Positions 1 through 64,000 of a stretch of 64,000 nucleotides of DNA are shown piece by piece; position 1 is the stretch's first letter; each line of letters starts with the position of its first letter. Location of the stretch: assembly GCA_900321655.1 (NCBI GenBank), contig ONWU01000006.1, positions 1 to 64,000 on the forward strand, written 5' to 3'. The stretch comes from an uncultured Bacteroidales bacterium (lineage in GTDB: Bacteria; Bacteroidota; Bacteroidia; Bacteroidales; UBA932). A program made the position numbers and the translations under genes. The notes beneath the pieces were generated by a model. That model made no database searches. It was given only the letters and a program-made list of their open reading frames with translations, and had not been told where the DNA came from.

Positions 1-99
1 AATACCTTCGGAGTTTTTTTGATGGGGCCGGCAGTTGCAACCTGGCGGTTCTTCGACACATTGAATAAGATTGAGCAGAAGTTAAACCATGAAGATTGA
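1..99 (+). CDS. 3' end of an unidentified protein (partial)
   Basis: An open frame enters from the left edge and stops at a TGA at 97-99. The visible 32 residues end in FFDTLNKIEQKLNHED after a hydrophobic, Gly-rich stretch (FGVFLMGPAVATW), which suggests a membrane-associated C-terminus. Its last 11 bases overlap the start of the HARE-HTH-like mini-gene, so the two may be co-translated. No family can be named from this short tail. Confidence 0.5.
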   Translation, partial: NTFGVFLMGPAVATWRFFDTLNKIEQKLNHED

Positions 100-298
100 G
101 GAGGCCATGGTGTACCTGCTGGCGACAAGCCAGCACGGGATGAAGACCGAGCAAATCGCAAGGGAACTGGAACTGCGCGGCCTGGTGTCGAGGCGTCCCG
201 GTAGACCGCCCCTCGACGGAAAGGTCATAGCGGCAATAGTCTTTAAGCACCCGGAGGTGTTCTGCTTCAATGAAGGGCGCGTGCGGCTCCTCATGTAG
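89..298 (+). CDS. small HARE-HTH-like winged-helix protein
   Basis: This 69-residue protein starts MKIEEAMVYLLATS and ends RVRLLM. The pattern (a first helix with YLLATS, GMKTEQIARELELRGL as the second and third helices, a basic turn SRRPGRPPL, then a helix and a short wing VFCFNEGRVRLLM) resembles a stand-alone HARE-HTH winged helix. That fold is usually a DNA-linked accessory domain. A shorter paralogue lies at 37221-37358. The start overlaps the preceding stop by 11 bases. Fold assignment is by pattern only; DNA binding is inferred. Confidence 0.65.
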   Translation: MKIEEAMVYLLATSQHGMKTEQIARELELRGLVSRRPGRPPLDGKVIAAIVFKHPEVFCFNEGRVRLLM

Positions 299-346
299 GC
301 AACGAATTGTGTAACATTTGCATCTATAGGAAGAAACCATAGAATC

Positions 347-565
347 ATGAAACCGAAGAAGAAAATGAAGAAGCTCCGGATTACGGAGGCGGACTTTATG
401 CTCGCCAACCGTAGGGCGGCTCGTGCCGAAGACTTGGCCGAGCATGGAGGAAGGCCGGTTTCGTTCAGAACAGCGCTCCACAAATCGAAGAAGGTCTATG
501 ACCGCAAGCGTCTGAAAAGGGCAGGCATTGAATTCAAAGATGACCTGTCCTTCTTTTTTGCGTAG
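347..565 (+). CDS. small basic hypothetical protein
   Basis: This 72-residue protein begins with a lysine-rich segment (MKPKKKMKKLRI) followed by TEADFMLANRRAARAEDLAEHG and a second basic stretch KKVYDRKRLKRAG. It has no signal peptide or membrane segment. The charge suggests nucleic-acid contact, but no function can be assigned. It follows the HARE-HTH-like gene by 48 bases on the same strand, and the decayed SDR fragment lies just downstream. Confidence 0.55.
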   Translation: MKPKKKMKKLRITEADFMLANRRAARAEDLAEHGGRPVSFRTALHKSKKVYDRKRLKRAGIEFKDDLSFFFA

Positions 566-576
566 TGTTAACATTA

Positions 577-771
577 TGCCGATTCAGCTCGATGAGGAGC
601 GGTTCGTGAACAGGCTTACCGATAGTTGCAGGGGCCGAAGTCCTGAAGGGGCTACGAAGGAAGCGCCGGGTCATCACCTTCGACTGGAAGTTCCGCCTCG
701 TGGTAGGCCTTTGGCATCTCATCCCAAGGGGCCTGTGGGAGCGTATGACCTTCATAGTTTCGAACTCCTGA
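577..771 (+). pseudogene. 3' remnant of a short-chain dehydrogenase (SDR), frameshifted
   Basis: From 577 one frame reads MPIQLDEERFVNRL; the +1 frame then continues GLPIVAGAEVLKGLRRKRRV, ITFDWKFRLVVGLWHLIPRG and LWERMTF to a TGA at 769-771. Together these match the C-terminal tail of membrane-associated SDR enzymes (an AEV..GL..KR.VITFDWKF..LV..WHLIP pattern). The Rossmann domain with the GxxxGxG and YxxxK motifs is missing and the two parts are out of frame, so this is a decayed gene end. It overlaps the 3' end of the convergent gene at 752 by 20 bases. Confidence 0.6.
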
Positions 772-1015
772 GCCAGCCTTCCATTATGTCCACGGCTCCC
801 CGGATATCGCCCAGGAACGAGGTGTGTTCATGCAGGAAAGCATTGTTCCCGGCAGATAGCTCTTCGAAGAGTGCCGGGGACATAGCATCGGCATACTCTG
901 ATATAGTATACTCGATATGGTCCATCTCCTTCTCAGACGTGGAGTGCTCGTAGACCTTCAGCTTCTGGTGGAAGAAGGCATAGGCCTGTTCTATGGCGTT
1001 TCTGTCGGCCTTCAT
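752..1015 (-). CDS. hypothetical helical protein
   Basis: This 87-residue acidic protein (MKADRNAIEQAYAFFHQKL start) has no signal peptide or membrane segment and is predicted mostly helical from its composition. Its ATG overlaps the stop of the upstream DUF4250 gene in an ATGA, so it is the last gene of a three-gene operon. I do not recognise the family. Confidence 0.6.
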   Translation of the reverse strand: MKADRNAIEQAYAFFHQKLKVYEHSTSEKEMDHIEYTISEYADAMSPALFEELSAGNNAFLHEHTSFLGDIRGAVDIMEGWLRSSKL

Positions 1016-1197
1016 TTCACGCAGTTGAGTTGTTCCTGATAGGCATAGCCTTGGCTGGCCAGCAGCCGGTCCATTTCCTCCCGCTCCACGTTGAAGCAGT
1101 GGCAGATCTGGTCCAGGTTGTCGAACTCCTCATCCCGAAGGAGGAAGTTGATGGCCGATACCAGCATCGGGATGTCGTTGAGCGGAAGGTGGTCCAT
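1012..1197 (-). CDS. DUF4250 domain-containing protein
   Basis: This 61-residue protein starts at MDHLPLNDIPML. The order of features fits DUF4250: an LP..D..ML start, a helix with N-x-x-LRD, then a small HTH-like segment FDNLDQICHCFNVEREEMDRL and a GYAYQ ending. The frame extends upstream to 1266, but the family begins here and this ATG lies 10 bases after the upstream gene's stop. It is the middle gene of a three-gene minus operon. The role of DUF4250 is unknown; the helix-turn-helix appearance is only suggestive. Confidence 0.8.
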   Translation of the reverse strand: MDHLPLNDIPMLVSAINFLLRDEEFDNLDQICHCFNVEREEMDRLLASQGYAYQEQLNCVK

Positions 1198-1207
1198 TAG
1201 CGTTCTA

Positions 1208-1738
1208 TTATGTGAGGTTGACCTTTTCAAACTTGTAGCCCAGGCGGTTGAGCCAGATGGCAGCACCCATCTTGTACATCACCTCGATGCTGATAAGGAA
1301 GAATCGATAGGCTTCGGCCGTTCCGGCTTCAGCACCGGATTTCATCAGGAAATGGTAGGTTTCGGCCGAAAGGGACTGCATGGCAGCGACGCTGTGCCTG
1401 CTTTCCTTGAGGATATTGCCGGTGATGTAGTCGTCCATATCGTCGAATCCCCTCTCGCTCTGGAAGAAACTGTAGGGCACGTCCTTGTACTTCGGCCAAT
1501 CCTTGTCCCAGAGCTGTGCCAAGGCCATTCCCAGATAGCCGGCGCAGGCCAGGCAGTACTCTGGATAGCCGTTGAATTCCTTTACGGCTTCCGGGTAGAA
1601 GGACGTAGCATAACGCTGCCAGGCGTCGTCCAGATCGGGCGTACTCAGCAGCGTGCCCTTGAGATAACCATTACCTGTAGCGACTTCAAGCAGGTAGGCT
1701 GTAAGGTCTTCACGGTATTTTTCGTTGGTGGTGCTCAT
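1208..1738 (-). CDS. hypothetical cytoplasmic protein
   Basis: This 176-residue protein is started at MSTTNEKYREDL, because the in-frame upstream extension is repeat-flanked intergenic DNA. It is rich in aromatic residues (YPEYCLACAGYLGMALAQLWDK, DDMDDYITGNIL) with no signal peptide or membrane span, and looks all-helical. It heads the operon with the DUF4250 protein and the 87-residue protein. The family was not recognised. The 51-bp repeats begin about 100 bases upstream of its start. Confidence 0.7.
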   Translation of the reverse strand: MSTTNEKYREDLTAYLLEVATGNGYLKGTLLSTPDLDDAWQRYATSFYPEAVKEFNGYPEYCLACAGYLGMALAQLWDKDWPKYKDVPYSFFQSERGFDDMDDYITGNILKESRHSVAAMQSLSAETYHFLMKSGAEAGTAEAYRFFLISIEVMYKMGAAIWLNRLGYKFEKVNLT

Positions 1739-1844
1739 ATTGGACGCGAATTTACGAATTTTTCTGGTTTTTGGGCTTGCAAAATAGTTTGGCACAAGCA
1801 CAACATAACTTGGCATCCGTAAAACGCTAGAGCAGGCCGAGGCC

Positions 1845-1938
1845 GGATCTTCGCCACAATACGAGCAAAAATCGAGTTAAGAGCGGGCCGAGGCCGGATC
1901 TTCGCCACAATACGGGCCAAAATCGAGTTAAGAGCAGG
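1845..1938. repeat. 51-bp tandem gene-end repeat, two copies plus a partial copy
   Basis: Two units (1845-1887 and 1896-1938) start 51 bases apart. Each has a 39-bp core beginning GATCTTCGCCACAATACG and ending AATCGAGTTAAGAGC, joined by a GC-rich spacer with GGGCCGAGGCCGG. The spacer plus flanking AAGAGC and GATCTT can fold into a hairpin. A degraded half unit (AGAGCAGGCCGAGGCC) precedes them at 1830-1845. The copies lie downstream of the minus-strand YccF gene. Related copies are at 7364, 11931 and 14885. Confidence 0.85.
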
Positions 1939-1999
1939 CGACCAAAAGGAGTACCCCAAAAAGCATGGCCAGCGTTTTCTTCAGATTTCTTTCAGTTCA

Positions 2000-2374
2000 C
2001 TAATTATTTCTAATCTCTTTACCAAACGGGAACACGGTGGCCATAGCCATCTTGAAATGTTGCAAGCCCCATGGAATCCCCACGATAGTAACGAAGAAGA
2101 GAAGGCCAAACGCAAAATGCAGAATGGCAATCTCCCACCAGCCACAGAGGATCCAGATGAGGTTCATCATCACCGACAGGCAGCCAGGCTCGTTGGGCCC
2201 GTTCACCAGCTCATGGCCGAAGGGCCACAGGGCATAGGTCCCCAATTTAAATAACTGCACACCGAAGGGAATGCCGATGAGGGAGATGCACATCAGAAGC
2301 CCTACGATATAGTAGATGATGGCGATGATAATGCCGCCAAAGATAAGCCAGAGGATGTTTCCGAGAAACTTCAT
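2000..2374 (-). CDS. YccF family inner-membrane protein
   Basis: This 124-residue hydrophobic protein has an internal duplication typical of YccF: LIGIPFGVQLFKLGTYALWPFG in the first half and IVGIPWGLQHFKMAMATVFPFG in the second. About four membrane segments are visible. The function of YccF proteins is not established. The gene is divergent from the M13 peptidase gene across a 196-base gap, and the repeat pair 1845-1938 follows its 3' end. Confidence 0.88.
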   Translation of the reverse strand: MKFLGNILWLIFGGIIIAIIYYIVGLLMCISLIGIPFGVQLFKLGTYALWPFGHELVNGPNEPGCLSVMMNLIWILCGWWEIAILHFAFGLLFFVTIVGIPWGLQHFKMAMATVFPFGKEIRNN

Positions 2375-2517
2375 TCCACGCGGTATTTTAAAATAAAGTT
2401 ATCCAAGTGTTTTCTTCCTTGCAAAAATACGAAAAACAATCCACTTTTGCTCCTTTCATCAAGTAAGCCTCCGGGACGACAGAAGAAAATGACTAAATTC
2501 GCAGCATGTTTTCGGAA

Positions 2518-2548
2518 TTGACGAAATGAGAAATCTTTATTAATTTTG
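2518..2548 (+). promoter_or_regulatory. promoter for the M13 peptidase gene
   Basis: A TTG at 2518-2520 is followed 20 bases later by TAATTTTG at 2541-2548, a full match to the Bacteroidota -7 element TAnnTTTG. The coding start is 23 bases downstream, giving a short leader. Confidence 0.65.
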
Positions 2549-2570
2549 GAAAATTAAACTTGTGATTGAC

Positions 2571-4397
2571 ATGAAGTTACGCACACTCCTCACGGCAAGT
2601 CTTGCCACTTTGCTCATAGTTTCCTGCGCAAAAGAACCGACGTCCGCGACAGATCCGTTTCCGATGCCATCCGGCATGGAAGCCGGCATGGACCTTTCCG
2701 TAAAGCCGGGAGACAATTTTTATGACTACTGCAACGGCACCTGGCTCAAGAATACGCCCATTCCCGCCAAGAGTGCCGTGGGCGGGATATATGAACAGAC
2801 AGAGGCTATGGAAGAGCGCGTTAAGGAACTCCGTACCAAGGTCCCGGATATTGGAAAATTTTACAGCCTTAAGGAAGCGGCTTCCGGGCAGCCGGAGGCA
2901 TCCAAAGTGTTTATTGACGCCCTGAAGGCCCGCTTTCCAAAGCCCGAGACAAAGGAGGAAGCCTTCATCACCATTGGAAAACAGATTGCCGAAGGTGTCC
3001 CCGCGTGGGGAAGTAATCTGTTCCCGGTATGGAGTATGGTATGGAAGGACGGCAAACTTATGGGTAGCCTCCTTCCGCTCATACTGACTCCCGGTCTTGT
3101 GAATCTTCCCCCGACTCCGGGAGAGGTTGATCCCGCTCAGCTTGTTCCCGTCGTCCAGACCAAGGCAGGGGAAGAAGGATCGGCCTTGAGCCTTGTCATA
3201 AAGGGGATGGGGATGGACCCTTCGCTCTTTGTGACAGATCCGGCCCTGGCTATCTTCTGGGACATGATGGGCCAGATGTCACTGGAGGAACTCCTCTCTA
3301 TCATTGACAACGGCTGGAAATACTTTGACCAGTTCGCAGAGGAAGAGCTCAAGGAAGAGGCCCGCGAAGATGCCAGCTTTGCCAATGCCTATACCCTTTC
3401 CTATCACTTCGCCAAGACCTTCCTCACTCAGGAATTCAAGGACAAGTACCTGGACATCACAAGGAAAATCCAGGCGTCCCTCAGAAATCGTATCCAGCAT
3501 GTCGGCTGGATGAGCGAGACCACCAAGAACAACGCCATTGAAAAACTGGATTACTGCGCCCTTAACGTGGCATTCCCGGACCAGTGGTACGAGGACTGCG
3601 TGGCAAAATATACCGACTGCACAACGCTGGCTGAGGCAGTTTACCGCGGCAACCGCGGCATTGCTGCCATGAAAGCCCATCTTCTGGGCAGCAAGGACAT
3701 GTTCAGTTTTATGCTCACAAGTGCGGCCATGTCGGGAGATCAATTTATTCCCACAGACCTTACCTTTGTGAATGCAATGTACTACCCTGCCTATAACGCC
3801 GTTTTCATATATCCGGCAATCCTGCTTCCTCCCACCCTGCCGGGAAACGTCTCAGAGGCCTATGAGTACGCCTTATTCTCCATTATCGGCCACGAATTCA
3901 CCCACGGTTTTGACACCGACGGCTCCCAGTATGACAAGTACGGCAACAAGGACAACTGGTGGACCGTTGCCGACAGAATGGCCTTTGAGGAGCGCCGTGA
4001 TAAACTTGTAGCCTGCTACAATCACCTTGAGATAGATCCTGTCCGTAAGCCCGGACTCTTTTCCAAGGGAGAAATCACTCAGACTGAGGATATCGCGGAC
4101 CTTGGCGGTTTCCTTTCGGCTCTTGGTGCCTACGAAGCCCGTCTTCAAGCCGATGGCTACTCAGGCGAAACCTATAAGGAGCAACTGAGGAAGTTCTATG
4201 AGTCTTATGCCTATGTATGGAGAGTTCAGTACAGCGATGAAAAACTAGCTCAGTTCCCGGAAAAAGACGTCCACTCACACGCCCGTCTCAGGACCAACGG
4301 TGTTTTCATGAACACGGACCTCTGGTACGATCTCTTCGGGGTGGACCGCAACTGCAAGTTGTATCTTCCCCAGGAGAGAAGGGCCTACATCTGGTAA
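2571..4397 (+). CDS. M13 family metallopeptidase lipoprotein
   Basis: This 608-residue neprilysin/PepO-type zinc peptidase cleaves short peptides outside the cytoplasm. The start at 2571 was chosen over the upstream GTG because it gives a clean lipoprotein signal (MKLRTLLTASLATLLIVSC). The N-terminal M13 domain follows. The catalytic domain shows VNAMYYPAYNAVFIYPA, the zinc motif HEFTH at residues 441-445, EDIAD (third zinc ligand) near 506, and a C-terminal RTNGVF...RRAYIW block, so all core motifs are present. It has its own promoter and converges on the fusion gene at 4411. Confidence 0.93.
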   Translation: MKLRTLLTASLATLLIVSCAKEPTSATDPFPMPSGMEAGMDLSVKPGDNFYDYCNGTWLKNTPIPAKSAVGGIYEQTEAMEERVKELRTKVPDIGKFYSLKEAASGQPEASKVFIDALKARFPKPETKEEAFITIGKQIAEGVPAWGSNLFPVWSMVWKDGKLMGSLLPLILTPGLVNLPPTPGEVDPAQLVPVVQTKAGEEGSALSLVIKGMGMDPSLFVTDPALAIFWDMMGQMSLEELLSIIDNGWKYFDQFAEEELKEEAREDASFANAYTLSYHFAKTFLTQEFKDKYLDITRKIQASLRNRIQHVGWMSETTKNNAIEKLDYCALNVAFPDQWYEDCVAKYTDCTTLAEAVYRGNRGIAAMKAHLLGSKDMFSFMLTSAAMSGDQFIPTDLTFVNAMYYPAYNAVFIYPAILLPPTLPGNVSEAYEYALFSIIGHEFTHGFDTDGSQYDKYGNKDNWWTVADRMAFEERRDKLVACYNHLEIDPVRKPGLFSKGEITQTEDIADLGGFLSALGAYEARLQADGYSGETYKEQLRKFYESYAYVWRVQYSDEKLAQFPEKDVHSHARLRTNGVFMNTDLWYDLFGVDRNCKLYLPQERRAYIW

Positions 4398-4410
4398 ATG
4401 CATAAATCGG

Positions 4411-6165
4411 TCATAAAGTATTCAACAACTCCGTGAACCGGACGCGGATATCGGCAAGGATGGAGCGCCAGTCCTTCAGGTTTCCGTCCAAGTTATCGGA
4501 AACCGCCTTGAGGCAGTAGAACGGGATATCGTACATCTTGCAGAACTGGGCAGCGGCGTAGGCCTCCATATCAAAGAGGTCGTACTGCTGTGAAAGCTCC
4601 TTCACCTGCTCCGGGCTGAAGGTCTGGGTGCTCATAAAATAATCCCCGGAAAAGACGCTGGCGCCATCGCCCGGAAGTTCAATGCAATCGTGCACCAGCT
4701 CGCAGCCGCCGTTGAAAAACCGGGTACAGTTGACGATGGTGCCGATGGGATATTTGGCCGATCCGGCGCTACCAATGTTAAGGACAACGGGATGGCTTCC
4801 TTCAGGCAGCGTTTCGTGCCATTTTACCAGGCCGCTGAACATCCGCATCTTCCCCATCCCGGTGAAAACTACGGGGAATGGTACTTCGAAAGGAGAAATC
4901 TCATCCTGGTCGGCCACGAACAGGACCACGTCGCGGCCCTTGAGTTCTTCCAGAACTTGATGTACAGCCGCGGAAGTATCATCATTCGCGGGTTCAAGAC
5001 AGTCTCTCGACTGGACTATGTCGGCCGTCTCTTCCTGTTTTTCTCCTTCACCTTGCTCCACCTGTTCCACGGGCTCATTCTCCGTTCGTGCTCGCTGGCT
5101 GTAAAGGCCCAGGTCACGGGCCCGGATGCCGGGGATGTATGTCAGCAGAACCGCAACGCCGCCCGTAATGAGGCTCATCCGAAAGAACGAGCGCGTCCGG
5201 GGCGATAGCAGCATCAGCGTGAAAAGGGTCAGAAGCAGTGATACCGCAATCAAATACACACGCATCTCAGTCAGTCCATACTCTCCGACGCGGCGGACGA
5301 CACCTACCCACAGCAGGATGAGCGGCCCGAGGTTCACATACGGGAGGTACTGATAGAACCAGTTGAAATGACGCGTGGAAAGCAGCTCCTGCAGCAGGCG
5401 GCACGAAAGCGCGACGCCAACGAATCCGCCAACGAGATAGGCCACGCCGCCGTCCGGCAACTGCCACTGGCACAGGATGCGGAGCACGTAGGCATACAGA
5501 ATGACGGCATAGGTGAGAAGGGCCGGCGTAAGGACGTAATCGATGACAATGCTAAGGAAGCGGCGGCCTTTCCACTGCCTTGGAGGCTCCGATACGAAAA
5601 AGCAGCAGAGCATCGGGGCAATCACCATCCAGATAAACAGCTGGGGATAGCTGTACCACTTTTCACCCAGATTCGAGGATAGGAACAGGTAATCTACCGA
5701 AGCGATGATGGCGAGCAGCGCCAACGACAGGATACCGGCTACAAGGATCGCAGCAAGGCCCTTTGAAAGACAGTGAAGGATGGTCTCCGCATAATGCTCA
5801 TCGTCCTTCTGACTGCCGACCGTTGCAAACAGCAAGATGAATGAAAGGAGATACGTCACGAAAATGCCGGCTTCATCCAAGGTCGGCTTCCAGGCATACA
5901 GGGGAATCCACAGAAATGCCGATACAAGATAGCAGACCTTCCATTCGATGCCCCCTTCCCTTTCGGCCATACGGTGCAAACTGAAGGAGAGCACTACAAG
6001 CGGAAAGAAGAATGCGAGCGAAAACCCCGATGCAATCACCTCTTCTTCAGACAGGATGGTCAGGGTGAAGATCACAATGCAGATGAAGGCTTCCACGGGG
6101 GATTCCCGGAAGCTTCGCTGAAGCCCCAGCCAGATGGCAGAGAGACGAGTTTCTATGTTTGACAT
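4411..6165 (-). CDS. DUF4153 membrane domain fused to a nucleoside phosphorylase/nucleosidase domain
   Basis: This 584-residue protein combines two families. Residues about 1-355 hold ten or so membrane segments with the DUF4153 look (HRMAEREGG, GLYSQRAR at the end). An acidic Gln/Glu-rich linker runs to about 410. Residues 411-584 resemble MTA/SAH nucleosidases: VFTGMGKMRMFSGL (substrate loop), LNIGSAGSA, FDMEAYAAAQFCK with the DME nucleoside-binding residues, and LKAVSDN with the catalytic Asp. Such nucleosidases cleave methylthioadenosine or adenosylhomocysteine; the true substrate here is unknown. It is the last gene of a four-gene operon, 26 bases after the nitroreductase. Confidence 0.8.
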   Translation of the reverse strand: MSNIETRLSAIWLGLQRSFRESPVEAFICIVIFTLTILSEEEVIASGFSLAFFFPLVVLSFSLHRMAEREGGIEWKVCYLVSAFLWIPLYAWKPTLDEAGIFVTYLLSFILLFATVGSQKDDEHYAETILHCLSKGLAAILVAGILSLALLAIIASVDYLFLSSNLGEKWYSYPQLFIWMVIAPMLCCFFVSEPPRQWKGRRFLSIVIDYVLTPALLTYAVILYAYVLRILCQWQLPDGGVAYLVGGFVGVALSCRLLQELLSTRHFNWFYQYLPYVNLGPLILLWVGVVRRVGEYGLTEMRVYLIAVSLLLTLFTLMLLSPRTRSFFRMSLITGGVAVLLTYIPGIRARDLGLYSQRARTENEPVEQVEQGEGEKQEETADIVQSRDCLEPANDDTSAAVHQVLEELKGRDVVLFVADQDEISPFEVPFPVVFTGMGKMRMFSGLVKWHETLPEGSHPVVLNIGSAGSAKYPIGTIVNCTRFFNGGCELVHDCIELPGDGASVFSGDYFMSTQTFSPEQVKELSQQYDLFDMEAYAAAQFCKMYDIPFYCLKAVSDNLDGNLKDWRSILADIRVRFTELLNTL

Positions 6166-6191
6166 CTCAGGCGATTTCTGCTACGGAAGGG

Positions 6192-6782
6192 TCACCATTT
6201 CTCGTAGTGGATGTTCTCCGGCTTCCACTTATCCTTGGGTTTATCCTCACCGGCCGGATATCCGATGGGAACAATGCAATAAGGCTTCACATCCTCGGGG
6301 AGACCCAGGGCTTCAATGGTGGGATCCATCCGCACCTCGTAGGGATAGCAGGCTGTCCATACGGCTCCAAGTCCCAGGGCTTCGACCGCCAGCAGAAGGT
6401 TCTCCGTGGCAGCTGCGCAGTCGGCCGTCCAGTTTCCGTTGGGCTGTCCGTCACTGCGGGTGGTAACACCGCAGACTACGATGGCTACCGGAGCCTGGGC
6501 AATCATCTTGTTAAAGCCCACGGCCAGTTTCTCCTTGGTGGTCTGTTCGCGAACCACCACAAAGCGCCAGGGCTGGAGATTCACGCCGGAAGGGGCTGCC
6601 ATAGCCGCCTTGAGAATGGTCTCAATCTGTTCCTGGGATACTTCCTGTTCTGTATAAGAACGAACGCTCTTACGGGAGAGGATATTGTCAAGGACCGCCT
6701 TGGATGGGTCCTGGTTTCCGGCCGGGGTTCCGCAACTCATAATAGTAAATAGTGCAATTAAAATAGTGATTATCTGTTTCAT
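6192..6782 (-). CDS. nitroreductase family lipoprotein
   Basis: This 196-residue FMN-dependent nitroreductase-fold protein has a lipoprotein signal (MKQIITILIALFTIMSC), so it probably acts outside the cytoplasm or on the membrane. Family signs are SRKSVRSYTEQEVS at the start of the domain, AAMAAPSGVNLQPWRFVVV (FMN phosphate contact), the AATENLLLAVEALGLGAVWT helix and the VPIGYPAGE ending. It is third in the operon with the Cys-rich protein, the TSCPD protein and the DUF4153 fusion. The electron donor and substrate are not evident. Confidence 0.88.
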   Translation of the reverse strand: MKQIITILIALFTIMSCGTPAGNQDPSKAVLDNILSRKSVRSYTEQEVSQEQIETILKAAMAAPSGVNLQPWRFVVVREQTTKEKLAVGFNKMIAQAPVAIVVCGVTTRSDGQPNGNWTADCAAATENLLLAVEALGLGAVWTACYPYEVRMDPTIEALGLPEDVKPYCIVPIGYPAGEDKPKDKWKPENIHYEKW

Positions 6783-6810
6783 AGCCCAAAGGAAATGATT
6801 AAGTTATGTT

Positions 6811-7098
6811 TTACAGCTGCTTTAAAGCCCTTGCCAACTGATCTGGGCAGCTGGTCCCACGGCCTTTACAGTCAATCCCTTCCAAGCGTGCTATTACATC
6901 TGAAACCTTCCTTCCTTCACACAGTTTGGCAATGCCTTGAGTGTTGCCGTGGCAGCCCTTGGTGTATTGTACCCGGCGAATGATGTCCCCTTCGGTTTCA
7001 ATGTCAATCTGCTCGGAACAGACCTCCGCGCAGGTTTGGAAGGAAGCCTTACGGATTCCGTCCTGCTTTGTATCACTGATAAGAGTAACGTCGTACAT
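6811..7098 (-). CDS. TSCPD domain protein (TIGR03905 type)
   Basis: This 95-residue protein begins MYDVTLISDTK and carries the TIGR03905/TSCPD pattern: CSEQIDIETEGDIIRRVQYTKGCHGNTQGI, LCEGRKVSDVIARLEGIDC, and the signature GTSCPDQLARAL near the C-terminus. TSCPD also occurs at the end of class II ribonucleotide reductases, but the stand-alone form has no proven function. The ATG at 7098 is chosen over one two codons upstream because family members start at M-x-x-x-x. It is 21 bases after the Cys-rich mini-gene and 28 before the nitroreductase. Confidence 0.88.
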   Translation of the reverse strand: MYDVTLISDTKQDGIRKASFQTCAEVCSEQIDIETEGDIIRRVQYTKGCHGNTQGIAKLCEGRKVSDVIARLEGIDCKGRGTSCPDQLARALKQL

Positions 7099-7119
7099 AG
7101 TCAAATCAATGATGCAGAT

Positions 7120-7311
7120 TTACTGATATTTCTTGAAGTTATACTTCACCCTTAATGCGGCCTTGGTTTCTTCGTCCTGATGGGTGAAGAAGTTTTTCCA
7201 GCCCGGGCACCAGTTGATGTGCCAGCGCCAGAAGCGGCCTTTGGCCGATTTGGGGTTCTCGTCGTAAGATGCGCGGAACTTGCAGTTCTCGCAGGGATAT
7301 TGCTGATTCAT
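7120..7311 (-). CDS. small Cys-rich protein
   Basis: This 63-residue protein begins MNQQYPCENCKFRASYDE and continues RFWRWHINWCPGWKNFF, giving a CxxC plus a distal WCPGW that could form a metal site. It looks like a recurrent Bacteroidales mini-protein of unknown role. It heads the operon with the TSCPD, nitroreductase and DUF4153-fusion genes. A broken paralogue of its C-terminus (DEETKDALRAKYNF) lies at 34149-34205. Confidence 0.75.
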   Translation of the reverse strand: MNQQYPCENCKFRASYDENPKSAKGRFWRWHINWCPGWKNFFTHQDEETKAALRVKYNFKKYQ

Positions 7312-7363
7312 AAAGCGAAGTGATAGAATTTCTGTAAAAATAGGAAAAAATTAATATTCCTCG

Positions 7364-7402
7364 GCTCTTCGCCACGATACGGGTAAAAATCGAGTTAAGA
7401 GC
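7364..7402. repeat. single copy of the 39-bp gene-end repeat
   Basis: One unit running from GCTCTTCGCCACGATACG to AATCGAGTTAAGAGC, downstream of the NAD(P)-binding gene (7439, minus) and before the Cys-rich gene. Its ends are a 6-bp inverted repeat GCTCTT/AAGAGC. Confidence 0.85.
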
Positions 7403-7438
7403 AGGCCGGCAAAGCGGAACAGACCTGAGGAGTTACGC

Positions 7439-8080
7439 TTACGCAATAGAAAGGATGTCCTGTGAAACAATCGTTTCACAGCCTTTGCGGCCACATTTGG
7501 CAAGCCGGATCATAGCGGCGGCAACGTCCTCGGTAGGCATAGGGGTGAAGCTGCGCATCAGGCCGACGGCATTGAAGGCCTTGAGGACAACGATGCCGGC
7601 CTTCTCGCCAAAGCGGTCGCTCCCTTTCCGGATGAGAGACGGCGGACGGAGGATAAAACAGCCTTCGAAACCGAGCTCCCGGACGGCATCGTCAAGGGCC
7701 CCTTTCATCTTGGTATAGAAAACCTTGGACTTGGCGTTGGCCCCCACGGAAGAGACCAGCACATAGGTGGGAACGCCGTTTTTCCGGGCCGACAGGGCCG
7801 CCTCGTACTGGTACGTGTAATCCACTTTCCACTGCGCCTGCTGGCTGCCGGCGGCCTTGATAGTGGTACCCAGACACGAGAACAGGACATCGCCGGTGAG
7901 CTGATCGGCCCAGAGCTGAGGATGGTCGAAATCCACCACGTGCACCACGATTTTGGCCGATGAAATCTTCACCTCCCGGCGGACAAAGATGTCCACGCGG
8001 TCAAAAGTGTCGTCCTGGAGCAGTTGCTCCACCAAGTCTTTTCCGATGGCGCCCGTTGCGCCGATAACCAATGCTTTCAT
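7439..8080 (-). CDS. NAD(P)-binding atypical SDR / NmrA-HTATIP2-like protein
   Basis: This 213-residue protein has the N-terminal nucleotide loop GATGAIGKDLVEQLL, then strands with VDIFVRREV and DVLFSCLGTT, and YVLVSSVGANAKSKVFYTKMKG (the SSVGA...Y..K active-site region), and a C-terminal FILRPPSL. This order fits the HTATIP2-like atypical SDRs, which are oxidoreductases or sensors of NAD(P)H. It is monocistronic, divergent from the Na/Pi symporter, with a TATCTTTG box 14 bases upstream of its start. Confidence 0.88.
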   Translation of the reverse strand: MKALVIGATGAIGKDLVEQLLQDDTFDRVDIFVRREVKISSAKIVVHVVDFDHPQLWADQLTGDVLFSCLGTTIKAAGSQQAQWKVDYTYQYEAALSARKNGVPTYVLVSSVGANAKSKVFYTKMKGALDDAVRELGFEGCFILRPPSLIRKGSDRFGEKAGIVVLKAFNAVGLMRSFTPMPTEDVAAAMIRLAKCGRKGCETIVSQDILSIA

Positions 8081-8094
8081 AGGACAAAGATACG

Positions 8095-8102
8095 AATCTT
8101 TT
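8095..8102 (-). promoter_or_regulatory. -7 box of the NAD(P)-binding gene
   Basis: The minus strand reads TATCTTTG, a perfect TAnnTTTG element, placed 14 bases upstream of the ATG at 8080. Confidence 0.5.
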
Positions 8103-8167
8103 GCCGAATTGCTTGTCTATCACATCTTCATCTTTTAGTGGAACATTTTTTGCAAATAAAACTAACG

Positions 8168-8314
8168 ATGAGGATTCTGTCACTATTTCTCACGTTGTTT
8201 CTGGCTTTACTGCCGGACAGTGTCTCGTACGTCAATACTACATCTTACGGACAGGAGGTCTGTTTTGAAAAACTATGGCTCTCTGCCTGTATGCTACAAC
8301 TTTTATGGATTTAA
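8168..8314 (+). CDS. possible 48-residue leader ORF ahead of the Na/Pi symporter
   Basis: A short frame starts ATGAGGATTCTG, encodes a hydrophobic start (MRILSLFLTLFLALLPDSV) and stops at TAA 8312-8314, ten bases inside the symporter gene. The overlap would permit translational coupling. It may equally be an upstream extension of non-coding leader. Only its signal-like sequence and position support it. Confidence 0.3.
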   Translation: MRILSLFLTLFLALLPDSVSYVNTTSYGQEVCFEKLWLSACMLQLLWI

Positions 8315-9972
8315 CAGCAATTCTTACTTCACTGCTGACACTCCTTGCAGGAATCGGTGTATTTCTGATCGCGTGTCAGATGATGAGCTCGAATCTGGAA
8401 GCGGCGAGCTCGGAGAGACTGAAAAAGCTCTTCTCAAAAGCGTCCAACAGTAAACTGACGGGCGTTGGAATCGGCGCGCTGGGAACGGCCGCCATCCAGA
8501 GTTCCGGTGCCACGACGGTGATGACCATCGGCTTTGTCAATGCCGGCATCATTTCTCTCTCACAGGCCGCCACCATCATCTATGGCGCCAATATCGGCAC
8601 AACCATTACCGCGCAAATCGTAGCCCTGGGTATGTTTGGCGGCAATTCCCTATCGACAAGCGTCATCTTCTCGGCCTTCGCCGGACTGGGCGCTTTCCTG
8701 AGCATCTTTGCCAAGAAAAGCGGGCCCAGGACGCTGGGCGGCATTCTGGCGGGATTCGGCCTGCTGTTCGTGGGTCTGGAGCTTATGAGCAGCTCCATGG
8801 ATGCTTTTGCTGCGCTGGAAGGGGTGAAAACGTTCCTGGCCGGAATCGGCAATCCCATCCTGCTGGTGCTGCTGGGCGCAGTTTTCACCGCCATTATCCA
8901 AAGCTCGTCCGTCATGACTTCCATTGCGCTGGCCATGGTGGTGACCGGGCTCATCGGTATTGACCAGGGCATTTACCTGACGATGGGTTCCAACATCGGC
9001 TCCTGCGTAGTGGCGGTCATTGCGGGCGTAACCAGCGGAACCAATGCCAAACGAACGGCACTTATCCACCTGCTGTTCAACTGCACCGGCGTCATCCTGT
9101 TTATGCTTGCAGCCCTGGTACTGGGCTGGTTCGACATCTCTTTCGGGAACCTGTTTGAGAAACTCTTCCCTTCGGCCCCGCAGGTTCAGCTGGCTATGTT
9201 CCATACCTTCTTCAACACGGTTACGGTTGCTATGATGCTGCCTCTGACAGACGCCCTGGTAGGGCTGGTGACCCAAATGATTCCGGAACGTTCTGCAGAG
9301 CGAAATACAGAATTCAGCCTCCACTATGCAGACGAAAATATGCTCCGCACGCCCCCTGTTGCCGTTTCGCAGGTAAAACGCGAAATACTCAGGATGGCCG
9401 ATATAGCCCTGAAGAATGTGGATCGGGCTTTGCACATGGCCGTGAAACTGGATTTTTCCGGAAGGGAATCGTTTGAGCGGGATGAGCGTGAGCTTAACTA
9501 CATAAACCGGGAGCTCGTGAGCTACGTGGTCAGGCTTAACGGAAGAAGCGGTCTGAGCGAGAAAGACAAGAATTATCTGTCAGGCACTTACCGCAATATC
9601 CGGGATTTGGAGCGTGTCGGTGACTATGCCGAAAACATCGTAGAATATGCCACCGCCCTGGCCGGCTCCTCCCAGCAGTTTTCCGACGATGCCAAGTATG
9701 AAATCAGCCAGCTGAAGACGCTCCTTCACCAGTTGTATGGCTATGCTATGGATGCCTATCAGAATGAAAGCCGTGCATCCCTGGACAAGGCCAATGCCGT
9801 TGAGCAGGAAATTGACGATTACACCAGGAGGATGGAAGACGGGCACATTGCGCGAATGGAGAAGGGAATCTGCACTCCCTCCGTGGGAGCCCAGTATCTT
9901 GAACTTTCGTCCAATGCCGAACGAATAGCCGACCATCTTATCAATATTGCCAAATCTATCAAATCACTTTAA
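8305..9972 (+). CDS. Na/Pi cotransporter family protein with PhoU-like domain
   Basis: This 555-residue protein has two PF02690-type repeats, each with the conserved QSS signature: AAIQSSGATTVMTIGF in the first and AIIQSSSVMTSIALAM in the second, with GANIGTT and GSNIGSC pore motifs. Residues from about 355 on form a helical PhoU-like region (NIRDLERVGDYAENIVEY; SNAERIADHLINIA). It probably imports phosphate or a related anion with Na+. The start MDLTAILTSLL was chosen because family members begin there; an in-frame ATG ten codons upstream is possible. Confidence 0.9.
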   Translation: MDLTAILTSLLTLLAGIGVFLIACQMMSSNLEAASSERLKKLFSKASNSKLTGVGIGALGTAAIQSSGATTVMTIGFVNAGIISLSQAATIIYGANIGTTITAQIVALGMFGGNSLSTSVIFSAFAGLGAFLSIFAKKSGPRTLGGILAGFGLLFVGLELMSSSMDAFAALEGVKTFLAGIGNPILLVLLGAVFTAIIQSSSVMTSIALAMVVTGLIGIDQGIYLTMGSNIGSCVVAVIAGVTSGTNAKRTALIHLLFNCTGVILFMLAALVLGWFDISFGNLFEKLFPSAPQVQLAMFHTFFNTVTVAMMLPLTDALVGLVTQMIPERSAERNTEFSLHYADENMLRTPPVAVSQVKREILRMADIALKNVDRALHMAVKLDFSGRESFERDERELNYINRELVSYVVRLNGRSGLSEKDKNYLSGTYRNIRDLERVGDYAENIVEYATALAGSSQQFSDDAKYEISQLKTLLHQLYGYAMDAYQNESRASLDKANAVEQEIDDYTRRMEDGHIARMEKGICTPSVGAQYLELSSNAERIADHLINIAKSIKSL

Positions 9973-9990
9973 ACCCATCAATACAATACT

Positions 9991-10434
9991 ATGAGACTCT
10001 TTACAAAACTTTTTGCAGCCATTGCGGCGCTTTTTGCTTCGGCCAGTTTCGTTTCTTGCAAAGATGTCATTATCACTGCCGACAAGTTACCGGCTGCTGC
10101 CCAGACTTTCATCAAGGAATACTTCCCGGGAAGCGACATTTCGTATGCCAAGAAAGACAAGGAATTGACAAAAACCACTTACGAGGTTGTCCTTCAGGAT
10201 GGCACGGAAATAGATTTCGACTCTAAAGGACAGTGGGATAAGGTAGACTGCAAAAGGGCGACCGTGCCTGCAAAGCTCATCCCTGATGCTATTGCTACGT
10301 ATGTGCAGACCAACTTCCCCGGACAAGCCATCGTTAAAATCGACAAGGAGTTGTTCGGCTATGAAATTGAGCTGCAGAACGACCTGGAACTTAAATTTGA
10401 CAAGAACGGACGATTAGTCAATATAGACGATTGA
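9991..10434 (+). CDS. PepSY-like (beta-lactamase-inhibitor-like) exported protein
   Basis: This 147-residue protein has a signal peptide ending at ...SFVSC, possibly lipidated. Two repeats follow: LPAAAQTFIKEYFPGSDISY and IPDAIATYVQTNFPGQAIVK, each leading to a KxxxxYEV/IxLxxGxEI/LxFDxxG strand pair. This is the PepSY-like DUF2874 pattern common as tandem repeats in Bacteroidales periplasmic proteins; ligand and role are unknown. It lies 18 bases after the Na/Pi gene and could share its transcript. Confidence 0.85.
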   Translation: MRLFTKLFAAIAALFASASFVSCKDVIITADKLPAAAQTFIKEYFPGSDISYAKKDKELTKTTYEVVLQDGTEIDFDSKGQWDKVDCKRATVPAKLIPDAIATYVQTNFPGQAIVKIDKELFGYEIELQNDLELKFDKNGRLVNIDD

Positions 10435-10438
10435 GGCC

Positions 10439-10464
10439 ATCGACAAGTCGATTCTTCTTTTGTT
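10439..10464 (+). terminator. candidate terminator after the PepSY-like gene
   Basis: A small hairpin with arms ATCGAC and GTCGAT separated by AA is followed by a pyrimidine-rich TCTTCTTTTGTTC. It lies between convergent genes. The stem is short, so this is tentative. Confidence 0.35.
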
Positions 10465-10498
10465 CTATAACAAAGGAACTTCGCCGTTATGGAAGATT

Positions 10499-11122
10499 CT
10501 ATTTCCGTTTGTCAACGATTTTGGCCCCAGGATACTGTTTAATATCAAAGGTAACCTCCGTTTCGCTGACTCCAAAGCGGAGGTCCTTCATGGTTAGGGT
10601 AACACCGGATAACTTGGTGCTGAGACTGACGGGATGAAAGGTGCCCTTACGGACCACCAGTTCCATCTTTTGGGGGTCGTCCTTGTTTGTGTTGGACTTG
10701 GATTTCCGACAGTTTATGTACCAGGCATCGGCCGTTTCCTTCTTGATGGACACGTCGTAGCCGTCCGTGATGTTCTCGAACATCTCGGCATCCCCGCTTT
10801 CCTCAGCGGATGAAGGGGATCCCGCCTCAATGGTCACTTCCTTGGATTTGGAGTCATAGGACCAGTCCGTATCTCCATCCGACCAGGTAATAAAATCTAC
10901 CCCCATTATCCGGGTTTCCATCCTCATCTTGTCTCCCAAGGTGAGGGTTTTCATATTCATCTTGCCCAGGACGGGCACCTTGGTCTCTACTGTCATGCTG
11001 ATGCCCTGTTTCTCCCCTTCCGTCATAATTTGGTCTACACGTTGGAGGATTTCCTCGGCAGTCTGAGCCCTCACCGCCAGGGAAAGGATCAGGAATGAAA
11101 GGATGCAGGCTATTTTTCTCAT
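10499..11122 (-). CDS. LolA-like outer-membrane lipoprotein-sorting protein
   Basis: This 207-residue periplasmic protein has a signal peptide ending AVRAQ. The rest is a series of beta strands typical of the LolA/LolB fold: MTVETKVPVLGKMNMKTLTL, DKMRMETRIMGVDFITWSDG, a DTDWSYDSKSKEVTIE strand pair and a C-terminal VTFDIKQYPGAKIVDKR. Such proteins bind lipid or lipoprotein acyl chains. It is single, with its own promoter at 11176-11206. Confidence 0.78.
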   Translation of the reverse strand: MRKIACILSFLILSLAVRAQTAEEILQRVDQIMTEGEKQGISMTVETKVPVLGKMNMKTLTLGDKMRMETRIMGVDFITWSDGDTDWSYDSKSKEVTIEAGSPSSAEESGDAEMFENITDGYDVSIKKETADAWYINCRKSKSNTNKDDPQKMELVVRKGTFHPVSLSTKLSGVTLTMKDLRFGVSETEVTFDIKQYPGAKIVDKRK

Positions 11123-11175
11123 AGGGCGAAAAAACTTTATTTAACACGAGGGTCCATCAGCGTACTTTTCTGATG

Positions 11176-11206
11176 CAAATATACATTTTTTCACACAAGC
11201 AATCAA
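11176..11206 (-). promoter_or_regulatory. promoter of the LolA-like gene
   Basis: On the minus strand TTG at 11206-11204 is followed 20 bases later by TATATTTG (11183-11176), a full Bacteroidota promoter pair. The coding start is at 11122. Confidence 0.6.
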
Positions 11207-11273
11207 TGTGCACTGCTGGATTGAGAGCATTTCGATGGACCACGGCACAATTCTTGACTATGACAACCACGGT

Positions 11274-11879
11274 ATGGGCAAAAGGTGGTTCTATATGGTT
11301 ATTCTTCTGATGGCGGGGGCTATCGGCCTGCACGCACAGGAGCGCGTGGATACCGTAATCCTTAAGCCCAAACCGCTCATCACCTCTTCTCTCTTTTCCG
11401 GTTCCTGGCAGCCCATTTTTCCGTCTCTGGAGGGAATGCCCTCTGAAAGCAAGGAACAGCGGGTGGCCCGAATCAACCAGGAAATCTACGAGCGGGTAAT
11501 GGCTTCCGTAGAGCAGAACCTGTCCTGGCATCGGCCCGCTAAACTCTCCCAGGTGGAAATGGCCCTTCTGTTTGTAGGCGGTCTGTTTCTTAACAGTCCC
11601 TATAAGTTTCGTCCCGGAACGGTACCGCTGATGAATGCTTCCAATCCTTTCATTTATGCCGTTACACCCGGACAGGCCCCCTACATTTACCCCTACACCC
11701 CGGACAAATTTCCGCAGTGCATTTCCACGGAGTATGACTTCCGTACCGGCACCTACCAGCAGGTGATGATCAAATGGAACGAGGTGGAAAGAAGTATGGC
11801 CCGCAGTTACGGCGGCCCCTACCGGAACGACCCCGTCCCCAAAATGAAATTCCGCTCCGATGAGTGGATGATTCCGTAG
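11274..11879 (+). CDS. exported hypothetical protein
   Basis: This 201-residue protein is started at MGKRWFYMVILLMAGAIGLHAQ, a signal peptide with an AHAQ-type cleavage site; an upstream in-frame ATG would bury it. The mature part has an EMALLFVGGLFLNSPYKFRPGTVPLMNASNP block and a C-terminal region rich in Tyr and Pro. No membrane span beyond the signal is seen. It could be periplasmic or surface-associated. I do not recognise the family. Two repeat units follow its stop. Confidence 0.68.
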   Translation: MGKRWFYMVILLMAGAIGLHAQERVDTVILKPKPLITSSLFSGSWQPIFPSLEGMPSESKEQRVARINQEIYERVMASVEQNLSWHRPAKLSQVEMALLFVGGLFLNSPYKFRPGTVPLMNASNPFIYAVTPGQAPYIYPYTPDKFPQCISTEYDFRTGTYQQVMIKWNEVERSMARSYGGPYRNDPVPKMKFRSDEWMIP

Positions 11880-11930
11880 GAATTCAGCGTCCTACCCTGC
11901 CTTTCCATTTCTCACTCGCCTTCCCGCCCG

Positions 11931-12020
11931 GCTCTTAACCCGGTTTTTGGCTCTATTGTGGCGAAGAGCCGCCTTCGGCCCGCTCTTAACTCGATTTTTG
12001 GCTCTATTGTGGCGAAGAGC
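11931..12020. repeat. 51-bp tandem gene-end repeat, two copies, inverted relative to the others
   Basis: Units 11931-11969 and 11982-12020 start 51 bases apart and read GCTCTTAACYCGRTTTTTGG ... ATTGTGGCGAAGAGC on the plus strand, which is the orientation seen downstream of genes at the other loci. The spacer GCCTTCGGC flanked by AAGAGC and GCTCTT makes a strong hairpin. The second unit overlaps the 3' end of the EamA gene and supplies its stop codon. Confidence 0.88.
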
Positions 12021-12930
12021 TGGCGGATGAGCCCGGTTTCAGAATCATAAACACCACGGCGGCCACGCAGATGGCAATTCCAAGGCCCATCTTCCAGGTG
12101 AGGGGCTCTCCAAACAGTGCCGTACCGATAAGGATGGCGGTAAGGGGTTCGAACACGCCCAGGATGGAGGTTTTGGTGGGGCCGATAAAGCGGGACGATA
12201 CCGCCAGGGTGAGCATGGAGAGGATGGTGGGGACGATGGCAAGGCCCACCAGGTTGGCCCAGTCGGCCGGGGTATCCACTCCTTCCACCAGACTGCCTCC
12301 CTGAATGAGACGCATAATGAAAAACAGAACGGTTCCCGTGGCCAGGGCGTAGAAGGTGATGGTGCGTTCTGAGACGTTCTTGATGCGTGAGCTTCGGTTC
12401 ACAATGATCAGGTAATGGGCATAGCTGAGGGCCGACAGCACGGCCAGAAAGATGCCCGGCAGCTGAATATCGGCCCCTTGCGAAGGGCTGGAAAGAAGGA
12501 TGATTCCGCCGAAGGTGGCTACGATGGAAAGCCAGGTCTGCCAGCTGGGATAAAAGTGCAGGAGTACCATGATGAGCGCCACAAACACCGGGTACAGATA
12601 CACCAGAGTGGTGGCAAGGCCCGAAGGAATGAACTCATAGGAAGCGAAAAGGAAGACACTGCTGCCGGCAAACAGCAGTCCCAGAACCACCAGGAGACCC
12701 AGCTCCCGGCGGGAGGTGGAGAGTTTCTCTCCATTGAGGAGCATCCAGATTCCCAGGAGCGTGGCCGACAGGGCATAGCGGAAAAACAGCATCACCAGCA
12801 CCGGCACCCCGCTTTCCATAAGCGGTTTGGCAAAAAGCGGATTGGTACCGTACGAAATGCCCGCCACGATGCCGCACAGGTAGCCGATAAGCCTTCTGTC
12901 CGAAAGGGAATATGAGCGCTTGCTTGTCAT
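12004..12930 (-). CDS. EamA/DMT superfamily transporter
   Basis: This 308-residue inner-membrane protein has about ten membrane segments in two EamA repeats: repeat one from YLCGIVAGISYGTNPLFAKPL to about 145, and repeat two from LPGIFLAVLSALSYAHYLIIV to KMGLGIAICVAAVVFMIL. The conserved second-repeat VFEPLTAILIGTALFGEPLT is present. These carriers export amino acids or metabolites; the substrate is not predictable. The last residues (SASSSPQ) and the TAG stop come from the 39-bp repeat, so the native C-terminus was probably replaced by repeat insertion. Confidence 0.9.
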   Translation of the reverse strand: MTSKRSYSLSDRRLIGYLCGIVAGISYGTNPLFAKPLMESGVPVLVMLFFRYALSATLLGIWMLLNGEKLSTSRRELGLLVVLGLLFAGSSVFLFASYEFIPSGLATTLVYLYPVFVALIMVLLHFYPSWQTWLSIVATFGGIILLSSPSQGADIQLPGIFLAVLSALSYAHYLIIVNRSSRIKNVSERTITFYALATGTVLFFIMRLIQGGSLVEGVDTPADWANLVGLAIVPTILSMLTLAVSSRFIGPTKTSILGVFEPLTAILIGTALFGEPLTWKMGLGIAICVAAVVFMILKPGSSASSSPQ

Positions 12931-12987
12931 CTGATTAAAAGCGAGCGCGAAGTTAGCAAAAAAGTGCCATTAGCGAATGGATTTTAT

Positions 12988-12995
12988 TACCTTTG
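12988..12995 (+). promoter_or_regulatory. -7 box of the low-molecular-weight phosphatase gene
   Basis: TACCTTTG matches the TAnnTTTG consensus exactly and lies 25 bases before the ATG at 13021. Confidence 0.55.
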
Positions 12996-13020
12996 CACTG
13001 CTTTAATAACAAATCTTGCT

Positions 13021-13467
13021 ATGAAAGTTCTCTTCGTCTGCCACGGAAACATCTGCCGAAGCCCGATGGCAGAATTCATCCTCAAGGCTCTGGTAAAAGC
13101 AAAGGGGATGGAAGATCGGTACTATATAGAGTCTGCGGCGGTTTCCACCGAGGAAATCGGCAACCCCATTTATCCGCCGGCCAAGCGCTGCCTTCAGCAG
13201 CACGGCGTGTGGTTCAGTCCGGATAAAAGGGCCCGGCAGGTGAGCCGGGCCGATTACGACCGTTTCGACCGCATCATCTGTATGGATGCATCCAACCTTC
13301 GCCTCATCCGGCGCATCATTCCTTCAGACCCTCAGGGCAAAATCCATCTGATGATGTCCTACACCGGCGTGGGCCGGGACGTAGCAGACCCCTGGTATAC
13401 CGGAGACTTCGAAGAAACCTTCCAGGATCTTCTAGTTGCCTGCGAGGCTATGCTCCATAGGGCTTAA
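13021..13467 (+). CDS. low-molecular-weight protein-tyrosine phosphatase
   Basis: This 148-residue cytoplasmic phosphatase has the P-loop VCHGNICRSPM at the N-terminus, with catalytic Cys7 and Arg13 (CX5R), and the general acid Asp123 in ADPWYTGDFEETF. All catalytic residues are present and the length is normal. In this phylum such enzymes often counteract capsule- or polysaccharide-related tyrosine kinases, but no such kinase is near. The start is set at MKVLFVCHG because the upstream extension is promoter DNA. It converges on the InlB/GLUG gene. Confidence 0.95.
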   Translation: MKVLFVCHGNICRSPMAEFILKALVKAKGMEDRYYIESAAVSTEEIGNPIYPPAKRCLQQHGVWFSPDKRARQVSRADYDRFDRIICMDASNLRLIRRIIPSDPQGKIHLMMSYTGVGRDVADPWYTGDFEETFQDLLVACEAMLHRA

Positions 13468-13495
13468 AACCGGCTTAAGAGCTGGGATGCCTTGC

Positions 13496-14821
13496 CTACT
13501 GGCAGTTCTCCACCGTGTAGGTCATCTTCATTCCGTTGTATTCGAAGAAGGGGACGGAGCCGCTTCCGCAGATGGGGAAGGGGGCATCGGCCTTGTTGTT
13601 TTTCAGGATGGTTTCCGTGATTCCCTGCATCATACCGAATACGGCAAACTGGAAGTTGTATTCGCCAATGAGGCTGCCTACCTGCAGATTTCTGAGCCCG
13701 TCGGCCTGGATGGAGGTGTGGGAGGTGTTTCCGCTCACGATGCCGTAGCGCTCACTTCCGGCCAGACCGCCGGCCACCACCTGGCCCTTTCCGTTATCTC
13801 CGCTCAGGGAGATGCTGCCCTCGGACGTGCTGTCTTTGATGTAGGTGGATCCAGCCTGCAAACCGCCGATGTAGGAAGTATGTTCTCCTTCGGCCTTCTC
13901 TCTGTCGTATTCCAATTTGATTTCAACATGGGCCGTACAACTGTCTGTCTGGCTGTAGGATTCTCCGGCCAGACCGCCCACAAAGAGCATTCCGCCGGCC
14001 TGATTGGCGGCCTTTACCCGGATAGTTCCATCGGCCTGGCAGCCGCGGATTTCTCCGTCCCAAACGCCGGCGATAAGGGCGGCGACGCTAACGTACGTCG
14101 TCTGGGCTTTCCGGTCTATTTCCACGCAGGCGTTGATTCCTTTTATACAGATCCCTTCCAGGATGCTGTGACGGCCTCTGTCCTGTCTCATCATTCCGGA
14201 AACGGCGCCCAGATACATGATGGCACCCGTTACGTTGAAGACAGGCTGGGAAATGACCAGGTCGTGCACTTCGCCGTTGGCAATGGCTCCGAAAAGACCA
14301 CATTGGCCGAAAGGATGGTTCCCTTCGATTTTTAATCCGCTTATGGTGTGTCCGTTGCCGTCCAGGCGACCTTTGAAGGCGTGAACCCACCATTCGGCAT
14401 CGGCATATTCATAATCCGGCTCATACTTGCCGATGGGCTGCCACGGGCCCAGGCCGGAGAGGTCTATGTCGCTGTCCAGCACATACCAGCCGTACAGATC
14501 CTTTCGGATGGCATCCAGTTCCTGTGCGGTGCGGATAGACACGGGTGCGGCCCAGCGGGCATACAAAGTCATAGATTCCTTGACGGCCATCCATTCCACC
14601 GGCGGCTTCATAAATTCCGGCGTTTTAGCTCCGAAGAGCCACTCCTGGGTGCATTCCGGGTCTTTATACCAGCCCGCGAAACGGTATCCCGGTCTCTCCG
14701 GGATGGGCTTCTGGGCCAGGGACATTTCTTTATCCTGGGGTATGGTGACAGGTTGGGGAGCCTTGTTTGAAGTTTCGTAATTGAGGTTAAATTGAACGGT
14801 TAGCAGGTTCTCAGTACTCAT
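13496..14821 (-). CDS. InlB B-repeat and GLUG-motif protein
   Basis: This 441-residue protein has an InlB B-type (Listeria-Bacteroides) repeat at residues 9-92 (VQFNLNYET...RPGYRFAGWYKDPECTQEW...LYARWAAP). GLUG-like turns of a beta-solenoid follow (WQPIGKY, FKGRLDGNGHTISGLKI, GLFGAIANGEVHDLVI, then repeated GG..G...SGN blocks). Such proteins are usually surface adhesins or matrix proteins, yet there is no signal peptide at the chosen start and no other credible start upstream. How it is exported, if at all, is open. Confidence 0.8.
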   Translation of the reverse strand: MSTENLLTVQFNLNYETSNKAPQPVTIPQDKEMSLAQKPIPERPGYRFAGWYKDPECTQEWLFGAKTPEFMKPPVEWMAVKESMTLYARWAAPVSIRTAQELDAIRKDLYGWYVLDSDIDLSGLGPWQPIGKYEPDYEYADAEWWVHAFKGRLDGNGHTISGLKIEGNHPFGQCGLFGAIANGEVHDLVISQPVFNVTGAIMYLGAVSGMMRQDRGRHSILEGICIKGINACVEIDRKAQTTYVSVAALIAGVWDGEIRGCQADGTIRVKAANQAGGMLFVGGLAGESYSQTDSCTAHVEIKLEYDREKAEGEHTSYIGGLQAGSTYIKDSTSEGSISLSGDNGKGQVVAGGLAGSERYGIVSGNTSHTSIQADGLRNLQVGSLIGEYNFQFAVFGMMQGITETILKNNKADAPFPICGSGSVPFFEYNGMKMTYTVENCQ

Positions 14822-14884
14822 AGCTGATTGAATTGGTTATAGACAAAGATAATCATTTTTTCGACATAGTTTTTGCCAACACCA

Positions 14885-14974
14885 GCTCTTCGCCACAATA
14901 CGGCCAAAAATCGAGTTAAGAGCGGGCCGAAGGCGGATCTTCGCCACAATAGAGCCAAAAACCGAGTTAAGAGC
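14885..14974. repeat. 51-bp tandem gene-end repeat, two copies
   Basis: Units 14885-14923 and 14936-14974 start 51 bases apart and read GCTCTTCGCCACAATACGG ... AATCGAGTTAAGAGC. The spacer GGGCCGAAGGCGG with flanking AAGAGC and GATCTT forms a hairpin. They lie downstream of the GH18 gene (minus) and upstream of the InlB/GLUG gene. Confidence 0.88.
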
Positions 14975-15024
14975 CGGGAGAAAAGGAAGACGAAGGGCCT
15001 GGCGGACTACTGCAAGCGCAATGC

Positions 15025-16089
15025 CTACCACAAGTCCGTAATGAGATGAGTGCCGCGGGTGGAAGGGTCCGTTGACGGGACCCAGTCGCAGTGGAATTCC
15101 CACCAGAAAACGCCGCCAAAGCCACCGGACAGCACCCAATCCCGTTTGGCGGCCAAAGACCGGGCGTTTTCCGCCGTGATGAAGGCACTGCCATCCGGGG
15201 AGAAGAAGTACGGGCACTGGGCCTTTTCGTCCCACACCTCCGTCCAGCCTTCCCGCCGGTCCGGCCTATACCCAGGCAGAGCATAGTCCTTCAGCGTTTT
15301 TCCTTCCGGAACAGCCTCGCCGGGCGCAATGCCTTTGTAGCCGTAACCGTAATTGGCCAGGCCGATGTGCAGTTTTGAGGGACGGAACTGACTCCAGTTA
15401 TCGGCATAATTCTTCTGGATCTTGTCCAGCGGAGCGTTGTGGCCGGGCACCTTGCCCCAATCACCGCCGCCCATATCGTAATACATCAAGTTAATCCAAT
15501 CCGCAGCCGCCTCCAGCCGGCGGGCCAGTTCCACGGGATAATTGTGTTCCGTATTGAGGGCCGTGGTGAGCCACATTTTTTTGCTGAAGCGCCGGTTCAG
15601 GGCCTTCCGGAAGGCTTCCATCATTTTCACATGAAGCTCCGGGGTAACCGTATGCTCCCAGTCCAGTTCTATGCCGTCATAGCCGTATCGGTCCACAAAC
15701 GCCGCCGCCATCCGGGCAAAACGCTCCCGGCGAAGGCTGTCCGAAGCAATCTCGATGAACTCCCGGCCGGGGAACGAGCACAGCACAGATGCCCCCACCC
15801 GGTGGGCTGTCTGGATGAAGCGGGGCACCACCCCGGGACGGGCGTACCGGTGTCCGGTGACGTACTTTTTCACCAGAAAGGCCTCATCCCGGTCAAAATC
15901 ATCAGCCTGCCAACGAGGAGGAGCTACCAGATAAAAACAGTCAAAACCCTGCAGATTGGCCTCCGTGATTTCTTCTTCGGAGGCGATGCGGGATTCCATC
16001 ACGTACATCGAATGGGAAAGTTTCCCGCCACAGGCAGTCAAGGCCAGGCAGGCAAGCAAAATCCGGATATGGTGGTAAAGCACGTGCAT
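15025..16089 (-). CDS. GH18 family glycoside hydrolase lipoprotein
   Basis: This 354-residue TIM-barrel enzyme has a lipoprotein signal (MHVLYHHIRILLACLALTAC, Cys20). The GH18 active-site strand reads DGIELDWE at residues 138-145, with catalytic acid Glu145 and Asp143; the first Asp-x-x-Asp position is Glu141 rather than Asp, a common variant. LMYYDMGGGDW and the C-terminal GGFGGVFWWEFHCDW also fit the family. It would cleave beta-1,4-GlcNAc-containing glycans (chitin-like or N-glycan core) at the cell surface. It lies 47 bases after the phosphotransferase operon on the same strand. Confidence 0.92.
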   Translation of the reverse strand: MHVLYHHIRILLACLALTACGGKLSHSMYVMESRIASEEEITEANLQGFDCFYLVAPPRWQADDFDRDEAFLVKKYVTGHRYARPGVVPRFIQTAHRVGASVLCSFPGREFIEIASDSLRRERFARMAAAFVDRYGYDGIELDWEHTVTPELHVKMMEAFRKALNRRFSKKMWLTTALNTEHNYPVELARRLEAAADWINLMYYDMGGGDWGKVPGHNAPLDKIQKNYADNWSQFRPSKLHIGLANYGYGYKGIAPGEAVPEGKTLKDYALPGYRPDRREGWTEVWDEKAQCPYFFSPDGSAFITAENARSLAAKRDWVLSGGFGGVFWWEFHCDWVPSTDPSTRGTHLITDLW

Positions 16090-16136
16090 TTAGGTCGTTT
16101 TGTCCCAGGGCCTGCGACGCCCCCGCGACGTACCGG

Positions 16137-17021
16137 CTAAAAATTAAGCTTGAGATGGTCTCCGATAAAGATGTTGAAGGCCGTGAGGAACTTTTGTCCC
16201 TTGAGGTACGGGAGATTTACGTGATGGGACTGGGGCCAGTAGCAGATGGCTTTTCCAGCCATGATCTGGGCAATGCGGTGCATCTTCTCCTGGTGCTCGG
16301 GAGTATCCCACACAGAGCCGAAATACTGACGTCCCATGGACTGATAGAAACGGGTCATCATCTTTCGGTCCATATGGAAAAGCCTCAGAAGAAGCGGGTT
16401 CAGGGCATAACCGCTCATATGGGAAAGGATGCTGAAATCCAGCAGGGGGTCTCCATAGCCGAAGCCACCGAGGTCTATCCAGTACACCTTCCCCTGGGCC
16501 GTAATGATGTTGCAGGGATTGAGGTCTCCGTGGAGGCAGGTGGTGACGGGCTCCAGCTGGTCGATATAGCCGATAAGCCGGGCCTTGATATCATCCGGGA
16601 TCAGCGGGGAGGCGGCAATCATCTCCCGCGCCCGCAAAGCCTTATTTTCAAAAAGGTCCGTATTGCAGGGCAAGGCGTGAAGCGCCTTGGCATAATCGGC
16701 CGTAATACCGGCAAGCTCGTCCAGCCGCTCAGGATGCTCGGAGATGATTTTTCCGAAAGACTCCTTTCCCACGATGCGCTGGACAATCATTCCATAGCGA
16801 TCCTCCCCGTCGGTCACAAATTCGTAAGGCTGGGCCGATGGAATGCCCATATCATAAACCGCCTTGGTACGGAGAAACTCCTCCTCGGCCTTTTCTTTGG
16901 AAATACTGGTCTTATTCAGTTTAAGGATTACCGAATCGTCCGTCTTGTGGTAGAAGGATTCTCCGAACCCTCCTCCACCAAAAGACACCCAGTCCTGCAG
17001 ATTAACCCTTGAAGCATCCAT
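16137..17021 (-). CDS. aminoglycoside phosphotransferase-like kinase (paralogue 2)
   Basis: This 294-residue protein-kinase-like-fold enzyme has a glycine-rich loop (SFGGGGFGESF), an ATP-binding Lys in VILKLNKT, the catalytic loop CLHGDLNPCN and the metal-binding WIDLGGFGYGDP, so the APH active site looks intact. APH enzymes phosphorylate small molecules such as aminoglycosides, choline or sugars. It starts 4 bases after the related kinase at 17026 and shares its layout, indicating a duplicated pair. It is the last gene of the four-gene phosphotransferase operon. Confidence 0.85.
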   Translation of the reverse strand: MDASRVNLQDWVSFGGGGFGESFYHKTDDSVILKLNKTSISKEKAEEEFLRTKAVYDMGIPSAQPYEFVTDGEDRYGMIVQRIVGKESFGKIISEHPERLDELAGITADYAKALHALPCNTDLFENKALRAREMIAASPLIPDDIKARLIGYIDQLEPVTTCLHGDLNPCNIITAQGKVYWIDLGGFGYGDPLLDFSILSHMSGYALNPLLLRLFHMDRKMMTRFYQSMGRQYFGSVWDTPEHQEKMHRIAQIMAGKAICYWPQSHHVNLPYLKGQKFLTAFNIFIGDHLKLNF

Positions 17022-17025
17022 ATAT

Positions 17026-17871
17026 CTACTGTTTAATCATTTTCTTAGCCAGCATTCCCAGGAAGAAACGCTCGGAAACCGTCAGGGGCTGAACGTGCCC
17101 CAGGTAGATGATATCCAGCGCGGCAAAACGCTGGCAGGTACGGTTGAATTCTTCCAGCCCCTCGGAACCATTATAGACAAGGGCAAAACGGTTCCAGAAC
17201 TCCACCATCTGCTTATCCGTCATATGGGCAATCTCCTGCACCCGCTTCTGGCGGCCGAAGATGTTGCAAAACAGGTAGAAATGCCCCAGATCGAAGAAGG
17301 GATTGCCGTGCGTGGCATTTCCCAAGTCTATCCAGTACGGCTTGTCATCCGCCATAATGAGGTTACTGAAAGTGAAGTCTCCGTGAAGAAGGGTAGGAGC
17401 ATCTTCCACGGAATCCACAAAATCCATCACCCTTTTCCGGGCCTTCTCGCTAAGCATCTTGGTAACCACAACGGCTTCCTTCATCCTTTCTTTCTTGGAA
17501 GGAATCACAGAACCGGCGCCAACCACCGTTCCGTGGAACTCCTTGGAAAGCAGTGCCATCTTTTCGGCATATTCCTCAATCTTGTCCGGGTTGTCTGCAC
17601 ACAGGCGGGCGAAGGACTTCTTGCCTTTGATTTCCTGGCACTTGATGGCCGCACGGCCGTTCACACTCACCAGCTCGATCATTTCCGGGGTGGGAACACC
17701 CAGCTCGAAAATGGCCTTGGAGAGATTGAATTCACTCACCAAGGCATCGGCCTGCGCCAGCTCCAGATAACTTTCTTTGATGAGCACACCGGGCTCTGCA
17801 TCATTGATATAGGTGGCACCGTTGCCGCCTTCCCCTATTTTGGTCCACTGGGTAATGTCAATTTCTTTCAT
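17026..17871 (-). CDS. aminoglycoside phosphotransferase-like kinase (TIGR02172-like)
   Basis: This 281-residue kinase-fold protein shows IGEGGNGATYIND (nucleotide loop), GVLIKESYL, a catalytic loop LLHGDFTFSNLIM and WIDLGNATHGNPFFDLGHFYL with the metal Asp. The look fits the TIGR02172 paralogous family common in Bacteroidota and Fibrobacter. The substrate is unknown. It lies 31 bases downstream of the PEP-synthase-like gene and 4 bases before its paralogue, so the four genes are likely one transcript. Confidence 0.85.
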   Translation of the reverse strand: MKEIDITQWTKIGEGGNGATYINDAEPGVLIKESYLELAQADALVSEFNLSKAIFELGVPTPEMIELVSVNGRAAIKCQEIKGKKSFARLCADNPDKIEEYAEKMALLSKEFHGTVVGAGSVIPSKKERMKEAVVVTKMLSEKARKRVMDFVDSVEDAPTLLHGDFTFSNLIMADDKPYWIDLGNATHGNPFFDLGHFYLFCNIFGRQKRVQEIAHMTDKQMVEFWNRFALVYNGSEGLEEFNRTCQRFAALDIIYLGHVQPLTVSERFFLGMLAKKMIKQ

Positions 17872-17902
17872 CTTAGTTCGTTTTTATGAACTGCAAAGAT
17901 AA

Positions 17903-20242
17903 TTAAATCCTTGAAATTCTGCCACGACTGGCATCCATCACAATGCGGTCTCCGTCTTTGAGCACCTTGGTGGCGCCTTTCACATTAACGATGGTAGGAA
18001 GGCCATATTCACGGGCCACAACGGCTCCGTGAGAGAGCGAAGAACCGATTTCTGTAATCAGGCCGTTCACCACGGAATAATACGGCGTCCAGCCGATATC
18101 CGTAAACCTTGCCACCATAATCTCTCCCTTCTGCAGCTTGTTGGCATCCTCGGCCGAATGCACAATCCGGACAACGCCCTCACATTCCCCGTTGGAAACC
18201 GGCACACCGGACAGGCAGCCGTCGGCGGGATCCAGGTCAAAGACATCGGCCACCGGTTTTCCCATATAAGTATCGTCGAAGGAAAGCTCTTCCTGAATGG
18301 CGTACGCCTTTCTTCGACGGATGGCCTGGGCCACCAGCGCGCTTTCTCCCTCCAGGAGCCGGCCGATTTCCTCGTGCGGGAAGAAATAGATAAGGTCTGC
18401 GTCTTGAAGAAGGCCATCGTCCACCAGCAGGGCCGCCAGACGGGCATACTGGGTTTTGAACAGATCGATCATCTCGATAAGACGGGACTTGGTATATTCC
18501 CTGTCCACCACTGCCTGACGGGAACGCTTCGCAAAAGAGATGCAGGCGGCCTTCAGCAGCGGATTCTTCACAAAATCAAACTCTTTCCGGTAATCGATCA
18601 CCGCCTCCTTCTGGGCCAGGCTCATGGGCGAACGGATGATGCTGGAAAGGTAATTCATCAGCGGCAGCTCATCCTCCCGCCAGGGTTTGTTCCTCAGTTC
18701 GGCCTCTTTGATGCAGCGGTGACCGTGATGGGCCAGGAAGTCCAGATACTGGCGGTGAAGGTCCTTATCGGCCTGGATATAGTCCAAAAGTTCCTGCGGG
18801 CCGAAATCCAGCGCCCGAGGCTCCTGCTTCTTGATCACCCGGGCCATCTGCTGCAGGCGCGAAAGGATATCGGCGCTTTCGATGTGCGGGATGTTGGAAA
18901 GAAGGCGCGACAGGAAGGACTGATACTCCTTCTTGTCCGGGAAAAAGGGGTCTACCATCTGGTAGAGCGTACTGCTGGCGCTGCCGGAATAGGCCGATGA
19001 GGCATAGTGGTAGATAAGGCTCTCGTCCAGAAGGGCCAGGTTGGCGGTAATGCTCGAATAAAGCTCCCGGGCCGATGAACTGTCCGTAAAATGCACCCGG
19101 GTCAGGAGCTCGTCAAACTTTTTCATGGCACCATGGCCGGAAAGGACGAAGGAGAGGAACTTGACGGAGTTGATGCCGCGGACCAACGGGCTGGAAAAAG
19201 GAATCGTGATGGGCGGATAATCGTGGTATTCGCCCATAATGGAAAGGTTCATGGACTGAGGGTCTGCGATGCCCACCTTCGCATGCATTTCGTACAGCAG
19301 GTTCATATCGAAGAACAGATGGCCCGAGATGGAAGAGATCAGCCGAAGGGGCGTCTCGTCATAGGGCGAACGGCAGACGCCCGCCTTGGCCCGCATATAC
19401 CGCATTCCGTAGTCGATGGCCTTCACGGAGGTAGAAAGCGTGAGCGGAGTGACGGCTCCCGGCATCATCTCCCCCACATTCCGTTTGGTGAAAAGGTGTC
19501 CGGTAAGGTCATCATCCCTGTCAAACTCTTCAATATCAATAATCTCCGTAGTTATGGGACGCATCTGCAAAAGATACAGGACACCGCCGCAAAGAGCCCA
19601 TTCCACGTCCATTTCTCCTCCGAAGACGGTCCGCACTTTCTTCCCGGTCTCGTAGAGCAGTTTTACCTGCTCCTCGGAAAGGAGGTCATCGGCACAGGGC
19701 CGATAGCACTTGCGGGAAATCTGGTAGCGCCGGGCCGATACCTGCCCGGAAACCAGGTTCTCTCCCTGCCCCTTCACCGCCTCGATGAGGATGTGGGAGC
19801 CCTTGCCGGGATCGGCCGTAAAGAGAACGCCCGCCTTCTCGCTGTCTATCATCTCCTGCACCACAAGATTCATCCTGCCCTGGGACAGCTCAAAATGTCT
19901 GGCATAGTCCCGTACGCGGTCCGAATCCAGGGAAGAGAGGCACTTTTGGATGCTTTCCAGAAGATGGGAACGGTCTACGAACAGGCAGGTTTCGTACTGA
20001 CCGGCGTTGGAGGCCTCGGCCCCGTCTTCATTGGAGGCCGATGAACGCACGGAAACTTGAGCGACGCCCAGGGCATCGAAGGCCTGGAAAACAGCCTCCT
20101 CTTCAATGGAATCAATATCGGTAATGACAAATCCTTTGGGAACGGTAAATCCGTTTCTGACCAGTAAATCCAGTCCTTTTGCTTTCCCTCCCACCCGGGA
20201 ATAAAGCTCCTCGGGCAATGCTCCTAACGGATATATCTTCAT
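17903..20242 (-). CDS. PEP synthase / rifampin-phosphotransferase-like dikinase
   Basis: This 779-residue enzyme has an N-terminal PPDK/PEPS ATP-grasp domain (residues about 1-230: SVRSSASNEDGAEASNAGQY, VVQEMIDSEKAGVLFTADP, MDVEWALCGGVLYLLQMRP) and a C-terminal swivelling PEP-utiliser domain with phospho-accepting His738 in SLSHGAVVAREYGLPTIV. The central region (240-650) is unlike the PEP/pyruvate barrel, and total length and the LSHG motif fit rifampin phosphotransferase better than PEP synthase. It would transfer the ATP beta-phosphate to a small molecule. Its start overlaps the stop of the CrtC-like gene in ATGA. Confidence 0.88.
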   Translation of the reverse strand: MKIYPLGALPEELYSRVGGKAKGLDLLVRNGFTVPKGFVITDIDSIEEEAVFQAFDALGVAQVSVRSSASNEDGAEASNAGQYETCLFVDRSHLLESIQKCLSSLDSDRVRDYARHFELSQGRMNLVVQEMIDSEKAGVLFTADPGKGSHILIEAVKGQGENLVSGQVSARRYQISRKCYRPCADDLLSEEQVKLLYETGKKVRTVFGGEMDVEWALCGGVLYLLQMRPITTEIIDIEEFDRDDDLTGHLFTKRNVGEMMPGAVTPLTLSTSVKAIDYGMRYMRAKAGVCRSPYDETPLRLISSISGHLFFDMNLLYEMHAKVGIADPQSMNLSIMGEYHDYPPITIPFSSPLVRGINSVKFLSFVLSGHGAMKKFDELLTRVHFTDSSSARELYSSITANLALLDESLIYHYASSAYSGSASSTLYQMVDPFFPDKKEYQSFLSRLLSNIPHIESADILSRLQQMARVIKKQEPRALDFGPQELLDYIQADKDLHRQYLDFLAHHGHRCIKEAELRNKPWREDELPLMNYLSSIIRSPMSLAQKEAVIDYRKEFDFVKNPLLKAACISFAKRSRQAVVDREYTKSRLIEMIDLFKTQYARLAALLVDDGLLQDADLIYFFPHEEIGRLLEGESALVAQAIRRRKAYAIQEELSFDDTYMGKPVADVFDLDPADGCLSGVPVSNGECEGVVRIVHSAEDANKLQKGEIMVARFTDIGWTPYYSVVNGLITEIGSSLSHGAVVAREYGLPTIVNVKGATKVLKDGDRIVMDASRGRISRI

Positions 20243-21255
20243 CTTTTGATCGTTTGCAAATCTCTCTGGTTAAAGAAACGGCTGCTCTCAGCGTTAAAGC
20301 CGATTTCCAGAATGCCCCGGCATACCTTGCCCCCCAGATTAAACTCGGCAATGTTCTCGTGGAGGATATACTCTCCCCCCTGGAAATGGTAGGTGACCCC
20401 CGCCAGCCGCTTGACTTCCACGGGAAGCGTCTGTCCACTATCCAGCCGCACGCTGAACTGGAGCTGCCCGGGCACCTCTCCCCTGCTCACTTCCCCCAGA
20501 TCCAGCCGGGATTCCAGCATACAGTGCATCCCGGCCGCGTCCCGGAAATGGCCCACTTCCAGGGCCGACATCACCGGATAGGAAACCAGGGAATAGTTGT
20601 ACTGGCAGTCCTCACCGACCGCCATCAGCCACAGGTGATTGTTCATATAGTTCCAGTCCCTCCTTCCGAAGGAATGGTCCCTCACGCAGGGAAGCCGGAA
20701 AGAAAGAGACTCCCCGTTGAGGGTCAAATTCCCCTCCAGGACCCCTTCCTGCTCATAGTGGCACTGTCCGCTCACATTCTGGAGGTCGGCAAAAAACTTC
20801 CGGTTCCACTTCTCGTTGGCAATGCCGGCAGCCATTCTTTCGGCCGGCATATCGCAGGTGAAATCTACCGGAGCCTGCGTAGCCGCAAAAGTGGCAGAGA
20901 ACACGGCCTCGTCCTTCTCATTAAGGACACCTTTGAAGGAAACCGTCCAGTTCTCCCCCTCTCTCTTCACGGAAAGCGGAGACTCCCCGCTGGAGAATAA
21001 TTCCTGCTTCAGGGAATAGACCTTTCCATCCAGATATACGCAGAACCAGGATTCGTCCATGTTTATGCGCCGTCCCAGGCGCGCAAACACGGACATCCTG
21101 TCATTGTGTGCAGAAAAATAATAGGAATTATTCAGAAAAGGATCCTTTGCACCCTCCAGGGTGAAACTTTCGGCCTTTGCGTAATCAAAAGGATTTTCCA
21201 GATTCCTTTTGGCCACCGCACGGGTCATAATGGCCTTCTTCAAGCGAAAGAACAT
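20239..21255 (-). CDS. CrtC/AttH-like (DUF7064/DUF7065-like) protein
   Basis: This 338-residue protein has no signal peptide and is mostly beta. Its N-terminal part contains NSYYFSAHNDRMSVFARLG and its C-terminal part carries RDHSFGRRDWNYMNNHLWLM, the hallmark RDHS-G-RxW of hydroxyneurosporene-synthase-like double-lipocalin proteins. Those act on hydrophobic small molecules or have unknown roles. It heads the operon and is translationally coupled to the PEP-synthase-like gene, so the two probably act on the same compound. The ATG at 21255 is preferred over a GTG two codons upstream. Confidence 0.72.
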   Translation of the reverse strand: MFFRLKKAIMTRAVAKRNLENPFDYAKAESFTLEGAKDPFLNNSYYFSAHNDRMSVFARLGRRINMDESWFCVYLDGKVYSLKQELFSSGESPLSVKREGENWTVSFKGVLNEKDEAVFSATFAATQAPVDFTCDMPAERMAAGIANEKWNRKFFADLQNVSGQCHYEQEGVLEGNLTLNGESLSFRLPCVRDHSFGRRDWNYMNNHLWLMAVGEDCQYNYSLVSYPVMSALEVGHFRDAAGMHCMLESRLDLGEVSRGEVPGQLQFSVRLDSGQTLPVEVKRLAGVTYHFQGGEYILHENIAEFNLGGKVCRGILEIGFNAESSRFFNQRDLQTIKR

Positions 21256-21281
21256 AGTCACTACAATTCAGTTTTCGGGTG

Positions 21282-21289
21282 CAAAGGTA
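21282..21289 (-). promoter_or_regulatory. -7 box of the phosphotransferase operon
   Basis: The minus strand reads TACCTTTG, an exact TAnnTTTG element, 26 bases upstream of the ATG at 21255. Its -33 region would lie in the 3' end of the TonB receptor gene. Confidence 0.55.
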
Positions 21290-21294
21290 CAAAA

Positions 21295-23301
21295 TTAAAA
21301 AGGAACCACCATCTTGAAGGATATATTCCGGCCCATATTGTAAATGCCGATATACTTAAGCCGGCTAAGATGTGGAGCATACGCCACATCCGTCAGGTTG
21401 GAACCCACCAGATACAGGGAGAAGCGCGTCTTCCCGGCAATCACCACATCCGTACCGGCCGATGCGCCCAGCAGAAGATAGGCGGGCGTTGCCGTCTCCG
21501 TATTGTCCTTGGCGTAAAAACGGTCCTGGCGCAGGTTCCAGTCCAGATTAAGGGCCACATAAGCATTGTTGAAGATGCGGCCGCCGTGGGTGATTTCCCA
21601 CTTCACCTCCGAAAACAGGCGGGGTGCCGGGATAAGCGGCAGATAGTCTCCCCCCCTCTCCCTCGCAAAGACGCAGGAGAAAGCGCTGCTCAGGTGCAGC
21701 TGGTGGACAGGATGCACATCTATGCCAATCTCTCCGCCCCGGAGGTGCGCAAGGCCGCTTTTGAAAACATACACCGGAAGGTCTTCATCGGCAACCTCCC
21801 CGTTCCGGGCGGCAAAGATATAATTGTCTATCCGGCTGGCAAACAGGGCTGCCTGGACGGAGACGTACTTAGAGCTGAAATCCAGGCCCAGATCTCCCTG
21901 CAGGCTGTATTCGGGCCGAAGGTCCTTGTTTCCCACCTCGAAGCGGAAGGTGCCTTCGTGCTCTCCGTTGGAGCCCAGTTCCGCCAGATTGGGAGCGCGG
22001 AAACCCCGGGCCACATTGGCGCGGAAGGTGAAATGCTCTCCCAGGGGACGCACGGCGCCGATGCTGGCGCTAAAGCCCGGGAAGCGGCGGGAGAAGTCCT
22101 CGAACCGGCCTTCCAGGGCCTCGCTGTGCAGCCAGCGCATATCGAAGCGCACGCCGCCGGAAAGCGTCCACGCCCCCAACGCCTTGGAAGCCGTGGCAAA
22201 GACACCGGCATCGAAGAGGCCATAGGCGGGAATCAGGTATTCATCTCCCAGGTTGTCGCTCTTCTGGAACATGCCGGCCAGGCCGAAGGCCGTTTTCCAG
22301 CCGCTTCCCAGCGTTCCCTGCCAGCGGACATCGTAGTTGACGGTATTCAGCTTGAAATCCAGTCCCGGCTCGGAGGCAGATTCCTCATACTCCTGCCGGC
22401 GATTCTGCTGCCAGCCAAGAAGGACCTTCAGATTGCCGGGGCCCAGGTGGATGGTGTTGTCCCAGCCCAGCTTGTAGTGACGCACCTGCTGGAAAGGAAG
22501 CTCCAGCCGGTAGCCAAAATTCTCTCCCTCCCCTTCAATCATTCCGGGCGTCAGGTGGAAGTAGGTAAAACGAAGCCGGGAATAGCCCCAGGAGGCATTC
22601 TTGCCCACAAGGGCCGATGCCGAACGCTGCCGGAAGCCCGAATTGGAGACCGGCCCGTTCAGGGAATTGCGGTAGGCACGGGCATATTTGTCCGAAAATC
22701 GGCCGCCCCAGATCCAGCCGGAAGTATTGCCGTCGACAGCCAGGGTATAGGCCGCCAGACCGTTGTTGGTCTGGTATTCCGCGCCCACCATACCCCCAAT
22801 TTCTCCAGGGGCACGCACGGGATCCGGACGGAAAATGATGATACCGGCCAGGGCGTCCGATCCGTACATCAGGGAAGCCGGTCCCTTGAGGATTTCCACC
22901 GAATGCACTCCGGCGCCATCCACCTCAATGCCGTGTTCGTCTCCCCACTGCTGGCCTTCCTGGCGGAAGCCGTCGCTCACCACTACCACGCGGTTGTAAC
23001 CCATTCCTCGGATAACGGGCTTGGAGATGCCGCCTCCGGTACTGATTTCGCTCACGCCCGGCTGGGTGGCAATGATATGGATGATGTTTCCTCCCGCCCG
23101 GGAGGAAAGGTCTGCGGGCCGAATCACGGAAATGGGCGTACTCATTTCCTTCATCTTGGCGTCTCCTGCCAGGCCCGTGACCACTATCTCTTTCAGCTCC
23201 AAGTGTTTAAAGAACACATCCGTGGAGTCCGGTTCGCTCTGCTGAGCAGCCGCCGTCACGCACAGCAGTGACAGCGACAGAAATAAAAATATCTTTTTCA
23301 T
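21295..23301 (-). CDS. TonB-dependent outer-membrane receptor
   Basis: This 668-residue receptor has a signal peptide (MKKIFLFLSLSLLCVTAAAQ), a likely TonB box around LKEIVVTG, a plug domain (STPISVIRPADL, GISKPVIRGMGYNRVVVVSD, VEILKGPASLMYGSDALAG) and a 22-strand barrel ending with aromatic NISFKMVVPF. It has no carboxypeptidase-like N-terminal domain and no SusD partner, so it is the siderophore/metal/cobalamin class rather than a SusC. The RQEGQQWGDEHG insert in the plug is distinctive. It is divergent from the DUF308 gene, with a palindrome between their promoters. Confidence 0.93.
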   Translation of the reverse strand: MKKIFLFLSLSLLCVTAAAQQSEPDSTDVFFKHLELKEIVVTGLAGDAKMKEMSTPISVIRPADLSSRAGGNIIHIIATQPGVSEISTGGGISKPVIRGMGYNRVVVVSDGFRQEGQQWGDEHGIEVDGAGVHSVEILKGPASLMYGSDALAGIIIFRPDPVRAPGEIGGMVGAEYQTNNGLAAYTLAVDGNTSGWIWGGRFSDKYARAYRNSLNGPVSNSGFRQRSASALVGKNASWGYSRLRFTYFHLTPGMIEGEGENFGYRLELPFQQVRHYKLGWDNTIHLGPGNLKVLLGWQQNRRQEYEESASEPGLDFKLNTVNYDVRWQGTLGSGWKTAFGLAGMFQKSDNLGDEYLIPAYGLFDAGVFATASKALGAWTLSGGVRFDMRWLHSEALEGRFEDFSRRFPGFSASIGAVRPLGEHFTFRANVARGFRAPNLAELGSNGEHEGTFRFEVGNKDLRPEYSLQGDLGLDFSSKYVSVQAALFASRIDNYIFAARNGEVADEDLPVYVFKSGLAHLRGGEIGIDVHPVHQLHLSSAFSCVFARERGGDYLPLIPAPRLFSEVKWEITHGGRIFNNAYVALNLDWNLRQDRFYAKDNTETATPAYLLLGASAGTDVVIAGKTRFSLYLVGSNLTDVAYAPHLSRLKYIGIYNMGRNISFKMVVPF

Positions 23302-23326
23302 TCTGAATACACAACCAAAACGCGTC

Positions 23327-23334
23327 CAAAGGTA
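23327..23334 (-). promoter_or_regulatory. -7 box of the TonB receptor gene
   Basis: TACCTTTG on the minus strand, 25 bases upstream of the receptor start. The palindrome 23345-23361 lies over its -33 region. Confidence 0.55.
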
Positions 23335-23344
23335 GGAAAAAATA

Positions 23345-23361
23345 CTTTGTTCCGAACAAAG
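23345..23361. promoter_or_regulatory. 17-bp palindrome, candidate shared operator
   Basis: CTTTGTTC and GAACAAAG are perfect 8-bp arms around one central base. The site sits over the -33 regions of two divergent promoters, for the TonB receptor (minus) and the DUF308 protein (plus). A dimeric repressor bound here would block both. The regulator is not encoded nearby. Confidence 0.55.
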
Positions 23362-23376
23362 ATGGCCGATTTTTAT

Positions 23377-23384
23377 TAACTTTG
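23377..23384 (+). promoter_or_regulatory. -7 box of the DUF308 gene
   Basis: TAACTTTG, an exact TAnnTTTG element, 33 bases upstream of the ATG at 23418. The palindrome centre lies 24 bases upstream of it. Confidence 0.55.
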
Positions 23385-23417
23385 CTTAAAGACACTAACT
23401 ACTAACCAATAACTATT

Positions 23418-23990
23418 ATGAAAAAAAGTACTAAAATCTGGCTGGCCATTACCGGCATCCTCCTCATCGCCCTGGGCGTAATCTGCATCATCCGCCCGGC
23501 AGACACCCTGTTCGCCACGGCTTGGCTCATCGGCCTTCTCACCCTCTTTGCAGGTATCTCCAAGCTGATGTTCACCTTCCGCACCCAGGCCTTCCTGCCC
23601 AACAGCGGCACCCGTGCCCTGTCGGCCATCCTGGAAATCATCGTGGGTATCATCTTCCTGGCCAACAGCCTCTTCCTGGCCATTTCCCTGCCCACCATCT
23701 TCGCCATGTGGATCCTCATCGAGAGTGTCGTCATCACCATTGACAGCTTCGACTATAAGAAAGTGGGCTTCTCTTACTGGTGGGTCATCCTCCTGCTGGG
23801 TATCTGCGGCATCGTTCTCAGCATCCTGGGCCTGAGGAATCCGGACGTCACCGCCGTCACCCTCTCCACCCTCATTGGTATCAGCATCATTTCCGTGGGC
23901 TGCGCATACATCCTGGCCCTGGCCGGTATCAACAAGTTTGAGAAAAAGATCGACAACTTCCGCAAGGAAATCACGGCCGATCTTCAGTAA
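23418..23990 (+). CDS. DUF308 / HdeD-like membrane protein
   Basis: This 190-residue protein has six membrane segments in three pairs, starting IWLAITGILLIALGVICI and ending ISIISVGCAYILALAG, followed by a short charged tail. This is the HdeD/DUF308 layout; E. coli HdeD is linked to acid resistance, but the biochemical role is unknown. Control from a palindrome shared with a TonB receptor suggests a link to metal or envelope stress. Its last 20 bases overlap the convergent acetyltransferase pseudogene. Confidence 0.88.
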   Translation: MKKSTKIWLAITGILLIALGVICIIRPADTLFATAWLIGLLTLFAGISKLMFTFRTQAFLPNSGTRALSAILEIIVGIIFLANSLFLAISLPTIFAMWILIESVVITIDSFDYKKVGFSYWWVILLLGICGIVLSILGLRNPDVTAVTLSTLIGISIISVGCAYILALAGINKFEKKIDNFRKEITADLQ

Positions 23991-24449
23991 GGACAAGTTC
24001 CAGAGCCGTATACTGCGTCTGCATTCCCATTGCCCGGTAGAAGGCCATTGCACCCGGATTCCCTTCCCAGGAATGCAAGGTCACATTGTAAAAGCCCTTC
24101 TCCCGGGCATAGGAGCAGACATATTCAAACAGCTTTTTGCCAATTCCCCGGTGCCGGCAGGAGGAATCCACACATAGATCGTCTATGTAAAGGGTTTTCA
24201 CCGGCAGCTGCGTGTCGGAGCAGAAGAACTGCTCCTGGCACATAACATAACCCAGAACAGTTCCCGCCTCCTCATAAACAAAAATGGGCAAGGCGGGATT
24301 TTGTAGCATCACGGAAAGCGCCGCCTCGTCATACTTCTGCCCGGATGGGCGGAAAAGATCCGGCCGGGCCCTCTGTGATGAACCAGCAGAATCTCCCTGA
24401 GCAGGGAAACCAGGGCGGGGATATCCCCCGTAGCAGCACGTCTTATCAT
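23971..24449 (-). pseudogene. GNAT acetyltransferase, frameshifted
   Basis: Reading from the ATG at 24449, the first frame gives MIRRAATGDIPALVSLLREI and LLVHHR, a typical GNAT start. Near 24371-24376 the frame breaks: the rest of the enzyme (ARPDLFRPSGQKYDEAALSV, VYEEAGTVLGYVMC, the acetyl-CoA loop SCRHRGIGKKLFEYV, MAFYRAMGM) continues in another frame to 23971. The total of 479 bases is 3n+2 and an AGAG run at the break suggests a 2-base insertion. It is 9 bases downstream of gltS. It could be a real inactivation or an assembly error. Confidence 0.8.
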
Positions 24450-24458
24450 CAGAAAACG

Positions 24459-25667
24459 CTAAATAAGATTGAGGAACAGGGTAATGATACCCGTATTGAT
24501 AATATCCACAAACATAGCGCCGATAATGGGCACGATGACGAAGGGTGCGGGAGAATAGTGGTATTTGTAGCATACGGCCGACATATTGGCCATAGCGTTG
24601 GGCGTAGCACCCAGGCCGAAGCCGCAGAGGCCGCTCACCAGCACCGCGCTGTCGTAGTTCTTTCCCAGCAGCGGGAAGGCCACAAAAGCACCGTAAACAG
24701 CCATAAAGGCCACCTGAGAAAACAGGATCAAAGCCAGCGGAAGGGCCAGCGATGCCAGTTCCCACAGGCGCAGGCTGGCCATAGCCATCCCCAGGAAAAG
24801 CTGCAGGCAGATGTCGCCGATGGAAACCATCTGGTCCACGCAGAGGGCCGAAGACTTGAAAGGCTTGATGCCGGCAATATTCCTCATGAAGCAGGCCACC
24901 AGCAAGGAGCCGAAATAAGTGGGGAAAGTAATTCCGGTCATCGCCAGAAGCTTACTCAGGCCCGATCCCAGGGCCATAGCCGCTACCAGCATACAGGCCG
25001 CCATCAAATACTTCCTGTACAGGTTTTCCTCCGTAGACTGCTCTTTCTTCTTGGTCTCGGTGGTTTCAATGATGGCCATTACGTCAGAATCTCCCTGCTC
25101 GGCCAGGTGGTGCCTCCGGATAAGCGCTTCTCCCAGCGGACCGCCCAAAAGCGATCCGGCCACAAGGCCGAAGGTAGCCGCTGCCATGGTGATGGAATCC
25201 GCCCCTTCCAGGCCCATCTTCTCCAGCAGCGGAGAGAAGCCTCCTGCCGTACCGTGACCGCCGCACATGGGAATGGAGCCGGCGGCCATGCCAAAGAGAC
25301 CGCTCATACCCAGCCCCTTGGCAATACCTACGGAAATAAAGTTCTGACAGGCAATGAGAACCGCCACCAGGACAATCATAACCACCAGGGGCCGTCCTCC
25401 GTTTTTGATCACCTTTACGTCGGACTGGAAACCGACAGAAGTGAAAAAGAGCATCATACAGATGTCCTTCACAGACCCTTCAAAGGCGAATTCCACCCCA
25501 AACACGGAGTGCAGCAGCAGGAGCAGCAGCGAAACAATGAGACCGCCCGTCACCGGAGCCGGAATACAGAAGCGTTTCAGGAAACCCACCTTCAGGGTGA
25601 GAAACATTCCCAACAGAAGAGCCAGTACGCCCACTCCGGCGCTTGCATACATATCCAGACTTACCAT
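24459..25667 (-). CDS. gltS: sodium/glutamate symporter GltS
   Basis: This 402-residue membrane protein imports glutamate with Na+. It shows the two inverted GltS halves with re-entrant loops: GSIPMCGGHGTAGGFSP in the first and CGFGLGATPNAMANM in the second, and an FTSVGFQSD early motif. Length and about ten membrane segments are normal. It starts 6 bases after the permease-HMA gene stop and is followed by the frameshifted GNAT gene, so it belongs to the phosphatase-permease-gltS operon. Confidence 0.93.
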   Translation of the reverse strand: MVSLDMYASAGVGVLALLLGMFLTLKVGFLKRFCIPAPVTGGLIVSLLLLLLHSVFGVEFAFEGSVKDICMMLFFTSVGFQSDVKVIKNGGRPLVVMIVLVAVLIACQNFISVGIAKGLGMSGLFGMAAGSIPMCGGHGTAGGFSPLLEKMGLEGADSITMAAATFGLVAGSLLGGPLGEALIRRHHLAEQGDSDVMAIIETTETKKKEQSTEENLYRKYLMAACMLVAAMALGSGLSKLLAMTGITFPTYFGSLLVACFMRNIAGIKPFKSSALCVDQMVSIGDICLQLFLGMAMASLRLWELASLALPLALILFSQVAFMAVYGAFVAFPLLGKNYDSAVLVSGLCGFGLGATPNAMANMSAVCYKYHYSPAPFVIVPIIGAMFVDIINTGIITLFLNLI

Positions 25668-25673
25668 ACCTCT

Positions 25674-26903
25674 TTATTTCTTCCCTTTAAACGTATATCC
25701 GGTCTTCTCCACCGCAGCGCGGATGACCTCCTCTGAAGCCGTGCCTCTCACAGTAAGGAGCTTCCGGGAAGCACTGGCCGAAGCCGATTCCACCCCGGGA
25801 ACATCCTCCAGGGCCCGGCACACAGCGGCCTCGCAGTGGCTGCAGTGCATTCCTTCCACCACATACTCATTCAGCAGCGGATCCTCCGCCTTGGTTTTGC
25901 GTTTCCTGAACAAATCCAATAATTTCATAATCAAAGCCGTAATTATAAGAAGTGTCAACATAGCGGCACAAATCAGTTTAAACGTACTGGGAAGAGCAGA
26001 AGAGGCACAGCAGGCCGAAGAAACGGACACGGGAACAGAGAGGCCGATGGCATTGAGCAAAAGGCCGAAGAGAACGGAAAAGACCACGATGGTGCCCAGA
26101 TAAATCCAGGTAAAACGCTGTCCCAGGGCCTTCCGGACTACCAGGATGGAAGCCAGGTTCACGGCCGGTCCGGCCATCAGCATAACAAGAGCAGCGCCCG
26201 GGCTGAGGCCTTTCATCATCAGGGCCGCCGCCACGGGGATGCTGCCGGTAGAGCAAATATACATGGGGATGGCTACCACCAGAATCACCAGCATCTGGAG
26301 GAGCGGATAATTCCCGAAACGAAGGAAAAAGCCTTCCGGAACCACCACCTGAATCAGGGCAGCCAGCAGAAGGCCGATGACAAGGCGCCCTCCAATGTCC
26401 TGGAGAAGATCCACAAACGCATACCGAAGCACCCGAACAAGCCAGAAGCCGGATTCCACGGAGCAGCGGGAGGAGGAATCGGAAGAAGCCTCTTCCTCTC
26501 CGGCAAAACGGTTCACCAGCAGGCCGCCACAGACGCCGGTTATCAGCGCCGCCACGGGGCGGACGATGGCAAAGCCCAGGCCCAGCAGGGAAAAAGTGGC
26601 CAGAATGGAATCGATGCCGGTCTGAGGGGTGGCAATCAGAAAAGAAGCCACGGCCCCTTTGGAAGCGTTTTCCTTCCGAAGGCCGATGGCCGTAGGGATG
26701 ACTCCGCAGGAACAAAGCGGCAGCGGAACACCCAGAAGGGCCGCCCACAGAACGGCCCATTTGTTATCCCTGGAAAGATATTTCCGGTAGAACCCCTTGG
26801 GCACCAGAACGTGCAGCAACCCCGCTATGAGAAAGCCCAGAAGAAGATACGGGGCCATCTCACAGACGACATTCAGAAGGGATATCCAGTAGGAGCGGAT
26901 CAT
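25674..26903 (-). CDS. SO_0444-type Cu/Zn efflux permease with C-terminal HMA domain
   Basis: This 409-residue protein has two groups of membrane segments of the UPF0718 permease family, with the metal-associated motif PLPLCSCGVIP and LIATPQTGIDSI in the first group and STGSIPVAAALM in the second. A heavy-metal-associated domain follows from about residue 345 (VVEGMHCSHCEAAVCRALEDV) with the CxxC copper-binding pair. It would export soft metals, the HMA domain delivering or sensing the ion. Its ATG overlaps the upstream phosphatase stop in ATGA. Confidence 0.9.
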   Translation of the reverse strand: MIRSYWISLLNVVCEMAPYLLLGFLIAGLLHVLVPKGFYRKYLSRDNKWAVLWAALLGVPLPLCSCGVIPTAIGLRKENASKGAVASFLIATPQTGIDSILATFSLLGLGFAIVRPVAALITGVCGGLLVNRFAGEEEASSDSSSRCSVESGFWLVRVLRYAFVDLLQDIGGRLVIGLLLAALIQVVVPEGFFLRFGNYPLLQMLVILVVAIPMYICSTGSIPVAAALMMKGLSPGAALVMLMAGPAVNLASILVVRKALGQRFTWIYLGTIVVFSVLFGLLLNAIGLSVPVSVSSACCASSALPSTFKLICAAMLTLLIITALIMKLLDLFRKRKTKAEDPLLNEYVVEGMHCSHCEAAVCRALEDVPGVESASASASRKLLTVRGTASEEVIRAAVEKTGYTFKGKK

Positions 26904-27805
26904 TTCAAATATCTTGTCTTCAACACTTCCCTATCGGCCTCGGTTACGCCCAGGGCCTTTTCCAGATACCCTTCCAGGGAGCCGTATTCCGCGTCCACCC
27001 GCTCCAGGGCTTTCAGGAAGTTTTCCGTGCTGCAGCCGATGAAGGCTTTGACAACAGCAATTTCTTTATCGGTACCCCGGAGGAACTTAACCTCACGGAT
27101 CAGTTTTTCCATATCCTTCTCGTACACCTTGTTGGTGGCGTCGAAGTCGAAGACGATGGTCTCCCGGGAGGCGCCGAGGGCAGACAGAAGAAGGGCCGAT
27201 GCAATGCCGGTACGATCTTTTCCCTGGGTGCAGTGGTACAGGATGCCGCCTTGCTCCGCATTCACCACCTGCCGGAAGAACTCTGCATACTGGGCCTGAC
27301 ACTCCGGCTCAAAGAGGAGGTTGAAATACATCTCCTGGGCCATTTTCTGGGCTTTTTCGTTGAAGGCGGCATAAACGATGATCTTGTTCAGGTCAAATTT
27401 TTTCATATTCTTAACCTGCTTGATCTCTGCTGCTGCCGATCCGTCCGAACTGTTTTTGCCGGGATCCATGGGAAGCCGGAGGTATTCTGCCCCGGGGATA
27501 ATGCGGTCCTGCTTGCCGGAGAGTTCGGGTTCTGTCCGGAAGTCCATTACTTTCACTACCGGAAGGGAGGCCAGGAAGGCCAGGTCTTCGTCTGTGGCGT
27601 CGGCCAGGTGGGCCGCCCTGAGAAGCACGCTGTCCCGGACGGTCCTGCCATCCTGAACGGGGTATCCGCCCAGGTCCCGGGCGTTCACGATGCCGTTTAC
27701 CGGCAGGAACTGCTGGGCGAAAACCGTGGTGGACGCCAGCAGCGCCACAATGATGACAAGAAAACGATATTTACAGTTCTCACACGAGAGTTTCGCCTGT
27801 TCCAT
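26900..27805 (-). CDS. tyrosine-protein phosphatase (Y_phosphatase3 type), exported
   Basis: This 301-residue protein has an N-terminal membrane/signal segment (FLVIIVALLASTTVFAQ) preceded by a CENCKYR motif, then the family start VNARDLGGYPV...LLRAAHLADAT, a VMDFRTEPEL strand and the P-loop YHCTQGKDRTGIAS with catalytic Cys192 and Arg198. The enzyme dephosphorylates tyrosine or phosphoinositide-like substrates, here probably in the periplasm. It heads the operon with the metal permease and GltS. Confidence 0.9.
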   Translation of the reverse strand: MEQAKLSCENCKYRFLVIIVALLASTTVFAQQFLPVNGIVNARDLGGYPVQDGRTVRDSVLLRAAHLADATDEDLAFLASLPVVKVMDFRTEPELSGKQDRIIPGAEYLRLPMDPGKNSSDGSAAAEIKQVKNMKKFDLNKIIVYAAFNEKAQKMAQEMYFNLLFEPECQAQYAEFFRQVVNAEQGGILYHCTQGKDRTGIASALLLSALGASRETIVFDFDATNKVYEKDMEKLIREVKFLRGTDKEIAVVKAFIGCSTENFLKALERVDAEYGSLEGYLEKALGVTEADREVLKTRYLK

Positions 27806-27831
27806 AATAGTTCTAAATGAGAATTATCTCT

Positions 27832-27839
27832 CAAATATA
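27832..27839 (-). promoter_or_regulatory. -7 box of the phosphatase-permease-gltS operon
   Basis: The minus strand reads TATATTTG, an exact TAnnTTTG element, 26 bases upstream of the phosphatase start. Confidence 0.5.
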
Positions 27840-27871
27840 TACAAAATAAATGAAATATGGTTTTTATGGCA

Positions 27872-29923
27872 TTATTTATCCTGGACAAGACGGACAGGGC
27901 AGCAGTGATGCCACTTGGTAAACCACTTAACGCCCACATCGTGGACATAGTAGTAAGGGAAGTAAAAAGACATCGCAACTTCGTCACTGGCGCTAGTACT
28001 GGACCAATAGCGACCTATTACATTCATTACACTAGTACGGTCCTCATCATAATTCGCAACGTATATATAACCGGCCTGGGGCAAGATGAGAATACCGGCA
28101 TCCTGCATCGCAGAGAAGTTTTCCGTGGTATATGCGATGGATTGCGTGCCAGCACTCTCAAAAAGGGACGGTTTTGTCCCCATGGCGTCAATCCAATCCG
28201 TTTCCTTGAAGGTGTCAGGGAAGATGAGCAGATGGTATCCTTCGCCAACCTGGGCGCCACTGATTGCGGCATATCTGTGCCAGGCCACCGTGCGGGAGGG
28301 ATATTGGACACCGTCGTTTAAAGAGTCGTAGCCCATCAGATAACGCCACTCTTCCGTACTGAGGGCACGCCAGGATGCGGAACCCAAATCCGATGTAATC
28401 TCATCCAGCACTTCGGACACCCCGCTGTCTATCCCCTTGAACACGATGGGCCAATCGAAATACTGCGAGCCTGCTGTCTTATTCTTTACATTTCCACCTT
28501 CTAAGTTTAAAGTATACTCCCAGGAATTGCTCAGAAACTCCCATTTGCTGCCGGAATAAGTGAGGTTGCCCGGAGCAAACTGGACCTTCGTCGTGGAAGA
28601 AACGCTGAACAAGAATTCGGGGTTGAAAACAAAGCAGGCACGAACATATTTTGTGACATTCTTATAAGGATCGTGCACACTTTGACTGGCCCATGAAGTA
28701 TTACCAGTGGGGAGCACCTTCACTACGCTGATTCCACTCACCGTCCCGGGTGAAGATGACCAGTAATAATCGTCCGACCGCAAGGCTGCGCCTCCGGCAT
28801 TTGCGAGAGCCGTATTCAGACCGGCCCCACTCGTTTGGTCGCCACCATTGGCTTCGAATACCTGATTCCACTCTGCCCGGCTGGGCAGGATCCAAGTGTA
28901 TCCTTCTACGGACGGCGTGTAGGCAGAAACTCCATTCTGTCCGTTGACATCATTCCAGGTCATTCCGCTTCCGACGTTGTCGTCGGCCAGGGCGATGACC
29001 AGGCCGGACTTGCCGTTCCTGGAAGCCACCATACCCGCAGCGGTCACACCCTGGGGCAGGTCGTCTTTGTCTTCCGCGGCATAGGCCAGGCCGTCAGTGC
29101 CCACCACTTCACCAACAGCAGAAGAAGAAATGGCGTGGCCGGTGGCGTGCCCCGCCATCTTCAGCGCCGACCTGTAGAAATAGCCCGCGGTGAAACTGAT
29201 GCCGGAATATGCGGCTTCATAGGTTCTGCCGTCGCTGCCCAAGGCCGAAAAGCTCACCGCCTGCGAGGAGATGGCCGGCAGGGCGGCGTAGAGCGTGGCC
29301 GTTGCCGATGCCGGGGTGACCACGTAATTCTGCGCACCGATGGTGATGGTAAGGGGCTTCACGTTGATGGAGGCCGATCCATCGGCGTTTTTGATAGTGA
29401 ACTGGAAGATGGCAAACTGGGGCACAGGCTGGGTGGTGACCTCCAGGCCGGGCGTAGAAGTGTTGATGGTGCCCGCACCTACGCGAACGTCCAGGTTGGC
29501 ATTGAGCGTGCCGTCCTGGGCGGAGAGGAGCACAGCGGCATCCTTTACTCCGGTATGGTCCTTCCAGGCGGCAGAGGCCGGATAGACCAGCGTGCAGGGG
29601 GTGTTGTCGGGAGTGCCGCTTTCTACGGTGAAGCTGATGGTGGCAGAACCGCTCTCGCCGTCCACGGCGTCCACGTTGGCCTCGGCCACATACTTGGTCT
29701 CGTTTACCTCATAGAGGATGGCAATCTTCTCGTCTTGTGCCCAGGTGGAGGTGATTTTATTGTCTCCGTTGTCGGCCACGGCTTTTGTAGGCGCAGTCTT
29801 AGCGGCCAGCGTGGCGGTTATGGTGATGCCTTCCGCCGTTTCTTCAGGCTGAAAATCCGTTTCGGCTTTGTTGCAGCCGGCGAGTGCCAGCAGCACGGCG
29901 AACATTCCAATTACTTTTCTCAT
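27872..29923 (-). CDS. fimbrillin-like lipoprotein with two C-terminal Fib-succ/DUF1566-type domains
   Basis: This 683-residue surface lipoprotein has the signal MRKVIGMFAVLLALAGC. Residues 20-260 form a fimbrillin-like Ig domain (TKAVADNGDNKITSTWAQDEKI; the TLVYPAS strand). Two modules of the Fibrobacter-paralogous/C-type-lectin-like kind follow: the first with WILPSRAEWNQVF and YYWSSS...YVRACFVF, the second with WRALSTEEWRYLMGYD, RYWSSTSASDE and CPVRLVQDK. Such modules are taken to bind ligands at the surface. It is preceded by the 47-residue EGVIC peptide and a strong AGGAGG ribosome site 8 bases before the ATG, unusual in this phylum. Confidence 0.85.
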   Translation of the reverse strand: MRKVIGMFAVLLALAGCNKAETDFQPEETAEGITITATLAAKTAPTKAVADNGDNKITSTWAQDEKIAILYEVNETKYVAEANVDAVDGESGSATISFTVESGTPDNTPCTLVYPASAAWKDHTGVKDAAVLLSAQDGTLNANLDVRVGAGTINTSTPGLEVTTQPVPQFAIFQFTIKNADGSASINVKPLTITIGAQNYVVTPASATATLYAALPAISSQAVSFSALGSDGRTYEAAYSGISFTAGYFYRSALKMAGHATGHAISSSAVGEVVGTDGLAYAAEDKDDLPQGVTAAGMVASRNGKSGLVIALADDNVGSGMTWNDVNGQNGVSAYTPSVEGYTWILPSRAEWNQVFEANGGDQTSGAGLNTALANAGGAALRSDDYYWSSSPGTVSGISVVKVLPTGNTSWASQSVHDPYKNVTKYVRACFVFNPEFLFSVSSTTKVQFAPGNLTYSGSKWEFLSNSWEYTLNLEGGNVKNKTAGSQYFDWPIVFKGIDSGVSEVLDEITSDLGSASWRALSTEEWRYLMGYDSLNDGVQYPSRTVAWHRYAAISGAQVGEGYHLLIFPDTFKETDWIDAMGTKPSLFESAGTQSIAYTTENFSAMQDAGILILPQAGYIYVANYDEDRTSVMNVIGRYWSSTSASDEVAMSFYFPYYYVHDVGVKWFTKWHHCCPVRLVQDK

Positions 29924-29935
29924 CGCAATGTCCTC

Positions 29936-30079
29936 CTAAAGTGTAATAGATTCAAACGGATCTGTGCCTTCTATATAGTCCGCAGGATCTGTCAGACTTT
30001 GGCAGATAACGCCCTCAGTTTTGACGTACAGAACCCGCATCCGGGGAGCTTCGTAGAGCTCTTGAAGTTTTGTTTCCAT
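29936..30079 (-). CDS. small EGVIC-motif peptide
   Basis: This 47-residue peptide begins METKLQELYEAPRMRVLYV and contains KTEGVICQSLTDPADYIEGT. A 41-residue relative (YETPVTTFVEIKQEGVICAS) precedes the second fimbrillin-like lipoprotein. The shared plan is Y-E-x-P, a beta strand, then E-G-V-I-C-x-S and an acidic tail. It has no signal peptide. The gene ends 12 bases before the lipoprotein start. Function is unknown; a peptide precursor, chaperone-like or leader role are all possible. Confidence 0.7.
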   Translation of the reverse strand: METKLQELYEAPRMRVLYVKTEGVICQSLTDPADYIEGTDPFESITL

Positions 30080-30089
30080 AGTATTAAGC

Positions 30090-30121
30090 CAAGTTTATTT
30101 TACTTTTTAAAATTCTTCAAA
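30090..30121 (-). promoter_or_regulatory. promoter of the peptide/fimbrillin-like lipoprotein operon
   Basis: On the minus strand TTTG (30121-30118), 20 bases of spacer, then TAAACTTG (30097-30090), one base off the TAnnTTTG consensus. The peptide start follows 10 bases later. Confidence 0.6.
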
Positions 30122-30252
30122 TTTAAGAAAATGATTATTAATATACAAGACCCGCGGAACCTCATTACCGATAAGGCCGATGCAGCCACCAGCATCCTCG
30201 GAGGGCTGTTGGGAAGAAAGAAATAGTATTCAGATATATAAACAAAACAGAC

Positions 30253-30275
30253 GAAGGCCCGGATCCCGGGCCTTC
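30253..30275 (-). terminator. Rho-independent terminator of the aquaporin gene
   Basis: Perfect 10-bp arms GAAGGCCCGG and CCGGGCCTTC around three bases, 25 bases after the aquaporin stop. Read on the minus strand the stem is followed by TCTGTTTTGTTT. The stem is symmetric and could also work for the other strand. Confidence 0.75.
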
Positions 30276-30300
30276 ATCTGCTTTAAAATATCGTTGTAGC

Positions 30301-30972
30301 TTATTTTGAAGGGGCAATTCCCTTCCATACGAGGGCACTGAGGGCACCGCCCACCATAGGAGCGCAAATGAATACCCAGACGTTGCTCAGAGCTTCTCCT
30401 CCGGCGAAGAGGGCGGGGCCGATTGAGCGGGCCGGGTTCACGGAAGTGCCGGTAAGGTTGATGCAGACAAGGTGGATGAGAACCAGGCTGAGTCCGATAG
30501 CCAGTCCGGCCAGGTTGCCGGCTCCCACTTTCTCATCGGTCGTTCCGAGGACTACGATGACAAACAGGAAGGTGGCGATGACCTCTACGAGGAAAGCGCC
30601 CCATACGCCTCCGGCATTGGCAACGCCGTTGGAACCGAGGGCCCCGGTGAGATCCGGTGCAGCGACGACTCCGGCCACAAGAAGAAGGACGGCTCCGGCG
30701 AGAATACCGCCGACAAGCTGCCCGCACCAGTAGCCGAAGGCTTCCTTCCAGCTCATCCGCCCGCTGAGGGCCACGCCAAGGGTGATGGCGGGGTTAATGT
30801 GGCAGCCGCTGATTCCGCCGATGGTGTAGGCCATGGCTACGACCGCCAGACCGAAGGCAAGGGCCGTTCCCACTACGCCCGCAGGAGTGGTGCAACCAAG
30901 GAACATGGCGGTGCCGCAGCCGAGGAAAGTGAGCACGAAGGTGCCCAGGCATTCTGCAAAGTACTTTTTCAT
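30301..30972 (-). CDS. aqpZ: aquaporin Z-type water channel
   Basis: This 223-residue MIP-family channel has six membrane segments and both NPA boxes: CHINPAITLG (Asn60) in the first half and SVNPARSIGPALF in the second, with the selectivity-filter Arg directly after the second NPA. The narrow-pore residues and overall length fit AqpZ rather than a glycerol facilitator, so water transport is likely. It lies 52 bases after the HExxH lipoprotein gene on the same strand and ends at a strong terminator. Confidence 0.94.
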   Translation of the reverse strand: MKKYFAECLGTFVLTFLGCGTAMFLGCTTPAGVVGTALAFGLAVVAMAYTIGGISGCHINPAITLGVALSGRMSWKEAFGYWCGQLVGGILAGAVLLLVAGVVAAPDLTGALGSNGVANAGGVWGAFLVEVIATFLFVIVVLGTTDEKVGAGNLAGLAIGLSLVLIHLVCINLTGTSVNPARSIGPALFAGGEALSNVWVFICAPMVGGALSALVWKGIAPSK

Positions 30973-31024
30973 AATTCTAAAGTTTTGGTATTATTTCTAT
31001 GCAAATATAACAAAATAAAGGTGA

Positions 31025-32002
31025 TTACCGCTTCAGCAAGGCTATGATCTTTTCAATGAGCCAGGGGCTTTCGTAGTTCATTCCATCAAGGCCGAGAACC
31101 ACAGCGAAGGAGAAATTATCTGCCATACACTCTTCGGAGGCATCGACATAGTCTGTGTTTTTACCCACAACGTCCCAGAAATCAGAGGCTTCCTCGAAGG
31201 GGTACCAGGTGTCCGGTTCGTCGATAGGAACCAGGACCTGTTGACTGAAATCGAAAAAGTCGGCCGCCTTCCCTGCTTTTGCATAGGCTTCCTCCCAGGT
31301 GGCGGTATAAAGGGTGAGGAGTGCGCAGTCCCGTTTCTCTCCATTAATGGTGAAGGTGGCACAGTCATCCAGGTGCTCTACGTCGGGATTGGCCAAAATC
31401 ATCTCCCGGATGGCGGGGGAAAATTCAATTTCTTTTTTCAGGATGCGGAAGCCGATGAGTGCGTACATTTTCCGGCGGAAGTCCGGGGAATTGCGGGTAA
31501 GGCAATGGAAAAATTCGTGGGCGATGACGTGATGGACATAATCCGGATCTTGTTGCATAACAAACCCATCCAGGTATATCTCTGTCTTGTGAGTATAGCC
31601 AGCCGGCGTCCCACTCTCTTCCATCATATTGGTTTTTATGAAGACGATATCGTGATCCGGGAAGGGAAGGGAAAGTGCCCCCATAGCCGTCAGCCTGCCC
31701 TCGATATACCCGACGGCCTCGTCGATGACAGCTTTATCTTCCTCGGAGAAGTCCAGCACGCTGGCTTGGCCTATTGCTTTGAGTTCGTCCAACGTGGCTC
31801 CGGTTTTTCTTGCCTTCCAGTCCAGGTCATTCTGCGTAAGCCTGTTATAGTACTCGGTGTTGGCGAGGAGCCGCTGCTGTCCCTCCGTTATCGTGGCAAA
31901 GTGGTAGTTGATTTCTACCGGCTTGGGACCAAGCGGATCCCTCTGGCAAGATAGAAAGAGACTGACCGAAACCAGGGCAAGGAGAATGGGACAAGATTTC
32001 AT
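31025..32002 (-). CDS. putative zinc metalloprotease lipoprotein (HExxH)
   Basis: This 325-residue protein is started at MKSCPILLALVSVSLFLSC, a lipoprotein signal with Cys19. The motif VIAHEFFHCLTR at residues 160-170 gives an HExxH zinc site, and SEECMADNFSFAV near 289-301 offers the third Glu ligand, as in gluzincins. The rest matches no family I recognise. It probably acts at the cell surface. Its ATG overlaps the stop of the Cys-rich 109-residue gene in ATGA. Confidence 0.75.
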   Translation of the reverse strand: MKSCPILLALVSVSLFLSCQRDPLGPKPVEINYHFATITEGQQRLLANTEYYNRLTQNDLDWKARKTGATLDELKAIGQASVLDFSEEDKAVIDEAVGYIEGRLTAMGALSLPFPDHDIVFIKTNMMEESGTPAGYTHKTEIYLDGFVMQQDPDYVHHVIAHEFFHCLTRNSPDFRRKMYALIGFRILKKEIEFSPAIREMILANPDVEHLDDCATFTINGEKRDCALLTLYTATWEEAYAKAGKAADFFDFSQQVLVPIDEPDTWYPFEEASDFWDVVGKNTDYVDASEECMADNFSFAVVLGLDGMNYESPWLIEKIIALLKR

Positions 32003-32328
32003 ATCACATGCTTTTTTTCGTTGTTGCAAAGATAACAAAAAATACGGTCCACGACGTGTTTCTCTACCACTTTACAGCCTTCGTAAACACAGAAGCAACC
32101 ACTTTCACTGTCCCGGCCGAACCAGCGGCCTGCATTCCCGCGGCACGCCTTTTTGGCGGCCTGGAGGGCCGATTCGGCCGTGGGATGAGAGATTCGCCGG
32201 CTGGTGTCAACGGGCTTCTTTATGGGCCATCCCGGGCTCCAGGAGGGCTTGTCATAACGGGGAGACCAGACATAGTCCGGAATCTCTGTGGGCGGCGGGG
32301 CTATAAAAATGGGCTCATGTGGATTCAT
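31999..32328 (-). CDS. hypothetical Cys-rich protein
   Basis: This 109-residue protein starts MNPHEPIFIAPPPTEIPDYV and ends with ESGCFCVYEGCKVVEKHV and RIFCYLCNNEKKHV, giving five cysteines that could hold a metal or disulfides. There is no signal peptide. Its start codon lies inside a perfect 8-bp inverted repeat (32311-32334). It is coupled to the HExxH lipoprotein by an ATGA overlap. The family was not recognised, and the alternative that this stretch is leader sequence cannot be excluded. Confidence 0.5.
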   Translation of the reverse strand: MNPHEPIFIAPPPTEIPDYVWSPRYDKPSWSPGWPIKKPVDTSRRISHPTAESALQAAKKACRGNAGRWFGRDSESGCFCVYEGCKVVEKHVVDRIFCYLCNNEKKHVI

Positions 32329-32334
32329 GAGCCC
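32311..32334 (-). promoter_or_regulatory. hairpin enclosing a start codon
   Basis: GGGCTCAT and ATGAGCCC are perfect 8-bp arms around an 8-base loop. In the minus-strand RNA the AUG of the 109-residue gene (32328-32326) lies at the 5' arm/loop junction, so folding would hide it. Confidence 0.45.
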
Positions 32335-32378
32335 AAAGGTAATGTTTACTTGTGCCAAACCGTTGCCGGAGCTGGTGT

Positions 32379-33677
32379 TTAGAAAGCGAGGCAGGCACGG
32401 GCACGGATCGTCCCAAGTTCCTTTCCTTGGGAGCTGCCGTCAATGACATAAGTGCCATCACTGAAGGTCATAATGTATTTCCTGTTGCTCCCACCATCCG
32501 TGGACGTCCAGTAGGATTTCTGCGGAAGGGGTGTACCTCCTGCGTTCACGATAGCGGTGTTTAAATCATTGTATAGATATTGATCGTACTTAGATCCAGG
32601 TTTGAACATATTCTTCCACTCGTTCCGACTGGGTATTCTCCATGTCCCACCACTGAATTTGGGAGCATGAGCTGCTGCGACTGCCATGGCCGGATCCCAC
32701 TTTATATAATTGTCGTTATTTTCGTCGGTCATGGCGATGGCCAGGCCGTGGTTGCCACTTACATAGGCAATCACGGCAACGGCGGTCACACCAGAAGGCC
32801 GAGTAGCATTGTAAGCATAGTTCTTGCCGTCGCTACCGATAACCTGTCCAAAAGAAGGACTTTTAAGGCCAAGCGTGGGCGCCGATTCCATCCTCCAGGA
32901 CACGTTATAGCCGTTGCCAGCTGCGTAGGTCTTGCCGGTCAATGATTTAGTATAGCTATTCGAGCCGCTGGTTGCGGTAATCGTAATGTTTTTATTACTT
33001 ACAGGCTGGATGGCTACGTAGATGGGGCCTGCGGCAGCCGATCGGCTGATGGAATACGTGTTGGTACCGTCGCTTAAGGTCAGCCCCGTGATGGTGCTGG
33101 TAATGTCACTGCTACCGTCACTGTTTTTCAGCGTGATGGCCAGGATGGCGAGCTGATTTGTCAAAGTGACGTTAGCGGGCAGATTGGTCCCAGACAGATT
33201 TCCACTAGCTGTTGCCAAGTCAAGATTAGCAGAGAGCGATGCCAGCGTTCCGTTCTGCAAAATGATTTGATTATAATCAAACTCGCCATAATTATTAAAT
33301 TTTACCAAAGCAGCAGGGTAACAGAATATAATGTTGCCATTCGCCTTCGGGTTAGTCAGCTCGAAGGTGAGGGTAGCAGTCTTACCGTCCGCAGAAATGT
33401 CTTCTTCGGAAAGTGCCTGGCTTGACGCATCACTCCATCCTTTAGTATTATCATAATAGTGTAGTGCTACCTGTTCGCCCTTGGCGAAGGTCTTCACGCC
33501 TTTATCACCTACAATCGACAGGGCTTTCGTGTCGTCGACGTCTAAAGTAACAGTCGTCGTGCAAACAACAATATTATCTTCGGCGACCGGGTTCACGTCT
33601 AATTCTTTTGCGCAGCCAGCCAGTATGGCACCCATTACAACGAGGGCAGTTATGCTGAGAAATTTGATAGTCTTCAT
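32379..33677 (-). CDS. fimbrillin-like lipoprotein with one C-terminal Fib-succ/DUF1566-type domain
   Basis: This 432-residue lipoprotein has the signal MKTIKFLSITALVVMGAILAGC; the upstream in-frame extension was rejected because it covers the peptide gene. Residues 20-290 form the fimbrillin-like part (DDTKALSIVGDKGVKTFAKG, GNIIFCYPAA). The C-terminal module shows GQVIGSDGKNYAY, GTWRIPSRNEWKNMF, SYWTSTDGG and TIRARACLAF. It parallels the first half of the protein at 27872 and is likewise preceded by an EGVIC peptide gene, 25 bases upstream. Confidence 0.85.
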   Translation of the reverse strand: MKTIKFLSITALVVMGAILAGCAKELDVNPVAEDNIVVCTTTVTLDVDDTKALSIVGDKGVKTFAKGEQVALHYYDNTKGWSDASSQALSEEDISADGKTATLTFELTNPKANGNIIFCYPAALVKFNNYGEFDYNQIILQNGTLASLSANLDLATASGNLSGTNLPANVTLTNQLAILAITLKNSDGSSDITSTITGLTLSDGTNTYSISRSAAAGPIYVAIQPVSNKNITITATSGSNSYTKSLTGKTYAAGNGYNVSWRMESAPTLGLKSPSFGQVIGSDGKNYAYNATRPSGVTAVAVIAYVSGNHGLAIAMTDENNDNYIKWDPAMAVAAAHAPKFSGGTWRIPSRNEWKNMFKPGSKYDQYLYNDLNTAIVNAGGTPLPQKSYWTSTDGGSNRKYIMTFSDGTYVIDGSSQGKELGTIRARACLAF

Positions 33678-33702
33678 TGATTTCTTCGTTTTTACGGGAT
33701 CA

Positions 33703-33828
33703 TTACTCCTCCGGAATTGTAGTCCAATTGTAGTCCTGCATAGTACCACTGGCGCAAATAACGCCCTCCTGCTTTATCTCCACGAACGTAGTTACAGGTG
33801 TCTCGTAACTGATTCTATCTATTTTCAT
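33703..33828 (-). CDS. small EGVIC-motif peptide (second copy)
   Basis: This 41-residue peptide begins MKIDRISYETPVTTFVEI and continues KQEGVICASGTMQDYNWTTI. It shares the YExP, strand and EGVIC-x-S pattern with the peptide at 29936. The start at 33828 is used because the longer frame upstream is AT-rich leader with its own -7 box. It lies 25 bases before the lipoprotein start. Confidence 0.7.
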   Translation of the reverse strand: MKIDRISYETPVTTFVEIKQEGVICASGTMQDYNWTTIPEE

Positions 33829-33864
33829 AGTCTTCTCATTTACTGATAACAAACAAATAATCCT

Positions 33865-33872
33865 CAAAGATA
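33865..33872 (-). promoter_or_regulatory. -7 box of the second peptide/lipoprotein operon
   Basis: The minus strand reads TATCTTTG, an exact TAnnTTTG element, 36 bases upstream of the peptide start. Confidence 0.55.
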
Positions 33873-33927
33873 TGTCAATCCGGGCCAATAAACAACGGGA
33901 AAGGTTTTTTATTGACGCAGAGTCATT

Positions 33928-33970
33928 AAAACGCAAAAATATTTACGCAGGGTCGAATATTTTGCGTTTT
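33928..33970. repeat. long AT-rich inverted repeat with embedded direct repeats
   Basis: Arms AAAACGCAAAAATATT (33928-33943) and AATATTTTGCGTTTT (33956-33970) pair over 15 bases with one bulged A. The loop carries ACGCAGGGTC, a near copy of ACGCAGAGTC at 33914-33923. It lies upstream of the peptide promoter and next to a cluster of gene fragments. Confidence 0.65.
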
Positions 33971-34040
33971 GAAACATCGGCCTGAAACACCGGCGGTGGA
34001 TACCGTCCCGGTGAGGGGCGTCAGGAAGACCAGGTAATTC

Positions 34041-34148
34041 CTACAAGTTTATCTCACGGACCAGGCGGACGCTGAAGCCGGCGTGGGAAATAAAACAGGA
34101 AACAATGTCCGCGCCTGCTTCACCTATTGACGATTGACAGTCACGCCC
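34041..34148 (-). pseudogene. 3' remnant of a Fib-succ/DUF1566-type lipoprotein gene
   Basis: The minus-strand frame reads IGEAGADIVSCFISHAG and FSVRLVREINL before a TAG at 34043-34041, matching the closing FSVRLVR strand of the Fib-succ/DUF1566 modules seen in full at 27872 and 36548. An in-frame stop precedes it and no start is available, so it is a decayed gene end. Confidence 0.5.
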
Positions 34149-34205
34149 CTATGGGCGTTCCCAAAAGTTGTATTTGGCCCGGAGAGCATCTTTGGTTTCT
34201 TCATC
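34149..34205 (-). pseudogene. C-terminal fragment of the Cys-rich mini-protein
   Basis: The frame reads DEETKDALRAKYNFWERP and stops. The intact protein at 7120-7311 ends DEETKAALRVKYNFKKYQ, so most of the last 18 residues match. An in-frame TAG directly upstream removes the CxxC part. Confidence 0.6.
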
Positions 34206-34254
34206 CTAAAACAGTATATTCGCCAAATAGGACGAAATTAGAGCTGAGTAAACG

Positions 34255-34538
34255 ATGAAAAAGATTCTGTTTATAGCCGCAATCGCGCTACTCTCCGGCT
34301 GCGAAACCGCCCCGCAAGGGGTGCAGGAAAGGGCACTGGAACTGCCCGGGTTGGTAGCCCTCTGGGATTTTGGCGGGGAAAACGGGTCAAGGCCGTAGGG
34401 GCACAGGGATTCACCCTGGAGCCCGTTGAAGGCATTGATACGCCAACCCTGGAGGCCTACGGCTTCCCGAAAGACGCCACCGAATCCGACATCGTCGCCC
34501 GGCTCTTCAAAATGTACCAGGAACTAACGACACAATAA
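34255..34538 (+). pseudogene. frame-disrupted small lipoprotein gene
   Basis: The first frame encodes a lipoprotein signal (MKKILFIAAIALLSGC) and VQERALELPGLVALWDFGG, then stops at TAG 34396-34398. The next frame continues without a break as GKRVKAVGAQGFTLEPVEGI, DTPTLEAYGFPKDATESDIV and ARLFKMYQELTTQ to a TAA at 34536-34538. A one-base gain or two-base loss around 34372-34388 would explain this. The LPGLVALWDF start recalls secreted glycosidase-type proteins. Whether it ever was longer is unknown. Confidence 0.55.
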
Positions 34539-34650
34539 TAAAAGCCGCCCAGGTGTGTCTTTTTTCTAATTATATAGTGTTTTATTCTAGAGAGCGAAAA
34601 AAATGTTTATATTAGCTGTGCTAAAGCAAGTTCGTCAACTCTAGCCACTT

Positions 34651-35832
34651 ATGATTATGAAACGGTTATTATTACTTTTTATTTCCTTAAGCGTTCTTCT
34701 GACAGCATGTAACAACCATGACGTCGTGTTTGTCTCGGACCTCACGGGTGCCAGCATGGATATCGATGGAGAAACTTCTGTCATGACGGAAGGATGGCTG
34801 ACGCTCGAGTACTACAAGAGTGAGAACTCGTGGGCTCTGTACCTGAAGGTCCAGGATTACAGTGAAATAGTATATTATTCGACTCTTACCCTAACTGAAT
34901 TCTTCCCGGATAAGAATATGTACTCGTTCTATCATCAAGGGGCCGATACGGGTATCGTCGTTACCGATGATGACTGCGAAATCTTCCTTCTGCTCGATGA
35001 CAGTCATCACATCCGCGTCAGCAGGTGGCCCGCTGCGAGAAAAGATGCAAAGAAGATCCGGAAGGGAATTGAGAAGTATTGCCTTCACACGGGCACATCT
35101 GCCGAACAGATTGCTGCGGTCCTTGACAGCATTGCGTTTGCGAACAACGATATGTCGTACGATGACGCGTATGACCACGATCCTGTCTCCGAACCGAAGA
35201 TGACTGATTCCACGTCTTCCCCGAGTGCTTCACGGCAGGGCCAGGAGCCTCGTAAACCTGTTTTTGATGGGTATTACACCATGACCGGCGTCTATCAATC
35301 CGGGGGACAGTGGTTCAGCACGGGTATCACGTCACTAACCTATTTCAAGGTGTACGATGATGAGATGTACGAAGGAAAAGGCACCTACGCCTATCAGTAC
35401 GTCGGGAATGAACGGCTGGACGATACGGTTTTCCGCAGGTACGGAACCGATAACGACAACTACTTTCTCGTTACATACGATGGCCTGGTCCGTTGGGTGA
35501 GCGCTTTCACCGTCAACTACCCGATGATCGGCACGGTCCGGACGGTCAATGTGAACTACTATGACCGGGGCGATACCCGTGCCGCATATTCGCAGGATTA
35601 TAACAGCGGTGGAAGTTACTCTGGATCCACTTCAAGCAGTTCCACGGCCCCTACGGGCGCCGGAACCCACAGATGCGGCCTATGCGACGGCAAGGGCTGG
35701 GTTCCCACAGACGAGGGCGTCACCGACTTTGGCAGCACGGCGGAGAAATGGTGTGAGGACTGCCGGAGATACGTTACAATGAGCCATTGGCACAAAACCT
35801 GCCCCAGTTGCTCCGGGAAGGGCGTGTGGTAG
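34651..35832 (+). CDS. lipoprotein with C-terminal DnaJ-like zinc-finger motifs
   Basis: This 393-residue protein has a lipoprotein signal (MKRLLLLFISLSVLLTAC, from an ATG two codons in). A beta-rich N-terminal part and a low-complexity Ser/Gly/Thr linker (about 320-345) follow. The end holds two pairs of DnaJ-type CxxCxGxG-like motifs (RCGLCDGKGW, KWCEDCRRY, TCPSCSGKGVW). A cysteine zinc finger at the end of an exported lipoprotein is unusual. It heads a plus-strand operon with the genes at 35856 and 36548. Confidence 0.72.
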   Translation: MIMKRLLLLFISLSVLLTACNNHDVVFVSDLTGASMDIDGETSVMTEGWLTLEYYKSENSWALYLKVQDYSEIVYYSTLTLTEFFPDKNMYSFYHQGADTGIVVTDDDCEIFLLLDDSHHIRVSRWPAARKDAKKIRKGIEKYCLHTGTSAEQIAAVLDSIAFANNDMSYDDAYDHDPVSEPKMTDSTSSPSASRQGQEPRKPVFDGYYTMTGVYQSGGQWFSTGITSLTYFKVYDDEMYEGKGTYAYQYVGNERLDDTVFRRYGTDNDNYFLVTYDGLVRWVSAFTVNYPMIGTVRTVNVNYYDRGDTRAAYSQDYNSGGSYSGSTSSSSTAPTGAGTHRCGLCDGKGWVPTDEGVTDFGSTAEKWCEDCRRYVTMSHWHKTCPSCSGKGVW

Positions 35833-35855
35833 TATCCAAGCCGGGAAGACGCCAT

Positions 35856-36551
35856 ATGAGTACCTTTTCCTATAAGCCTTCTCCTGACGGAATCTACCGC
35901 CTGAGCCAGTCGACGCATAGCCTGGGCGGGAGCGGTCTACTGGAGATCGGCCCGCTCACCCTTCATGAGGGCGATGAATCGCTGGTCTTCTTCAACCGGT
36001 ATCTCCTTCTTTCCTGCAGGAAAGAGTGGAACTGTTGGAATCCGGAGGGGACGCGCTGTTTCTTCCTTGCGAAGCGTTATCCGGAGGGGACCTTCCCCGA
36101 GGCGGAGGATGACCTTCCGGAAGACAAGGCGGAGCTGGTCATCGCCGTTGTTTCTGTCGCCCTTCGCAAGGTGGTTCACGAGACCGTCCTGGGGGCGCGG
36201 CCCCTCTCTGTCCGTTGGAACCCGACCGGGGAGTGGGTTGTCATTACGAGGGATGAACAGAGGGAGCAGGAGATTCTCAAGGGCCGGGCGCGGAGTGAGT
36301 ACGACCGGGCTCTCTCCTACATGAGGAGTACCGAGAGCATCCAGGGCGATGACCCTGCCGATGACCCCACGCGGCTGGAGCACTACCTGATGAACTATGA
36401 TGCGAGGTACTGCGGCCCCGACCCCTTCGCCTATGCCGTCCGTCAGCGGAACCTCTTCTTGCAGGCAGAGAAAAGGGCCATCCCTTATGATGAACACATC
36501 CTGGAGGAGAAGAATCCTCCTGGGGATAATGATTTTCGAAACCTTCTATGA
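35856..36551 (+). CDS. hypothetical protein
   Basis: This 231-residue protein is started at MSTFSYKPSPDGIYRLSQST, 23 bases after the zinc-finger lipoprotein. It has no signal peptide. The first 150 residues suggest a beta-propeller or sandwich (HEGDESLVFFNRYLLLSCRK, VRWNPTGEWVVIT) and the tail is helical and charged. It overlaps the next gene by ATGA. The family was not recognised. Confidence 0.65.
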   Translation: MSTFSYKPSPDGIYRLSQSTHSLGGSGLLEIGPLTLHEGDESLVFFNRYLLLSCRKEWNCWNPEGTRCFFLAKRYPEGTFPEAEDDLPEDKAELVIAVVSVALRKVVHETVLGARPLSVRWNPTGEWVVITRDEQREQEILKGRARSEYDRALSYMRSTESIQGDDPADDPTRLEHYLMNYDARYCGPDPFAYAVRQRNLFLQAEKRAIPYDEHILEEKNPPGDNDFRNLL

Positions 36552-37201
36552 AAAAACTCCCTATCATGCTCATGGTCCTGACTGCGGCCATTCTGGTCAC
36601 AGCGATTACCCATTGTGCTCCCAAGGAGAAGGGGCAGCCCCTTGCCGTCGATCTCGGCCTTCCCTCCGGCACCCTCTGGGCCTCCTGTAACCTTGGGGCT
36701 GACAAGGAAGAGGAGTACGGCTCTTACTTCGCCTGGGGTGAGACTGCACCCAAGGATCATTACTTTTATGACAACTATGCATACGCCGCACCCGATGGAA
36801 GTCAGAGCACGGTAGACATCGGTGAGTCCATCTGCGGAACGCAGTATGATGCTGCCAAAGCCCTTTGGGGCGGTTCCTGGCGGCTCCCTACCGAGGAGGA
36901 AATGACGGAGCTCATCGATCTCTGCGAGTGGAAATGGGACAGTGTCGGTGACACCTACGGCGTGAGGGTCACAGGGCCCAGCGGAAAGAGCATCTTCCTT
37001 CCTGCCGGTGGAAAAAATGGAAAGCTGGAAGACGGGGAACTGCAGTGCGCCTACTGGACGGGTAGCGTCAGCCGGGGAGGCATCGGCCGGACGGCCAGCT
37101 CCCTTGACTGCACCTGGGATGAAGAGAACGACGAAACTACGCTACAGGTTTGGGGAGAATACAAGGTCTTCGGCCTGCTGGTTCGTCCCGTCTGCAAATA
37201 A
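36548..37201 (+). CDS. Fib-succ major paralogous-domain (TIGR02145-like) lipoprotein
   Basis: This 217-residue protein has a lipoprotein-like signal (MLMVLTAAILVTAITHC). The domain follows the TIGR02145 pattern closely: VDLGLPSGTLWASCNLGA, GSYFAWGETAPK, YDAAKALWGGSWRLPTEEEM, GPSGKSIFLPAGG, AYWTGS and a closing FGLLVRPVCK. It probably acts at the cell surface; ligands of this domain are unknown. It is coupled to the preceding gene by an ATGA overlap and is followed 19 bases later by the HARE-HTH-like mini-gene. Confidence 0.87.
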   Translation: MKKLPIMLMVLTAAILVTAITHCAPKEKGQPLAVDLGLPSGTLWASCNLGADKEEEYGSYFAWGETAPKDHYFYDNYAYAAPDGSQSTVDIGESICGTQYDAAKALWGGSWRLPTEEEMTELIDLCEWKWDSVGDTYGVRVTGPSGKSIFLPAGGKNGKLEDGELQCAYWTGSVSRGGIGRTASSLDCTWDEENDETTLQVWGEYKVFGLLVRPVCK

Positions 37202-37220
37202 GCGAATTCCCACGGCTCAC

Positions 37221-37358
37221 ATGTCTATCGCCGATGCCATAGTCTATCTCCTTGCAACCTCCAACTGCGGGATGCGGTCCGAGCAGGTCTACGCCGTTTG
37301 CATGGCGAACAAGGGTGTCTTCTGTAAGGACGGAGGATTAATCAGACTTCTGATGTAA
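37221..37358 (+). CDS. truncated HARE-HTH-like mini-protein
   Basis: This 45-residue protein, MSIADAIVYLLATSNCGMRS to GVFCKDGGLIRLLM, aligns end to end with the 69-residue protein at 89-298, except that about 23 residues between EQ and VYAV (third helix and turn) are missing in frame. It may be non-functional, or a dominant-negative short form. It is in frame with the end of a longer open frame from 37008, but its own ATG and the paralogue define the start. Confidence 0.55.
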   Translation: MSIADAIVYLLATSNCGMRSEQVYAVCMANKGVFCKDGGLIRLLM

Positions 37359-37471
37359 TGCGAAAGAAAACGAACAAAAGAAGAATATAGAAAGGGAGAT
37401 AATGGCTCATAGCGGGACATCCAGTAAGTAAGAATGAATATGTCCGGTACTGCATAACGACAAAAAAATCG

Positions 37472-38236
37472 TCAGCGTTTCTCATACACCCGGATCCAGT
37501 CTACGCATAGCCTGGAGGGTAGTTCCTCCGGAGCATCCACCGGTCCCACCCAGGAGCCGCCCAGCTGATTGGACAGGATGAGGTAGAAAGGATAATCGGC
37601 CCAGGGGAACTGATGCTCTACTCCCTCCACACGGGGATAAGTGAGCGTTTTCACATCATTGGTAAAAAGGCAGACACTGTCCCGGTGGATTTCGGCCGCA
37701 TAGACGTTCCACTCGTCCTTGTTGACCGGGGCCAGGGCATACTTCGGCGGCACCTCTCCCCCATTCAGCGTATAGCGTGAATGCACCGTCTGGTATACCG
37801 AATCCTCGTGATTGAGGTGCTCCATCAAGTCTATCTCGGCATACTCCGGGGCGGGAAGCTCCGTATCCGGCATCAGCCATAGCGCAGGCCAGAAACCCTT
37901 TGCACTGTTGAACCGGGCCCGGATCTCTATCCTCGCGCACTTAAAAGACTTCTTCCCCCGGCTGGCAATACCGCCCGTAACAAAGGGAGTTTCGTCGTCA
38001 TCGGCCCCTGCCTTTCCCAGAAGCACCAGCTGCCCTTGCTTGATAAAGGCCAGATCCTCCCTCAGGGACATCATATCGTTCCAGTCACTGGAGCCCCTGG
38101 GGATACGCGTCCAGATGCTCCCGTCTATCTCGGGGCCGTCGAAATTTTCCTCCCAGACCAGGTGCCACTGCGGCTGGGTGCTACAGGCGCATCCGGCGAG
38201 GAGTATCAGAGTAAGAAGTAAGGTGCGGATTTTCAT
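37472..38236 (-). CDS. GH16 family glycoside hydrolase lipoprotein
   Basis: This 254-residue enzyme is started at MKIRTLLLTLILLAGC, a lipoprotein signal with Cys16. The jelly-roll carries WHLVWEENFDGPEID at the start, FWPALWLMPD, and the catalytic signature EIDLMEH with nucleophile Glu134, Asp136 and acid/base Glu139. GH16 enzymes cut beta-1,3/1,4-glucans, laminarin or agar-type glycans. The near-absence of carbohydrate-binding modules and of a SusCD pair makes the substrate uncertain. An imperfect 23-bp palindrome lies upstream of its promoter. Confidence 0.93.
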   Translation of the reverse strand: MKIRTLLLTLILLAGCACSTQPQWHLVWEENFDGPEIDGSIWTRIPRGSSDWNDMMSLREDLAFIKQGQLVLLGKAGADDDETPFVTGGIASRGKKSFKCARIEIRARFNSAKGFWPALWLMPDTELPAPEYAEIDLMEHLNHEDSVYQTVHSRYTLNGGEVPPKYALAPVNKDEWNVYAAEIHRDSVCLFTNDVKTLTYPRVEGVEHQFPWADYPFYLILSNQLGGSWVGPVDAPEELPSRLCVDWIRVYEKR

Positions 38237-38256
38237 AGTGTAGGTGGTTAGCTGAG

Positions 38257-38264
38257 CAAAGATA
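38257..38264 (-). promoter_or_regulatory. -7 box of the GH16 gene
   Basis: The minus strand reads TATCTTTG, exact TAnnTTTG, 20 bases upstream of the GH16 start. Confidence 0.55.
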
Positions 38265-38300
38265 GTAATAATTATTGGATGGTTGTTGGTGTGGGTAGTG

Positions 38301-38323
38301 GTGTACATACCGGGTATGTGCAC
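38301..38323. promoter_or_regulatory. palindrome of the GTACATACC family (copy 1)
   Basis: Arms GTGTACATACC and GGTATGTGCAC are 11 bp with one mismatch around a single base. The site is about 48 bases upstream of the GH16 -7 box. A perfect relative lies at 41206-41226. Confidence 0.5.
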
Positions 38324-38329
38324 CGTATG

Positions 38330-39112
38330 TTACCGTGAGAGGGCAGAAAGGAAGTCGAGCAGGTGGCGGCGAAGGCTTCTTCGGAAGAAAAGGAAGATGT
38401 GCTCTGTCCAGCGGATGAAGTGGAGCTCGCTGTTGCGGTAGAGGGCGTGGTATCGTTTGCTGTAAACGGGAGGGACTACGATGTCCCAAGTACCGTGAAG
38501 AAGGAGCACGGGGCCGGTGAACCAGGAGGACTCCTCCTCGATGGGAAGGGTCTGGGCCGTAAGGATGTACTCCCTGCCGATATGGAAGCCGTACACGTTG
38601 ACGCTTTCCGGAGGGTTCTGGGGATTGCAGCGGGTGGTGAAGAACCGGCCCTTCAAGGCGAAATCTTTAATGACATAGGCGGGAGCCATAAGGATAAGGC
38701 CATCCGGGGGCGTACCGGCTTTTTCCAGCCTGCCGGAGAGCATACTGGCCACTACTCCGCCTTGCGAATGGCCCAGCAGGATGACACGGTTCACAAAGGG
38801 CAGTTTCCGGGCATAGTCATACATAACCTGGGCGTCCTCGATCATTTTGGGAACCGTATTGCCTTCCTGCGTTCCTTCACTATGGCCGTAGCCGTCAAAA
38901 TCGAAACGGAGAACGGCATAACCATGATGGGGGAACAACTTGCCCAGAAAGCCCATCGGCGCTCCTGTCATAGAGCCCAGGAAGCCGTGCATCAGGATGA
39001 CAAGATCGCACTTTCCTGTCTCTTTGTTGAAACCGGGCGGCAGCAGGAGCTGGGTGGCCAGGTTTCCAACGGGGCCCTGGAGTTGGAATGAGTTATTCAA
39101 TGCCTTTTTCAT
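38330..39112 (-). CDS. alpha/beta hydrolase
   Basis: This 260-residue hydrolase starts MKKALNNSFQLQGPVGNLAT. It has the oxyanion region LVILMHGFLGS, a DFDGYGHSEGT loop and the nucleophile elbow GHSQGGVVASM; the Asp (TWDIVVPP) and C-terminal His (WTEHIF) complete the triad. It looks like a serine aminopeptidase/lysophospholipase-type esterase in the cytoplasm. The ATG lies only about five bases after a TATCTTTG box, implying a very short or absent leader. Confidence 0.9.
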   Translation of the reverse strand: MKKALNNSFQLQGPVGNLATQLLLPPGFNKETGKCDLVILMHGFLGSMTGAPMGFLGKLFPHHGYAVLRFDFDGYGHSEGTQEGNTVPKMIEDAQVMYDYARKLPFVNRVILLGHSQGGVVASMLSGRLEKAGTPPDGLILMAPAYVIKDFALKGRFFTTRCNPQNPPESVNVYGFHIGREYILTAQTLPIEEESSWFTGPVLLLHGTWDIVVPPVYSKRYHALYRNSELHFIRWTEHIFLFFRRSLRRHLLDFLSALSR

Positions 39113-39117
39113 CTTTG

Positions 39118-39125
39118 CAAAGATA
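39118..39125 (-). promoter_or_regulatory. -7 box of the alpha/beta hydrolase gene
   Basis: TATCTTTG on the minus strand, five bases before the ATG at 39112. It abuts the palindrome 39126-39145. Confidence 0.55.
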
Positions 39126-39145
39126 GGAATATTCTGGAATATTCC
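39126..39145. promoter_or_regulatory. GGAATATT palindrome, candidate operator
   Basis: GGAATATT and AATATTCC are perfect 8-bp arms around CTGG; the same bases are also two direct copies of GGAATATTC. The site fills the spacer between the -7 and -33 regions of the hydrolase promoter. Confidence 0.5.
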
Positions 39146-39184
39146 GGGAAACAGAGTCCTGCAGCAGGTTTCCGATTTTTTCAT

Positions 39185-39192
39185 TAATTTTG
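39185..39192 (+). promoter_or_regulatory. -7 box of the ZIP transporter gene
   Basis: TAATTTTG, exact TAnnTTTG, ends four bases before the ATG at 39197, so the transcript may be leaderless unless translation starts at the ATG at 39221. Confidence 0.5.
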
Positions 39193-39196
39193 CACT

Positions 39197-39964
39197 ATGA
39201 GTCCTGTTTTTACCGCCCTTATGATTCCGTTCCTGGGTACGGCCCTGGGATCGGCCTTTGTGTTCTTTATGAAAAAGGAGATGCCCGCCCTGGTGCAGAA
39301 GGTGCTGCTGGGCTTTGCCTCAGGCGTGATGGTGGCCGCATCGGTGTGGTCCCTCCTGATTCCTTCCATGGAGATGGGACAGGGAACGGGCGCCGTGATT
39401 CCTCCCACCGTAGGACTCCTGGCCGGTTTTGCCTTCCTGCTTCTGATCGATTACATCACTCCGCACATCCATGCCAGCGGAGAGGCGGAAGGTCCCCGCA
39501 GCAGTCTTTCCCGTACGGCCAAATTGGCCCTCGCCGTTACCATCCACAATTTCCCGGAAGGAATGGCCGTGGGCGTGGCCATTGCCGGGGCTTTGTCATC
39601 GGCCAACTTTAACATGGCGGGTGCTCTGGCCTTAGCCCTTGGTATCGCCATTCAGAATGTGCCGGAAGGCGCCATCATCTCTATGCCGCTTCGGGCCGCG
39701 GGCAACAGCCGTTGGAAGGCCTTTGCCATTGGGGCGCTCAGCGGCATCGTAGAGCCCATTGGCGGTGCCCTGGTACTGTTTCTGGCCACTTCCATCCTGG
39801 GGATCATGCCTTATATGCTGGCCTTTGCCGCGGGCGCTATGCTCTATGTAGTTGTAGAAGAACTGGTGCCGGAGTATTCGCAGGGCAGGCATTCCAATAT
39901 AGGAACCATCGGGTTTGCCCTGGGCTTTGCCCTGATGATGGTGCTGGATGTGGTGCTGGGCTAA
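39197..39964 (+). CDS. ZIP family divalent metal transporter
   Basis: This 255-residue ZupT-like importer of Zn2+ or other divalent metals has eight membrane segments. The metal sites are visible: VTIHNFPEGMAVG in segment four and IAIQNVPEGAIIS in segment five, each with His/Asn-x-x-Pro-Glu-Gly. The cytoplasmic loop HIHASGEAEG is short and His-poor. It may be translated from a leaderless mRNA, given the promoter position. It is divergent from the hydrolase gene and upstream of DUF4491. Confidence 0.93.
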   Translation: MSPVFTALMIPFLGTALGSAFVFFMKKEMPALVQKVLLGFASGVMVAASVWSLLIPSMEMGQGTGAVIPPTVGLLAGFAFLLLIDYITPHIHASGEAEGPRSSLSRTAKLALAVTIHNFPEGMAVGVAIAGALSSANFNMAGALALALGIAIQNVPEGAIISMPLRAAGNSRWKAFAIGALSGIVEPIGGALVLFLATSILGIMPYMLAFAAGAMLYVVVEELVPEYSQGRHSNIGTIGFALGFALMMVLDVVLG

Positions 39965-40059
39965 AAAGCACGGAAAATCCTATCATTATATCTAATAGTC
40001 CTATATTATTCCGGGGCATTTTCCGATATTTGCATACTTATTTTTGGATTATTTGCTAA

Positions 40060-40383
40060 ATGAATTTCAACGGAATCATTATAGGCGCCGCCGTTTTCCT
40101 GAGCATTGGCATCTGCCATCCGCTGGTGATCAAGATGGAGTACTGCTGGGGCAGGAAGAGCTGGTGGGTCTGGCTGGTGGCCGGACTGCTGTTCTGCGGA
40201 CTTTCCCTGCTGGTGGACAATGACATCCTGTCCATCATCATCGGCGGCTTTGCTTTCTGCTGCCTCTGGGGCATCCACGAGATGTTCCTGCAGGAAAAGA
40301 GGGTCCTTCGGGGATGGTTCCCCGAAAACCCCAGGAGACACGAATACTATGAGGCCCGTCGGCGCCTCCTTCATTTAAAATAG
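40060..40383 (+). CDS. DUF4491 membrane protein
   Basis: This 107-residue protein starts MNFNGIIIGAAVFLSIGICHP and has three membrane segments, then a conserved end GIHEMFLQEKRVLRGWFPEN. The IKMEYCWG...WWVWLVAG centre matches DUF4491, a Bacteroidales family of unknown role. It is 9 bases before the first glutathione peroxidase, so they may be co-transcribed. Confidence 0.88.
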   Translation: MNFNGIIIGAAVFLSIGICHPLVIKMEYCWGRKSWWVWLVAGLLFCGLSLLVDNDILSIIIGGFAFCCLWGIHEMFLQEKRVLRGWFPENPRRHEYYEARRRLLHLK

Positions 40384-40392
40384 CCCGCCCTT

Positions 40393-40998
40393 ATGAAAAA
40401 GACTCTCATTACCCTTCTGGCTGCCCTCTGCACCCTTGCCTGCGGAAGCAACGAACCCACCATTTATCCGTACACGGCCGTCTCCAATTCCGGAGAGACG
40501 GTGAACTTTTCCGACTACAAGGGAAAGGTGCTCCTGATTGTGAATACCGCCTCCAAGTGCGGCTTCACCCCGCAGTACGACGGCCTGGAGGCCCTGTACA
40601 AGAAGTACCAGGACAAGGGTTTTGTTGTTATAGGCTTCCCCTGCGACCAGTTTGGTAACCAGGAGCCCGGCTCTGACGAGCAGATCGAGGAGTTTTGCCG
40701 CCTCAACTTTGGCGTGACCTTCCCGCTGATGGCCAAGTCTGACGTGAACGGAGAAAACGCGAACGAAGTGTTCAAGTTCCTCTACGGACAGAAGGCCTTC
40801 CAGGGTTTTGGAGACAGCAACCGCGGCAAGTATATGGATGGCGTCCTTTCCCGCCGGGATCCGGATTACGCCTCCAACCCGGACATCAAATGGAACTTCA
40901 CCAAGTTCCTCATTGACCGCAAAGGCCACGTGGTAACCCGCTACGAGCCGGTGGTCTATCCCCAGGACATTGAGGCCGATATCGAAGCCCTCCTTTAA
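40393..40998 (+). CDS. glutathione peroxidase family lipoprotein
   Basis: This 201-residue thiol peroxidase has a lipoprotein signal (MKKTLITLLAALCTLAC). The active-site block NTASKCGFTPQYDGLE places the peroxidatic Cys at residue 56; GFPCDQFGNQEP and WNFTKFLID (Trp and Asn of the catalytic tetrad) are present. It uses Cys, not selenocysteine, and is probably thioredoxin-dependent. It would remove peroxides in the periplasm, while its paralogue at 41820 has no signal and works in the cytoplasm. Confidence 0.93.
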   Translation: MKKTLITLLAALCTLACGSNEPTIYPYTAVSNSGETVNFSDYKGKVLLIVNTASKCGFTPQYDGLEALYKKYQDKGFVVIGFPCDQFGNQEPGSDEQIEEFCRLNFGVTFPLMAKSDVNGENANEVFKFLYGQKAFQGFGDSNRGKYMDGVLSRRDPDYASNPDIKWNFTKFLIDRKGHVVTRYEPVVYPQDIEADIEALL

Positions 40999-41036
40999 AA
41001 ATCCCCATAAATAGGGATTTCACAGTTTGACTTAAC

Positions 41037-41086
41037 AGGATAACTTTGCAAACAGAATTAGTGACTGTTTGGTTTAAAGTTATCCT
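41037..41086. repeat. 50-bp inverted repeat around a -7 box
   Basis: AGGATAACTTT (41037-41047) and AAAGTTATCCT (41076-41086) are perfect 11-bp arms; inside them AAACAG and CTGTTT form a second pair. The left arm contains the TAACTTTG box of the candidate small RNA. Confidence 0.6.
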
Positions 41087-41141
41087 TTTATATTGTTGTT
41101 GTAGCGATTCCCTGCCTTCCGGGCCGGGAATCGCTTTTTTT
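41050..41141 (+). ncRNA. candidate small RNA
   Basis: A TAACTTTG box at 41041-41048 could start a transcript near 41050 that ends at the strong terminator 41103-41141. The RNA would be about 90 bases, with a 5' hairpin of AAACAG and CTGTTT (41050-41070). The region has no coding frame of note. The whole lies within the 363-base gap between the two stress-gene groups. Confidence 0.4.
41103..41141 (+). terminator. strong Rho-independent terminator
   Basis: AGCGATTCCC and GGGAATCGCT form a perfect 10-bp stem with a 13-base loop, followed by seven T. It ends either the small RNA or the peroxidase transcript. A weaker stem (AAATCCC/GGGATTT, 40999-41020) directly follows the peroxidase stop. Confidence 0.85.
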
Positions 41142-41205
41142 ACCGGTTTTCTGTTTCGTTTCCCAGCCTCTATGGTGTACACATGCGGGCATGTAGCTCT
41201 TGCGC

Positions 41206-41226
41206 TGTACATACCCGGTATGTACA
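41206..41226. promoter_or_regulatory. perfect 21-bp palindrome of the GTACATACC family (copy 2)
   Basis: TGTACATACC and GGTATGTACA are perfect 10-bp arms around one C. A weaker relative (ACATGC-GG-GCATGT) lies at 41181-41194. The centre is 78 bases upstream of the ferritin-like operon -7 box. Confidence 0.55.
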
Positions 41227-41264
41227 ACCCTGGAATAATCGCTATTTTTTCACTTTTTTTCGAA

Positions 41265-41314
41265 ATATCGCTTGCGATATAAAAAAATTATCGTACCTTT
41301 GCATCGTGAACGAT
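41265..41314. promoter_or_regulatory. promoter and two palindromic operators of the ferritin-like/peroxidase/MarR operon
   Basis: The promoter is TTG (41272-41274), 19 bases, TACCTTTG (41294-41301). ATATCGC-TT-GCGATAT (41265-41280) is centred on the -33 TTG, and ATCGT-GA-ACGAT (41303-41314) lies on the expected start of transcription. Both share the CGAT core. The MarR-type protein encoded as the last gene of the operon is the obvious candidate binder. Confidence 0.65.
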
Positions 41315-41361
41315 ATAAATAAACTATAGAAATAAACGTCAAACATTTAAAACTAAATACT

Positions 41362-41817
41362 ATGGACAAGAACAAATCCATCCAGGCCCTTCAGGCCTAC
41401 GCAACCGGCCTCGCCGCCCAGTCCCTCCAGCACAAAACGGAATCCAAGATCTTCGCAGACCAGGGATATACCAAACTGGGTGAAAAATATGCAGAACACG
41501 CCGCCGAAGAAATGGGCTGGGTAGACCAGTTCATCCAGCGCATCCTGGACCTGGGCGGTACGCCGCAGGTACTGGCCGCTCCGGCTATGCCCGTCTTTAC
41601 CGACCCCGTGGACTACATCAAGGCAGACCTCGCCGTCTCCCACGAGCAGGTTCCCGTGCTGCAGCAGTGCGTGATGTCCCTGGAAGAAGACTTCAAGACT
41701 TATGATATTATGAGAGCCTACGCCCTGGACGAGGAAGAGGATATGCTCTGGAGCGAGCAGCAGCTTGCCCTCATCGAGAAGATCGGCTATCAGAACTGGT
41801 TAATCAAACAACTCTAA
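41362..41817 (+). CDS. bacterioferritin-like ferritin-family protein
   Basis: This 151-residue four-helix protein has the bacterioferritin-like pattern: YAEHAAEEMGWVDQFIQRIL followed by LGGTPQ at the helix two end, and EEEDMLWSEQQLALIEKIGY with a QNWL tail at the end. Some Glu/His ligands of the di-iron centre appear in place, but the full set was not confirmed. It may store iron or protect against peroxide. It is first in an operon with a peroxidase and a MarR regulator, which supports an oxidative-stress role. Confidence 0.82.
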   Translation: MDKNKSIQALQAYATGLAAQSLQHKTESKIFADQGYTKLGEKYAEHAAEEMGWVDQFIQRILDLGGTPQVLAAPAMPVFTDPVDYIKADLAVSHEQVPVLQQCVMSLEEDFKTYDIMRAYALDEEEDMLWSEQQLALIEKIGYQNWLIKQL

Positions 41818-41819
41818 TA

Positions 41820-42362
41820 ATGGCAAAGATTTACGATTTTAAGGCCCAGGACAACAAGGGCCGGGACTTTGACTTCGCCGCCTGTGAAGGAAAAGTGCTC
41901 CTGATTGTCAACACCGCTTCCAAGTGTGGCTTCACCCCCCAGTACGACGGTCTGGAAGCCCTGTACCAGAAATACAAAGACAAAGGCCTGGTGGTGATCG
42001 GTTTCCCCTGCGACCAGTTCGGAGGCCAGGAACCCGGTTCGGATGAGCAGATTGCCGAATTCTGTCGCATCAACCACGGGGTCACCTTCCCCCTGATGCA
42101 GAAATCCGACGTGAACGGGGAAAACGAGAATCCGGTATTCGCCTACCTCAAGGAAGCGGCCCCCAGCGAGGAATACAAGGGACTGAAGGCCAAAGCGGCC
42201 CACGCTATGCTCAAGGGCATCAGCAAGAGTGCCAAGAAAGACAGCGACATCCTCTGGAACTTTACCAAGTTCCTGGTGAACCGGGATGGCACGGTGATCA
42301 AGCGCTATGCTCCCGTGGCGGAGCCCGAGTCCTTTGAGAAGGACATCGAAACCATGCTGTAA
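41820..42362 (+). CDS. glutathione peroxidase family protein (cytoplasmic)
   Basis: This 180-residue thiol peroxidase lacks a signal peptide. The peroxidatic Cys36 lies in NTASKCGFTPQYDGLE, and GFPCDQFGGQEP and WNFTKFLVN complete the tetrad. Much of the core is identical to the exported paralogue at 40393, pointing to a local duplication with one copy gaining a signal. It begins 2 bases after the ferritin-like gene and shares one base with the MarR gene start. Confidence 0.93.
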   Translation: MAKIYDFKAQDNKGRDFDFAACEGKVLLIVNTASKCGFTPQYDGLEALYQKYKDKGLVVIGFPCDQFGGQEPGSDEQIAEFCRINHGVTFPLMQKSDVNGENENPVFAYLKEAAPSEEYKGLKAKAAHAMLKGISKSAKKDSDILWNFTKFLVNRDGTVIKRYAPVAEPESFEKDIETML

Positions 42363-42802
42363 TGGACGAACGGTTCAAACTGGACAATCAGCTCTGTTTC
42401 AGGCTGTACAGTGCCTCGCGCCTGATGACGCAGGCGTACACGCCCCTGCTTTCAGAGCACGGACTCACCTACCCACAGTACCTCGTCCTGATGGTACTGT
42501 GGGAAAAGGATGAGCAGCCGGTCAACGACATCGCAAAACGGCTTCTGCTGGAAACCAACACCGTCACTCCCCTTCTCAAGAGGATGGAGGCCGAAGGGTT
42601 TGTCACCCGGAGCCGCGGCCGGGAAGATGCCCGGCAAATCATTGTACGGCTCACCCAAAAGGGAGTGGACCTCCAGAAACAGCTCACCGACGTGCCGGAG
42701 GCCATGGCCTGCGCCACCCTTTGTGAAAGCGTGAACGAAAGCAATATCCTCCAGCTTTTCGGGATGCTGGACGGAATTATCCGTCAACTGCAAAAAAAAT
42801 AA
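42362..42802 (+). CDS. MarR family transcriptional regulator
   Basis: This 146-residue winged-helix protein shows PLLSEHGLTYPQYLVLMVLW, the recognition region DIAKRLLLETNTVTPLLKRM and the wing TRSRGREDARQIIVRLT, in the standard MarR order. An OhrR-type sensory Cys is present as Cys11 region (NQLCFRLYSASR), which resembles OhrR and suggests peroxide sensing. It overlaps the peroxidase stop by one base. It probably represses its own operon through the CGAT palindromes at 41265-41314. Confidence 0.92.
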   Translation: MDERFKLDNQLCFRLYSASRLMTQAYTPLLSEHGLTYPQYLVLMVLWEKDEQPVNDIAKRLLLETNTVTPLLKRMEAEGFVTRSRGREDARQIIVRLTQKGVDLQKQLTDVPEAMACATLCESVNESNILQLFGMLDGIIRQLQKK

Positions 42803-42803
42803 C

Positions 42804-42811
42804 TACCTTTG
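42804..42811 (+). promoter_or_regulatory. -7 box of the DUF1295-symporter-nhaC operon
   Basis: TACCTTTG, exact TAnnTTTG, directly after the MarR stop and 38 bases before the start at 42850. Confidence 0.55.
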
Positions 42812-42849
42812 CAGATATTTATTTGTATTCCTAAAAACCCAGACCTTTT

Positions 42850-43800
42850 ATGAAGAAGATGAACCTCCCGCTGATTGCCACCCTTCTGGTGCTCTCGGTG
42901 GTTGTATGTCCTTTCCTGTACCTTCGCGTGGGCCCCGCCCTGGATGCCGCTCAGCTGGACACCCTGAAAACCCTTGGAATGATTGCCGGCTGCAGCGCCC
43001 TCTACTGCTTTGTAGTGGGAGAGCTCACGGGCAACAACTCCCAGATGGATAAACTCTGGAGCCTTCTCCCCATCGCCTACACCTGGATCATCGCCATAGA
43101 CGGCGGTTTCAAGACCCGCCTGGTGGTGATGGCGGTTCTGGCCACGCTCTGGGGAGCCCGCCTCACCATGAACTTTGCCCGGAAGGGAGCCTACAAGCTC
43201 AAGTTCTGGGAAGGAGAGGAAGACTACCGCTGGAGCGTAGTGAGGAACGGCGCCCCGTTCAAAGGCAACCGCCTGGGCTGGATGCTCTTCGACCTCTTTT
43301 TCATCTCCATCTACCAGAATGCCCTGGTGCTGATGACCACTTTCCCCGCCCTGGTGAGCATGAACTCCACCGCTCCTTTCGGCTGGGTGGATGCACTGGC
43401 CACGGCCCTGATGTTCGGCTTCATCCTCTATGAGACCATCGCCGATGAGCAGCAGTGGGCCTTCCAGACCAAAAAGTGGGCGATGATCAAATCCGGCCAG
43501 TCCCTGGAGGAACTTCCTTCCCCCTACAACCTGGGCTTCAACACCAACGGCCTGTGGAGCATCAGCCGCCATCCCAATTATTTTGCCGAGCAGTCCATCT
43601 GGATCAGCTTCTATATCTTCTCCATCGGCGCCGGCATCGGCCTTTTCAACTGGAGCATCATCGGCTGCCTGCTGCTGGTTGTTCTGTTCCTGGGAAGTTC
43701 GGCCCTGGCCGAAGAGATCAGCGGTGGCAAATATCCTCTCTATCAGGAATATTGCCAGAGCGTTTCCCGTTTCCTGCCCGGTAAAAAATACGTGCGATGA
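42850..43800 (+). CDS. DUF1295 (steroid 5-alpha-reductase-like) membrane protein
   Basis: This 316-residue protein has about eight membrane segments and the C-terminal signature GLWSISRHPNYFAEQSIW of the DUF1295/isoprenylcysteine methyltransferase-steroid reductase superfamily. MDKLWSLLP and WGARLTMNFARKG are also typical. These enzymes reduce or methylate lipid-like substrates using NADPH or SAM. Its stop overlaps the start of the bile-acid-symporter-family gene, which may hint at a steroid- or lipid-like substrate. Confidence 0.88.
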   Translation: MKKMNLPLIATLLVLSVVVCPFLYLRVGPALDAAQLDTLKTLGMIAGCSALYCFVVGELTGNNSQMDKLWSLLPIAYTWIIAIDGGFKTRLVVMAVLATLWGARLTMNFARKGAYKLKFWEGEEDYRWSVVRNGAPFKGNRLGWMLFDLFFISIYQNALVLMTTFPALVSMNSTAPFGWVDALATALMFGFILYETIADEQQWAFQTKKWAMIKSGQSLEELPSPYNLGFNTNGLWSISRHPNYFAEQSIWISFYIFSIGAGIGLFNWSIIGCLLLVVLFLGSSALAEEISGGKYPLYQEYCQSVSRFLPGKKYVR

Positions 43801-44642
43801 ACACTATCTGGATTGTCATTCCCATCCTTACAGTCCTGATGTTTGACCTGGGCCTTACGCTCCGGGTCAAAGATTTTTATATGGTGGTAACCCGTCCCAA
43901 GGCCTTTTTCGTGGCCCTCTGCGGGCAAATCATCCTGCTGCCCCTCATCGCCCTGGGACTGGGCTGGGCCTTCAGCCTCACGCCGGTGTTCTTTATCGGC
44001 CTGATGCTCATCGCCTGCTCTCCGGGAGGCAGTTCTTCCAATATTTTCTCCAAACTGGCAGGGGGTGACGTGGCCCTTTCCGTCACCCTCACGGCTATGA
44101 GCAGCCTCCTGACGCTCATCACCCTTCCCATCGTGATGGGCTGGGTAACAGCGGCTTCCGGGGCTGAGGTGGGCATCACCCTCCCGGTGGGGAACCTCCT
44201 CAAGCAGAACCTTCTGCTGATGCTGCTGCCGGTGGTTATCGGCCTGCTGATTAACCAGTTCTTTCCCAAGGCGGCCCAGGCCATCGACAAGGTGCTTTCC
44301 AAGGCGGCTTTCCCTGCCCTGATGCTGCTGGTCACCATCTTCTTTACCCAGCACTACCGCACCATCTTCGCCCACATAGGCCGGCTGGGCCTGTGCGTAA
44401 CGGCCCTCATCCTGCTGGCCATCGGCTGCGCCTCGCTGCTTTCCCGCCTCTTTGGCATCACCGGCCGGGAGCGCCGCACCGTGAACATTGAAGTGGGCAT
44501 GCAGAATGCCGCCCAGGCCATTGCCCTGGCCACCAGCCCCTTCGTGTTCAACAACCAGGAAATGGCCATTCCCGCCATCCTGTACTCCCTGATGATGAAC
44601 GTGGTGCTGCTCACATACGTGGCCATAGTCAAGAAGAAATGA
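43797..44642 (+). CDS. bile acid:sodium symporter family (BASS) transporter
   Basis: This 281-residue carrier has about nine membrane segments and the family motifs CSPGGSSSNIFSKLAGGDVALS in the core and EVGMQNAAQAIALAT near the end, which form the Na+ and substrate sites. Bacterial BASS proteins move bile acids, pantoate or other organic anions, so the name does not fix the substrate. It overlaps DUF1295 and nhaC by ATGA on each side, so the three are tightly coupled. Confidence 0.9.
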   Translation: MNTIWIVIPILTVLMFDLGLTLRVKDFYMVVTRPKAFFVALCGQIILLPLIALGLGWAFSLTPVFFIGLMLIACSPGGSSSNIFSKLAGGDVALSVTLTAMSSLLTLITLPIVMGWVTAASGAEVGITLPVGNLLKQNLLLMLLPVVIGLLINQFFPKAAQAIDKVLSKAAFPALMLLVTIFFTQHYRTIFAHIGRLGLCVTALILLAIGCASLLSRLFGITGRERRTVNIEVGMQNAAQAIALATSPFVFNNQEMAIPAILYSLMMNVVLLTYVAIVKKK

Positions 44643-46084
44643 CAGACAGACAAAGGACGCTGATTGCGCTCATCCCGATGGGCGTAGTGGTAATGCTGCT
44701 GGCCACCACCATCGTCATCTGGGGGGCGGATTCCATAGCAGGATCTTCCCAGGTGGCCCTTCTGGTGGGAGCCGGCGTTTGTATGGCGCTTTCCACCTGG
44801 CTGTACAAAACGCCCTGGAAGGCGTTTGAAAAAGCCATTATGGAGAACATAGGAGAGGTGGCCATCGCCATCCTCATCCTCTTTATGATTGGCGCCATCT
44901 CCGGCACGTGGACGGCCAGCGGCGTGGTTCCCGCCTTCATCTACTACGGCCTCAAGATCATCAGCCCCAAGGTTTTCCTGCTCACGGCCTGCGCCCTCTG
45001 CGCCATCGTTTCCGTGATGACGGGCTCTTCCTGGAGCACCATCGCCACGGTGGGCGTAGCCCTGCTGGGAATCGGCCGGGCCGAAGGCTTTTCAGACGCA
45101 ATGACGGCCGGTGCCATCATCTCCGGCGCCTACTTCGGAGACAAGATCTCTCCCCTGTCGGACACCACCGTGCTGGCCTCCTCCGTCAACAAAGTGGACC
45201 TTTTCGTGCACATCCGCTATATGATGCTCACCACGGTCCCCTCCTTTGTCATCACCCTCATTATCTTCACCATCCTGGGCCTTACCCACGGCGGAGGATC
45301 GGGAGATGAGATGAAAGTGTACAGCTCCGTCCTTTCCTCCACCTTCCACATCACGCCCTGGATTATGGTGGTTCCGGCCTTTACGGGATACCTCATATGG
45401 CGCCGCAAGCCCGCGGTGCTGGTGCTTTCCCTGTCGGCCCTGGCCGCCGCCATCGCCGCCATCTTCCTGCAGCCTGACATCATCAAATCCATTGGTTCCG
45501 GCGTCACGGAAGGAAGCAATGCCCGGGTGTATTTTGCCGGCATCATAGAAAGCATCTACAACTCGGTTTCCATCGAAACCGGGAATGCCGATGTGAACCA
45601 GCTGGTTTCCAGCCGGGGAATGGTGGGAATGATGAATACGGTGTTCCTCATCCTTTGCGCGATGTGCTTCGGAGCCAGTATGAAGGCCAGCGGAATGATA
45701 GCGGACCTGGCCCGCATCATGGCCCCGCTCACCCGCACCCGCACAGGCCTTGTGACCTCTACGGTGGTTACGGGAACCGGCATGGTGGGTATGGTTTCGG
45801 ACCAGTACCTCGCCATCATCCTCACTTCCAACCTATACCGGGATACCTATGAAAAGGAAGGCTACGAGCCGCGCCTTCTGAGCCGCAGCGTGGAGGATTC
45901 CGCCACGGTAACCTCTCCCCTTTTCCCCTGGAGCAGCTGCGGGATGACGCAGGCCACCATCCTGTCCGTCCCCACGCTGGTTTACGCCCCTTTCAGCTTT
46001 TTTAATCTCCTCTCCCCTATGATGTCTATCCTGATGGCCATCATCGGCTGGAAAATCATCAGAAGAAAGCAGGAAAAGTCCTAA
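44639..46084 (+). CDS. nhaC: Na+/H+ antiporter NhaC
   Basis: This 481-residue antiporter has about twelve membrane segments and NhaC-type motifs: GSSWSTIATVGVALLGIG, SGAYFGDKISPLSDTTVLAS and, in the second half, GTGMVGMVSDQYLAIIL and SVEDSATVTSPLFPWSSCG. It exports Na+ in exchange for H+. Coupled to a Na+-driven symporter it would restore the sodium gradient. Confidence 0.93.
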   Translation: MTDRQRTLIALIPMGVVVMLLATTIVIWGADSIAGSSQVALLVGAGVCMALSTWLYKTPWKAFEKAIMENIGEVAIAILILFMIGAISGTWTASGVVPAFIYYGLKIISPKVFLLTACALCAIVSVMTGSSWSTIATVGVALLGIGRAEGFSDAMTAGAIISGAYFGDKISPLSDTTVLASSVNKVDLFVHIRYMMLTTVPSFVITLIIFTILGLTHGGGSGDEMKVYSSVLSSTFHITPWIMVVPAFTGYLIWRRKPAVLVLSLSALAAAIAAIFLQPDIIKSIGSGVTEGSNARVYFAGIIESIYNSVSIETGNADVNQLVSSRGMVGMMNTVFLILCAMCFGASMKASGMIADLARIMAPLTRTRTGLVTSTVVTGTGMVGMVSDQYLAIILTSNLYRDTYEKEGYEPRLLSRSVEDSATVTSPLFPWSSCGMTQATILSVPTLVYAPFSFFNLLSPMMSILMAIIGWKIIRRKQEKS

Positions 46085-46119
46085 CAAAGGGTTCGTTTGT
46101 TATAAATAATCTGCTCCCT

Positions 46120-46143
46120 TTTGCGGATATTTGCACCCGCAAA
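46120..46143. promoter_or_regulatory. inverted repeat at the start of the TonB receptor gene
   Basis: TTTGCGG and CCGCAAA are perfect 7-bp arms around ten bases; the right arm ends on the A of the start codon. The loop contains a GATATTTG box, one base off the -7 consensus. Either a repressor site or an RNA fold affecting initiation. Confidence 0.45.
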
Positions 46144-48284
46144 TGACAGGAGCATTTTTCATATCCCTTGCCCTCCTCTCGTCCCCGGTGGTGACGGATA
46201 CGCTGCAGGAGTCCCGCGTGACTGCGCTCAAAGAAGGCATTCCCACGGCCCGCCTGGCCTCGTCCGTTACGGTCCTCGGCGCTTCCGTGATCCAGAAGAC
46301 AGGGACCTATCGGCCCGGCCAGCTTTCCGCGATGGTACCGGGGCTTTACATCCCGGATTACGGAGCCTCCCTCACCTCCACCATCTATCTCCGGGGACTG
46401 GGTTCCCGGATGGAGAACCCCGTGATGGGCCTCTATGTGGACGGCATTCCGGTTTTGGACAAAAACGCCTACGACTTTGACTGGGAGGCCGTGCAGGGTG
46501 CCACGCTCCTTCGCGGGCCTCAGGGAACCCTTTATGGCCGAAATGCGATGGGAGGCGTCCTTTCCCTCAGAACCTTGTCTCCTTCCGACGGGGCCCGGCC
46601 TTCTGCCCTGCTGGAATACGGAACGGCCAACACGGTGAGGGCGGCCGGCTTTTTTACGGCCGGAAACCACGCCTTCTCGGCCAGTTTCCGCCACACGGAC
46701 GGCTTTTTCCGGAATACCTTCAGCGGCGCCCTCTGCGACCCTTACAATGGTCTTTCCCTTCGCTGGAAATGGGAAAAGGGGAACTACAGCAACATCCTCA
46801 GCGCCAGCCTGTCCTCCGAAGGCGGCTTTGCCTACGGACAGGTGGTGGACGGCGTCCCTATGCCGGTAAACTACAACGACGAGGCCGGCTACCGCAGGCT
46901 TTCGGTGATCGAAGGCTTCCGGATGAAGCAGGAGCTGCCGCTCTTCGAGGTGGAAGGAACCGCTTCCCTGCAGCTGCTCGCCGATGATATGCAAATGGAC
47001 CAGGACTACACGGCCCGGCCGGTCTTTACCCTGCAGCAGACGCAGCTGAGCGGGGCGGTCACCGCGGAAGTGCTGGCCCGCCGAAAAGAAAAGGACGCCA
47101 TCTGGCATCCTGTAACGGGCTTTTTCACCTTCTACAAGCTCAACCGGCAGAAAGCCCCCGTCCACTTTAAACGGGTGGGCATCCAGGAGCTTATCCTGGA
47201 CAATGCCAACAAAAATATTCCTTCCGACATCGGCTACCTGTCCATTCCGGACGAGCAGATGCCCATTTACTCGGGCTTTCTCACCGGGTCCTGGAATGCG
47301 GCTCTTTTCCACCAGTCTGTCTTCCGGCTGGGCCGATGGACGCTCACCGCAGGCCTTCGCCTGGATTACGAGGGCGCCAGTATGGACTACGACTGCCTGG
47401 CGCAGCTGCACTACCAGTTTGTGCCCACGATGAAGGCGGCCAAACCGTTCGAAGTGCCCTACCGGGGGAATGTGACGCATCACTATTTCCAGGTGCTGCC
47501 GAAGGTATCGGCCCTTTTCGAGGCCACAGACCGTCTCCGCTTTTTTGGCACCGTCTCCAAGGGGTACCGCGCCGGAGGCTTCAACACGCAGATTTTCTCC
47601 GACATCCTCCAGTACCAGACGATGACGGCTCTGATGAAGGACCTGGGCGTCTACCTGGACAAGCCGATGGTGTCGGTAGTGGCCGGCAACACGGAATACA
47701 ACCCCGAGAAGGCCTGGAACTTCGAGGTGGGCGCCCGCTACGGAAAGGGAAATTTCCGGGCCGATGCCGCCCTCTACTGGATAGAAGTAAGGGACCAGCA
47801 GCTCACCGTCTTTCCCGAAGGAATGACCACGGGCCGGATGATGACCAACGCCGGCCGAAGCCGCAGCCTGGGGGCCGAGGGACAGCTTCTCTGGCAACCC
47901 GGTAACTGGCGCCTGCAGGCCTCCTACGCCTACTGCCACGCCTCGATGGAAGGGAAGGCGCTTCTTCCCTATGTGCCGGTCCACACGGTATTTGCCCTGG
48001 CCGGCTACCACTTTCCCATCGGGAAAACCGTCCTCAGCGCCGATGCCTCCCTCCGCGGAGCCGGTCCCTTCTGCTGGAACGAGGAAAACTCCCTCCGGGA
48101 GCCTTTCACCCTGCAGGCGGACGCCCGCATCGGCCTGTCTTACTCCCACATCGAGCTCTATGTGCGGGGCCAGAATCTGGTCGGCACCGCCACGCATTCC
48201 TTCTATTTCAAATCCATGGGGAATGAATTCCTGGCTCAGGGGAAACCCCGACAACTGATCATTGGTTTAACTTATAAATTCTAA
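46143..48284 (+). CDS. TonB-dependent receptor
   Basis: This 713-residue outer-membrane receptor has a short signal (MTGAFFISLALLSSPVVTD), a TonB-box-like segment near LQESRVTAL, a plug (LASSVTVLGASVIQKTG, YLRGLGSRMENPVMGLYVDG, ATLLRGPQGTLYGRNAMGGV) and a barrel ending LIIGLTYKF. PQGTLYGRNAMGG and YRAGGFNTQIF are typical of siderophore/vitamin-type receptors (FyuA/CirA-like), not SusC. The ligand is unknown. The ATG at 46143 gives the cleaner signal than 46131. A calycin-like lipoprotein follows 4 bases after its stop. Confidence 0.93.
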   Translation: MTGAFFISLALLSSPVVTDTLQESRVTALKEGIPTARLASSVTVLGASVIQKTGTYRPGQLSAMVPGLYIPDYGASLTSTIYLRGLGSRMENPVMGLYVDGIPVLDKNAYDFDWEAVQGATLLRGPQGTLYGRNAMGGVLSLRTLSPSDGARPSALLEYGTANTVRAAGFFTAGNHAFSASFRHTDGFFRNTFSGALCDPYNGLSLRWKWEKGNYSNILSASLSSEGGFAYGQVVDGVPMPVNYNDEAGYRRLSVIEGFRMKQELPLFEVEGTASLQLLADDMQMDQDYTARPVFTLQQTQLSGAVTAEVLARRKEKDAIWHPVTGFFTFYKLNRQKAPVHFKRVGIQELILDNANKNIPSDIGYLSIPDEQMPIYSGFLTGSWNAALFHQSVFRLGRWTLTAGLRLDYEGASMDYDCLAQLHYQFVPTMKAAKPFEVPYRGNVTHHYFQVLPKVSALFEATDRLRFFGTVSKGYRAGGFNTQIFSDILQYQTMTALMKDLGVYLDKPMVSVVAGNTEYNPEKAWNFEVGARYGKGNFRADAALYWIEVRDQQLTVFPEGMTTGRMMTNAGRSRSLGAEGQLLWQPGNWRLQASYAYCHASMEGKALLPYVPVHTVFALAGYHFPIGKTVLSADASLRGAGPFCWNEENSLREPFTLQADARIGLSYSHIELYVRGQNLVGTATHSFYFKSMGNEFLAQGKPRQLIIGLTYKF

Positions 48285-48288
48285 TCTT

Positions 48289-48732
48289 ATGAAAATCACG
48301 AACTTATTTACATTTGCAGCGGCTCTTCTCCTGCTGGCCTGCAACAAGCCGGCCCAGCCCGTCATCCCCCAGGAAAGCAACTTCAAGGGCACCGTGACGG
48401 TCATCTACCAGGATGCACCTTTCGACAACGAGAACATCGAAGTGAACTTCAAGCCCTCCGCGGACGGTAAGACCGGATCCCTTACCATCTACCAGATCAA
48501 ATTCGTGCCCCAGATGCCCGTTACCATTGATGTCACCATTCCCAACATCAACGTAACCAGCACACCGGAGCAGATCAACCTGGAATGCGCCCGGGTCATT
48601 CCCCTCGCGATGGGCGGAGAATACCCCCGCTACACGGTTACAGACCTGAAAGGCAGCATTGTAGGAAAGGAAATCAGCTTCTCCCTCAATTTTGGATCCG
48701 TGCCCACTTCTTACAAGGGGAAGTTGGAGTAG
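48289..48732 (+). CDS. calycin-like beta-barrel lipoprotein
   Basis: This 147-residue lipoprotein (MKITNLFTFAAALLLLAC) has a single small all-beta domain: FKGTVTVIYQDAPFDNENIE, then NFKPSADGKTGSLTIYQIKF and KEISFSLNFGSV. The arrangement resembles the Bacteroidales calycin-like domain. Being 4 bases downstream of a TonB receptor, it is probably the surface or periplasmic partner that helps capture the same ligand. Confidence 0.7.
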   Translation: MKITNLFTFAAALLLLACNKPAQPVIPQESNFKGTVTVIYQDAPFDNENIEVNFKPSADGKTGSLTIYQIKFVPQMPVTIDVTIPNINVTSTPEQINLECARVIPLAMGGEYPRYTVTDLKGSIVGKEISFSLNFGSVPTSYKGKLE

Positions 48733-48797
48733 GAACCCGGTTTATAAATTTGTTCAAAAATTATAGGGTGCCCTTTCCAGCTTCTCAAATTAATTCG

Positions 48798-48805
48798 TAA
48801 TTTTG
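48798..48805 (+). promoter_or_regulatory. -7 box of the glutamine synthetase III gene
   Basis: TAATTTTG, exact TAnnTTTG, 20 bases before the ATG at 48826. Confidence 0.55.
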
Positions 48806-48825
48806 TAGCTTTAAAATCTTAACAT

Positions 48826-51000
48826 ATGGACAGACTACAACTGGTTAGGGAATCCCTTACCCGCAAAGTGGAAGAGCCCAAAGGACCTTCCTGCAAAACG
48901 TCCGACTACTTCGGAGACCTTGTTTTCGACCGCAAGAAAATGGCTCAGTATCTGGAGCCCGGTACTCTCCAAGCCCTTTATTCCTGTATGGAAGGCGGCA
49001 CCAGCCTGGACAGCAAAACCGCCGACGGCGTAGCCCTCGGAATGAAAAAATGGGCCATGGAACACGGCGTCACCCACGTCACGCACTGGTTCCAGCCCCT
49101 CACGGAGGGAACGGCCGAAAAACACGACTCCCTCATAGACTACGACGGCAAGGGCGGCGTCATCGAAACCTTCGACGGCAAGATGCTGGCCCAGCAGGAA
49201 CCCGACGCTTCCTCTTTCCCCAGCGGAGGCATCCGCGCCACTTTCGAGGCCCGCGGCTACACGGCCTGGGACCCTACCTCCCCGGTCTTCATCCTGGACG
49301 ACACCCTTTGTATCCCCACCGTTTTCATCTCCTACACCGGAGACGCCCTGGATTACAAAACGCCCTTGAAGCGTGCCCTGAAGGCCGTCAGCGACGCCGC
49401 TGTTCCGGTTTGCAAGCTCTTTGACTCCAAAGTCACCAAGGTCTATTCCTACCTGGGCTGGGAGCAGGAGTACTTCCTGGTGGACGAGGCCCTCTATTCG
49501 GCCCGCACAGACCTGATGCTCACCGGACGCACCCTGTTCGGCCACAACTCCTCCAAGGACCAGCAGCTGGACGACCACTACTTCGCCGCCATCCCCACGC
49601 GCGTTGCCGCCTTTATGAGGGACCTGGAATTTGCCGCCTATCACCTGGGCATTCCGCTGAAAACCCGCCACAACGAGGTGGCTCCCGGCCAGTTTGAAAT
49701 GGCCCCCATCTTCGGGGAAACCAACCTGGCCAACGACCAGAACCAACTCATTATGAACCTGATGAACCGCATCGCTCCCCGCCACGGCTTTGTGGTGCTG
49801 CTGCACGAAAAGCCCTTCGACGGAGTGAACGGTTCCGGAAAACACAACAACTGGTCCCTGGGTACGGATACCGGTACCCTTCTGATGGCTCCCGGCAAGG
49901 ACGCCAAGGGGAATCTCCAGTTCATCACTTTCTTTGTCAATACCCTGGCCGCCGTGCAGAAGCACAACGGCCTTCTGAAGGCTTCCATCGCCAGCGCCAC
50001 CAATGCCCACCGTCTGGGTGCCAACGAGGCCCCGCCGGCCATCGTATCGGCCTTCCTGGGCCAGACGATGACGCAGGTCCTTCGTAAACTGCTGGAAGTG
50101 CCTTCCGATACCCCCATCGAGATTGCCGGCAAGAAGGGCAAGAAGCTGGGCCTGGTGGAGATCCCGGAAATTTTCCTGGACAACACAGACCGCAACCGCA
50201 CCTCTCCCTTCGCCTTCACCGGCAACCGCTTCGAGTTCCGCGCCGTGGGCTCCAGCGCCAACTGCGCCGGCGCCATGACCACCCTGAACGCCGCCGTGGC
50301 AGAACAGCTGCTGCAGTTCAAGGAGGATGTGGACCAGGAACTCGCTGCCGGGAAACCCCTCAATGTGGCCGTCATGGACACCCTGAAGCCCATCATCCGC
50401 TCCGTGCTGGATGTCATCTGCTTCGAGGGCAACGGATACAGTGAAGAGTGGAAAAAGGAAGCCGCCCGCCGCGGCCTGAACGTAGAAACGAACGTTCCCA
50501 AGATGATCTGCGAGTTCACAAGACCCGAATCCCTCCAGATGTTCACCCGCACCGGCGTGTACTCGGAGCGGGAGCTCACGGCCCGCAACGAGGTGAAGTG
50601 GGAAATCTATGTAAAGAAGGTGCAGATCGAGGCCCGCGTGATGTACCGGATGGCCGTGAACCACATCATTCCCGCCGCCGTGGAGTACAAGACCGCCCTT
50701 TTGAAGGAAGTGGCCCTTTCCCAGCAGGTGTACGGGAACCAGGACAACTGCGTCACGGAACTGCAGCTTCTGTCCCTTCTGGACAAGCACATTAACAGCG
50801 TGCGCCTGCAGGCCCAGGCCATGAAAGAGGCCTGCGACAAGGCCGAAGCCATCGGCAACACTTACGAGCAGGCCCTGGCCTTCCACGAGGTGGCCGAAAG
50901 CTTCCCCGCCCTCCGCCGGCCCATCGACAAGCTGGAAGAGCTGGTGGACAACAAGCTGTGGCCGCTGCCCAAATACCGCGAATTACTGTTTATCAACTAA
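48826..51000 (+). CDS. glnN: glutamine synthetase type III
   Basis: This 724-residue enzyme makes glutamine from glutamate, ammonia and ATP. Length and the N-terminal [17 protein letters not shown] block are typical of GSIII. Catalytic landmarks: [16 protein letters not shown] (metal Glu), [13 protein letters not shown] (metal Glu/His), [28 protein letters not shown]. No frameshift is seen. GMP synthase, which uses glutamine as amide donor, starts 2 bases after its stop. Confidence 0.96.
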
Positions 51001-51002
51001 GC

Positions 51003-52580
51003 ATGCAAAAGATAATCATTCTGGACTGCGGGTCCCAGGTGACCCAGCTCATCGGCCGGAGGCTGAGGGAGCTCAACGTCTACTGCGAGATCCAGCCTTA
51101 TTCCAAACCTGTCAACCTCACCCCCGAAGTGCAGGGTATCATCCTCTCCGGCAGCCCCTGCTCCGTACTGGATGCCAATGCGCCCCAGATTGACTGGGAT
51201 GCATTCCTGGGAAAACTGCCGGTCCTGGGCATCTGCTACGGCGCCCAGTACCTGGCCCACCGGCTGGGAGGAAAGGTGGGAAAATCCGACTCCCGTGAAT
51301 ACGGCCGCGCCATGCTGGATGTGGTGAAAGAGGATTCTCCCCTGCTGGAGGGCGTCAGTGCCCACAGCCAGGTGTGGATGTCCCACGGAGACACCATTTC
51401 CCAGCTTCCGGAAGGAGCGCAGCTGATTGCCTCCACGGCCGATGTGCAGAACGCCGCCTTCCAGCTGGAAGGAAACATCTACGCCGTGCAGTTCCATCCG
51501 GAGGTGTATCACACGGCCGAAGGCACCAGAATGCTTGCCAACTTTGCCCTCAAGATCTGCGGCTGCAAGGGAGACTGGACGCCGGATTCCTTCATAGAGA
51601 CCACCGTAGCGGCCCTTCGGAAGCAGATTGGGGACGAGCAGGTGATCCTCGGCCTCAGCGGAGGAGTGGATTCCACCGTGGCCGGCGTGCTGCTGCACAA
51701 GGCCATCGGGAAACAGCTCACCTGCATCTTTGTCAACAACGGCCTTCTTCGCAAAAACGAGTTCGAAGATGTGCTCTCCTCCTACCAGGACATGGGCCTG
51801 AACGTCATCGGAGCGGATGCTTCCGCCGAGTTCCTTTCCGCCCTCGCCGGAGTAGAAGACCCCGAGACCAAGAGAAAGATCATCGGCCGGCTCTTTGTGG
51901 AAACCTTCGACAAATATGCCCGGCAAATCAAAAACGCCCGCTGGCTGGCCCAGGGAACCATTTATCCGGATGTGATTGAAAGCGCCGGCATCCCCGGCAT
52001 CGCTTCCAAGATCAAGAGCCACCACAATGTGGGCGGCCTGCCCCAGGAAATGAACCTGAAGATTGTGGAGCCCCTGAGAATGCTCTTCAAGGACGAGGTC
52101 CGCCGCGTGGGACGCTCCCTCGGCATCAAGGAAGAACTGGTGAGCCGCCATCCTTTCCCGGGCCCGTCCCTGGCCATCCGCATCATCGGGGACGTCACGG
52201 AAGAAAAGCTGCGCGTGCTCAGGGAGGCCGATGACATCTTCATCAAGGGCCTTCGCCAGTACGACTGTAGCGGAATGGGCTTCCACAACGCTTCGGACCC
52301 CCGCATTATGGCCGACAATCTCTACGATGCCATCTGGCAGGCCGGCGTCATCCTCCTTCCCATCAAGAGCGTGGGCGTAATGGGAGATGAACGCACCTAC
52401 GAAAATCCCGTGGCCCTGAGGGCCGTGGTTTCCACAGACGGTATGACGGCAGACTGGTTCCCCTTCCCCTACGATTTCCTGGCCAAGATTTCCAATGAAA
52501 TCATCCGGAAGGTGCGCGGAGTGAACCGCGTCGTGTACGACGTGTCTTCCAAACCGCCGGCAACCATTGAATGGGAATAA
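51003..52580 (+). CDS. guaA: GMP synthase (glutamine-hydrolysing)
   Basis: This 525-residue enzyme converts XMP to GMP with glutamine and ATP. The class I amidotransferase domain shows [13 protein letters not shown], nucleophile Cys in LGICYGAQ and FHPEVYHT (His/Glu). The ATP pyrophosphatase domain has [17 protein letters not shown], and the C-terminal dimerisation domain ends KPPATIEWE. The start is set at [12 protein letters not shown] because the upstream frame overlaps glnN. The first domain usually reads DFGSQ; here it is DCGSQ. The gene order glnN-guaA couples glutamine supply to use. Confidence 0.96.
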
Positions 52581-52598
52581 AACACTAAACACACAGAT

Positions 52599-54278
52599 AT
52601 GAAACGAATTTTTGTCCTGGCCCTTACGGCTGCCATCCTGGCCGTATCGGTCCCCGCCTACGCGTGCACCAACCTCATCGTGGGCAAGAAGGCTTCCGCC
52701 GACGGAAGCGTCATCTGCACCTACAACTGCGACGGTTTCGGCTTTGCATCGGCCCTATCCTATTCCCGGCCCGGCAAACACGAGCCCTCAGAGAAAGTAG
52801 CCATCCGCGGCTTTTTCCCCGGCTCCGAGGTCCACTACATAGATCAGGCCCCGTACACCTACGCCGTGGTAGGCCTGATGAATGAAAAGCAGGTATCCAT
52901 CGTGGAAACTACCTGGGGCGGGCGCCGGGAACTCCGCAACCCGGAAGGCTGGCTGGACTATTTCACCCTGATGGACCTGGCCCTGCAGCGATCGGCATCG
53001 GCCCGCGAAGCCATTGCCGTGATGAATCAGCTGGTGAACGAATATGGCTATAATGAGACAGGAGAATCCTTCGCCGTCTGCGACAAGGAGGAAGCCTGGA
53101 TTATGGAGCTCATCGGCAAGGGCGAAGGCCGAAAGGGCGCCGTCTGGGTGGCCCGCCGCGTCCCGGACGACTGCATAACCGCCTACGCCAACTCCAGCCG
53201 CATCCAGCAGTTCCCCCAGGCCAGGAAAATAGATAAAAAACTGGGCTTTTACGTAACGGCCGATGGAGAAACGATGTATTCGGCCGATTGTATCAGTTTT
53301 GCCCGCGAAATGGGGTATTTCACCGGTTCCGACAAGGATTTCAGCTTCCGCGAGGCCTACGGTCCTATGGATTTCGGTAAAATCCGTGCCTGCGAAGCCC
53401 GCGTATGGAGCTTCTTCCGCCACCATTACAATACGGAGGCTATGGATGCCTACCTGCCCTTTATCAACGGGGATATGAGTGAGATAGACCACCTTCCCCT
53501 GTGGATCCGCCCGGAAAAGCCCCTGACTTACAGGGACATCCAGAACGATATGAGAGACCACTACGAGGGCACTGCCTTGGATATGACGGTGGATGTGAGC
53601 GCCGGCCCCTGGGCTTCTCCCTACCGCAACCAGCCCGTGAACTTCAAGGATTCTGAAGGAACCGATATGTTCCGCGAGCGCCCCATCGGCTGCCAGCAGA
53701 GCGGTATGACGATGGTTTGCCGGATGCGCAGCTGGCTCCCCGACGCCCTGGGCGGCATCACCTATTTCAACCTGGACGATGCCACAATGGTAGCCTACGT
53801 GCCCGTTTACTGCGGCATCAACCGAATTCCGGAGCCTTTCCGCGCAGAGAACAACAAGATCACGGAATTTTCCTTCGACAGTGCGTTCTGGATGAACAAC
53901 TGGGTGGCCAATATGGTTTATCCTCGCTGGAGCGCTATGATCGGAGACCTCCGGGAAGCCCAGCAAGAGTTGGAAGACTATTATGAGGCAGACCAGGCCG
54001 AAGTGGAAGCCCAGGCTGCCCAGCTCACCCCCGGAGACCTCTCGGACTATCTCACCGACAAGACTTTTGCTTACACGGACAAAATGATGAATCGCTGGGA
54101 TAAACTGGCCAAGCTTCTGATTGTCAAGCATAACGACCAAATTATGCGTCCCTCCAAGGACGGAGAGATCGTCAGGGGACGCCACACCTCCCCGGCCTAT
54201 TCTCCCGTATTCATTGATGCCGTGAAAGCCCTCACCGGACAGCGGTATGTGAAGCCGGAAGTAAAACCAGCCCGCTAA
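52599..54278 (+). CDS. C69 family dipeptidase
   Basis: This 559-residue Ntn-hydrolase has a signal peptide ending in VPAYA and mature N-terminal Cys23, the catalytic nucleophile, in ACTNLIVGKKASADGS. Later ETWGGR-like and YANSSRIQQF blocks fit PepD-type C69 dipeptidases. It probably acts outside the cytoplasm on dipeptides. It begins 18 bases after guaA and overlaps the convergent histidine kinase gene by 4 bases. Confidence 0.93.
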   Translation: MKRIFVLALTAAILAVSVPAYACTNLIVGKKASADGSVICTYNCDGFGFASALSYSRPGKHEPSEKVAIRGFFPGSEVHYIDQAPYTYAVVGLMNEKQVSIVETTWGGRRELRNPEGWLDYFTLMDLALQRSASAREAIAVMNQLVNEYGYNETGESFAVCDKEEAWIMELIGKGEGRKGAVWVARRVPDDCITAYANSSRIQQFPQARKIDKKLGFYVTADGETMYSADCISFAREMGYFTGSDKDFSFREAYGPMDFGKIRACEARVWSFFRHHYNTEAMDAYLPFINGDMSEIDHLPLWIRPEKPLTYRDIQNDMRDHYEGTALDMTVDVSAGPWASPYRNQPVNFKDSEGTDMFRERPIGCQQSGMTMVCRMRSWLPDALGGITYFNLDDATMVAYVPVYCGINRIPEPFRAENNKITEFSFDSAFWMNNWVANMVYPRWSAMIGDLREAQQELEDYYEADQAEVEAQAAQLTPGDLSDYLTDKTFAYTDKMMNRWDKLAKLLIVKHNDQIMRPSKDGEIVRGRHTSPAYSPVFIDAVKALTGQRYVKPEVKPAR

Positions 54279-56164
54279 GCCTCTTCCCTCGGAATAGTCA
54301 GTACAAAGCGGGCACCTTCTGTGTAGGAGGTGTCCAGCCATACTCTTCCTCCAAGGCTCTCGGCCATCATCCGGCAGATGCTGAGGCCCAGGCCGGCGCC
54401 CTGCTTGTTAACGTCCAGCTTCACAAAGCGGCCGAAGATGCTTTCGGCCTTTCCGGCCGGAATGCCGGGGCCGTGATCCGCTACGGAGAACGTGATGAAG
54501 CCGGGATGCTCTACCAGCGAGCTGGTGAGGACAATGTCCCCCTCCTTGGTATTCTTGCAGGCATTGGTGAGGAAGTTGATGAGGATCTGCTGCACGCGGA
54601 TGCCATCCGTGATGTACCGGGAATCTTCGTCAATGCCCGGCAGAAGCACGATGCGTACGCCGCCCGGAACCCGGCTTTCCACCGCCTTGATGGCCTGCAG
54701 CGTCATCTCATTGAGGTCTGTAGGGGCCATTTCCACGGTATAGCGGCCGTTCTCCATATCCGACAGGCTTAACATATCTCCTATCATCACGGTGAGAAGG
54801 TGCGAGTTGTTGAGCACATAGCCCAGGTACTCTTCCTTCTCCTCCGGCGCCAGGGTGCCGTCCGGCATGCCCAGCAGCTGGGAAAAGCCGATGATGGAAT
54901 TCAGGGGTGTGCGGATCTCGTGGCTCATATTCTGGATGAAGGCCGTCTTCATCAGGTTGGCTTTTTCGGCCAGGTCCCTGGCTTTTTGCATCCTGCGCAT
55001 ACTGCGGACCAGGGTAAGGATAATAAAGCCCATTAGAAGGACGAAGAAACCTATGCCGAACCACATAATCTGGCGCCTGTACGTCTTCCAAAAATTGACA
55101 GGACGGTTCACCACGATGGCATCCGGCGGAATGAGCCGGGTATCCAGGCCGAAGTGTTTCATCGCGTGGTAGTTCAGCGTGGCGGAACCCGTCTGCAGGT
55201 ACATAAAAGAAAGGGAAGAAGGCCGGATACCCCGGTCCAGGACATCCAGGATGTACTGCGTCAGGGTCTCTTTGTACTCATCCACCGAATAACTGTAATA
55301 GCCCACCTGGTTGGGGTGCTTATCCATATCGCTCCAGTACATCGTATACACGGGCGCCAGGGATTCGATGAGGGAAACCGTATTGTGGCGGGTGGAGACA
55401 TTCTCCAGATACCCTTCCCGGATGAGCCAGGAGCTGAAGTAAACGGCCATATCCGGACCGGATTCGCGCTGCAGGATGGCCAGCAAGCGGTCTGTAGAGG
55501 TGTTGGTGGAGGAGATGATGCGGAAGTCAAGATCCGGATGCTGCTGCTGGATATATTCTTCCACCCTCCACTGCCGCTCCTTGGACATATAGTTTTCTCC
55601 GGCCACAAAATAGAGCCTTTTCAGATGGGGCTGAACCGTCAGGATGAGCTCTATGGTGTGCCGGATCATAGGCGGCGCAGAGATAAGGGTCATATTGAAT
55701 CCCCGGGGCCGGAGGGAAGAGACGAAAATGCGACGGGCACCCGGGTCTCCGGGACCGTTGAGCGTATAGTCGATATCGCAGTAATAATCCTGCTCTCCCA
55801 CCAGCATCATCGGGATGCCGGGCCAGAGCTTCTCGACATCTTCGGCAAAATTAAAAGCACTGCCGCCCAGGAGGATGACCAGTCGGGGCCGAAGGGTGCG
55901 CATACGAAGGAGGCTGTCCACCGCCTCCTGCAAGGTTTTTACGTCTTTATGTGCCAGCAGTTGCAGGTGTTCCACGTCCACCCGCAGTTCCGGGCGTTCT
56001 TCCTGCAACTGTTCTATGGGAAAGAGCATCTGCTGCGCCCATTCGCTGGAGGCGGTGTGCGAAGAGAGGATGAAGATATCATCGGCCTTCTGCCACTCCT
56101 GGGCAAAAAGCACGGAGGGAAGCAGCAGGAAAGCCCCGACAAGCCATTTGGTCAAGCCGTTCAT
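54275..56164 (-). CDS. sensor histidine kinase with ABC-substrate-binding-like periplasmic sensor
   Basis: This 629-residue kinase has a signal-like start (MNGLTKWLVGAFLLLPSVLFAQ), a large periplasmic part (25-355) with PRLVILLGGSAFNFAEDV and LKRLYFVAGENY strands recalling ABC substrate-binding proteins, a membrane segment (IMWFGIGFFVLLMGFIIL), then the kinase: MSHEIRTPLNSIIGF (phospho-acceptor His415), NFLTNACKNTKEGD, DHGPGIPAG, GAGLGLSI. It has no receiver domain. The ATG at 56164 is used rather than a TTG upstream. It is the last gene of the signalling operon, 14 bases after the AraC-type gene. Confidence 0.92.
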   Translation of the reverse strand: MNGLTKWLVGAFLLLPSVLFAQEWQKADDIFILSSHTASSEWAQQMLFPIEQLQEERPELRVDVEHLQLLAHKDVKTLQEAVDSLLRMRTLRPRLVILLGGSAFNFAEDVEKLWPGIPMMLVGEQDYYCDIDYTLNGPGDPGARRIFVSSLRPRGFNMTLISAPPMIRHTIELILTVQPHLKRLYFVAGENYMSKERQWRVEEYIQQQHPDLDFRIISSTNTSTDRLLAILQRESGPDMAVYFSSWLIREGYLENVSTRHNTVSLIESLAPVYTMYWSDMDKHPNQVGYYSYSVDEYKETLTQYILDVLDRGIRPSSLSFMYLQTGSATLNYHAMKHFGLDTRLIPPDAIVVNRPVNFWKTYRRQIMWFGIGFFVLLMGFIILTLVRSMRRMQKARDLAEKANLMKTAFIQNMSHEIRTPLNSIIGFSQLLGMPDGTLAPEEKEEYLGYVLNNSHLLTVMIGDMLSLSDMENGRYTVEMAPTDLNEMTLQAIKAVESRVPGGVRIVLLPGIDEDSRYITDGIRVQQILINFLTNACKNTKEGDIVLTSSLVEHPGFITFSVADHGPGIPAGKAESIFGRFVKLDVNKQGAGLGLSICRMMAESLGGRVWLDTSYTEGARFVLTIPREEA

Positions 56165-56178
56165 ACGCAAAAAAATCT

Positions 56179-57495
56179 CTATTTCCGGGAAGCCCAGACC
56201 TTGGGCGTATAGCCCGTTATCCGTTTAAACGTAGAATTGAAGGAGGAGGCGCTCTGGAAGCCGGAGGCACGGGCGATGTCTTCCTGGGAGGCTTCCGAAT
56301 GCATTCTCATATACTGCTGGGCAAAGTCTACCCTCATGATATTGAGAACCTCTGGGAACCCGATTCCATACGTCTGGTTCACCATCTTGGAAATATACGT
56401 CTTGTTGCTGTCCAGCCTTTCGGCCACATCCTGCAGGGTAAGTCCCTGACGCAGGAAAAGGAGTTCGTCCTGCATCAGATGCTGGAAACGGTACACCAGG
56501 GAACCTTCGTCCCAGCTTTTGGACCCGCCAAAAAGGGCCGATGTCAGGGAACCCGTTCCTCCGGAAGCAGAGCCTCCCGCTTCTCCTTCCGCCTGCATGA
56601 CCATCTGAGAGATGACATGTGTAAGAGACTGTCCCTGAAGATTTTCCATCATGTCCATCACCACCTCCTCGGCTACGCGGGACTGACTTTCGCGGGAATA
56701 ATTAAAGCGAAGGGCCGATGTCACATCCTCCAGCGAGATGGACTCCTTGGACCCGAAGAGCGCAAAGAGGCCGAAGAAAAACAGCAGGGTGGACATCAGA
56801 ATCACGATAATCACCGTAACAACGGGATAGAGCCTATAGAAGGGAACGTGCAGATAAACCTTGACGGAAAAGCCAATCAGAATAAGGAGAGAAAGGGTCA
56901 TCTGGATTTCCAGAACCCGCATCTTATACCCCTTGAAAAGAAATCCATACCAATCCGACAACTTGAAATGCTTCTTTCTGATCAGGTATACGCAGTATAC
57001 CAACATGTTCAGGGTTTCCAGCAGCATAACGGCGCGGAAAATGACCACCGTCCATATATAATAGCTTCTCTCCAGACCCACGTAGGAGGCATCCGGATAC
57101 AAAAGGAACCTGGAATGGATTCTCTCCAGCAGCATATCCGTCTGGGCAAGGCCGTTCAGACTGACCAGAATGATACCCGCGGTCAGCAGCATGGCCGGAA
57201 GAAGGATCCAGACAAACAGGACGGGCCGGGGCAGATAAGGCCTTTCCAGCTTGGCAAAATAAAGACAGGTGAGCGGAATGATGGAGGGGGCCGATGCCAG
57301 CACCACCAGGTGGCTGATGGTTTCAGAGCCTGTCAGGGCTTCCAGCAGGATGTCTCCTGCGGCAGCGAAAAAAACCGCCCCCAGCAGGGCCTGCAACAGT
57401 TTATACGCATCCAGGCGGGAGGCCAGGAAAAAATGCACCAACATCCAGAAGGCGCAGATGAGGCCGCAGATGACAAAATAAGGGGTAAGACTCAT
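56179..57495 (-). CDS. membrane-bound AraC-type transcriptional regulator
   Basis: This 438-residue protein has seven or so membrane segments in residues 1-265 (FVICGLICAFWMLVHFFLA through LMSTLLFFFGLFALFG), a linker, and a C-terminal HTH_18 domain: LTLQDVAERLDSNKTYISKM and DIARASGFQSASSFNSTFKR with GYTPKVWA. Such tethered AraC regulators are common in Bacteroidota. It is embedded among two-component parts without a receiver of its own, so how it is switched is open. Its ATG overlaps the stop of the 140-residue gene. Confidence 0.9.
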   Translation of the reverse strand: MSLTPYFVICGLICAFWMLVHFFLASRLDAYKLLQALLGAVFFAAAGDILLEALTGSETISHLVVLASAPSIIPLTCLYFAKLERPYLPRPVLFVWILLPAMLLTAGIILVSLNGLAQTDMLLERIHSRFLLYPDASYVGLERSYYIWTVVIFRAVMLLETLNMLVYCVYLIRKKHFKLSDWYGFLFKGYKMRVLEIQMTLSLLILIGFSVKVYLHVPFYRLYPVVTVIIVILMSTLLFFFGLFALFGSKESISLEDVTSALRFNYSRESQSRVAEEVVMDMMENLQGQSLTHVISQMVMQAEGEAGGSASGGTGSLTSALFGGSKSWDEGSLVYRFQHLMQDELLFLRQGLTLQDVAERLDSNKTYISKMVNQTYGIGFPEVLNIMRVDFAQQYMRMHSEASQEDIARASGFQSASSFNSTFKRITGYTPKVWASRK

Positions 57496-57914
57496 ATGCG
57501 CACTCCTCCCTGCGCTTTCAGCTCCTTATCCACCTTCTTTTTCTCTTCCATCAGAAGGGACAGCAGCCAGTCGCTCTGCTCCTGGCTTAATCCCAGATCC
57601 CGGCAGGCGCTGTCATAGCGGTTGATCACCGCTTCCTGGTACCGGTGGTACATCATAGACCTTTTGATCTCTTCCTCGATGGTTTCGTGCTCTATTTCGT
57701 AGCTTTCCTTGTAATACTTCCTGTACACCCTCTCCGAAGAATAGCTGAGGCTATAATAGAAAAGGCCGAAGGAGAGAACCACCACCCCGGCGATTCCCCA
57801 TCCCAGGGGAATTCTCTGGAAAAGGGCCAGCATGGAAAGGCCTGCCCCTATGACAAACAGTAACAGGGCGTGAAGTTCGTGTTTATGGTAACGCAGCAGA
57901 GAGGAAAGTTTCAT
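57492..57914 (-). CDS. small membrane protein with cytoplasmic helical tail
   Basis: This 140-residue protein has two membrane segments (ELHALLLFVIGAGLSMLAL and GIAGVVVLSFGLFYYSLSY) and a charged helical tail (EHETIEEEIKRSMMYHRYQE ... LLSLLMEEKKKVDKELK). No domain was recognised. It overlaps its neighbours on both sides by ATGA, between the TPR sensor and AraC genes, so it may be a coupling subunit of the signalling cluster. Confidence 0.75.
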   Translation of the reverse strand: MKLSSLLRYHKHELHALLLFVIGAGLSMLALFQRIPLGWGIAGVVVLSFGLFYYSLSYSSERVYRKYYKESYEIEHETIEEEIKRSMMYHRYQEAVINRYDSACRDLGLSQEQSDWLLSLLMEEKKKVDKELKAQGGVRI

Positions 57915-59218
57915 AACTCGGTAGAATTGTACTCTTTATTCTGTAATAACTTGATCTTCAAAGCATTCTCGGCTTCCTTAGCATTGAGGGCCTGCTGGAA
58001 AGCCCGGCGGGCCATCAGCATCGAGTTCTGCTGGGCCTTCATCCTCTCCAGATTGTCCCTCACCCTCCACTGATGCACCAGCACGGCCAGAAAAGCCGCA
58101 ACGAACATCAAAAAGAAGCCCATCAGCATTGCAAACTGATTGTGGGCCTTCATTCTCTGGGCCTCCTCCCTCAGCTGGGCATTGTCCATTTCGGCATCCA
58201 GGATGGCCACGTCCTCGTTCTGCACCTTGATGAAGAGGGAATCCTTTTCCTCCATCAGGTTAAACAGGCAGTCGTAGGCCTTGTCGTAATCTCCCAGGCC
58301 GGCATACAGGTGATACTGCTGCTCCAGCCGGTTCCTTCGTGTGAGGAGAGACTGGGAACGGACCAGCGCTTCCTCCAGCTGCCCCTGCGATCGGAGATAC
58401 GTAATATCCAGCTGGGTACGGTCTTCGATATCCGTCTGCAGAGGATAAAGAGGGTCTTCCTGCAGCAGCTGGTAGCAGGTGTTGAAGGCCGGAAGGTCTC
58501 CCTGGGCATAATAGATGAGCGCCCGTGTTATCAAAACCTTCTGTTCAAGGCCCGGGAAGAAATCCTGGTAGGAGGCGGCTTCCGTGCAGGACTGATGAGC
58601 CTGAGTAAACTGGCCCATCTTCATCTGTTCCTGCGCCAGCAGGATAAACAGATTGGGAAGTTCCTGTTCAGCCCTGGCTTCCCGGCAAAAGCGCACGGCC
58701 TCTTCCAGGTTTTGCCCGGCCAGGTAAGAATTGTTCCTGTAGCTTTGGATAAGGCCGATGACGCGGTAAGCATACATCCGGCCCAGCGGATTCCTCTCTT
58801 CCAGGGAAAGCCGCTCCATGGCACGGGCTTCCAGCACCGCCTCGGACACGCGGTCCGCCTTCAGGAGGAACTCGTTGTACTGGTCCCAGACATCAAAATA
58901 GAAATCCCTCAGATCTTTCCTCTTTCCCAAAAGGCCCTTGAGTTCTGCCGCAATGACGTCCATCCTTTCGTATTCCCCCCTTTCATACCGCACGGGCATC
59001 TCCAGGGAGAGGGCCAGGCACTTGTAGCGGAGATTTCCCTTCCTCACGCCCACCTGGTACAGGGAATCTGCCAGAGCAAGATTGGCGGGATTATAGGGTT
59101 GCATCCGGGCCTGGGCATACAAAAGGAAGGTGGGCTGGTCCACCTTCAGACGGTTCACAATCTGAGCCTGGGCCGCCAGACCCAGGGACAAGCACAAAAT
59201 GACGAGGAAGCGGCGCAC
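57911..59218 (-). CDS. TPR-type sensor protein without a kinase domain
   Basis: This 435-residue protein has a signal peptide (MRRFLVILCLSLGLAAQAQ), about 300 residues of TPR-like helices in the periplasm (ALADSLYQVGVRKGNLRYKC, YAGLGDYDKAYDCLFNLMEE), a membrane segment (FAMLMGFFLMFVAAFLAVLV) and a short coiled-coil tail. This is the layout of a TPR hybrid sensor kinase, cut off where the kinase would begin. The stop is not at an obvious break, so this is probably its natural form. A lone receiver gene lies 2 bases upstream. Confidence 0.82.
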   Translation of the reverse strand: MRRFLVILCLSLGLAAQAQIVNRLKVDQPTFLLYAQARMQPYNPANLALADSLYQVGVRKGNLRYKCLALSLEMPVRYERGEYERMDVIAAELKGLLGKRKDLRDFYFDVWDQYNEFLLKADRVSEAVLEARAMERLSLEERNPLGRMYAYRVIGLIQSYRNNSYLAGQNLEEAVRFCREARAEQELPNLFILLAQEQMKMGQFTQAHQSCTEAASYQDFFPGLEQKVLITRALIYYAQGDLPAFNTCYQLLQEDPLYPLQTDIEDRTQLDITYLRSQGQLEEALVRSQSLLTRRNRLEQQYHLYAGLGDYDKAYDCLFNLMEEKDSLFIKVQNEDVAILDAEMDNAQLREEAQRMKAHNQFAMLMGFFLMFVAAFLAVLVHQWRVRDNLERMKAQQNSMLMARRAFQQALNAKEAENALKIKLLQNKEYNSTEL

Positions 59219-59220
59219 GG

Positions 59221-59643
59221 CTACTGGGCTTTCGCAGACTGCACCATAGAGAGTTGCGTCACAACGCTGGTGAGCAGCCTTTCCATAATGATGGGCTTCA
59301 TAATATAGTCGTTGGCTCCCATATTGAAGCCCTTGGAGACATCTTCCCCGGAAGTAAGGGCCGTCAGGATAACAATGCGGATGTCTGCCGTATCCGGATT
59401 GGCGCGAAGCCGGCGGATTACTTCAAAGCCGTCAATTCCGGGCATCATCAGATCCAGCAGGATCAGGTCCGGCTTGGAACGGGCAATGGAATCCAGGGCT
59501 TCCTGACCGCCGGAGGCCGTTTCCATCTGGAAATTGAAACGGGACAGCATCTTTTTCACCAGAACCAGGTTCAGGGGGATATCATCCACTGCCAGCACGC
59601 GGCAGGAGGAAAAATCGTGTTCTTGTGCGTAAACAGGGATCAT
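59221..59643 (-). CDS. stand-alone response-regulator receiver
   Basis: This 140-residue protein is a single receiver domain with VLAVDDIPLN (Asp20, Asp21), phospho-acceptor Asp64 in ILLDLMMPGIDG, Thr94 in ILTALTSG and Lys116 in YIMKPI. No output domain is attached, so it may relay phosphate to a partner or act by protein contact. The nearby kinase at 54275 is its likely donor. It sits 11 bases after the fimbrillin-like lipoprotein gene and just ahead of the TPR sensor. Confidence 0.92.
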   Translation of the reverse strand: MIPVYAQEHDFSSCRVLAVDDIPLNLVLVKKMLSRFNFQMETASGGQEALDSIARSKPDLILLDLMMPGIDGFEVIRRLRANPDTADIRIVILTALTSGEDVSKGFNMGANDYIMKPIIMERLLTSVVTQLSMVQSAKAQ

Positions 59644-59654
59644 ATCAGTAAAAA

Positions 59655-60740
59655 TTAAAAATCTTGGTTACTCTCATAGATTTTGGTTTCCCAGCCGCTG
59701 ATGCCGGCCGAAAAATCGATGGGCCTGTAAATGGAACTCAGATCCAGGCCGATATGGAAGGTATACTGCTTGCCGGGCACCATCGTGTTACCGGGAAGCA
59801 CGCCATATATCATATATTTGAACACCTGGTCCTGCAGGGGGGCGTACTGCTCCCCGTCAATGGAAAAACCGTCCACATCAAAATGGACTTCCACATACTG
59901 CACACCCAGATCTATCTGATCCGGTACGGCATAGAAACGGTGACTGTCTTCTACAAAGCCCACCAGGGCATCCTTACCCACAAAACGCTTGCCTTCCCTT
60001 CCCACCCCAACCGGAGCATCTCCTTCAAACACCACCACGTCCCGGTAATAGCCCTGGTAATTCCAGAAACCCCGGCTCTGGAGAATATCATTCACAAAGA
60101 CACCGGCCGAAGCCACGTGCGTCGCAACCATCTTTCGAAGGTGAATAAGGCCCTGCAGCTCCGGATAAGGCGTGATATCGCACACCCGGAACCCGATATC
60201 ATTGGTAATGTGACTGAACTCCAGCGGAAGCGTATTCATAAGGCTGAGGGAACGCTCCACGGTTTTGGACACCAGCGGACCGGCCTCGGTTTCTGAAAGC
60301 TGATAGGGAATGGAATAAGCTTCGTTGGATTTTTCGTAGGTGACAGTACGGACGTGGGGATAATAGGCGCTGAAAAGAAGAGGATTCTCAATTTTCAGAA
60401 GGCCACCCTCCAAATAGGCTTCATACTTACCTGTACGGCCACTTGTAACAGCAATGTTATCAATTAGCAGAGTGTGGGAATCCGACTCGATGCCAATCAG
60501 GGAAAAAGGTCTGGACATATCCATCGTGGCCAGCATGTTGGAGACAGAGGCCATAGAATCCTCCAGAGCACGGGTAACGAGATTGTTATCAGCTAGTTTT
60601 ACTCCGTCCCGGGTCACAGAAATATCAAAACCCAGCATCTTGGAAGGCAGAATCGACTCCCCCTCTCCCTGATTCACAGCTACGCAAGCGGGAAAAAGAA
60701 GCCCACCTAAGAGAAAAACAGCTAAAATCTTACTCTTCAT
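59655..60740 (-). CDS. fimbrillin-family-like lipoprotein
   Basis: This 361-residue lipoprotein (MKSKILAVFLLGGLLFPAC) has a fimbrillin-like composition: LGFDISVTRDGVKLADN and KIENPLLFSAYYPHVRT strands, a long beta domain and GVLPGNTMVPGKQYTFHIGL near the end. It probably sits at the surface, or in the periplasm as an anchor or tip protein. It is the first gene of the operon of signalling parts and is divergent from the fimbrial operon at 61105, so it may report on fimbria assembly. Confidence 0.75.
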   Translation of the reverse strand: MKSKILAVFLLGGLLFPACVAVNQGEGESILPSKMLGFDISVTRDGVKLADNNLVTRALEDSMASVSNMLATMDMSRPFSLIGIESDSHTLLIDNIAVTSGRTGKYEAYLEGGLLKIENPLLFSAYYPHVRTVTYEKSNEAYSIPYQLSETEAGPLVSKTVERSLSLMNTLPLEFSHITNDIGFRVCDITPYPELQGLIHLRKMVATHVASAGVFVNDILQSRGFWNYQGYYRDVVVFEGDAPVGVGREGKRFVGKDALVGFVEDSHRFYAVPDQIDLGVQYVEVHFDVDGFSIDGEQYAPLQDQVFKYMIYGVLPGNTMVPGKQYTFHIGLDLSSIYRPIDFSAGISGWETKIYESNQDF

Positions 60741-60756
60741 ACCAAAAGCCTTTTTA

Positions 60757-60787
60757 CAAATATAGAAAAAAATATCTGAATCAGCAA
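60757..60787 (-). promoter_or_regulatory. promoter of the lipoprotein/signalling operon
   Basis: On the minus strand TTG (60787-60785), 20 bases, then TATATTTG (60764-60757), a full consensus pair. The lipoprotein start follows 16 bases later. Confidence 0.65.
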
Positions 60788-60859
60788 TAATTTTCCCAAA
60801 TAATTAATAAGAAACACGCCTTAGTAAAATTTATTAAAATAAAAATCACGAATAACATA

Positions 60860-60881
60860 GTTTCAAAATATCAATTGAAAC
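60860..60881. promoter_or_regulatory. GTTTCAA inverted repeat in the divergent intergenic region
   Basis: GTTTCAA and TTGAAAC are perfect 7-bp arms around eight bases. A half site (GTTTCAAAAATC) follows at about 60899. The 364-base AT-rich gap 60741-61104 between the two operons holds this, the minus promoter and the plus -7 box; nothing else was seen in it. Confidence 0.45.
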
Positions 60882-61022
60882 CCCCTTCTGCTTAAGATGT
60901 TTCAAAAATCAAAAACGACCATCAAGGAAAGGCAAAAATTATTTCTGAATCAAAAATCAGGAATTGGAAAGTCTTGCTGAAAATAAATATAAATAAATTA
61001 TTTTAGTTTGAAAAATTATCCC

Positions 61023-61030
61023 TAAATTTG
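61023..61030 (+). promoter_or_regulatory. -7 box of the fimbrial operon
   Basis: TAAATTTG, exact TAnnTTTG, 74 bases upstream of the DUF3575 gene start. No clear -33 motif at the usual distance. Confidence 0.45.
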
Positions 61031-61104
61031 AATCAGAAAAAATAGGAAAATAGTAGCGACAAAATTGCTAACACGCTGATAGCCAGCTGCATAAAACATA
61101 ATTA

Positions 61105-62400
61105 GTGGTTAGGAACAAATTCATTTCGGGGGTACTTTCAGCCCTGGTAAGCCTGAATTTCTGCACGTATGCGCACGCGCAGGAGCATTTCAGACTGCAT
61201 TTTGCCCGTAACGAAAGTGAATTTTTCAACACCCTTCTGGACAACGAAAAAACGCTGGATTCTCTCCAAAAATGGGTAAAAAACACAACTCCTGAGAGAA
61301 TTTTGTCCATTGATGTTTCGGTTTTTGCATCCCCGGAAGGCCCCAAAGAATTTAATGAAGAGCTCTGTAGAGAAAGAGCAGAGGAATTTAACACCGCTGT
61401 CCTCCCCTACTTCAAAGGAGCAGAGGACAAAGTGAACATCCACATAGGAGGAGAGGCCTGGGAAGAGCTCAGGATGCGCGTTGCCAACGACAAAAAATTA
61501 AGACCGGAATACATTGAACAGATTCTCGGCATTCTGGACGACAAGAGCATAGACAACGAAACCCGCAAGCAGCACATTGCCACCCGGATCAGCGAGCACA
61601 ATTACCGTTTCCTCCTCTGGGAGCATTACAGACTCCTCCGTTATTACGACATTTTCATCACCGTCAAGCCGGAGCAGACAGAAAAGGCAATAGAACAAGT
61701 AGAACTGGAATCAACGGAGGAAAAACCCGTAAATGAGGTTGAAACAGCAGTTGAAGCTCCAGTTATAGAAGAGAAAAAAGAGAAAGTAGAGGAGAGAGAG
61801 ACAAAGCAGGAGCGGGCTTTTATGGCCATCAGCACCAACCTCCCCTACGATATCACCTACATCCCCGGTTACGGCATCACCAGCATTCCCAGCTTCACGC
61901 TGGAGATTATGCCCGGAAACAGCCGCTGGACGCTGGGAGCAGACGTGGAATGGCCTATGTGGCAGCATCCGGAGGCCCACCGGTATTTCCAGATCAATAA
62001 CATCACCCTCTGGACCAGAAGATATTTCCGCTCCAGGCAGGAGCCCCGCAAAAAAGGCTGGTATCTGATGGGAAATATCAACGCAGCCCGCTACGGCATT
62101 GGCTTTAACGCCAACAAGGGCTGGGAAGGAGAAGGAATAGGCGCATCGCTCGGAGGAGGATACCGCCTGCCCCTCGGGAAATACTTCTTCCTGGATATGG
62201 GCATTGCCGCCGGCGCCTTCTACAGCGCCTACGACCCTTACGTCTGGGGCAACGACGGCTCCAACTGGTATTACTACGACTACAACGGAAATCCGGAAGC
62301 CTTTGTCAGACGCAACCAGCGCCTGTGGTGGGTGGGTCCCACCCGCGTGTGGCTTTCCATCGGCTTTGATTTCTGGAAAAAAGACAGGAGAACGAAGTGA
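61105..62400 (+). CDS. DUF3575 domain protein (fimbrial operon)
   Basis: This 431-residue exported protein starts with a GTG and a signal peptide ending in YAHAQ. Residues 30-190 carry an alpha/beta part with charged helices, 200-235 a Glu/Lys-rich linker, and 240-431 the DUF3575 beta-barrel: MAISTNLPYDITYIPGYGIT, FTLEIMPGNSRWTLGADVEW, AARYGIGFNANKGWEG and VWLSIGFDFWK. DUF3575 proteins accompany FimA/Mfa1-type fimbriae in Bacteroidales. Its TGA overlaps the next ATG. Confidence 0.82.
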   Translation: MVRNKFISGVLSALVSLNFCTYAHAQEHFRLHFARNESEFFNTLLDNEKTLDSLQKWVKNTTPERILSIDVSVFASPEGPKEFNEELCRERAEEFNTAVLPYFKGAEDKVNIHIGGEAWEELRMRVANDKKLRPEYIEQILGILDDKSIDNETRKQHIATRISEHNYRFLLWEHYRLLRYYDIFITVKPEQTEKAIEQVELESTEEKPVNEVETAVEAPVIEEKKEKVEERETKQERAFMAISTNLPYDITYIPGYGITSIPSFTLEIMPGNSRWTLGADVEWPMWQHPEAHRYFQINNITLWTRRYFRSRQEPRKKGWYLMGNINAARYGIGFNANKGWEGEGIGASLGGGYRLPLGKYFFLDMGIAAGAFYSAYDPYVWGNDGSNWYYYDYNGNPEAFVRRNQRLWWVGPTRVWLSIGFDFWKKDRRTK

Positions 62401-63527
62401 TGCAGGGATACAGGCATATTTTTGTTCTTCTGGCCTTCTGCATCCAGGCCAGCGCCTGCAGCATCCGTCCGGAGCTGCACCTGCACCAGCCCATCCATAC
62501 CCAGATTGTTCTGGAAACGGAGGTGAACCTGAACCTGATGTGGCAGGTGGAATGGGAAACCCGCTGGGAGTTCCCCTGGAACGAGAATGTTCTGGGGCCG
62601 CTTGGCTACCAGGAACCCGCCAGCATCAGCGCCCACGTGTACTCGCTGGACGAAAACGGAAATCACAAGTCTCATTTCACGCAGAATTTCTACGGTACCA
62701 CGGCCAATATGCCCGTTACCGTAGGAACTTACGACCTCCTTTTCCACAACAACGATTCCGAGACGCTGCTTTTCAGCTCGGAAAACGAGCTGGGAACCAT
62801 TCACTGCTCAACGCGCGTGATTTCCAGCGGTCTGAAGGAATCTCATCAGGTGTTAACCGCCCTGCAAAAGGAAGAGGATACCAAGGCCGAGGAGGAAATG
62901 CCCGGCGAGCCGGTAACCCTGATGCCGGACGGACTGTTTGTGCTGTACGACCAGAACGAGCAGATTAGCGGAAACCTGGAGGACTACGAGTATATCGACG
63001 GGAAGTATGTGCTTCGTATCCAGGGAGTTATGAATCCAGCTACGTATATTCACCTTTTCCAGATCCATCTTCTTAACAATGAGGGCCGTGTGGCGGGAAG
63101 TAATGGCGGGGCTGCCCTGACGGGTGTGGCCGGTGGGGTGGATCTGGATACGCGCGTGTCCGCGCGCACGAGTGTGTGCGTGCCTGCGGATGTATATTAT
63201 GATCGCGCGAGGGAGCTGATGGCCGCCCGCTTTGTGAGTTTTGGTATTCCGGGATGCAATCCTTATGATGGGGAGAGTCTGGAGACGGCTCCGCAGGGGA
63301 ATCACTTCCTGGTGATCAATGTTAGCTATTCCAACGGAAACTGGAAGAATATCCGGGTGGATGTTACCAATGCGCTCCGAGCCCTCCCCCTGGGAGGACT
63401 CATAGACCTCACGCTGGATGTGAATGACTTTCCTCCGGAACAGGGGGATACCGGCGGGGGTGGCGGTTTTGATGCCCTCATTGATGAGTGGGACGAGGAG
63501 CAGGGTGAAACGACAATTATATTTTAA
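62400..63527 (+). CDS. DUF5119 domain protein (fimbrial operon)
   Basis: This 375-residue protein has a lipoprotein-like signal (MQGYRHIFVLLAFCIQASAC). The body matches DUF5119: RPELHLHQPIHTQIVLETEV, YDLLFHNNDSETLLFS, and a later GGAALTGVAGGVDLDTRVSA block. Proteins of this kind usually sit next to DUF3575 and fimbrillin genes and may anchor or nucleate fimbriae. The start was moved to the ATG in the ATGA-type overlap. A low-complexity Gly run (GDTGGGGGFD) is near the C-terminus. Confidence 0.82.
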   Translation: MQGYRHIFVLLAFCIQASACSIRPELHLHQPIHTQIVLETEVNLNLMWQVEWETRWEFPWNENVLGPLGYQEPASISAHVYSLDENGNHKSHFTQNFYGTTANMPVTVGTYDLLFHNNDSETLLFSSENELGTIHCSTRVISSGLKESHQVLTALQKEEDTKAEEEMPGEPVTLMPDGLFVLYDQNEQISGNLEDYEYIDGKYVLRIQGVMNPATYIHLFQIHLLNNEGRVAGSNGGAALTGVAGGVDLDTRVSARTSVCVPADVYYDRARELMAARFVSFGIPGCNPYDGESLETAPQGNHFLVINVSYSNGNWKNIRVDVTNALRALPLGGLIDLTLDVNDFPPEQGDTGGGGGFDALIDEWDEEQGETTIIF

Positions 63528-63567
63528 TTAACCAATAAACAATTATTTAATTAACTAACAATTCTTT

Positions 63568-64000
63568 ATGAGTATGAAAAAAGCAGTACTCCTTGCTGCA
63601 GCGGCCCTCAGCCTGGTCGCCTGCGGAAAAACCTACCTGGACGAGCCCGTGGCTCAGAATTCCATCGGTTTCAACACCTGGACTAACAACCTTACCAAAG
63701 CCCGTGTACAGGGTTCGAACGAGTTTACTGACGGTGACACCTTTGCCGTGTATGGTTACAAGTCTATGTCTGACAATACCGGAGCCAACACCGTTTTCAA
63801 CGGCGTTACAGTCAAGACTACAGATGGCACGACGTGGACCTACGATACTCCCCGCTTCTGGGACTCCAATTATGACAAGTACACCTTCTTCGCCGTTTCT
63901 CCGGCATCTGCCGTTACCGGCGGAACCGTGGACGCCCAGACCGGTGAAATTACAAGTGCTTCCTTCACCTTCGACGGAAAAAACAACGATATCCTGGTAG
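63568..64000 (+). CDS. fimbrillin family protein (partial, runs off the end)
   Basis: The first 144 residues show a lipoprotein signal (MKKAVLLAAAALSLVAC) and a fimbrillin-type start: EPVAQNSIGFNTWTNNLTKA, FTDGDTFAVYGYKSMSD, TWTYDTPRFWDSNYDKYTFF, AVSPAS. This is probably the major or minor fimbria subunit of the operon beginning at 61105. The 3' part is outside the window. Start is either the ATG at 63568 or at 63574. Confidence 0.88.
   Translation, partial: MSMKKAVLLAAAALSLVACGKTYLDEPVAQNSIGFNTWTNNLTKARVQGSNEFTDGDTFAVYGYKSMSDNTGANTVFNGVTVKTTDGTTWTYDTPRFWDSNYDKYTFFAVSPASAVTGGTVDAQTGEITSASFTFDGKNNDILV

Follow-up and report, generated by a model that had tools for sequence, protein, structure and literature searches.

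A run of regulatory genes headed by a fimbrillin-like lipoprotein gene lies opposite a fimbrial operon in an uncultured Bacteroidales bacterium, which raises the question whether its members form one sensory relay dedicated to that operon. The window, i.e. the whole stretch of 64,000 nucleotides that was analysed, carries on its minus strand, from 54275 to 60740, six co-directed genes in the order LIPO, REC, TPR, SMP, MARAC and HK(abc), with gaps of 11, 2, -4, -4 and 14 bases (the last one counted from the ATG of the kinase gene; 8 bases from a TTG). All six reading frames, close-spaced and with the domains assigned to them in a first-pass annotation, were found in place. The exact six-gene order recurs in three further genomes (L115, the same contig as L169; L117, the same contig as L158; and L125), again opposite a DUF3575 operon. 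Block proteins of these loci are 63-88% identical to those of the window over the aligned stretches, and the same C69 peptidase gene adjoins the block in all four. The conservation of the block is thus borne out, and chance clustering of the six genes is ruled out by the exact order in three further genomes. Genes in the fetched loci were called with a codon-bias caller trained on ten window genes, so that start sites and some short genes in these loci are uncertain.

The operon on the opposite strand had been taken for a fimbrial one, rightly so. Its first gene encodes a DUF3575 protein (61105..62400, plus strand; E 2.4e-10), the second a DUF5119 protein (62397..63527, plus strand; E 2e-10), and the third a first fimbrillin of the Mfa_like_1 family (63568..64000, plus strand; E 7.2e-28, L048) that is cut by the window end. 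The operon continues to about contig position 72853 and comprises also a second Mfa_like_1 protein, an Mfa2-like protein just under the cut-off and a protein of 1555 aa that matches DUF4906 weakly.

Both operons start from a shared intergenic region. The 8-mer TATATTTG lies before LIPO (60757..60764, minus strand) and is found upstream of LIPO in L115, L117 and L031 as well, while L125 has TACTTTTG at the promoter-element position; it was named a putative -7 promoter element on the basis of the consensus TAnnTTTG, which we take to be that of the Bacteroidetes type. Between LIPO and the DUF3575 gene, a non-coding block (60920..61031, no strand assigned) is conserved with 76% identity in L115 (E 2e-18) and in overlapping pieces in L117 (71%) and L125 (72%). 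The motif TTTTCnGnAAGAnTTTCnGATTCTTGATT of this block was written as a pattern from the window, L115, L117 and L125, so that its matches in these four loci are given by construction. Among 45 other DUF3575-side regions, it scored 25 of 31 in L103 and in L046 and 24 of 31 in L096, which is 4-6 above the best of 60 single-base shuffles, and in L032 it was 3 above the best of 60 shuffles; all remaining regions were within two of the best shuffle or below (L031: 18 vs 20). We treat the motif as a lead, and the block as a candidate operator.

LIPO (59655..60740, minus strand), a predicted lipoprotein of 361 aa with a lipid-box cysteine at position 19, had been read as a fimbrillin-family protein. 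The window protein itself matches Mfa_like_1 at E 0.0095 and 16.4 bits, below the cut-off of 27, and nine of ten aligned relatives match this family at E 0.01 or better (best 4.7e-10), in line with that reading. Cys19 is invariant in all ten members, and so is Thr56, which is followed by Lys or Arg; a Thr-Lys/Arg site is a feature of fimbrillin precursors. The structure model is mostly beta, with a mean pLDDT of only 50. LIPO could also be an ordinary fimbrial subunit (structural, anchor or tip) that is merely co-transcribed with regulators and takes no part in signalling. Its family, lipid box and Thr-Lys/Arg site fit such a role, as do weaker relatives inside fimbrial operons (L036, L099, L032) and the situation in the nearest relative loci, where some shaft subunits are nearly as well conserved as LIPO (71-72% vs 78% in L125). 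The three more distant loci L031, L034 and L045 point the other way: they keep LIPO at 53-60% identity, while the operon subunits reach 25-40% or give no match. Moreover, LIPO stays with the regulators where no DUF3575 gene is near. We therefore regard a purely structural role as rather unlikely. LIPO resembles the FimA/Mfa fimbrillins as a lipoprotein with matches to Mfa_like_1, and differs from them in being encoded with regulators and, in distant loci, in being better conserved than shaft subunits.

The second gene, REC (59221..59643, minus strand), encodes a receiver of 140 aa (PF00072, Response_reg, E 1.7e-27) without a DNA-binding output domain. Asp20, Asp21, Asp64 and Lys116 are invariant in all 127 receivers of these loci, so Asp64 had been named correctly as the receiver site, and the phosphorylation site appears intact by sequence. 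REC is therefore a single-domain response regulator, consisting of a receiver alone with an intact phosphorylation site. It shares with this class the lack of an output domain and, presumably, action by protein contact, and differs in being kept beside a TPR-SMP membrane pair; one member of the class is reported to bind a phosphoglycosyl transferase (PMC12802240). In a receiver tree built from few columns, with an unsettled bootstrap and many open forks, the window REC falls into a starred clade (100/99) of 75 rows, 71 of which adjoin TPR-SMP, three both TPR-SMP and an AraC gene, while one is of another kind. The 30 receivers that adjoin only an AraC gene all fall outside this clade, as does the receiver of L091, which is next to both. 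REC as a piece broken off a hybrid kinase is rejected, since it stands alone in relatives too, within a clade of stand-alone receivers.

REC is located within seven genes of SMP in 78 of the 81 distinct SMP loci, and TPR directly precedes SMP in all 81. TPR (57911..59218, minus strand) is a protein of 435 aa without a kinase domain, presumably periplasmic, for which hydropathy predicts a signal stretch and a single membrane helix as well as a short tail; TPR_1 and TPR_2 match with 27.2 and 25.2 bits, just below their cut-offs of 27.8 and 27. The first-pass annotation had described it as a sensor lacking its kinase. Consistent with this, the TPR profile matches the sensor half of TPR kinases (E 3e-9, probability 96%, 14% identity) over 383 columns that include the membrane helix. 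As both are helical repeat proteins, and as the match to T402, a close copy of the kinase sensor half, reaches only E 0.008 and a probability of 5%, we call TPR a probable distant homologue of this sensor half. Against the PDB, the TPR profile gave no match at E 0.1, and the NCBIfam FimS model scored 15.8 bits on TPR vs a cut-off of 600.

SMP (57492..57914, minus strand; 140 aa) is predicted to have two membrane helices and, presumably on the cytoplasmic side, a helical hairpin that is seen in the structure model (mean pLDDT 71). No Pfam or NCBIfam family matches over the cut-off; the sub-threshold matches are NfeD_membrane (17.1 bits vs 26) and DUF4284 (15.3 vs 27), and the best PDB match is isocitrate dehydrogenase at E 0.03. 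A kinship of SMP with the kinase dimerisation helix pair was rejected, as its profile did not match the dimerisation region of the TPR kinases and Pfam gave no family of that kind, and a kinship with the TPR tail was rejected for want of a profile match. His76 is present in all 81 distinct loci. That SMP represents a new membrane phosphorelay class, in which the near-invariant hairpin with His76 would dock to the stand-alone receiver or accept phosphate from it and so join the separate chains of kinase, receptor and DNA-binding output, we consider very doubtful. Judged from the sampled genomes, SMP is a sharply conserved family known so far from a single genus: it was present in 58 of 300 genomes of the genus, and in no further one among 247 genomes drawn from the order. 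Two weak matches in other genomes of the phylum were discarded, as they have internal stops and are not reading frames. The carriers are uncultured bacteria, many living in ruminant stomachs.

HK(abc) (54275..56170, minus strand) has HisKA and HATPase_c domains, no receiver, and a presumably periplasmic domain of ~345 aa without known family. The position given earlier for its histidine, His415, holds if translation starts at the ATG (629 aa). The sensor part was found in six distinct loci, i.e. four of this gene order (63-68% identity) and two other settings (L126, 38%; L152, 31%). Within seven genes of SMP, a TPR-sensor kinase, defined by a TPR-kinase-like N-terminus in profile comparison, is present in 63 of 81 distinct loci, and the kinase type of the window in 6; given this rarity, HK(abc) and REC need not be partners. 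In G353 and G261, the two relatives of exact gene order that were examined, a TPR kinase is encoded elsewhere; none was found in the window genome, which is 82% complete. The TPR-kinase sensor half is matched in 55 of 58 SMP genomes, which speaks for a split relay; that 15 of 70 genomes with this sensor half have no SMP counts against it; the genome count may include kinase-less copies such as T402. For the three TPR kinases scanned, the NCBIfam FimS model was not among the best 25 NCBIfam matches listed.

MARAC (56179..57495, minus strand; 438 aa) is predicted to have seven membrane helices followed by an AraC-type DNA-binding domain (HTH_18, E 2.1e-13). With a DNA-binding domain and membrane helices (seven hydrophobic stretches) in one chain, it is a transmembrane transcription regulator by its layout. 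As described in the available part of the source (PMC10269533), these regulators likewise have a DNA-binding domain on a membrane protein, and some control pilin or fimbria expression; the seven-helix AraC form with an adjoining receiver is not described there, and the word AraC is absent from that text.

Kinase, receiver and AraC domains in one close-spaced run, as in the window type, invite the reading that a hybrid two-component regulator has been split into its domains, with HK(abc) phosphorylating REC and REC directly switching the AraC protein. A hybrid regulator indeed follows LIPO-AraC-REC in L034 (by its domains) and in L039 (by similarity). However, the clade of the window REC goes with TPR-SMP rather than with the AraC gene, MARAC itself contains seven membrane helices, and the HK(abc) gene is present in none of the 36 stretches read in which AraC is next to REC (some of them the same contig twice). 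Such a split is in our view unlikely. The first-pass idea of a hybrid system with its parts spread out is not supported in that form: in the tree, REC groups with other stand-alone receivers, and two modules have been fused in the block.

As read from gene order, these two modules, merged in the block, stand apart in many relatives. The first comprises LIPO and MARAC and often has a DUF3575 fimbrial operon diverging from it; the second comprises REC, TPR and SMP, usually with a TPR-sensor histidine kinase. Of 55 genomes with a LIPO match among the 300, four were left out (G037 and G077, weak and of the inside-operon type; G051, in pieces; G292, a contig-end fragment with a stop), and 49 of the remaining 51, which have a strong LIPO match, also have SMP. 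LIPO and SMP share a contig in 35 of these 49 genomes, always within 36 kb, at a distance of 0.4-6 kb in 17 and of 15-36 kb in 18. In the 18 far cases, which were read through, an operon starting at DUF3575 sits between, with one module at either end of this fimbrial operon. Among eight candidate genes at the far end in three loci, three match FimA or Mfa_like_1, and five have no match or an uninformative domain; the other intervening operons were called fimbrial from the DUF3575 start, gene sizes and order.

The distribution of SMP is patchy. On an rpoB tree of 45 rows, made by a quick method without bootstrap and covering part of the genus, SMP needs 9 changes, 7 of them forced by starred branches, so that it was gained or lost at least 7 times. 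With shuffled labels the mean is 13.7 changes, and a value as low as the observed one came up in 1 or 2 of 500 shuffles; the label is thus clustered without forming one clade, and co-occurrence of LIPO and SMP as an effect of a single clade is rejected. The two labels agree in 42 of 44 genomes on the tree. For this tree 80 genomes were asked and 53 matched; G335, G163, G170, G279, G027 and G244 were omitted as fragments or double copies, G085 and G315 as short and misplaced, and no rpoB match was obtained for the genome of the window. Fisher's test on the co-occurrence ignores kinship and was not relied on.

The separation of the modules in many genomes could mean that two unrelated regulators share the locus, LIPO-AraC controlling the fimbriae and kinase-REC-TPR-SMP something else while only travelling with the island. 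This would agree with the 9 of 58 SMP genomes without a strong LIPO match and with eight LIPO-SMP clusters (L104, L107, L108, L110, L112, L113, L114 and L116, the last beginning at a contig end) that lack an AraC gene in the run and, as far as the stretch was read, a DUF3575 gene; both observations count against a split relay. In favour of such a relay, MARAC adjoins DUF3575 operons without an adjoining LIPO in L037, L038, L043 and L046. On the other hand, LIPO is the first gene of the SMP cassette in loci that lack an AraC gene, REC-TPR-SMP is inserted between LIPO and AraC as one gene run in the window lineage, and the 49 of 51 co-occurrence holds across the repeated gains or losses of SMP. 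We judge two unrelated regulators to be quite unlikely.

We favour instead, with fair though limited confidence, a split sensory relay dedicated to a single fimbrial locus, similar to FimS-FimR but with its parts on separate chains. The genomes provide the parts and their conservation, and they tie these parts to the fimbrial locus; they also show that TPR distantly matches the sensor half of a kinase and that the receiver site of REC is intact. We retain the first-pass view of one conserved signalling unit that is tied to the fimbrial operon and whose kinase, receiver, sensor and DNA-binding output are separate chains. In such a relay, a kinase would sense a periplasmic cue and phosphorylate REC. 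TPR, as a kinase-less receptor, and SMP would form a membrane complex, the conserved inner parts of which may bind the kinase or REC, and REC, having no output domain, would pass its state on through protein contact. The seven-helix AraC protein would be the DNA-binding output and act on the conserved block between both operons, while the fimbrillin-like lipoprotein may report subunit supply or assembly, or may be the ligand of the TPR sensor.

In FimS-FimR, the regulator FimR has a DNA-binding domain of its own, whereas REC is a receiver domain of 140 aa only. FimS-FimR consists of one sensor kinase and a transcriptional regulator, as compared to a kinase-less TPR protein, a stand-alone receiver, SMP and a membrane AraC protein here. 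Unlike FimS, the window kinase has another sensor and the TPR protein no kinase; the usual TPR kinase of the cassette has the FimS layout. Common to both are a periplasmic TPR sensor and a histidine kinase domain; control of a fimbrillin gene cluster, as exerted by FimS-FimR, is probable here from the linkage. In Porphyromonas gingivalis, mutations of the periplasmic TPR domain that is the FimS sensor change FimA fimbriation, and the signal received was still unknown in 2024 (PMC11053733). The hybrid two-component systems (HTCS) of Bacteroides are one chain, whereas three separate genes are found here, with seven membrane helices on the AraC chain. HTCS carry an AraC domain, as also seen in the L034 hybrid regulator. 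The AraC-type DNA-binding part is shared by HTCS and the present set, as are a kinase and a receiver within a single pathway (PMC11253607).

Among the open-licence papers listed, none dealt with this gene set. Together, our data indicate that the co-inherited signalling set probably controls its fimbria gene cluster, as judged here from linkage. With the TPR receptor, the fimbrillin-like lipoprotein and the lone receiver being separate, co-inherited genes, each step of the relay can be tested alone. The set makes it possible to ask for the binding partner of the TPR domain and for a feedback of fimbrial subunits on their transcription, and SMP would give a first handle on how an output-less receiver speaks to a membrane-bound transcription factor.

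The six genes that the first-pass annotation had placed at 54275-60740 are real; they lie on the minus strand and stand in the order it gave. The block begins at 60740 with a fimbrillin-like lipoprotein (LIPO), followed by a stand-alone receiver (REC), a kinase-less TPR protein that has a single membrane helix (TPR), a membrane protein of 140 aa (SMP), an AraC regulator for which seven membrane helices are predicted (MARAC) and, ending at 54275, a histidine kinase whose N-terminal domain was not recognised (HK(abc)). The successive intergenic gaps are 11, 2, -4, -4 and 14 bases. The claim that the block faces a fimbrial operon was borne out by the families of the divergent genes: DUF3575, DUF5119, two Mfa_like_1 proteins, an Mfa2-like protein scoring just below its cut-off, and a 1555-aa protein. 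The genome concerned measures 2.1 Mb and is 82% complete, the window being part of contig C31.

Conservation of the block was evaluated by reading gene order in SMP relatives and LIPO loci (L031-L047, L080-L199). The order LIPO-REC-TPR-SMP-MARAC-HK(abc) opposite DUF3575, for which conservation had been proposed as a check, recurs in L115 (L169), L117 (L158) and L125. A C69-family dipeptidase gene, which in the window (52599-54278) is convergent with the HK(abc) gene and overlaps it by 4 bases, is retained at 79-88% identity in the same three loci, and this shared neighbour indicates that the four probably occupy the same chromosomal site.

Many relatives carry parts of the block separately, as two modules. 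The first consists of LIPO-MARAC, often with its own REC, divergent from DUF3575: among 56 LIPO-labelled genes from 58 loci, which include three paralogues inside fimbrial operons and some loci ending at contig edges, an AraC gene follows LIPO in 42 and DUF3575 is directly divergent in 31. The second consists of TPR kinase-REC-TPR-SMP, the TPR kinase being a kinase with a TPR sensor half. TPR immediately precedes SMP in all 81 distinct SMP loci, with REC at most seven genes away in 78 and the TPR kinase in 63. In the receiver tree, the receivers adjoining TPR-SMP, including REC of the window, form one supported clade, and the 30 receivers adjoining only an AraC gene all fall outside it. Because the modules are separate in many relatives and this receiver clade travels with TPR-SMP, the operon of the window is best read as a merger in which REC-TPR-SMP was inserted into a LIPO-MARAC unit and HK(abc) was added. 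L031 has the order LIPO-MARAC-REC-TPR-SMP.

Other genes were also seen at these loci. Five (L122, L132, L139, L142 and L150) have a gene of 284-295 aa between REC and TPR; the one scanned, in L132, encodes a prolipoprotein diacylglyceryl transferase (Lgt; E 1.1e-67), which attaches the lipid to lipoproteins. At L034:11350-15246, MARAC-REC is succeeded by a hybrid two-component regulator (propeller, kinase, receiver, AraC), and so it is, judged by size and similarity, at L039:11225-15145; it looks as though these loci had gained a kinase of a third type. Weaker LIPO relatives are subunit genes within fimbrial operons (L036:15242-16327, L099, L032) and are a possible source of LIPO.

LIPO and SMP occur together in 49 genomes, on one contig in 35 and on different contigs in 14. 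In the 35, they lie within 6 kb of each other in 17 and 15-36 kb apart in 18. Reading the intervening stretch in these 18 revealed the operon starting at DUF3575, flanked by LIPO-MARAC on its 5' side and by the SMP cassette on its 3' side. The cassette may lie on either strand, and in some genomes a small number of other genes intervene, G227 having the most; fimbrillin families were found in 3 of 8 far-end proteins scanned with Pfam. SMP is patchily distributed over an rpoB tree of 45 genomes, requiring at least seven gains or losses, and its label coincides with that of LIPO in 42 of 44 genomes. The Fisher value for their co-occurrence (2e-44) ignores kinship and was not relied on.

Profile searches of 300 genomes of the genus detected SMP in 58 and LIPO in 55, of which four were set aside to leave 51 strong orthologues. 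No strong LIPO orthologue was found in the other 197 genomes drawn from the order, and no SMP in the other 246 drawn from it (one in each set being of the same genus); 246 further genomes of the phylum yielded no SMP reading frame, two weak matches containing stops. A scan of named genomes for SMP gave 98 relatives, of which 80 were retained, many with ruminant stomach samples named in their titles and all titled Bacteroidales or Bacteroidia save L161. The latter, Fibrobacter by name, has receivers that group with those of the Bacteroidales genome G200, and is probably a mis-binned or mislabelled contig. In G051 the LIPO gene is broken (L039:9026-9505; two short matching pieces) and the SMP match is partial.

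The TPR protein matches the sensor half of TPR kinases over 383 columns, as far as the point where the kinase begins (E 3e-9, 14% identity), but its match to T402 is only weak (E 0.008). T402, which some loci carry as a second protein lacking a kinase, closely copies the sensor half (E 4e-109). Sensor-half matches occur in 70 of the 300 genomes, comprising 55 of the 58 with SMP (absent from G000, G028 and G230) and 15 without it. G353 and G261, which have the gene order of the window, retain an unlinked TPR kinase. The two TPR kinases scanned with Pfam (L104, L091) contain HisKA and HATPase_c without a receiver. The HK(abc) type was found at six distinct loci, with L126 and L152 presenting other settings and a sensor identity of 31-38%. 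Asp20, Asp21, Asp64 and Lys116 of REC are kept in 127 of 127 receivers.

In its model (mean pLDDT 71, pTM 0.33) SMP has two membrane helices together with a helical hairpin, the hairpin being nearly invariant in sequence, with His76, Asp106 and Asp129 present in 81 of 81. No Pfam or NCBIfam family scored above its cut-off, a PDB search found no solved-structure relative, and profile comparison revealed no similarity to the kinase dimerisation region. LIPO is 53-60% identical to its copies in L031, L034 and L045, and the fimbrial subunits of these loci show 25-40% identity or no match to those of the window; in the nearest loci the subunits are at 30 to 72% identity. Such conservation would be expected if the partners of LIPO are fixed, and is compatible with a structural role too.

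In the window the end of a TATATTTG element lies 16 bases ahead of the LIPO start codon, and the element also occurs upstream of LIPO in L115, L117 and L031. The non-coding DNA that separates LIPO from DUF3575 contains a conserved block (60920-61031) with 71-76% identity, in overlapping pieces, to L115, L117 and L125. A motif derived from these four sequences was clearly above shuffles in 3 of 45 other regions (L103, L046 and L096). Since L046 has MARAC and lacks LIPO, the motif there points to MARAC as candidate binder; the motif is a lead.

Among the open-licence papers listed by literature searches, none dealt with this gene set. We infer a kinase partner and a contact for REC, and ligands for the TPR domains. 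A relay dedicated to fimbriae is weakened as a reading by eight LIPO-SMP clusters whose gene run lacks AraC and in which no DUF3575 gene was seen over the stretch that was read, and by nine SMP genomes without a strong LIPO match. On defining features, the system belongs neither to FimS-FimR nor to the hybrid two-component class. Passages of one account of FimS-FimR describe a TPR sensor domain governing FimA fimbriation, and give its signal as unknown (PMC11053733). The best reading is a fimbria-dedicated relay that would operate as FimS-FimR does, with the difference that receptor, kinase, receiver and DNA-binding output are each a chain of their own.
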